22,685 nt of DNA from a virus, in IMG/VR virus record IMGVR_UViG_3300025120_000608, positions 1 through 22,685 of that record. The stretch is one strand, 5' to 3'. The stretch's first letter is position 1. Every line of letters starts with the position of its first letter. Of the stretch, positions 1 to 22,685 are shown in pieces. Below the pieces are notes generated by a model. The model was not told the origin of the DNA. It made no database searches and was given only the letters and a program-made list of their open reading frames with translations. Position numbers and translations under genes: made by a program.

Positions 1-1
1 A

Positions 2-1030
2 TTACAAGAACCACAGAACATTACCATAGTAAGAAGAACTGTACCTTCACTTAAAAGAAGTGTAATAAAAGATTTCAAAGAGATAATGCAAGAGTTAGGT
101 ATATGGAGTAATGAGTCATACAACATCTCTGATAGGGTTTACTCGTTCTCTAATGGAGCATTAATTAGTTTTGTTAATACAGATGATGCAGAGAAATTAA
201 GAGGTGTTAAATCAAATATTTTATTTATAGATGAAGCATCGGAACAACACGAAGAAGCTTACTTCCAACTATCCATTCGTACAACAGGTGAGATAATCTT
301 AGCATTCAACCCAACTGTTTCACCTTACCATTGGTTAAGGAATATGGATGATGCAGAACAATTTAGAACTACATACAAAAACAATCCTTATCTACCTGAT
401 GCAATGATTAAGGAGATAGAAGCATTAGAACATAAGAACCCAAAGTATTATAAGATATATGGTTTAGGAGAATATGCACCGAATGAAAAGGCAGTATTTA
501 ATAACTTCCAAATACTAGAAGATTTCCCTACACACGAGTTAATAGGATATGGAATGGACTTTGGTTTTTCACAAGACCCAACTACTTTGATTGCAGTACA
601 TAAACATCACGATATGTTGTATTGTAGAGAACTGATGTATGAGAGAGGTTTAACAACTAATGATATAGTAAGAAGGCTACAGAGTTTAAACATCGGTAAA
701 ACAGAGATATGGGCCGATAGTGCAGAGCCACGATTGATAGAAGAAATCTATCGTTCTGGTTTTAATATTAAACCTGTCAAGAAAGGACCTGATAGTATAA
801 AATTTGGAATCTCTGTATTACAGAACTTTGGTTTAGTAGTAGATAATAAATCAACACACTTAATAGATGAGTTGTATGGATATGAATATGCAACAGATAA
901 GAATGGAGTAGTGTTGGATAAACCACAAGGGTTCAATGACCATTGTATAGATGCACTAAGATATCTAGCAATGAGTAGGTTGAGTTTAAAACAAGCAAAT
1001 AAAGGTAAATACACATTAAGTTTTAAGTAA
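2..1030 (+). CDS. terL: Terminase large subunit, 5'-truncated by the window edge
   Basis: This is the DNA-packaging motor: an ATPase that pumps DNA through the portal plus a nuclease that cuts the concatemer. The frame is open from base 2, and the residues before the ATG at 86 (including VRRTVPSLKRSV) match the terminase fold, so the true start lies upstream and 86 is an internal Met. Counting from that Met, Walker B is SNILFIDEASE at residues 43-53 (D49, E50), followed by the LAFNPT coupling motif near 72-77. The C-terminal RNase H-like nuclease carries the acidic residues D158 (YGMDFGFSQDPTT), D211 (IWADSAEP) and D285/D289 (FNDHCIDALRYL). The Walker A loop is outside the window. The architecture is that of PBSX-type (Terminase_3) proteins. 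The stop codon overlaps the next ATG (TAATG). Confidence 0.95.
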   Translation, partial: LQEPQNITIVRRTVPSLKRSVIKDFKEIMQELGIWSNESYNISDRVYSFSNGALISFVNTDDAEKLRGVKSNILFIDEASEQHEEAYFQLSIRTTGEIILAFNPTVSPYHWLRNMDDAEQFRTTYKNNPYLPDAMIKEIEALEHKNPKYYKIYGLGEYAPNEKAVFNNFQILEDFPTHELIGYGMDFGFSQDPTTLIAVHKHHDMLYCRELMYERGLTTNDIVRRLQSLNIGKTEIWADSAEPRLIEEIYRSGFNIKPVKKGPDSIKFGISVLQNFGLVVDNKSTHLIDELYGYEYATDKNGVVLDKPQGFNDHCIDALRYLAMSRLSLKQANKGKYTLSFK

Positions 1031-1188
1031 TGAATATAAAAGAAAGAATAAATCATTTAGAAGAAGAAGCACAAGCAAACCTTACGTTATTTCGTAAAGG
1101 TCAAGATAGTTATGCTATCACGAGATATCAAACAATAATGAAACAAATAACTAATCTAAGAAAATATGGCAACGATAGTAGAAGTTAA
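1030..1188 (+). CDS. Small hypothetical protein, 52 aa
   Basis: A short reading frame starting MNIKERINHLEEEAQ and ending KYGNDSRS. Its ATG uses the last A of the terminase stop codon (TAATG), which favours translational coupling, and its end overlaps the next gene by 23 nt. The composition is charged and helical, with Lys/Arg/Glu/Gln and few hydrophobic residues. I recognise no family. It fills what would otherwise be a 135-nt gap in a very compact region, which is the main support for it being real. Small proteins at this place can be terminase-associated or virion accessory proteins, but nothing in the sequence shows that. Confidence 0.55.
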   Translation: MNIKERINHLEEEAQANLTLFRKGQDSYAITRYQTIMKQITNLRKYGNDSRS

Positions 1189-1516
1189 ACTACCTGAAGA
1201 ATATAAGGATAAGAATAAATACGAGATATATACACATCTTGAACAAGTTGCTACTTATGCTCACAATCTTAAAGAAGAAGTAACTAATCTTAAAGCAGAG
1301 ATTGTATTAAGAGATTCTCAATTACAAAAACAAAGAGCAGATATTCTTAAATTAAAATCGTTGGTAGGACATAAGAACATAGAGATACAAGACTTAAAGT
1401 TAGAAGCAGAAGATGTAATAGATATAACAGAAACAAAGATACCTAACTTTCTACCAGCATCAGTTAAGTTTCACGAAGTAACACAAGAATTCCAAGACAA
1501 ACCAATTAACAAATGA
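1166..1516 (+). CDS. Coiled-coil protein of unknown function, 116 aa
   Basis: Residues about 20-85 form a long charged helix with Leu/Ile at heptad spacing (LEQVATYAHNLKEEVTNLKA and on through SQLQKQRADILKLKSLV), so a coiled coil is very likely. The N-terminus is short and mixed, and the C-terminal 30 residues look extended (IPNFLPASVKFHEV). There is no signal peptide or membrane segment. It overlaps the following tail chaperone by ATGA (1513-1516), suggesting coupled translation and perhaps a joint role, but no family is recognised. The start at 1166 is the only good ATG and lies inside the preceding small gene. Confidence 0.7.
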   Translation: MATIVEVKLPEEYKDKNKYEIYTHLEQVATYAHNLKEEVTNLKAEIVLRDSQLQKQRADILKLKSLVGHKNIEIQDLKLEAEDVIDITETKIPNFLPASVKFHEVTQEFQDKPINK

Positions 1517-2160
1517 AAAAAGAAATAGAGATAGTAGTTCCAAAAGATTATTCAGCAGTATCATTAAAGAAGTATTTAAAGATACAAGAAGATTTAGAAA
1601 CCTATAAAGATGATAAGGAAGCACAAGATGCGTTCTTATTATATAACATCATAGGTTTAACACCTGAGGTAATTATAAAATTAGATAGTGATACAATAAC
1701 AAGTATTAAAAAAGATTTATATGCGTTCTTAGGTAAGACAGATTTTGAATTACAAAAGTTTGTTACTATTGATGGAGTAAAATATGGATTTGAACCTAAC
1801 CTATCTAAGATGGCTTATGGTGCTTATTTAGATTTATCTTCATATCAAAATATTGCATTAGATAAGAATTGGGCAAGTATAATGAATATCTTATACAGAC
1901 CTGTAACTAAAACAAAAGGAGCTCTATATAGTATAGAACCTTATAGTAGTGAGAAACAAGATAACACAGATAAGTGGTTAGATATTAATATGGATATTCA
2001 CTTCGGTTGTTTTTTTTTCTTCAATCGTATCTTAAAGGAATTAACGAAAGATACCCTGAAATCTTTGAGGGAGGCAGCGTTGGAGGACCAGGCAGTGAAT
2101 CCGCACACCAAGCGAATTTTGCAAGAAAGTGGAGCTCTTATCAATCGATTGTTGTCTTAG
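1513..2160 (+). CDS. Putative tail assembly chaperone, short (G-like) form
   Basis: A 215-aa cytoplasmic protein proposed to be the G-like tail chaperone that holds the tape measure while the tube assembles around it. The N-terminal half (KEIEIVVPKDYSAVSLKKYL, then LTPEVIIKLDSDTITSIKKDL) resembles the N-terminal part of chaperones I recall from Bacteroidota phages. After about residue 166 the gene crosses a run of nine T (2010-2018), read as Cys-Phe-Phe-Phe-Phe, and continues in frame for another 46 residues to a TAG at 2158. A second open frame in -1 overlaps this end and carries a conserved chaperone-like domain. The family call is from memory of the pattern. The tape measure is unusually far away, about 17 kb downstream. 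Confidence 0.65.
   Translation: MKKEIEIVVPKDYSAVSLKKYLKIQEDLETYKDDKEAQDAFLLYNIIGLTPEVIIKLDSDTITSIKKDLYAFLGKTDFELQKFVTIDGVKYGFEPNLSKMAYGAYLDLSSYQNIALDKNWASIMNILYRPVTKTKGALYSIEPYSSEKQDNTDKWLDINMDIHFGCFFFFNRILKELTKDTLKSLREAALEDQAVNPHTKRILQESGALINRLLS
2010..2019 (+). other. Putative -1 ribosomal frameshift (slippery) site, T9C
   Basis: Nine consecutive T followed by C. In the frame of the upstream gene the codons are TGT TTT TTT TTC TTC, so both T TTT TTT and T TTT TTC fit the X XXY YYZ slippery pattern with perfect re-pairing after a -1 shift. A weak imperfect stem (CCCTGAAA at 2054 against TTTGAGGG ending at 2071, one mismatch) lies about 35 nt downstream; whether it stimulates slipping is unknown. 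Transcriptional slippage on the T run is an alternative mechanism with the same result. Confidence 0.65.
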
Positions 2161-2297
2161 CTAATGAAGATTTATTAAAGTTTGATGAAGTAGTTAAAAG
2201 ACCTTTAGAAGAATGTTTGTTAAACCTTTGTTACAGAGCAGATAAGGTACAGTTAGAAAACTTAATACATAGAGCTGCTATGAAAAAGTATAAATAG
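2010..2297 (+). CDS. C-terminal (T-like) extension of the tail chaperone, reached by -1 frameshift
   Basis: This frame has no ATG near its start; only a TTG at 2007 could serve, and that lacks a ribosome site. It is open in -1 relative to the 1513 gene. Shifting on the T9 run (slip on TTT TTC, then reading CTT at 2019) would give one protein of about 261 aa instead of 215. The extension holds a clear conserved block: FARKWSSYQSIVVLANEDLL followed by KFDEVVKRPLEECLLNLCYR, which matches the F-x-x-KW-x-x-Y / LA-x-x-D / FDEV pattern I recall from the second part of such chaperones. This layout parallels lambda G and GT. From 2019 to 2160 both frames are open. Confidence 0.7.
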   Translation, partial: FFFLQSYLKGINERYPEIFEGGSVGGPGSESAHQANFARKWSSYQSIVVLANEDLLKFDEVVKRPLEECLLNLCYRADKVQLENLIHRAAMKKYK

Positions 2298-2326
2298 CCC
2301 TACAATCAAATATAAATAACTCTTAC

Positions 2327-2337
2327 TTTGTTATAGT
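2327..2337 (+). promoter_or_regulatory. Promoter-like motif TTTGTTATAGT
   Basis: An 11-nt word in the 52-nt gap between the tail chaperone and the Cys-rich small gene, 23 nt before the ATG at 2350. It differs by one base from TTTGTTATATT found in three other gaps (6256, 8711, 15576). Its position at apparent transcription-unit starts suggests a phage promoter element; it does not match the Bacteroidota -7 box TAnnTTTG. Confidence 0.45.
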
Positions 2338-2349
2338 AATAAAACAATT

Positions 2350-2598
2350 ATGTCATATTCTAGAAGCTTACGAAAGAGAAGAGAGACAGGAATTTACATT
2401 GGCCCTACTATTGGTAAATCTTCACCGAAGAATTCAAGAAGAGGATGCTTATGTTTAGATTCTGATACTTACGATGTTAAGTGTTGCGATGGATATTTGC
2501 AAAATCAAGGTATAGGAAAGACAGAATCTGTAATAATAGAACGAGGTGCGTTCTCAACAGGCTTCTCTAATGGATTTGACATAGAAATAATAAGATAA
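2350..2598 (+). CDS. Small Cys-rich virion-associated protein, 82 aa
   Basis: Starts MSYSRSLRKRRETGIY with a basic N-terminus and carries a central motif RRGCLCLDSDTYDVKCCDGY, that is C-x-C followed by C-C about 11 residues later, then QGIG. I recall similar small proteins (GCLC...KCCDG...QGIG) next to fibre genes in flavobacterial and uncultured marine phages, where they are unannotated. The four cysteines could bind a metal or form disulfides; the sequence does not decide. There is no membrane segment. It lies 4 nt upstream of the large fibre gene and probably shares its transcript. The start is preceded by the AT-rich context AAAACAATT with no Shine-Dalgarno site. Confidence 0.65.
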   Translation: MSYSRSLRKRRETGIYIGPTIGKSSPKNSRRGCLCLDSDTYDVKCCDGYLQNQGIGKTESVIIERGAFSTGFSNGFDIEIIR

Positions 2599-2602
2599 TA
2601 AG

Positions 2603-5401
2603 ATGAGTAGTAAAAACAAATCACAATTAAGGACGGAAAACTCTAATAACTTTCCTAACAATAATTCACAATTTATTACACCTGAAAAGTTAAGAGACTT
2701 CAATAATGATGTTATTGATTCAATGGTAGTTAATCAAGATACAGGTTCGTATTTACTTACCTCATCATTTGATACAGGTAGTAGAGATTTAACATTTACA
2801 AGAGTAGATGGAACAATATATAGTAATAACATACCAGGTGGAGGAACAGGAGGTTCAACTGATACAGGTAGTTTATTAGTAACTGCATCAATAGTAGATG
2901 CAACGATAACATATACTAAAGGAGATGGTTCTACATTTACTACAACAGTAAATAATGTAGCAAATGCAACATCAGCAACATCAGCATCACACGCAGAGTT
3001 TGCAGATGAAACAGATGATGTAATTCTTAATGTAAAAAATACATCAGGTGCAGATATAGGAAAAGGATTAGCAGTTCATGCAACAGGTGTGACTGGTGAG
3101 AATGTAAATATTAAATTAGCAGACTCTTCTGTTAGTGGAGATATGCCTGCTGTTGGTATAACAAGAGATGCTATATCAAACAACGCAAGTGGTGTTGTAA
3201 TAATAAGTGGTAAAGTAAAAGGATTAGATACATCAACAGATGGATTAGTTGCAGGAGCATCAGTATATGTAAATGGAGCAGGAGTATTAACTTCTACTAA
3301 ACCAACTGGTTCTGATTTAATACAGAACATTGGTATATGTGGTAAAGTAGATGCAACAGATGGAGAGATTATAGTAATGGGTAGTGGTAGAAGTAATGAT
3401 TTACCGAACATTACAGATGGTTATGGATGGTTTGGTAATAGTGATGGAGTTCCTACTGCACAAACAACGGCATCGTTTGCTAAAACAGATATAGATAATA
3501 CATTTAGTGGAACACAAAACTTTGAGAATATATCAGTAAGTGGGACAGGTTCATTCGGTAGAATAAACTCTGTAACAGGTTCAGCTAAGATTATAGGAGA
3601 TGCATTCGTAGTAGTTAATGCAGATACACCAACATTAAGATATGCTGGATTACAAGTATATGATAGTGGTTCATCATCAACTGCTTCAATAGAATGGGAT
3701 GGTGGAAATGATAGTTGGATACTTGTAGAGGAAGGAGGACAATCTTCATTCCTATTAACAGGTCCAACAGGTAGTAAAGGTAGTGAAGTTAATTTAACAG
3801 AAAACACTTTACCAAAAGCAGGAGAACATAGACAACTAGTAGATAGTATTATAAGTGATGATGGTGCAAATGTAACAGTTAGTGGAAATATAAATGTGAC
3901 TGGAAACTACAATGGATTTGATAGTGGTTCATTTGCATTGTTAGGAGCATCAAATACCTTTACAGGTGGAACACAAGTAGCACAATCTACTAATGGATTA
4001 TTCTTCTCAAAACCAGACTATCCAAGTTCAGGTTTTGTACAAAAGAAATTATGGGATTTAAATTCTCAAAACATACCTGTTCAATCAGGAGTATATAATA
4101 TATTTCAAAACTCATTTACACACTTTAATGGATTTGGTAGATGGTATGAAAATGGTTCATATCTTTTTGAAGCGTATGATGGTGGTAGTTACAACTATGG
4201 TAATGAAATATCATTCAATGGTGGTGGAACACAATTATTTGCAATTGCAAGTGGTAGTGGAGGATTAAGTAGTGGAAACCACGCTAAGATTGTTATGCAA
4301 GATGATTACAATACTAAAACAAGTATTGATATTCAATCACAAGGTATCAATATAGGTAACTCTACAAATGGTAGATTAGTTAATACAGATGGTATTAATA
4401 TAGGTTCAACCTCATCACCTGTTACTTTAAACTCAAGTGGTTTAACAGTTAGTTCAACTACAACTGATTGGACTGGTAATTTAGATATTACAGGTAATTT
4501 AACTGTAACAGGAACTATTGGTGGAATAGATAGTGGTTCATTTGCATTGAAAAATGCAGCTAATACATTTACTGCTGGACCTCAACTTGTTAGTGGTTCT
4601 AGTGGATATGTAACTCAACAATTTACAGCACCTTCAGCAAACAATGAATATGCACAAACTACTGTTGTAGGAGCAAGTAATGGTGGAACTGCTTATAATA
4701 GAGTATTCCAAGGTGTATTAGATTATTCAAACTTTGGATTACCAAACCTTGAAGATGCATTTGCAATAGAATACTTTGATGGATTTGGATATAACTATGG
4801 TTCTCAATTTTACTTAAATGGTAAATCTACTGAATTGGGTGTAACACCAAATGGTGGTGGTAGTAGTAATCAAGCTTTAATTAAATTACAAGATGTTGGA
4901 AATAATACTACCAATATGTCCTTAAAAGCAACAACACTTTCTTTAGGAACAGATACTAATGTAACATCTACTGCACTTGGTAATAATAGTAACACTACAA
5001 TTATTCAAGGTAATAATGTTAATTTTAATGGTAATACACATACATTTAGTAATTCTACTGTAATAAGTGGTTCATTACAAAGTGCAGTTAATACAATATC
5101 TATATCATCAAATACTGCTTCATTAGATTTCAATGGACCTCAATTACAAACACTAGAGTTAGTAAGTGGTAGTGAAACAAGATTAGAAGCAACTAATACA
5201 AAAAATGGTGTAACAATAAACTTACAAGTTAAACAACCAGGTGATGGATATGGAACATTAATAATTCCTAGTTTCCCATTCAAAGAACCAAGTGATTCTC
5301 ATTACTCAGCATCAGCTGCAGTAGATGCAATAGATATATTAACTTTTATAAAATATGATACAAATGATATATTTGTTGCTAATGTAAAAAACTTTAACTA
5401 A
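2603..5401 (+). CDS. Large modular tail fibre / surface adhesin, 932 aa
   Basis: A Ser/Gly/Thr/Asn-rich protein built from modules. Residues about 1-60 (NNFPNNNSQFITPEKLRDFN) form an N-terminal cap that I recall from fibre proteins of Bacteroidota phages, probably the virion attachment part. Residues about 140-275 (NVKNTSGADIGKGLAVHATG through GEIIVMGSGRSNDLPNI) match a module common in marine phage fibres. Two related repeats follow, each starting near GFDSGSFAL or GIDSGSFAL (DNA copies at 3920-3940 and 4529-4549). The last 80 residues (ETRLEATNTKNGVTINLQV ... VDAIDILTFIKYD) recur at the end of the fibre gene at 11833. The role is probably host recognition or decoration; no enzyme motif is seen. 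The next gene starts 1 nt after the stop. Confidence 0.75.
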   Translation: MSSKNKSQLRTENSNNFPNNNSQFITPEKLRDFNNDVIDSMVVNQDTGSYLLTSSFDTGSRDLTFTRVDGTIYSNNIPGGGTGGSTDTGSLLVTASIVDATITYTKGDGSTFTTTVNNVANATSATSASHAEFADETDDVILNVKNTSGADIGKGLAVHATGVTGENVNIKLADSSVSGDMPAVGITRDAISNNASGVVIISGKVKGLDTSTDGLVAGASVYVNGAGVLTSTKPTGSDLIQNIGICGKVDATDGEIIVMGSGRSNDLPNITDGYGWFGNSDGVPTAQTTASFAKTDIDNTFSGTQNFENISVSGTGSFGRINSVTGSAKIIGDAFVVVNADTPTLRYAGLQVYDSGSSSTASIEWDGGNDSWILVEEGGQSSFLLTGPTGSKGSEVNLTENTLPKAGEHRQLVDSIISDDGANVTVSGNINVTGNYNGFDSGSFALLGASNTFTGGTQVAQSTNGLFFSKPDYPSSGFVQKKLWDLNSQNIPVQSGVYNIFQNSFTHFNGFGRWYENGSYLFEAYDGGSYNYGNEISFNGGGTQLFAIASGSGGLSSGNHAKIVMQDDYNTKTSIDIQSQGINIGNSTNGRLVNTDGINIGSTSSPVTLNSSGLTVSSTTTDWTGNLDITGNLTVTGTIGGIDSGSFALKNAANTFTAGPQLVSGSSGYVTQQFTAPSANNEYAQTTVVGASNGGTAYNRVFQGVLDYSNFGLPNLEDAFAIEYFDGFGYNYGSQFYLNGKSTELGVTPNGGGSSNQALIKLQDVGNNTTNMSLKATTLSLGTDTNVTSTALGNNSNTTIIQGNNVNFNGNTHTFSNSTVISGSLQSAVNTISISSNTASLDFNGPQLQTLELVSGSETRLEATNTKNGVTINLQVKQPGDGYGTLIIPSFPFKEPSDSHYSASAAVDAIDILTFIKYDTNDIFVANVKNFN
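3920..3940 (+). repeat. 21-bp direct repeat, copy 1
   Basis: GATAGTGGTTCATTTGCATTG, identical to 4529-4549 and 609 bp apart. It encodes DSGSFAL in both places and marks the start of two related modules inside the fibre gene, so it reflects an internal duplication. Confidence 0.85.
4529..4549 (+). repeat. 21-bp direct repeat, copy 2
   Basis: Second copy of GATAGTGGTTCATTTGCATTG, in the same reading frame as copy 1 at 3920-3940. The downstream protein again runs through an ANTFTAG-like segment and a YNYGSQFYLNG segment similar to YNYGNEISFNG in the first module. Confidence 0.85.
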
Positions 5402-5402
5402 T

Positions 5403-6230
5403 ATGAGAGTATCGCCAGTAGCTTACTTACAATCACAAGTATCTCTTTCAAATGAAATACCAAGTGGTTCAAATATCGTAATGAGGTTTGAAGATGCAAA
5501 TACTAACTTTAGTGCAGGTGTTTGGGCAGATACTTCTGCTTCACCTGTAGCACGAATTACAACAGGCTCAGTTGGAACTGATGTAGTGTTTCTTGCAAGT
5601 AATGGTTTAGAGTTAGATAATACTAATTCAGCAAACAAAGGTCACGCTTTAGTAGAAAGTTTAGGAACAGATATTCAGTTTGAATCATTTGCTATTGTCT
5701 TTGATAGACCACAAAACTCTCAAGGTACTGGAGACCAAAGAGATTATTTCTTTGATGCTAGAGATGCTAATACAGAATCACCTGATAATGGTGGTTTCTT
5801 TAATCAATACGATGCAACAGCACAAGGTAATGGTTCATTCTTAGGCCCATCTGGTTCATTTTATTCTTGGTATTATGGAGAAGGAGCACCATCAACAGTT
5901 GATGCAGGAGCAACAACCGCTGCTAATTTAACAAATGGAAATGGTAATAATGAAGGTGGAACAGAACAATACCAATGGTTAGGACCTACTGGTAGAAGTA
6001 CAGATAATAACGAGAGGGTATTACATTTCAATTGTAACCCATCAGCAATAGATGAGTATAAACAAATACAATCAGCTGCTGAAGGTATGTATTTGGGTGC
6101 TAATGACCAAGGTGGTGAAGCTAGTTCTATGAGAATATTTGCAATAATTTATTGGGATGTTCCTTTAACATTTACTGATTTCCAACAATTAATACGATAC
6201 TTACAAGCACAAAACACTATACCAACTTAA
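5403..6230 (+). CDS. Virion surface protein, possibly lectin-like, 275 aa
   Basis: No family is recognised with certainty. The chain is rich in Asn, Gly, Ser and aromatic residues with a beta-strand pattern: VMRFEDANTNFSAGVWADTS near the N-terminus, FESFAIVFDRPQ in the middle and MRIFAIIYWDVPLTFTDFQQ at the end. The final segment (strand, D-x-P-L-t, then a short helix QQLIRYLQ) resembles the closing strand and helix of laminin-G/concanavalin-like jelly rolls, so a carbohydrate-binding beta-sandwich is a reasonable guess. It begins 1 nt after the fibre stop and is surely co-expressed with it. The same order, fibre then MR-starting surface protein, recurs at 11833-15120. There is no signal peptide. 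Confidence 0.6.
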   Translation: MRVSPVAYLQSQVSLSNEIPSGSNIVMRFEDANTNFSAGVWADTSASPVARITTGSVGTDVVFLASNGLELDNTNSANKGHALVESLGTDIQFESFAIVFDRPQNSQGTGDQRDYFFDARDANTESPDNGGFFNQYDATAQGNGSFLGPSGSFYSWYYGEGAPSTVDAGATTAANLTNGNGNNEGGTEQYQWLGPTGRSTDNNERVLHFNCNPSAIDEYKQIQSAAEGMYLGANDQGGEASSMRIFAIIYWDVPLTFTDFQQLIRYLQAQNTIPT

Positions 6231-6246
6231 AAAAATAACTACTTAT

Positions 6247-6265
6247 ATATAACAATTTGTTATAT
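6247..6265. promoter_or_regulatory. Perfect 19-bp palindrome overlapping the promoter-like motif
   Basis: ATATAACAA, one T, then TTGTTATAT: two 9-nt arms that are exact reverse complements. It sits in the gap before the scaffold and capsid genes and overlaps the TTTGTTATATT motif at 6256. This is the size and symmetry of a dimeric repressor or activator site. The hairpin would be AT-only and weak, so a DNA site is more likely than an RNA structure. None of the other motif copies has the left arm. Confidence 0.45.
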
Positions 6266-6266
6266 T
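6256..6266 (+). promoter_or_regulatory. Promoter-like motif TTTGTTATATT before the capsid unit
   Basis: Exact copy of the 11-nt word also found at 8711 and 15576, with a one-mismatch copy at 2327. It lies 55 nt before the scaffold ATG, giving a longer leader than the other copies (23-28 nt). The leader contains a purine-rich stretch, AAAAAAGAGAGAAAA, directly before the start codon. Confidence 0.5.
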
Positions 6267-6310
6267 GGTAGATATATCAAATCAATAACAAACAAAAAAG
6301 AGAGAAAATT

Positions 6311-7027
6311 ATGAATTCACAAACTGTATTAGGTAAGATTATGACTTTATTGTCTTTAGATAGTAAAGAAGTAAAACTTACTGTAGCTAAATTAGCTGAT
6401 GGTACTCTTGTTGAATCTCCAACTTTTGATGTGGGTGAAACCTTAGAGGTTATCCACGAAGATGGAACAAAAACTCCAGCACCTGATGGTGAACACTTAT
6501 TAGAGTTAAGAGATGAATCTGATGAAATAAACAGAATCAAACTTTTTACTGAAGGTGGTATCATCAAGGAAAGAGAAAATGTTGAAATCGAAGCAGAAAG
6601 TGAAGAGAAGAAAGAAGAGGAAATGGCTGATGTTTCAACAGAGGAGGTGGAAGCTTTACCAGAAACTGGTAAATCTGATACTGACGTAAATGAACAAGTA
6701 ACTCTTGAATCAGAACCTGGAATCGCTGTAGATGAGGAGGTGGTTGATAAGGAAGCGGATATCGTTAACTTAACTACTAAATTAGAAGAGCAAGAAGAGA
6801 AGATTGAAGAGATGAAAGAAAGAATCGAAGAACTTGTAAAGTACTTTGAGGAAATCAAAAAAGAAGAAGAAGCAATGGAGGAAGAAAAGAAAGAGGAGGA
6901 AGAACTTGAATCTAAGAAATTAGATGGAGCTCCTATTGAGAAACCTGCAATGTTTAACAAAAAGAAAAACAATAACTTTAAAGTAGGGAATTATAGAAAT
7001 TCTGTACTTTCAAAAATGTATAGGTAA
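6311..7027 (+). CDS. Capsid scaffold protein, 238 aa
   Basis: Proposed internal scaffold for prohead assembly. Evidence: position 30 nt before the major capsid gene; a very acidic, Glu/Lys-rich coiled coil (about residues 90-210, with LEEQEEKIEEMKERIEELVK); and a short basic C-terminus (FNKKKNNNFKVGNYRNSVLS) of the kind that binds capsid subunits. Residues 1-75 form a separate beta-rich domain with LADGTLVESPTFDVGETLEV and DGTKTPAPDGEH, which I recall from scaffold/prohead core proteins of Bacteroidota phages. An in-frame ATG at 6623 (Met105) preceded by AGAAGAGG could start a scaffold-only product of about 134 aa, as with lambda Nu3; this is a guess. The main start has a purine-rich GAGAG site. 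Confidence 0.75.
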   Translation: MNSQTVLGKIMTLLSLDSKEVKLTVAKLADGTLVESPTFDVGETLEVIHEDGTKTPAPDGEHLLELRDESDEINRIKLFTEGGIIKERENVEIEAESEEKKEEEMADVSTEEVEALPETGKSDTDVNEQVTLESEPGIAVDEEVVDKEADIVNLTTKLEEQEEKIEEMKERIEELVKYFEEIKKEEEAMEEEKKEEEELESKKLDGAPIEKPAMFNKKKNNNFKVGNYRNSVLSKMYR

Positions 7028-7057
7028 CCCTATCAAATTAAAACAAAAGAGAGAAAA

Positions 7058-8041
7058 ATGAAAAAATTAGTAAACTTAACTACTGGTCAACCTAGCATAA
7101 CTTCAACGTATGCAGGTGAAGCAGCAAGCGGTTATATCGCTGCTGCTCTACTTTCTGCAAGAACTCTTGACAATCAATTGGTAACTATTAAACCAAATGT
7201 GAAGTTCAAAGAAGTAATTCAAAAAGTAGATGTTGATGGAATTGTACAAGATGCGAGTTGTGACTTTGTTACATCTGGTTCTACTTCTATCACAGAACAA
7301 ATACTTGAGCCAAAAGAGCTACAAGTAAACTTATCATTATGTAAACAAGAATTTGTTGATTCTTGGAATGCATTACAACTTGGATTCTCTGCATTTGATG
7401 AAATCCCAAGAGACTTTAATGACTTCTTGGTATCTTATGTAGGTGGAAAAGTTGCTGAAAAAACTGAACAAGACATTTGGAGTGGTGTATCCACTAACAA
7501 TGGTGAGTTTGGTGGATTCGAAGCTATCTTATCAGCATCAGCTGCTACACTATTAACTTCTGCAGTACAACCTGCAAGAACTGGTGGTGATGGAGCAATC
7601 GTTTCTGGTTCTATAACATCAGCAGACGTATTAGAGAAATTACAAGCAGTATATGATACTATCCCTTCAGCCGTTTATGGTAAAGAAGATTTAGTAATCT
7701 ATGTTGGTTCTAAAGTAGCAAGAGCTTATCAATCAGCATTATCTGGTAATGCTACATTATCAAACAATTCTTACAACAACCAATTAAACGTTGGTGAAAA
7801 ACCATCAAACTTCCAAGGTGTAGAAATCGTTCTTTGTCCTGGTATGAGTGATGATAAAATCGTTGCAGCACAGAAATCTAACTTATTCTTCGGAACAGGT
7901 TTATTATCTGACCACAATGAGGTAAGAGTTCTAGATATGGCAAACCTTGATGGTTCGCAAAATTATAGAGTAATAATGAGATATACTGCAGGTACACAAA
8001 TTGGTATTGCACAAGATATCGCTTATTACGGAGCATTTTAA
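7058..8041 (+). CDS. Major capsid protein, 327 aa
   Basis: The main shell protein, expected to have the HK97 fold. It is recognised from its resemblance to capsid proteins of Flavobacterium-type phages: SGYIAAALLSARTLDNQLVT near the N-terminus, FNDFLVSYVGGKVAEKTEQD in the long-helix region, DLVIYVGSKVARAYQSAL in the middle, and the C-terminal run SNLFFGTGLLSDHNEVRVLD followed by RVIMRYTAGTQIGIAQDIAY. There is no long N-terminal delta domain, which fits with a separate scaffold gene just upstream. The start at 7058 follows AAAACAAAAGAGAGAAAA, a purine-rich site nearly identical to the one before the scaffold gene, suggesting strong matched translation. Confidence 0.88.
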   Translation: MKKLVNLTTGQPSITSTYAGEAASGYIAAALLSARTLDNQLVTIKPNVKFKEVIQKVDVDGIVQDASCDFVTSGSTSITEQILEPKELQVNLSLCKQEFVDSWNALQLGFSAFDEIPRDFNDFLVSYVGGKVAEKTEQDIWSGVSTNNGEFGGFEAILSASAATLLTSAVQPARTGGDGAIVSGSITSADVLEKLQAVYDTIPSAVYGKEDLVIYVGSKVARAYQSALSGNATLSNNSYNNQLNVGEKPSNFQGVEIVLCPGMSDDKIVAAQKSNLFFGTGLLSDHNEVRVLDMANLDGSQNYRVIMRYTAGTQIGIAQDIAYYGAF

Positions 8042-8069
8042 GTCTAACAATTAATAAAAAGGAGAAACT

Positions 8070-8612
8070 ATGAGTTGTAATATAACAGCAGGAAGAAACG
8101 AAGTTTGTAAAGATTCAGTAGGTGGAATACAAGGAGTGTATTTTATCAACTATGAAACAGGTTCGTTTTCTAAGAACGGAAGTGGAGAAATAAATTCACT
8201 ATCAGGTTCTACAGCATACTTTTATGAGCTCAAAGGAACTTCTACTTATACTGAAACAGTCAACTCTTCAAGAGAAAATGGAACAACGTTCTTTTCTCAA
8301 GAAACAGTTGTTAACCTTAAGAAGTTAACTAACGAGATGACTACTCAACTTAAATTGTTAGCTTATGGGAGACCACAAATCCTTGTATGGACTAATTCAG
8401 GTGATACACTATTAGCTGGAGAAGTACACGGTAATGATTTAACTGCGGGAACTATTCAAACAGGTGGAGCATTAGGAGACCTTTATGGTTATTCTGCTAC
8501 TTTCACAGGTGAAGAAAAGTTACCAGCACCATTCATTAGTGGTTCAACAGTTAGTGATGCATTTGCAGGATTAACAGGAGTTGATAAACCAACAATCGTA
8601 TATGGGTCATAA
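8070..8612 (+). CDS. Putative major tail tube protein, 180 aa
   Basis: Begins MSCNITAGRNEVCKDSVGGI and contains YTETVNSSRENGTTFFSQET, NLKKLTNEMTTQLKLLAYGR and LVWTNSGDTLLAGEVHGNDL. The order (a strand with G-T-x-x-F, a helix of about 18 residues, then a V-x-x-x-x-G-x-x-L-x-G turn) is like that of tail tube proteins, and I recall this family as an abundant virion protein in Bacteroidota phages. It has the clearest Shine-Dalgarno site in the window (AAGGAG, 5 nt before the ATG) and is followed by a strong terminator, both consistent with high expression. A minor capsid or decoration protein is the alternative. Confidence 0.6.
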   Translation: MSCNITAGRNEVCKDSVGGIQGVYFINYETGSFSKNGSGEINSLSGSTAYFYELKGTSTYTETVNSSRENGTTFFSQETVVNLKKLTNEMTTQLKLLAYGRPQILVWTNSGDTLLAGEVHGNDLTAGTIQTGGALGDLYGYSATFTGEEKLPAPFISGSTVSDAFAGLTGVDKPTIVYGS

Positions 8613-8643
8613 GTAGGAAATACTTTTGAGACTTAAATAAACT

Positions 8644-8674
8644 AAACCCTTCTCTTCGTGAGAGGGGTTTTTTT
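8644..8674 (+). terminator. Intrinsic (Rho-independent) terminator
   Basis: Left arm AAACCCTTCTC (8644-8654), loop TTCGT, right arm GAGAGGGGTTT (8660-8670): 11 pairs with one G-T wobble, followed by four more T, making a run of seven T. It closes the scaffold-capsid-tube unit 32 nt after the tube stop codon. It is the only convincing terminator I found in the window. Confidence 0.93.
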
Positions 8675-8710
8675 ATGTCTTATTACCAGTTAATTATAAG
8701 TTAAGGGTTA

Positions 8711-8721
8711 TTTGTTATATT
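8711..8721 (+). promoter_or_regulatory. Promoter-like motif TTTGTTATATT after the terminator
   Basis: Exact copy of the shared 11-nt word, 37 nt after the terminator and 25 nt before the ATG at 8736. A promoter is needed here if the terminator is efficient, which makes this the best-placed of the four copies. Confidence 0.55.
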
Positions 8722-8735
8722 CATAAACATTAGAT

Positions 8736-9122
8736 ATGCTATCGTATTATATATCACAGAGTAACCAATTTACAGTTAGGACACAAGATACTGCTAGTTT
8801 AGTAGTTAGTGGTTCTGATATTGCGGAAGATATGACACTTGTATTACAAGATATGATGACTTATAGTTCATCATATTATGATTTAAGTGGTTCTTATACA
8901 TTCAACCCATACGAGAACATACTTACGTTCTCTCAATCATTAGAGGGTTCTGTAAGAGATGCTCAAGAGTTTAGAGTACACTTAAGTGGTTCAGTAAGTG
9001 GTAGTGTATATAGTGGAACGATGCAAGTATATGCATCACAAAGTATTGATAAAGTAGTATATCTAACTCAGAACGAAGAGTTTATATCCAATACAACAGA
9101 TAACGATTATATAGTAATATGA
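8736..9122 (+). CDS. Small Ser-rich probable virion protein, 128 aa
   Basis: Starts MLSYYISQSNQFTVRTQDTA and alternates polar and hydrophobic residues throughout, with SGS or SGT turns (VVSGSDIAE, DLSGSYTFNP, HLSGSVSGSVYSG). This suggests a small beta-barrel or Ig-like domain. There is no Cys, signal peptide or membrane segment. It is the first gene after the terminator and overlaps the portal gene by ATGA (9119-9122), implying coupled translation. The size and position upstream of the portal would fit a neck or minor head protein, but no family is recognised. The start has no Shine-Dalgarno site. Confidence 0.6.
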   Translation: MLSYYISQSNQFTVRTQDTASLVVSGSDIAEDMTLVLQDMMTYSSSYYDLSGSYTFNPYENILTFSQSLEGSVRDAQEFRVHLSGSVSGSVYSGTMQVYASQSIDKVVYLTQNEEFISNTTDNDYIVI

Positions 9123-10393
9123 AGAAACAAGAACAATTTTCAGTATTAAACTTAACAAGACAGGATGTTCCTATTGTTACAGAAGATACAAAAACAAGGT
9201 ATCAATGGGTGCCTGTTGGGATATTAGACCAAGATGATTACTTTGGTATGGTAACTGAAGCCTATAATACTTCTACAACTAACGCAGCTTGTGTTGAGGG
9301 TGTAGCAGATTTAATATATGGTAAAGGTATCTTTACAAAAGAAGAAGTTAAACAACAAGAATTAGATAAGATAATTCCACCAGAAGATTTAAGAAAGATT
9401 ACTTTTGATTTAAAATTATATGGTAATGCTGCTTGGCAAATCATTTGGAATAAATCACATACACAGATATTAAGAATGTATCATATGCCTGTTCAAAATT
9501 TAAGAGCAAAGAAGATATATGATATGGGTAGAATAGAAGGATATTACTATTGTTCTGATTGGAGTGACCATAGGAGACAGAAAGAGAAAAAGTATTTACC
9601 TGTCTTTGGTTCATCAAATGAAGAAGTAGAAATACTTTATGTAAAAGAATATGAACCTAACAGATATTACTATTCATTACCTGATTGGATTTCTGCATTA
9701 CAATTTTCATTTAGTGAAGCAGAACTATCTAACTTACACCTTAACAATATAGAAAATGGTTTCTTGCCAGTAGGTATGGTGAATTTCAATAATGGAGTTC
9801 CTGCACCTGAGGAAAGACAAACAATAGAAAACTTATTAGAAGCTAAGTTTACAGGTACTCGTAACGCTGGTAGATTTATGGTATCGTTTAATGATGATGC
9901 AGTAAACAAACCTACTATTGATACGTTCCCTATGGAGAACTTACACGAGAAGTATCAGTATGTTGCTGAATACGCACAAGATAGAATTCTTGTAGCTCAT
10001 AGAATAGTATCACCTTTATTATTTGGTATTAGAACTGCAAACAATGGATTCTCTTCAGCAGCAGAAGAAATGAAAACTGCATATTCAATTATGCAAACGA
10101 TGACTATATTCCCATTCCAAAACCTTGTTATAAACTCTATATACAACGCATTTAAGGTTGGTGGTATAGATATATCAGATTTATACTTTGAACAACTGAC
10201 ACCTCTTGTAATCCTTTCAGATACAGCAGATGATACAGAACAGACAATAGAAGAAGTACAAGATGAGATAGATGATAACTTACAAGGTGGAGAAGGAGAA
10301 GAAAGTTTAGAGAAAGAAACAAAGAATGATGAGTATGAACCGATAAGACCAACAGATTTTGGTTTTGAATCACATTACGACTCAACAATATAA
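9119..10393 (+). CDS. Portal protein, 424 aa
   Basis: The dodecameric ring at the capsid vertex through which DNA enters and leaves. It is recognised from the portal pattern: an N-terminal wing with TNAACVEGVADLIYGKGIF; a domain with DLKLYGNAAWQIIWNKSHTQ and MYHMPVQNLRAKK; then LPDWISALQFSFSEAELSNL, the stem region PAPEERQTIENLLEAKFTGT, and HRIVSPLLFGIRTANNGFSS before the crown-like helices. The last 60 residues are acidic and probably disordered (EEVQDEIDDNLQGGEGEE). The length is normal for this group. The gene lies downstream of the capsid gene rather than next to terminase, which is unusual. It is followed 14 nt later by the connector gene. Confidence 0.85.
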   Translation: MKKQEQFSVLNLTRQDVPIVTEDTKTRYQWVPVGILDQDDYFGMVTEAYNTSTTNAACVEGVADLIYGKGIFTKEEVKQQELDKIIPPEDLRKITFDLKLYGNAAWQIIWNKSHTQILRMYHMPVQNLRAKKIYDMGRIEGYYYCSDWSDHRRQKEKKYLPVFGSSNEEVEILYVKEYEPNRYYYSLPDWISALQFSFSEAELSNLHLNNIENGFLPVGMVNFNNGVPAPEERQTIENLLEAKFTGTRNAGRFMVSFNDDAVNKPTIDTFPMENLHEKYQYVAEYAQDRILVAHRIVSPLLFGIRTANNGFSSAAEEMKTAYSIMQTMTIFPFQNLVINSIYNAFKVGGIDISDLYFEQLTPLVILSDTADDTEQTIEEVQDEIDDNLQGGEGEESLEKETKNDEYEPIRPTDFGFESHYDSTI

Positions 10394-10407
10394 ACAAAGA
10401 TAAAATT

Positions 10408-10920
10408 ATGGCATTTGGATTATTAATAACACGAAACGATATTATCAAGAACACACCATTAGGTGGTGCAATTGATGCCGATGCTCTTCTACCTTTCATT
10501 AGAACAGCACAAGAAAAATATATACTTAACTTACTTGGTACTGTATTATACAATAAATTACAAGATGATGTAGAAGCACAAACTGCATTTACAGGATATT
10601 ATGAAACTCTTGTAGAAGATTATGTAAAACCAACTTTAATTTGGTATTCGTGTGTAGAATATATTCCATTTAGTTCAGTAACATTTAAATCAAATGGTGC
10701 AGTTAAACAACAAAGTGAAACAGGAGTTGCACCAGGTAAAAATGAAGTAGATTACTTGTTAAATAAAGCATTGAATAATGCAGATTACTATTCAACAAGA
10801 TTACAAGATTGGTTAGTAGCAAATAATGAAAACGTACCTGAGTATAATGAGAGTACAGGAGATTCAACTATGATATATCCTGACCAATCAAATCAATACT
10901 TTGGTGGAATACAATTATAA
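10408..10920 (+). CDS. Head-tail connector (adaptor) protein, 170 aa
   Basis: Resembles small all-helical adaptors that dock under the portal. The sequence LLPFIRTAQEKYILNLLGTV (residues about 29-48), followed by a short linker, then YYETLVEDYVKPTLIWYSCV and a C-terminal helix DYLLNKALNNADYYSTRLQD, follows the pattern of the DUF6712-type connectors I recall from Bacteroidota phages. The C-terminus is a short polar tail. Position directly after the portal and before the tail-terminator-like gene supports a neck role. The start is preceded by AAAGATAAAATT with no Shine-Dalgarno site, and the next ATG lies 3 nt after the stop. Confidence 0.7.
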   Translation: MAFGLLITRNDIIKNTPLGGAIDADALLPFIRTAQEKYILNLLGTVLYNKLQDDVEAQTAFTGYYETLVEDYVKPTLIWYSCVEYIPFSSVTFKSNGAVKQQSETGVAPGKNEVDYLLNKALNNADYYSTRLQDWLVANNENVPEYNESTGDSTMIYPDQSNQYFGGIQL

Positions 10921-10923
10921 GAT

Positions 10924-11823
10924 ATGAGTACAGCATCACAAAATACAGCACCTCAACAGATTACTAAGGATAGTGGAGTAAACTTTTCTTTGTATTATAA
11001 TACTTTAAATTTCTTCAAGAACATTATGAAGAATCATCCAAGTATTGCAAAGGTAACACAAGGAGATTTATTTGGTATAGATACAACACAATTTCCTCAG
11101 TATCCTATTGGTAATGTAATGATACAAAACGCAAACTTTACAAACAATACAACTGATTATAGAATTCAGTTAATCGTTGCTGACAAATCTAAATTGTTAA
11201 ATGATACTGATATACCAAATAGAAAAGATAATAAACAAGAAGTTCCCTTTTATGGGACTAACGATATGGTAGATATTCATTCTAACACAATGAGTATCTT
11301 AAATGATTTAACATCCTATGTACAGAAAGGAAATTATGGAATGGAGGTGAATGGTACAGTCAATTGTGTTCCATTTGCTGATAGGTTCAATAATGGACTG
11401 GTTGGTTGGTCAGCAGAGTTTGACCTAACTGTTCACAATGATAGAAATCGTTGCCTTTTTTTTTTGAGTCCGCCTAGCGGTTCTTACTTTAAAATAGAGG
11501 ATTGTGAAACAGGAGATTTGTTTAATGCAGTACTAGAAACAACAGGTTCAATAGGACAAGTATTTGCAACAAAATATATACCTGGTCCTAGAGGATTTTT
11601 AACATCGTATGATAATATAAGATGTTTTGAAATAAAAGAAGAAATAAATGATAGAGATGATTATAACTTTTTTAACTTACCAGTTCTTGAAATACCATAC
11701 GAGGATTTTGAAACTTGTGAAGCTTGTGAGTTATGGACATCACCAAAAGTTTGGGGAACAACACCTGAACGATATGATAATAACAAAATAGATGATGCAC
11801 TTAGACAGTGGATACATACATAA
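10924..11823 (+). CDS. Tail-terminator-like neck protein with C-terminal extension, 299 aa
   Basis: Residues about 25-180 resemble tail terminator/completion proteins: a helix LYYNTLNFFKNIMKNHPSIA, then KVTQGDLFGIDTTQFPQYPI, a central DYRIQLIVADKS strand, and a closing GLVGWSAEFDLTVHNDRNRC. Such proteins usually end about here. In this gene the frame runs through ten T (11456-11465) into a further 115 residues with a distinct domain: SYFKIEDCETGDLFNAVLE at its start, IRCFEIKEEI in the middle and YEDFETCEACELW at its end, a Cys-containing pattern (C...C...CEAC) seen in phage structural modules. A -1 slip on the T run would instead stop at 11475-11477 and give a 184-aa protein. The terminator assignment is from pattern memory. 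Confidence 0.6.
   Translation: MSTASQNTAPQQITKDSGVNFSLYYNTLNFFKNIMKNHPSIAKVTQGDLFGIDTTQFPQYPIGNVMIQNANFTNNTTDYRIQLIVADKSKLLNDTDIPNRKDNKQEVPFYGTNDMVDIHSNTMSILNDLTSYVQKGNYGMEVNGTVNCVPFADRFNNGLVGWSAEFDLTVHNDRNRCLFFLSPPSGSYFKIEDCETGDLFNAVLETTGSIGQVFATKYIPGPRGFLTSYDNIRCFEIKEEINDRDDYNFFNLPVLEIPYEDFETCEACELWTSPKVWGTTPERYDNNKIDDALRQWIHT
11456..11465 (+). other. T10 run: candidate slippage site producing a short form
   Basis: Ten T in frame as CTT TTT TTT TTG. A -1 shift reads TTT GAG TCC GCC TAG and stops at 11477; a +1 shift reads TGA at once. A short perfect hairpin, CCGC-CTA-GCGG (11470-11480), follows 4 nt later and contains the -1 stop codon. The codons CCG and AGC used here are uncommon in the surrounding genes, where CCT or CCA and AGT dominate. 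Confidence 0.45.
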
Positions 11824-11832
11824 AGAAAGAAT

Positions 11833-13227
11833 ATGAGTAATTTAAGTAACTTATTTATTAGTCAATCCTTTTATGGGATGGTTAATTTAGAAAATTCATT
11901 AGAACCATTATCATCAGCGAGTGGTGATGTAGAATTGCAAGATGGTATAGGTGATAATCTAGGATTAAGAATTAACGCAACAACAAAAGAGTTTACAGTT
12001 GTAAACAATTTTAAGGTTGATGGTAATTCTGATTTTAATGGTGATGTGGATATTAGTGGTTCACTAACACATACAGGCTCTATTGATATAGTAGGAGATT
12101 TAACTATACAAGGAGATGTAACTGCTAATGTAGGAAACTTTGATACAGTTAATGCAAGGTTGTTAAACATTACAGAAGAATCTGCTAGTGTAATATTCTC
12201 AAGTGGTTCAAATGTATTGGGTGATGAAGAAACCGATAGACAAGATTTAATAGGACAAGTAATCGTAAGTGGTACTTTGGGTGTAGAAGGTAATTCAGCG
12301 TTCACAGGTTCTCTTACAGTAAGTAATGAGATAAGTTCTTCTACTGTTAATGGTATAGGAAACGTAACATCTTACTCTGCATCGGTAGATAATAGATTAG
12401 ACCAATTAGAAAGTGATAGTGGTTCACAAGACCAGAGATTAGATTCATTAGAAGCATTTACTGGTTCTCAAGAAAATATTAATAGTGGATATAATTCATT
12501 TACTAGTTCTCAAGAAACCCTTAATGGTTTTTATAATCAACACACACAATCGTTAAATGATTTTACATCATCTCAGTTAAACATTAATAGTGGATACAAT
12601 ACATTCACTTCATCTTACTATATAGATTCAGCATCGTTTGATTTAAGATTAGACCAACAAGAAGCATTTAGTTCATCTTTGGTACAAGATTTTATTTCTA
12701 CAGCTAATTTTAATTCTTATACACAATCAACTGATATTAGATTAGATAATTTAGAATTAGAAACATCTTCTATTGATAATAGATTAGATAATATAGAATT
12801 AACAACTGCATCTTTACAAACAGAGGTAGATAGTTTAAGTTCATTTACTGGTTCGTATGCAACTACTGGTTCTAATACATTTGATGGGGCACAGATAATA
12901 ACAGGCTCTGTAAGTGGTAATGTAGTTTCGCAAAGTATATCAGCAAACACAGCAAGTTTTGATTTTTCATTAGGTAATTTCTTTCAATTAACATTACCAG
13001 CAACAGAAACAAGATTTGAATCTACAAATATACAATCAGGTCAAACAGTTAGTATAAAAATTACAAACGCAACAACAAGTTCAGCAGCTATTTTTGATAA
13101 TACATTTAAGTTTGGAGGACAAATACCATATACACCAACTCAAATTGTAGATGCGATTGATGTTATAACTTTTGTATCATATGACAATACTGCATTATTA
13201 GGTGTATCAACTTTAAATATAGGATAG
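11833..13227 (+). CDS. Second fibre-like protein with coiled-coil shaft, 464 aa
   Basis: Modules in order: a short N-terminal region; a beta-rich segment (about residues 60-150) with SGSLTHTGSIDIVGDLTIQG and NARLLNITEESASVIFSSGS, which I recall from fibre proteins of marine T4-like phages; a long repeated region (about 175-340) in which segments such as NRLDQLES, QRLDSLEAF, IRLDNLELETSS and NRLDNIELTTAS alternate with FTGSQ or FTSSQ runs, giving a trimeric-coiled-coil look; and a C-terminal module of about 85 residues (ETRFESTNIQSGQTVSIKIT ... VDAIDVITFVSYD) shared with the 932-aa fibre at 2603. Probably a tail fibre or head fibre. The next gene starts 3 nt after its stop codon. Confidence 0.7.
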   Translation: MSNLSNLFISQSFYGMVNLENSLEPLSSASGDVELQDGIGDNLGLRINATTKEFTVVNNFKVDGNSDFNGDVDISGSLTHTGSIDIVGDLTIQGDVTANVGNFDTVNARLLNITEESASVIFSSGSNVLGDEETDRQDLIGQVIVSGTLGVEGNSAFTGSLTVSNEISSSTVNGIGNVTSYSASVDNRLDQLESDSGSQDQRLDSLEAFTGSQENINSGYNSFTSSQETLNGFYNQHTQSLNDFTSSQLNINSGYNTFTSSYYIDSASFDLRLDQQEAFSSSLVQDFISTANFNSYTQSTDIRLDNLELETSSIDNRLDNIELTTASLQTEVDSLSSFTGSYATTGSNTFDGAQIITGSVSGNVVSQSISANTASFDFSLGNFFQLTLPATETRFESTNIQSGQTVSIKITNATTSSAAIFDNTFKFGGQIPYTPTQIVDAIDVITFVSYDNTALLGVSTLNIG

Positions 13228-13230
13228 ATT

Positions 13231-15120
13231 ATGAGATATATTCCTATGTCATTTTTTGGTGATGAAGCAGAATTTCCAAAATTTTCTGTTGCATATGTAG
13301 CAGCTTTTTCCGGCACTAAAGATGTAGAGGTTCAATACCCAAATACATTTACAGGTTCAGTTGAATTATCACCTCTTTCTACAAATGTGATTTTAACATC
13401 ATCTTTACAAAAAATGGTATTTAACACATTTAGTTCTGACAACACCATTATAGGTTCAGAGGTTAATGTTTATTCTCAACCTTTTTTTACAACTAATATA
13501 GGTCCATCAGATGGATGTTCAACTTATACTTTTTATCAAGGTAGTACTGGAGGCACTACAACAATTGATTATGTTCAACCAAATAATGTATCACAATCTT
13601 ATTCAGTTGTTAATGACCCATTTTCATACAATATTGCGTGTAGAGATGCGGGTGGGGTTAATATTACTGGAGCAGGTTCTTCTGTTTCTAAATCCTTTGA
13701 TGCAGGTTATGATTCATTCCTTAATGTTAATCCTTCTAATAAGATTTATAAAATTAAATTTACTTCAAAAGGTTCTTCAATTGCAACAGGTTCAATTGCA
13801 ATTATAAATTATGTGGATGCAGGTGGTAATTTACAAAACTATACATTATCTGGTGTTGGTTCTACAATAGAGTTCAATTGTCAAACATCCTTGCATCTTG
13901 CAGGAGGAGACCCTATTTTAAATCAAGTAAATCTTGAACAAGAAATAATAACTCCTATTAATTTAGGTGTTACACCATATCCATATCACGATAAACTTAG
14001 ACAATATAGAATTGTTACTCAGTTTGATGCAGGAACACTCGCTGGTCAATTTAATTATATGAGTGGTAGTCAAAAGTTTACACAAAATATATCTACAAAA
14101 AACTCAAGCTATGATGTTTATGCAACAAATATACCTATGTTAGACCGATGTGCTATGGCTACTATTAACGATATAAGTAATTGGGATATTATTGCCTTAG
14201 CCTCAAGTAGTTTAAGTTCAAGTATATGTTCGGAAACATCTTCAGCTGAATATTATATAAATGCAGGAGATTCATTAGAAGTTGGAACAACCATATATAC
14301 TAATCATTTAAAAACAAATACTGTTCCTGTATCTTTCTTTAGACAACTAGGTTCTGAATTGTATTATGAAACAAATGTTAGTGGTGAAATTGTTAGTGAA
14401 GAAAATTGTGCAGGAGATTTTAGAAATGTAATATATGATATAGAAAGTGGTTCAGAAATGAATTTTACTAATCAAACGTTATCAGCATCAAGTGGGTTTA
14501 TCTCAGCTAGTTTAAATGTAGAACAACATTTTATAAGTGGAACATTTGGTGGTCAAGAAACACTTGAAGTAAATTGTCCAACTACTAATTCAGGTTCAGC
14601 TGAAATAAAATATACTGTTCCTGCTAGTGTTTCACCAACAGGTTCGTTTTCATTCTTATCTTCATTCTACCATAATGGTAATCCTGTTTGGACAATTGAC
14701 TCAAATATATATCAAAATATTGTTGGTGATTTTGATGAAGACCCAGGAAATGACATTTATGGAATAAGATTAAAAGATATTAATGGAGCAACAATAGTAG
14801 CTGGAAGTGAAAGTGTTAATATAGGTAGTGGTTCATTTAATAATGGTGGGTGGAATATATTCCAATATTCTTTAGATAATTCTACATCACCTCCAACTTG
14901 TAACTATAATATTAATGGTATATATAGTGGTTCGTTTAATGCTCAAAATACAGTAGCTAATATAGAAGAAATAATTTGGAATAAAAACGATGCAGGTACT
15001 AATCCTGATAGTAAGTTAGATAATGGTTCACATTTCCAAGTTCTTGATATTTCATTACATCCAAGAACAACATCAAGTATGGATACTTTATTTACAGAAT
15101 ATAATAGATACGGATTATAA
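13231..15120 (+). CDS. Large virion surface protein with lectin-like C-terminus, 629 aa
   Basis: Begins MRYIPMSFFGDEAEFPKFSV. Residues about 85-180 contain a Cys-bounded beta segment (DGCSTYTFYQGSTGGTTTID ... SYNIACRDAGG); the middle is beta-rich with scattered Cys (DRCAMATIND, SSSICSETSS, EENCAGDFRN). Residues about 470-625 (FSFLSSFYHNGNPVW, GGWNIFQYSLDNSTSPPTCN, GSHFQVLDISLHPR) look like a LamG/concanavalin-type sandwich. A carbohydrate-binding or receptor-contact role is inferred. It follows the second fibre by 3 nt, mirroring the pair at 2603-6230, so the two pairs may be related cassettes. No enzymatic motif is seen. Its stop overlaps the next ATG (TAATG). Confidence 0.6.
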   Translation: MRYIPMSFFGDEAEFPKFSVAYVAAFSGTKDVEVQYPNTFTGSVELSPLSTNVILTSSLQKMVFNTFSSDNTIIGSEVNVYSQPFFTTNIGPSDGCSTYTFYQGSTGGTTTIDYVQPNNVSQSYSVVNDPFSYNIACRDAGGVNITGAGSSVSKSFDAGYDSFLNVNPSNKIYKIKFTSKGSSIATGSIAIINYVDAGGNLQNYTLSGVGSTIEFNCQTSLHLAGGDPILNQVNLEQEIITPINLGVTPYPYHDKLRQYRIVTQFDAGTLAGQFNYMSGSQKFTQNISTKNSSYDVYATNIPMLDRCAMATINDISNWDIIALASSSLSSSICSETSSAEYYINAGDSLEVGTTIYTNHLKTNTVPVSFFRQLGSELYYETNVSGEIVSEENCAGDFRNVIYDIESGSEMNFTNQTLSASSGFISASLNVEQHFISGTFGGQETLEVNCPTTNSGSAEIKYTVPASVSPTGSFSFLSSFYHNGNPVWTIDSNIYQNIVGDFDEDPGNDIYGIRLKDINGATIVAGSESVNIGSGSFNNGGWNIFQYSLDNSTSPPTCNYNINGIYSGSFNAQNTVANIEEIIWNKNDAGTNPDSKLDNGSHFQVLDISLHPRTTSSMDTLFTEYNRYGL

Positions 15121-15551
15121 TGAAAACATTAAAAGATGTAGCGAAAATATATAAGGATAAAGCTTTAACGGCTATTAATCCTGGTGTTCCTTATAACAAA
15201 TACAAGACTGGTTCTTCTAAAGCTTATAAGTATGGTAAGATGTATAAAGATGTTGCTAGTAGAAACAGAATACAAACAATGTTTCAAAAAGATAAGAAAG
15301 GTAAGATTACTTTTACCTTTAACTTTTCACAACCTGATTATGCAAAGTATGTTCACGATGGAACAAAGAATAAAGATGGAACTGTAAGAATGGCAGCTAG
15401 ACCGTTTGCTAAACTAGCAGCTCAATCACCTGAGTTTATAAAAGCCAAAGATGAATTAGTTGGTGAAGAAGCAAAATTAGTACTAGATAGTATTTTTGAA
15501 GAACTAGGTACTATGTGGGAAAGTGGAGGTGACAATCTGTCAGTAACCTAA
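15120..15551 (+). CDS. HK97 gp10-like head-tail/tail completion protein, 143 aa
   Basis: A basic protein with the usual gp10-family pattern: an N-terminal helix (MKTLKDVAKIYKDKALTAIN), a strand pair FTFNFSQPDYAKYVHDGTKN, then TVRMAARPFAKLAAQSPEF, where the tyrosine-valine-x-x-GT turn and the ARPF motif are characteristic, and a C-terminal helix. Members sit at the neck between connector and tail. The ATG uses the last A of the previous stop codon (TAATG), so translation is probably coupled. It is separated from the other neck genes by the second fibre pair, which suggests that the fibre cassette was inserted into a neck-gene cluster. Confidence 0.7.
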   Translation: MKTLKDVAKIYKDKALTAINPGVPYNKYKTGSSKAYKYGKMYKDVASRNRIQTMFQKDKKGKITFTFNFSQPDYAKYVHDGTKNKDGTVRMAARPFAKLAAQSPEFIKAKDELVGEEAKLVLDSIFEELGTMWESGGDNLSVT

Positions 15552-15558
15552 CCCTCCA
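15524..15558 (+). other. Stem-loop spanning the stop codon of the gp10-like gene
   Basis: Inner stem TGACA-ATC-TGTCA (15530-15542) stacked on an outer stem TGGAGG (15524-15529) with CCTCCA (15553-15558), with a 10-nt bulge on the right side. No T run follows, so it is not a standard terminator. It could be a weak terminator, a processing site or chance. It lies just before the promoter-like motif at 15576. Confidence 0.35.
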
Positions 15559-15575
15559 ATATATTACACACCCCC

Positions 15576-15586
15576 TTTGTTATATT
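15576..15586 (+). promoter_or_regulatory. Promoter-like motif TTTGTTATATT before the distal tail genes
   Basis: Exact copy of the shared 11-nt word in the 52-nt gap after the gp10-like gene, 28 nt before the ATG at 15604. It is preceded by CCCCC, unusual in this AT-rich sequence. It marks the likely start of the distal-tail transcription unit. Confidence 0.5.
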
Positions 15587-15603
15587 ATTAAAAAAGATTA
15601 TAT

Positions 15604-16848
15604 ATGGCAATTACTTTTCTACAAACGTCTGGTCAAGTTGACTTTTCTCAATCGCCAATGGTTTATGCTGTTTCTGAATCAAATGCAGAAGCATATACAT
15701 CTTCTTCAATGCAATTTGTAATGGAACTGAAGTATTGGCAAGGTAATAGATTAACAGGAGCACCTGATGAAGCGAGTTATACTTTACAAAAGTTTCCTAA
15801 CCCATCGGGTTCAGGTATATTTGATGTATCAAGAATTGTAACATCTTTATTTACAGAACCTAGAGCAGCTAATAGTTCATCTATTTATAATTTTTCAGTA
15901 GAGTCTTATATACAATATAAAACATCACCAAGTTCATCATTCTTTACAGGTTCACATTTAGCTGTAACAGCAGGACAATCAATTGATGGATATCAATTAT
16001 TCCAAGACCCTTTACAAGGTAGTTTAGGTGATACAATATATCAATCAACTCCATTCTGGCCTATGATGACAGATGGACCAGTATCACAATCATATTTTGC
16101 AGAAAACTATGGTAGAATGAGTATATGGACAGGACAACCTGTAAATCAGAGTTATATTGCAATGGGTATTGTTTATTCTTCTTCTTTTGCAGGTGAGGAT
16201 AATAACATTATAGTTCCTGTAACTCAATCAAACGAAAGTACGCAATGTGTATATACATTTCCTATATCACCAAATGAGCCTGATTGGCCTTTAGATAGTG
16301 ACCCTAACAATATTGGTAACTTTGAAATCTTTTTAGTTAGTGGTTCAACAAATTATGATGGTTCAAATAAAATTGGTAATTCATTACATTTTGATTTAGA
16401 ATGTACAAAGAAATATCCTAACGTAAGGATTAAATGGAAAAATAGATTTGGACAATGGGATTACTTTAATTTTAATTTAGTAAGTAGAGAAACATTCAAT
16501 ACAGAAAGAAGTAAGTATCAACCACAAATAGGAACTTGGGCTAGTAGAACCTTAACCTACAACGATTACGATTCAGCAATACAAAATTATATAACCGATT
16601 CTACACTTAAACTATCAGTTAATACTGATTATGTTAATGAGGATTACAATGAAATATTTAAACAACTAATGGTTAGTGATGAAATCTATTGGGTGTATGA
16701 AGAAGGTAGTGAGTTAAACAATACAGAGAAACTAAAACCATTGGCTATAGATAATACATCATTTAACTTAAAGACAGGTGTTGTAGATAAGTTAATTCAA
16801 TATCAATTTACATTTACACAAGGTCAAGGATATAAACTAATTTTCTAA
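15604..16848 (+). CDS. Distal tail / baseplate-like structural protein, 414 aa
   Basis: Starts MAITFLQTSGQVDFSQSPMV and has a pattern I recall from virion proteins of Flavobacterium and Cellulophaga phages: SQSPMVYAVSESN, then FVMELKYWQGNRLTG, TLQKFPNPSGSGIFDVSRIV, and near residue 280 VRIKWKNRFGQWDYFNFNLV, with a C-terminal SVNTDYVNEDYNEIF. The first 120 residues look like an Ig-like or fibronectin-like fold, and the conserved WKNRFG-x-WD segment is the best marker. Location directly before the hub-like gene and upstream of the tape measure suggests a tail-tip part. The precise role is unknown. It starts without a Shine-Dalgarno site and is followed 2 nt later by the hub gene. Confidence 0.6.
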   Translation: MAITFLQTSGQVDFSQSPMVYAVSESNAEAYTSSSMQFVMELKYWQGNRLTGAPDEASYTLQKFPNPSGSGIFDVSRIVTSLFTEPRAANSSSIYNFSVESYIQYKTSPSSSFFTGSHLAVTAGQSIDGYQLFQDPLQGSLGDTIYQSTPFWPMMTDGPVSQSYFAENYGRMSIWTGQPVNQSYIAMGIVYSSSFAGEDNNIIVPVTQSNESTQCVYTFPISPNEPDWPLDSDPNNIGNFEIFLVSGSTNYDGSNKIGNSLHFDLECTKKYPNVRIKWKNRFGQWDYFNFNLVSRETFNTERSKYQPQIGTWASRTLTYNDYDSAIQNYITDSTLKLSVNTDYVNEDYNEIFKQLMVSDEIYWVYEEGSELNNTEKLKPLAIDNTSFNLKTGVVDKLIQYQFTFTQGQGYKLIF

Positions 16849-16850
16849 TT

Positions 16851-18890
16851 ATGGCAGTTACAAGTGGAAGAAATAAAGTATTCAAACTTATTGCTAGAGG
16901 TGTAGAACTTGATTTATTTCAAGATGAAACAATATACCTTAGTAATAATGTAACAGGTCTATTTGATATAGGTAAACTACCTAGTGATTTTACAAGACAG
17001 ATTACAATACCAGGAACAAGAAAGAATAATGATTTCTTTCAACACGTCTATGATATAGCAGTAGATGAACCATTCTTATTTAAAACAAATGAGAAAGTAA
17101 TTGCACAATTTGACTTTGATGGATTTTATGTATCACAAGGGTATATCCAACTAAATAAAGTAAACATCAAAGAAAACAAATACATTGATTCTTACGAGGT
17201 TTCTATATATGGTCTATTATCATCATTCAAAAGAGATTTACAATCTATTACGTTGAATAATTTAGGGGTTCTTGACCATTATAATCACATCTTTACTACT
17301 GAAAACATTAAAGCTTCTTGGAGTGGTTCTGCATATGCAGGTTCTGAGTTTACATCATCATTTGATGGACATAGTTTAGGTGGTGAAATAGTTTATATGT
17401 TAACCGATAGTGGCAAACAACACGCATACCAATCTTCCTTATCAAATAACTTATTTGGTATTGATAGTGTTGATGGTAGATTATATGCACAAGATTTTAA
17501 ACCTGCAATTAGATTAGATTTAGTAATAGATGCTATCTTTGACCAAACAGAATACACATACGAATCAACGTTCTTATCAGAATCTAGATTTGATGACACA
17601 TATGTTTTAGCTGATAGAGGATTAAAATATCCTGTTATTAGTGGAACAGATTTAGAAATAAATGGACAAATAGAAGTTGGACCAGTTAGTGGTTCGGGTA
17701 CTCCATTAGAGATTGTATCTAATGTAACACAATCACTTTTGTTTACAAATGTATATGATGACCCATCGTTTTCTATAATAGCAACAGATGGAGAGTATAA
17801 ACCTTTCTTTGGAGATACAGAAGTAATTAGTTCTAATGCTTTAGGAGAATTAACTTTAAACATAGGAGTATCGGGTAGTTTAACATCATATCCTGAATTA
17901 ACTTTGTATTTACAACCAAACACACCAACAGGAATGCCTAATATAATTGATTTAGATTATATGAACGATTATATAAGAAGAGATTTTGTATCAACTAGTG
18001 GAGATAAAGAATATACACTTACACAAGAATTTAATACAACTGTAGCAAGTGGTTCATCTTATGATTTTAATATTGGATTTGTAACAAGAGGTGGTGGTTC
18101 TTTAAATGTAACGATAGGACCAGGTGGTAATACTGAAAGTAGATTAAAAATAAAAACCTTAAATGAACTTGGTGATTTAATGCCAATAGATATGCCTGCT
18201 AATATGCCGTTTGGAACTAGTGGTATTACTTTATTAGATTTTTTAGCATCAGTTCAAAAGAAGTTTAACTTACAGATATATCCAAGTAAAACTAAACCTA
18301 GACACTTTATTATAGAAACATTTAATAATTGGTATAAACAAGGTAAAGTTAAAAACTTTGATTCGTTTGTAGATTTAAATAAAAACATATCAGTAACTCC
18401 AGCAAACAACTTAGGAATGAGAGAGGTAGAGTTTGGAGATACATTAGATGTAGATTTCTTAACTCAAAACTTTAAGAAACAAAACAACAGAGAATTTGGT
18501 AAATCTTATTTTAGAGATACACAAAACTTTTTCTCTGATGGTAAGTTAGAAGTAACAACAAAGTTAGGTTCATCACCTTTACGATACGTTGCAGGAAGTG
18601 GAACAGAAGGATTCTCAGTAGTTAGATTAACAGCATTCTATGCAGTTATAGCAAACTCTACTGCAACACTTTGTGTTCAAGGAGAATTTCAATTGTATCA
18701 CGATGGTTCAGGTGTAAGACCTACGTTTGGAGATACAGTTTATTATGATGTAAATGGAACTGCTGCTGTTGTAATGTATGATTATATTCTTCTTGATAAT
18801 GCACCAACTATATATAACCTTAATCCTGGTACAGGAGAATTTGGTTCAGTATTTGGAACTTGTGCCGGTGGAGGAGGACCAACATCTTAA
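16851..18890 (+). CDS. Tail hub / tail-tip protein, 679 aa
   Basis: Residues about 38-130 carry the marker of a tail protein family of Bacteroidota phages: LPSDFTRQITIPGTRKNNDF, FQHVYDIAVDEPFLFKTNEK, then GYIQLNKVNIKENKYIDSYE and VSIYGLLSSFKRDLQSI. Residues about 460-560 (LLDFLASVQKKFNLQIYPSK, FIIETFNNWYKQGKVKNFDS) continue the hub-like fold. The last 90 residues (LYHDGSGVRPTFGDTVYYDV ... GTCAGGGGPTS) look like a separate small beta module. In homologues I recall, the hub continues directly into a segment like the one encoded by the next gene (PRMFFYNG), so this protein plus the 176-aa protein at 18901 may be a split version. Probable role: closing the tail tube and carrying the tip. Confidence 0.6.
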   Translation: MAVTSGRNKVFKLIARGVELDLFQDETIYLSNNVTGLFDIGKLPSDFTRQITIPGTRKNNDFFQHVYDIAVDEPFLFKTNEKVIAQFDFDGFYVSQGYIQLNKVNIKENKYIDSYEVSIYGLLSSFKRDLQSITLNNLGVLDHYNHIFTTENIKASWSGSAYAGSEFTSSFDGHSLGGEIVYMLTDSGKQHAYQSSLSNNLFGIDSVDGRLYAQDFKPAIRLDLVIDAIFDQTEYTYESTFLSESRFDDTYVLADRGLKYPVISGTDLEINGQIEVGPVSGSGTPLEIVSNVTQSLLFTNVYDDPSFSIIATDGEYKPFFGDTEVISSNALGELTLNIGVSGSLTSYPELTLYLQPNTPTGMPNIIDLDYMNDYIRRDFVSTSGDKEYTLTQEFNTTVASGSSYDFNIGFVTRGGGSLNVTIGPGGNTESRLKIKTLNELGDLMPIDMPANMPFGTSGITLLDFLASVQKKFNLQIYPSKTKPRHFIIETFNNWYKQGKVKNFDSFVDLNKNISVTPANNLGMREVEFGDTLDVDFLTQNFKKQNNREFGKSYFRDTQNFFSDGKLEVTTKLGSSPLRYVAGSGTEGFSVVRLTAFYAVIANSTATLCVQGEFQLYHDGSGVRPTFGDTVYYDVNGTAAVVMYDYILLDNAPTIYNLNPGTGEFGSVFGTCAGGGGPTS

Positions 18891-18900
18891 AATATAAATT

Positions 18901-19431
18901 ATGGCTAAACAAAAAATGTTCATACCAACCTTTATAGCAAACGCGGCGTTTCAACCTGCTCAGGTGTTACCTCGTATGTTTTTCTATAATGGTGCATTAG
19001 AAACAACAAATTACGAATTAAATAATAGAAATGGTATATCAAGTAGAGTAATTGAAGAATCTAATGTATATCCTTACTTTGACCATTACTCAGCAGGTAG
19101 TGGTTCAGATGTACCTGAAACTGATTCTGATTCTTTATTATTTTTTAATGAAGCAGCATCATTAGGAACAACACCACTTAATTCTGTTTATTCAGAGTAT
19201 TGGAGTAAGTATATTACTTTGTTGTATGACCCTAAAACAAGATTGATAGAGTGTGCAGGTATTATTCCATTTGCAGATTATGTAGAATTAGAATTAAATG
19301 ATATAGTTTTCTTTAGAGGAAATCATTATCACTTAAGAGCAATCAATCAATATAACCTTAAAACAGGTGAATGTCAATTACAGTTATTAGGACCTATAAT
19401 TGATGATGCATTGGATAACCAACAATATTAA
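18901..19431 (+). CDS. Tail-tip protein, resembling the C-terminal part of hub proteins, 176 aa
   Basis: Motifs in order: FIPTFIANAAFQPAQVLPRM then FFYNGALETTNYEL; YPYFDHYSAGSGS; SVYSEYWSKYITLLYDPKTR; and ECAGIIPFADYVELELNDIV followed by FFRGNHYHLRAINQYNLKTG. In relatives I recall, the run PR-[LM]-[LF]-FYNG ... YPYFxH ... YWSKYI ... Y-[WH]-L-x-x-I is the C-terminal part of one long hub protein, whereas here it is a separate gene 10 nt after the 679-aa hub gene. The DNA at about 18938-18977, just before PRMFFYNG, is clearly richer in GC and CpG than its surroundings. Whether it acts in the same complex as the 679-aa protein is an inference from position and family. Confidence 0.6.
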   Translation: MAKQKMFIPTFIANAAFQPAQVLPRMFFYNGALETTNYELNNRNGISSRVIEESNVYPYFDHYSAGSGSDVPETDSDSLLFFNEAASLGTTPLNSVYSEYWSKYITLLYDPKTRLIECAGIIPFADYVELELNDIVFFRGNHYHLRAINQYNLKTGECQLQLLGPIIDDALDNQQY

Positions 19432-19435
19432 GTTT

Positions 19436-19452
19436 AATTGTTAAATTAGTAT
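19436..19452 (+). repeat. 17-bp repeat before the 44-aa gene, copy 1
   Basis: AATTGTTAAATTAGTAT, ending directly before the ATG at 19453. It is identical to 21166-21182. The two copies flank the 44-aa gene and tape measure. It may be a start-context or promoter element, or a short recombination junction. Confidence 0.6.
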
Positions 19453-19587
19453 ATGATAACGAATATAATAGACCTTTTACAACAAAATGATTACTACAAA
19501 GTTAGTGATGATGTTGATATTGCTAAAGGTAAATATGAAATACCAAGTAATTGGAGTGGAGTAAAGAATCTCTTTAAAAGAATGTAA
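19453..19587 (+). CDS. Small protein before the tape measure, 44 aa
   Basis: MITNIIDLLQQNDYYKVSDD then VDIAKGKYEIPSNWSGVKNL and FKRM. It starts right after the 17-bp repeat, and its stop overlaps the tape-measure ATG by one base (TAATG), so it is well placed for coupled translation. It has an N-terminal amphipathic helix and a short polar remainder; no family is recognised. Its size and placement are compatible with a tape-measure accessory protein, but that is a guess. Without it there would be a 155-nt gap between the tail-tip gene and the tape measure, long for this region. Confidence 0.55.
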   Translation: MITNIIDLLQQNDYYKVSDDVDIAKGKYEIPSNWSGVKNLFKRM

Positions 19588-21146
19588 TGGCTGAAAATAC
19601 AGTAACATATAAGGCGGTAATAGATGTAGAAACAGAAGGAGCAAAGAATATTGATTTGCTTAACAAAACTATATCCACATCTATTGGTGAGTTTGATAAC
19701 CTTAATGAAGCGATATCTAAAACACAAGATACGTTAGGAAAGATTGACCCTAAATCTAAAGAGTTTAAGGAACTATCAAAAGAACTATCTAACTTAAAAG
19801 ATGATTTAAAAGATACAGAAATAGCATCTGTTAGATTTACAGAAGCGTTAGGAGCTCAACCAGGTGTTATTGGATTGGTAGGACAATCAATGGAAGGATT
19901 AAGAGGAACATTAAAAGTGTTTATGGCAAATCCTATCATTGCTGTTGTTACTGCTATTGCTGGTGCTTTTCTTTTAATGAGAGAATCATTAACTAAAACA
20001 TCAGAAGGTCAAGAAACTTTAAATAGAATATCGGAAGCATTTGGTAAGATAATGGGACCTATATTTGCACTAGTAGAAAAAGTAGCATTACCTATCTTTG
20101 AAAAGTTTGCTGATTTATTATCATTAGTAGCAACAGGATTTAGTAAGTTCGCTACATTCTTGGGTATATCTGGTGATAAGATAGATGAAGCAAGTAGAGC
20201 ATCATCAGAAACATTACAAACTGCATTTGAAGAAGAACAAGCTAGACAAGAAGAATTAACTAAGAAGGCAGAAGAAGAAACACAGAAAAGAATAGATGCT
20301 GCACAAAGAGAAGCAGATGAGATAAAAAGAATAAAAGAACTTGCAGCTCAAATACAATTAGAAGCTGAGTTATCTTTGTTAAGTGAAAGAGATAGACAGT
20401 TAATAGAAAGAGAAACAAGATTTAATGAAGAGTTAGCAATTCTTAAAAAAGCTGGTTATGATAATTTTACTGCACTAGAATCAGAATACTATGGTGATTT
20501 ATTAGAGATTAGAAGAAACTATGATAACCTATCTAGTGTATCTGAAATAGAAACAGCACAGAGAACAGGTGCAGCTAAGATTACTACTCAAGCAGATTTC
20601 TCTGAACTATCACTTAATTTACAAGAACAAACATCAGAAGTATCTGTTGGAATGCAAGAAGATGAAGAAGAAGCTAAACTGATGGTTATTAGTTCTGCTC
20701 TATCATCTGTTGCTCAAATGGTAGGAGAGAATACTATTGCTGGTAAAGCTCTAGCAGTTGCATCTGCATCTATAAACACATATCTTGGTGCTACTAAAGC
20801 ACTTGCTACATATCCACCACCATTTGGAGCTATTGCTGCAGGTGTTGTTATTGCAGGTGGTTTATTACAAGTAAGAAAGATTATAGCTACCAAAGTACCA
20901 AAACCACCAGGAACTAACCTTAGAGGTGCTAGTGGTGGCGGAGGAGGAGGTGGAGCTTCTGTTCCAGCAACAACAGTTCCACAAATACAAACTGCTCAAG
21001 CATTAGAAACTGATACAGGTTCACAGATATCAGAAACTATTGCAGCATCATCACAAAGACCTGTACAAGCATACGTTGTATCAACACAAGTTAGTTCAAC
21101 ACAGGCATTAGATAGAAGAACGAACTCAGCAGCTTCGTTTGGATAA
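19587..21146 (+). CDS. Tape measure protein, 519 aa
   Basis: Sets tail length and is threaded through the tail tube. It is helical almost throughout: an N-terminal coiled coil (about residues 20-80, with FKELSKELSNLKDDLKDTEI), a hydrophobic segment at about 111-131 (FMANPIIAVVTAIAGAFLLM), a long charged coiled coil at about 200-350 (RQEELTKKAEEETQKRIDAA), and a C-terminal hydrophobic block near 385-433 (YPPPFGAIAAGVVIAGGLLQ) typical of tape measures. A run of seven glycines sits at about 451-457, followed by a Thr/Gln-rich tail. Using the usual rule of about 0.15 nm per residue, 519 aa predicts a tail of very roughly 80 nm. Its chaperone gene is not adjacent but about 17 kb upstream. Confidence 0.85.
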   Translation: MAENTVTYKAVIDVETEGAKNIDLLNKTISTSIGEFDNLNEAISKTQDTLGKIDPKSKEFKELSKELSNLKDDLKDTEIASVRFTEALGAQPGVIGLVGQSMEGLRGTLKVFMANPIIAVVTAIAGAFLLMRESLTKTSEGQETLNRISEAFGKIMGPIFALVEKVALPIFEKFADLLSLVATGFSKFATFLGISGDKIDEASRASSETLQTAFEEEQARQEELTKKAEEETQKRIDAAQREADEIKRIKELAAQIQLEAELSLLSERDRQLIERETRFNEELAILKKAGYDNFTALESEYYGDLLEIRRNYDNLSSVSEIETAQRTGAAKITTQADFSELSLNLQEQTSEVSVGMQEDEEEAKLMVISSALSSVAQMVGENTIAGKALAVASASINTYLGATKALATYPPPFGAIAAGVVIAGGLLQVRKIIATKVPKPPGTNLRGASGGGGGGGASVPATTVPQIQTAQALETDTGSQISETIAASSQRPVQAYVVSTQVSSTQALDRRTNSAASFG

Positions 21147-21165
21147 GAAGTATAAATTAAAATTA

Positions 21166-21182
21166 AATTGTTAAATTAGTAT
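21166..21182 (+). repeat. 17-bp repeat before the protease gene, copy 2
   Basis: AATTGTTAAATTAGTAT, identical to 19436-19452. Here the repeat includes the first two bases of the start codon at 21181. Locally it is also a direct repeat (TTAAATTG TTAAATTA). Confidence 0.6.
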
Positions 21183-22347
21183 GAAACTATTTGAATTAAC
21201 CATAGACGATGAATTTTTAGATGAGGTATTTGCTATATCATTAGTAGAAGACCCTGCCATAGAAAGTAATTTCGTATGGTTTGATAAAGAGAAAGTTCAG
21301 TTTGAAAAGATAGATAACGAGAAACGATTGGTAGTAGGACCTGTTCTTATACCAAATAAAAAGATTCTTCGTATAGATGGTGAGGGACAACCTTATGAGG
21401 TTTTCTTTAAACCTGAAACAATAGAAAAACTAGCACAAGGATACTTGAAGAAAGGATATCAAGCTAAATCAACCTTAGAACACGAAAAGAAGATATCTGG
21501 TGTTACTTTGGTAGAGAGTTGGATAAAGACATCGAAGTTAGATAAATCTAACTCCTACGGTCTTAATTTACCTGTTGGTTCTTGGGTAGGAATGTTTAAG
21601 GTAGATAATGATGATATATGGAAAGATTATGTAAAGAATGGTGAAGTAAAAGGATTCAGTATAGAAGGTTTATTCTCACACGATTTAGTTCAAGCTGGTA
21701 AAGAAGATGTATTAAATAATATCTTAAATGAAGAAGCAGAATACTTACTAAACGAAATAAGAAGAACAGTTAAAGAAGATAAAAGATATAAAGATAATAA
21801 GAGAGTAGAGTTAGAGAGTTACTCTGATTATCCACAAGGTGTTAAGAACAATGCTAAGAAAGGTATTGAACTAAATGAAAAGAGTGGTAATAAATGTGCA
21901 ACACCTGTTGGCAAAGTAAGAGCACAACAGCTCGCTAAGGGTGAACCGATTTCATTATCAACGATAAAACGCATGCATTCATATCTATCAAGAGCAGAAG
22001 CCGTGTACAGAGAAAAACAGAACGACTCAACTGCCTGTGGTAATATATCTTATTTACTTTGGGGTGGATTAGCTGCATTGGGTTGGAGTAAAAATAAACT
22101 AAGAGAACTAGGAGAGTTAGAGGAAAATGAAATATCAATTCCTAATTCATCATATCCTGGTGAATCAAGTGGTTCTTATGTAGGACCTGAACTATTAGTA
22201 GAAGGTGATGCTAGAAAGATTTTATTTCCAACAGAAGAGATGGCTGAAGAATATGCAAAGATGATAGGATGTGAGGGTTCACACCCACACGAAACAAAAG
22301 ACCAAGGTACATATTATATGCCTTGTAAAACACACCCCACAGAATAG
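21181..22347 (+). CDS. XkdF-like prohead serine protease with two extra domains, 388 aa
   Basis: Residues 1-170 match the XkdF-type phage protease: EVFAISLVEDPAIESNFVWF, RLVVGPVLIPNKKILRID, YEVFFKPETIEKLAQGYLKK, His101 in TLEHEKKISGVTLVESWIKT, and Ser160 in WVGMFKVDNDD ... GEVKGFSIEGLF; His101 and Ser160 are the likely catalytic pair. A second domain at about 213-310 (YPQGVKNNAKKGIELNEKSG, CATPVGKVRAQQL, IKRMHSYLSRAE, CGNISYLLWGGLAALGW) is a unit I recall in several phage proteins without known function. The tail (about 345-388) has C364, H368, H370, C382 and H385 (GCEGSHPH ... YMPCKTH), possibly metal-binding. The DNA of the second domain is richer in GC and uses CGC. Expected job: cutting scaffold and maturing the prohead. 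Placement after the tape measure is unusual. Confidence 0.8.
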   Translation: MKLFELTIDDEFLDEVFAISLVEDPAIESNFVWFDKEKVQFEKIDNEKRLVVGPVLIPNKKILRIDGEGQPYEVFFKPETIEKLAQGYLKKGYQAKSTLEHEKKISGVTLVESWIKTSKLDKSNSYGLNLPVGSWVGMFKVDNDDIWKDYVKNGEVKGFSIEGLFSHDLVQAGKEDVLNNILNEEAEYLLNEIRRTVKEDKRYKDNKRVELESYSDYPQGVKNNAKKGIELNEKSGNKCATPVGKVRAQQLAKGEPISLSTIKRMHSYLSRAEAVYREKQNDSTACGNISYLLWGGLAALGWSKNKLRELGELEENEISIPNSSYPGESSGSYVGPELLVEGDARKILFPTEEMAEEYAKMIGCEGSHPHETKDQGTYYMPCKTHPTE

Positions 22348-22363
22348 GTGGTTCGGATAGGAT

Positions 22364-22368
22364 AGGAG
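22364..22368 (+). promoter_or_regulatory. Shine-Dalgarno site AGGAG
   Basis: AGGAG in GATAGGAGAGAGCT, 6 nt before the ATG at 22375. It stands out because most genes here have no such site, and it decides the start of the last gene. Confidence 0.7.
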
Positions 22369-22374
22369 AGAGCT

Positions 22375-22685
22375 ATGTTAGATAATATGATGAGAAAGGT
22401 AATGAATAAAGTAGTAGATACTACTTATCATTTTGCTGCACCTGCAATTGAACTTACTCGTAAAGAAATGACAGATTTAATTAAGAACACTAAGTTTACT
22501 TCTATGAGAGTATGGAGTACTAAGTTAAATGGTGCAGGGATGAGACGTGTGGAACAAACAAGAGATAAAGTACCTAACTCATCACCTGGTGTTGTAAAAC
22601 GTAGGAGAACACTTCGTAGACAAAAGATGTGGGTTGTATGGTCTCAGACAAATCAAGATTGGAGAACCATAAGATTGAATACAGT
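22375..22685 (+). CDS. Basic protein, possibly SH3-like fold, 3'-truncated by the window edge
   Basis: Open from ATG 22375 to the window end (103 codons plus 2 nt). The visible protein starts MLDNMMRKVMNKVVDTTYHF, continues ELTRKEMTDLIKNTKFTSMR with VWSTKLNGAGMRRVEQTRDK, then a very basic stretch (VVKRRRTLRRQK) and MWVVWSQTNQDWRTIRLNT. The pattern (a helix leading to a strand with K-x-N/D-G-x-x-R-x-x, then V-V-W ... WRTIRL) resembles small SH3-barrel proteins of T4-like and marine phages that I recall as unannotated. It has a good Shine-Dalgarno site 6 nt upstream. No catalytic residues are evident. The high Arg/Lys content suggests nucleic acid binding. It may open a new functional module outside the virion cluster. 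Confidence 0.55.
   Translation, partial: MLDNMMRKVMNKVVDTTYHFAAPAIELTRKEMTDLIKNTKFTSMRVWSTKLNGAGMRRVEQTRDKVPNSSPGVVKRRRTLRRQKMWVVWSQTNQDWRTIRLNT

Follow-up and report, generated by a model that had tools for sequence, protein, structure and literature searches.

Comparison of homologous viral loci indicates that the gene at positions 1513-2297 of this phage record is a real and conserved frame-switch gene, in which a run of nine T leads from frame 0 into the -1 frame and the stretch behind the run is coded in both. We propose that this single gene would give rise to two proteins with a common N-terminus of 169 residues: unshifted reading would yield a 215-aa form, and a predicted 261-aa form would carry the C-terminal domain of the -1 frame. 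In the mechanism that we consider, RNA polymerase would slip on the T run and add U, mostly a single one, and a fraction of the mRNAs would then encode the long form. Taken as a whole, a reading that combines a two-protein gene, polymerase slippage, roles like those of gpG/gpGT or P2 E/E' and a second run of the same kind is one towards which we lean with some reserve.

Organization of the locus

The window, i.e. the whole stretch of DNA analysed, is a virus record of 22,685 bases with terminase, portal, capsid-like, protease and tape-measure-like genes. Its features discussed here are:

2-1030, plus strand: terminase large subunit gene (terL), given as context; the frameshift gene lies shortly 3' of terL family-wide
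1513-2160, plus strand: frame-0 ORF of 215 aa, putative short form, tail-chaperone-like (PHROG 32199, unknown function; AlphaFold2 pLDDT 86)
2010-2018, plus strand: T9 slip run, present as T9 or T10 in 135/135 loci
2010-2016 and 2013-2019, plus strand: heptamers T_TTT_TTT and T_TTT_TTC, in phase within the slip run, the second using C2019
2019-2160, plus strand: dual-coding stretch, made of the final 46-47 frame-0 codons and the start of the -1 extension (synonymous suppression, conserved openness, frame-0 conservation)
2019-2297, plus strand: -1 frame extension of 92 aa, which with the common N-terminus would form the predicted 261-aa protein
10924-11823, plus strand: second gene with a conserved slip run
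11456-11465, plus strand: T10 run of the second gene, CTT TTT TTT TTG
19587-21146, plus strand: tape-measure-like protein (phrog_3336, E 1.7e-8), about 17 kb from the frameshift gene

The original prediction had described T9C at 2010-2019, two frames overlapping over 2019-2160 and a -1 frame running on to 2297 with no ATG of its own, and the sequence agrees on each point. The open stretch of the -1 frame spans 1989-2297 and has no ATG at its beginning. Two small ORFs separate terL from the ORF at 1513-2160. Within the -1 extension, a domain with the pattern W..Y..I..LA..D..K...V...PLE.CL is conserved among the homologs.

Conservation of the T run

Searching IMG/VR with the frame-0 protein gave 17 loci. 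An alignment-based query gave 513 relatives, 80 of which were retained, and two divergent members used as queries gave 63 and 17 further loci. The loci examined number 135 (70 non-redundant), with amino-acid identity down to about 25%. The virus family carrying the run is found in marine and freshwater habitats and consists of viruses of bacteria. The Nonlabens phages P12024S and P12024L are its cultured members; their host is one of the Bacteroidetes (Nonlabens/Persicivirga), and both have T9 and the -1 extension.

At the level of the sequence, an open -1 extension stands behind the T run in 135/135 loci. The run is T9 in 60 and T10 in 10 of the 70 non-redundant loci, with no other length, and it falls in codon phase 0 in 19 of them, in phase 1 in 32 and in phase 2 in 19. 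Outside the frameshift gene, only four T runs of nine or more occur in the 482 kb that these 70 loci represent. The 135 loci hold neither fused homologs nor alternative slip motifs, and the two observations that the original prediction had named as contrary to it, a fused frame lacking the run and an error in the T count, are absent from them. These alignments show that the homologs conserve the frame change at the T run and also keep the run itself as T9 or T10.

One could also suppose that the T run arose by sequencing error or serves phase variation, a single frame being the true gene. Homopolymers are indeed both error-prone and mutable, and one relative, L203, carries in its second gene a T9 in place of the usual T10. 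Against this stand the fixation of 9-10 T in 135 loci, the T10 kept by the second gene in 80/81 sequences and the selection acting on both frames, and we regard this explanation as hardly credible. A simple sequencing error in the T count is ruled out by independent metagenome contigs (L001-L003), which are 96-97% identical to the window and have T9 too.

Two further observations were made in this collection. In one clade of relatives, a T9 run, TTGTTTTTTTTTGATGAT, is shared upstream of the frameshift gene (at 1362 in L124, L139, L146 and L154, at 114 in L151). The contig IMGVR_UViG_3300043395_001957 (62,622 bases) carries two differing copies of the frameshift gene (L072 and L079) about 33 kb apart, and possibly consists of two phage genomes joined together.

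Dual coding in the overlap

It had been predicted that the -1 change is conserved and that the long overlap is selected in both frames, and the homolog alignments bear this out. The tests were carried out in the window's clade (L001-L094), the two most distant clades being left out. When the -1 protein was held fixed and its codons were resampled by codon usage, frame 0 was expected to remain open over a mean of 8.5 codons; 50.6 were observed in 41 non-redundant sequences, with a mean P of 0.003 per sequence over all 41 tested.

Synonymous divergence, whose comparison among homologous loci had been suggested as a check, is lowered over the overlap. Scored at identical residues, where saturation corresponds to 0.49-0.50, pairs below 60% identity show a synonymous difference of 0.45 ahead of the run, of 0.48 past the frame-0 stop and of 0.28 for the -1 frame within the overlap; a dip is found in every identity class. 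In distant pairs, the frame-0 tail has a BLOSUM score of 1.64, against 0.77 +/- 0.03 expected when conditioned on the -1 protein and an open frame 0, which argues that the residues of frame 0, and not its openness alone, are under selection. The sequences being related, the P values are to be taken as guides; the stronger argument comes from the distant pairs, which are near synonymous saturation outside the overlap.

The base composition agrees with this picture. The G+C counts given in the original prediction, 55/120 for 2041-2160 and 35/120 for 2161-2280, are exact, and only 96 of the 22566 segments of 120 nt in the record reach the G+C of 2041-2160. Averaged over 68 non-redundant homologs, G+C climbs from 33% ahead of the run to 39% in the overlap and falls to 30% behind it. 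The jump had been taken as something that dual coding could cause, and both the synonymous drop and the codon positions fit with this: in the overlap, third-base G+C of frame 0 goes up from 28% to 50%, since each such base also opens a -1 codon, in line with what dual coding predicts. The rise in G+C alone was left out as evidence and replaced by the codon-position and synonymous-site tests. Altogether, these comparisons indicate that both frames of 2019-2160 are under selection and that the dual coding is real.

Mechanism of the frame change

What is constant across the three codon phases is the full run of 9-10 T and not a heptamer. In the 70 runs, 50 positions are free to change with no loss of a residue or of a T_TTT_TT[TC] motif, and every one of them is T (under codon usage, log10 P is about -11 if the sequences are treated as independent). 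Such dispensable T include, in the window's clade, the third base of the TGT that precedes the run and, in phase-1 members, the run's eighth T. RNA folding over up to 75 nt downstream of the run revealed no excess in 53 homologs (mean z +0.13 and +0.09, pseudoknots being outside the model), on which ground a hairpin stimulator was dismissed. Shine-Dalgarno-like motifs are found upstream of the run in just 16/70. In bacteria, slippage usually takes place on nine T or A, and many bacterial genomes show evident selection against slippage at this length (PMC1088944).

The original prediction had favoured a ribosomal shift of the lambda type, and this does not turn out to be the better fit, given a whole run conserved in every phase and no downstream structure. 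Ribosomal -1 frameshifting on T_TTT_TTC or T_TTT_TTT would make the long form as in P2 E/E' and lambda G/GT, and the resulting 261-aa fusion protein would be identical to that from the polymerase route. An in-phase heptamer lies within the run of every homolog, any T9 holding one T_TTT_TTT, and tandem heptamers might also favour a long run; moreover, ribosomal shifting is what known tail chaperones use, as P2 E does at TTTTTTG (PMC5009743). However, 6-7 slippery bases are used in P2 and lambda against 9-10 here in every codon phase, wobble bases that the heptamer does not need are fixed as T, neither downstream structure nor Shine-Dalgarno motifs are conserved, and a T10 run of like character exists in another gene of the same genomes. 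We thus see ribosomal frameshifting as a serious candidate and a rather less probable one. Because the run is constant, its wobble bases are fixed, stimulators are lacking and a second gene has its own run, we favour polymerase slippage, which is probably what changes the frame at the T run.

It could also be imagined that ribosomes re-initiate at the frame-0 stop or close to it and translate the -1 domain as a protein of its own, with no frame switching. P12024S, with TAATG at this stop and ORF39 annotated from there, could be read in this way, and 20/68 homologs have an ATG in the -1 frame somewhere from the run up to 30 nt beyond the stop. Such an ATG is nevertheless missing from 48/68, the window among them, and re-initiation leaves unexplained that the conserved -1 reading starts directly at the T run, which makes this explanation very improbable.

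A second gene with a T10 run

Only one other T run of nine or more is found in the window, the T10 at 11456-11465. An exact T10 is present in 80/81 second-gene sequences with a readable site, the window included; a further second-gene locus (L261) ends before the motif and is outside the 81. In 28 non-redundant sequences, with identity down to 53%, the two Phe codons inside the T10 are TTT in 28/28, preceded by CTT in 27 sequences and by ATT in one; at the six other invariant Phe columns of this gene, TTT and TTC are mixed. The last T of the run forms with the next two bases a stop in the +1 frame in 77/77 full-length genes (TGA, 11465-11467 in the window), and the -1 frame closes within 2-6 codons after the run. 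The +1 stop may follow from the conserved residues alone, and we give it little weight.

Residues 23-175 of the second-gene protein match stand-alone proteins of about 150 aa (PHROG 30964; hhalign probability 99.4%, E 1e-21), whose gene comes after the frameshift gene in distant relatives. These stand-alone proteins end with a Cys equivalent to the one just before the T10 run, and the residues past 181 are an added C-terminal region. As the shared domain ends at the run, slippage would give a protein of the ancestral length, the unslipped form being about 120 residues longer. Judging by contig names, both runs are on the same contig in at least nine cases (e.g. L024/L207 and L025/L218), and the same genome probably uses the T10 at 11456 to produce a full-length protein of the neck/tail region (299 aa) and a truncated one of about 180 aa.

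A parallel can be found in dnaX of Thermus thermophilus, where an in-frame run (A9) also has nearby stops in both other frames and slippage leads to a truncated form (PMC1088944, PMC5009743). The two differ in gene and function, and slippage at the second gene is a prediction.

An odd case is L203 (2524-2532), which has T9 in place of T10, a frame 0 that stops right after it and the extension in the -1 frame. The unslipped product may there be the short form, the reverse of the situation in its relatives, or the locus may reflect an assembly error.

Identity and possible role of the proteins

In the AlphaFold2 model of the frame-0 protein, the run maps near the start of a long helix (160-191), which reaches on into the frame-0 tail. 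Foldseek retrieved 36 viral proteins at E < 0.001, mostly with no function assigned, and a weak match (E 0.019) to a protein named tail assembly chaperone. PF10109 Phage_TAC_7, the family of P2 E and Mu 41, is matched by 4/43 members (best E 0.00095), below the curated cut-offs where scores were seen and over a stretch within residues 14-72 in two members; phrog_166 'tail protein' is matched by 14/43. The window protein had no match in Pfam, and hhalign against the single sequences of lambda G, P2 E and Mu gp41 gave nothing. The PDB held no relative by sequence and, by fold, generic helix pairs only, with no nameable known fold. The model of the -1 domain is helical (pLDDT 70) and found in BFVD weak matches only, to phage proteins with no function assigned; searches with the domain gave no match in the phage collection and no confirmed relatives in bacterial genomes.

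The frameshift gene is always close behind terL, and in distant relatives it stands before neck-type genes. It is about 17 kb away from the tape-measure-like gene in the window and about 7 kb in P12024S.

The assignment as a tail chaperone, as made in the original prediction, thus stands in part. The two-product anatomy speaks for it; the profile matches are sub-threshold, the fold match is weak and the position of the gene is unusual. It is possible, if somewhat doubtful, that the two products are real and that the protein is no tail chaperone but has another role, such as that of a neck or packaging protein linked to terL, an alternative that concerns the role and not the mechanism. The conserved place just after terL and before neck-type genes would suit such a function, as would the lack of a Pfam match for the window protein and of a solved relative by sequence. 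On the other side are the two-product anatomy itself, the sub-threshold matches to Phage_TAC_7 and phrog_166 together with the weak fold match to a named tail assembly chaperone, and the occurrence of the gene in phages with tape-measure-like genes. On these leads, the best reading is that of a tail-assembly-chaperone-like gene following the logic of G/GT or E/E'. The roles of the proteins would then be like those of gpG/gpGT or P2 E/E': the shared part and the short tail would hold the tape measure, and the -1 domain would recruit tail-tube subunits.

A protein alike by predicted fold is gp10 of Flavobacterium phage 6H (L175:10352-10927), encoded on the strand of the tape-measure gene and upstream of it. 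Downstream of gp10 the frames are disrupted, no simple -1 shift restores them, and a shift could not be read there.

Comparison with known systems

The tail chaperones lambda G/GT and P2 E/E' use a -1 ribosomal frameshift (PMC5009743). The window gene resembles both in its common N-terminus followed by a -1 C-terminal extension and in its place in the structural region of a tailed phage, and P2 also in having a T-rich slip site. It differs from them in several respects. About 5-8 codons follow the slip in P2 E (TTTTTTG) and lambda G (GGGAAAG), whereas 46 frame-0 codons are left after the run in the window and 15-83 (usually 39-57) in the family, with dual selection in the window's clade; the contrast first drawn between some 46 residues here and the late shift of lambda G is therefore a family norm. 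The entire T9/T10 run and not a heptamer is conserved, the gene follows terL whereas theirs sits between the tube and tape-measure genes, and clear sequence homology was not found. The gene would thus work like G/GT on paper, and we do not file it as a proven member of that group.

Closer in mechanism could be the genes of bacterial secretion systems in which a homopolymer run gives two lengths of an assembly protein, i.e. tssM (A11) and the Shigella genes mxiE, spa13, spa33 and mxiA. In tssM of Citrobacter rodentium, part of a phage-tail-like machine, slippage occurs at the A11 and both forms and their ratio are needed, while in a Yersinia relative slippage leads to the opposite product (PMC4256274). 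In such bacterial systems, the product of slippage may be the long form or the short one (PMC4256274, PMC5009743). It is proven in tssM and the Shigella genes and inferred here, in a phage family. In the literature search, which covered a partial collection, no report of transcriptional slippage in phage tail genes was found.

In the cultured phages P12024S and P12024L, the two frames are annotated as two hypothetical proteins, ORF38 and ORF39 (PHROG 32199 and 38404), in a record that makes no mention of a frameshift. In P12024S (L018:12001-12695), the frame-0 stop overlaps a -1-frame ATG, and re-initiation would be possible there too.

Biological significance

The fixed length of the run and the presence of a second one add interest beyond the frame-switch genes already known. 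Recoding in tail chaperones is regarded as ribosomal. We tentatively suggest, as an idea that could well prove wrong, that this phage family sets the ratio of two tail-chaperone forms by polymerase slippage on a fixed T9/T10, with dual-coded C-termini that are under selection, and that it treats a second structural gene likewise. If this is true, the two-form logic of tail assembly can run at the level of the transcript, and sequence alone could point to such genes, which annotations currently split into separate hypothetical ORFs. The overlap itself offers a clean natural case of dual coding, in which selection can be measured in both frames.
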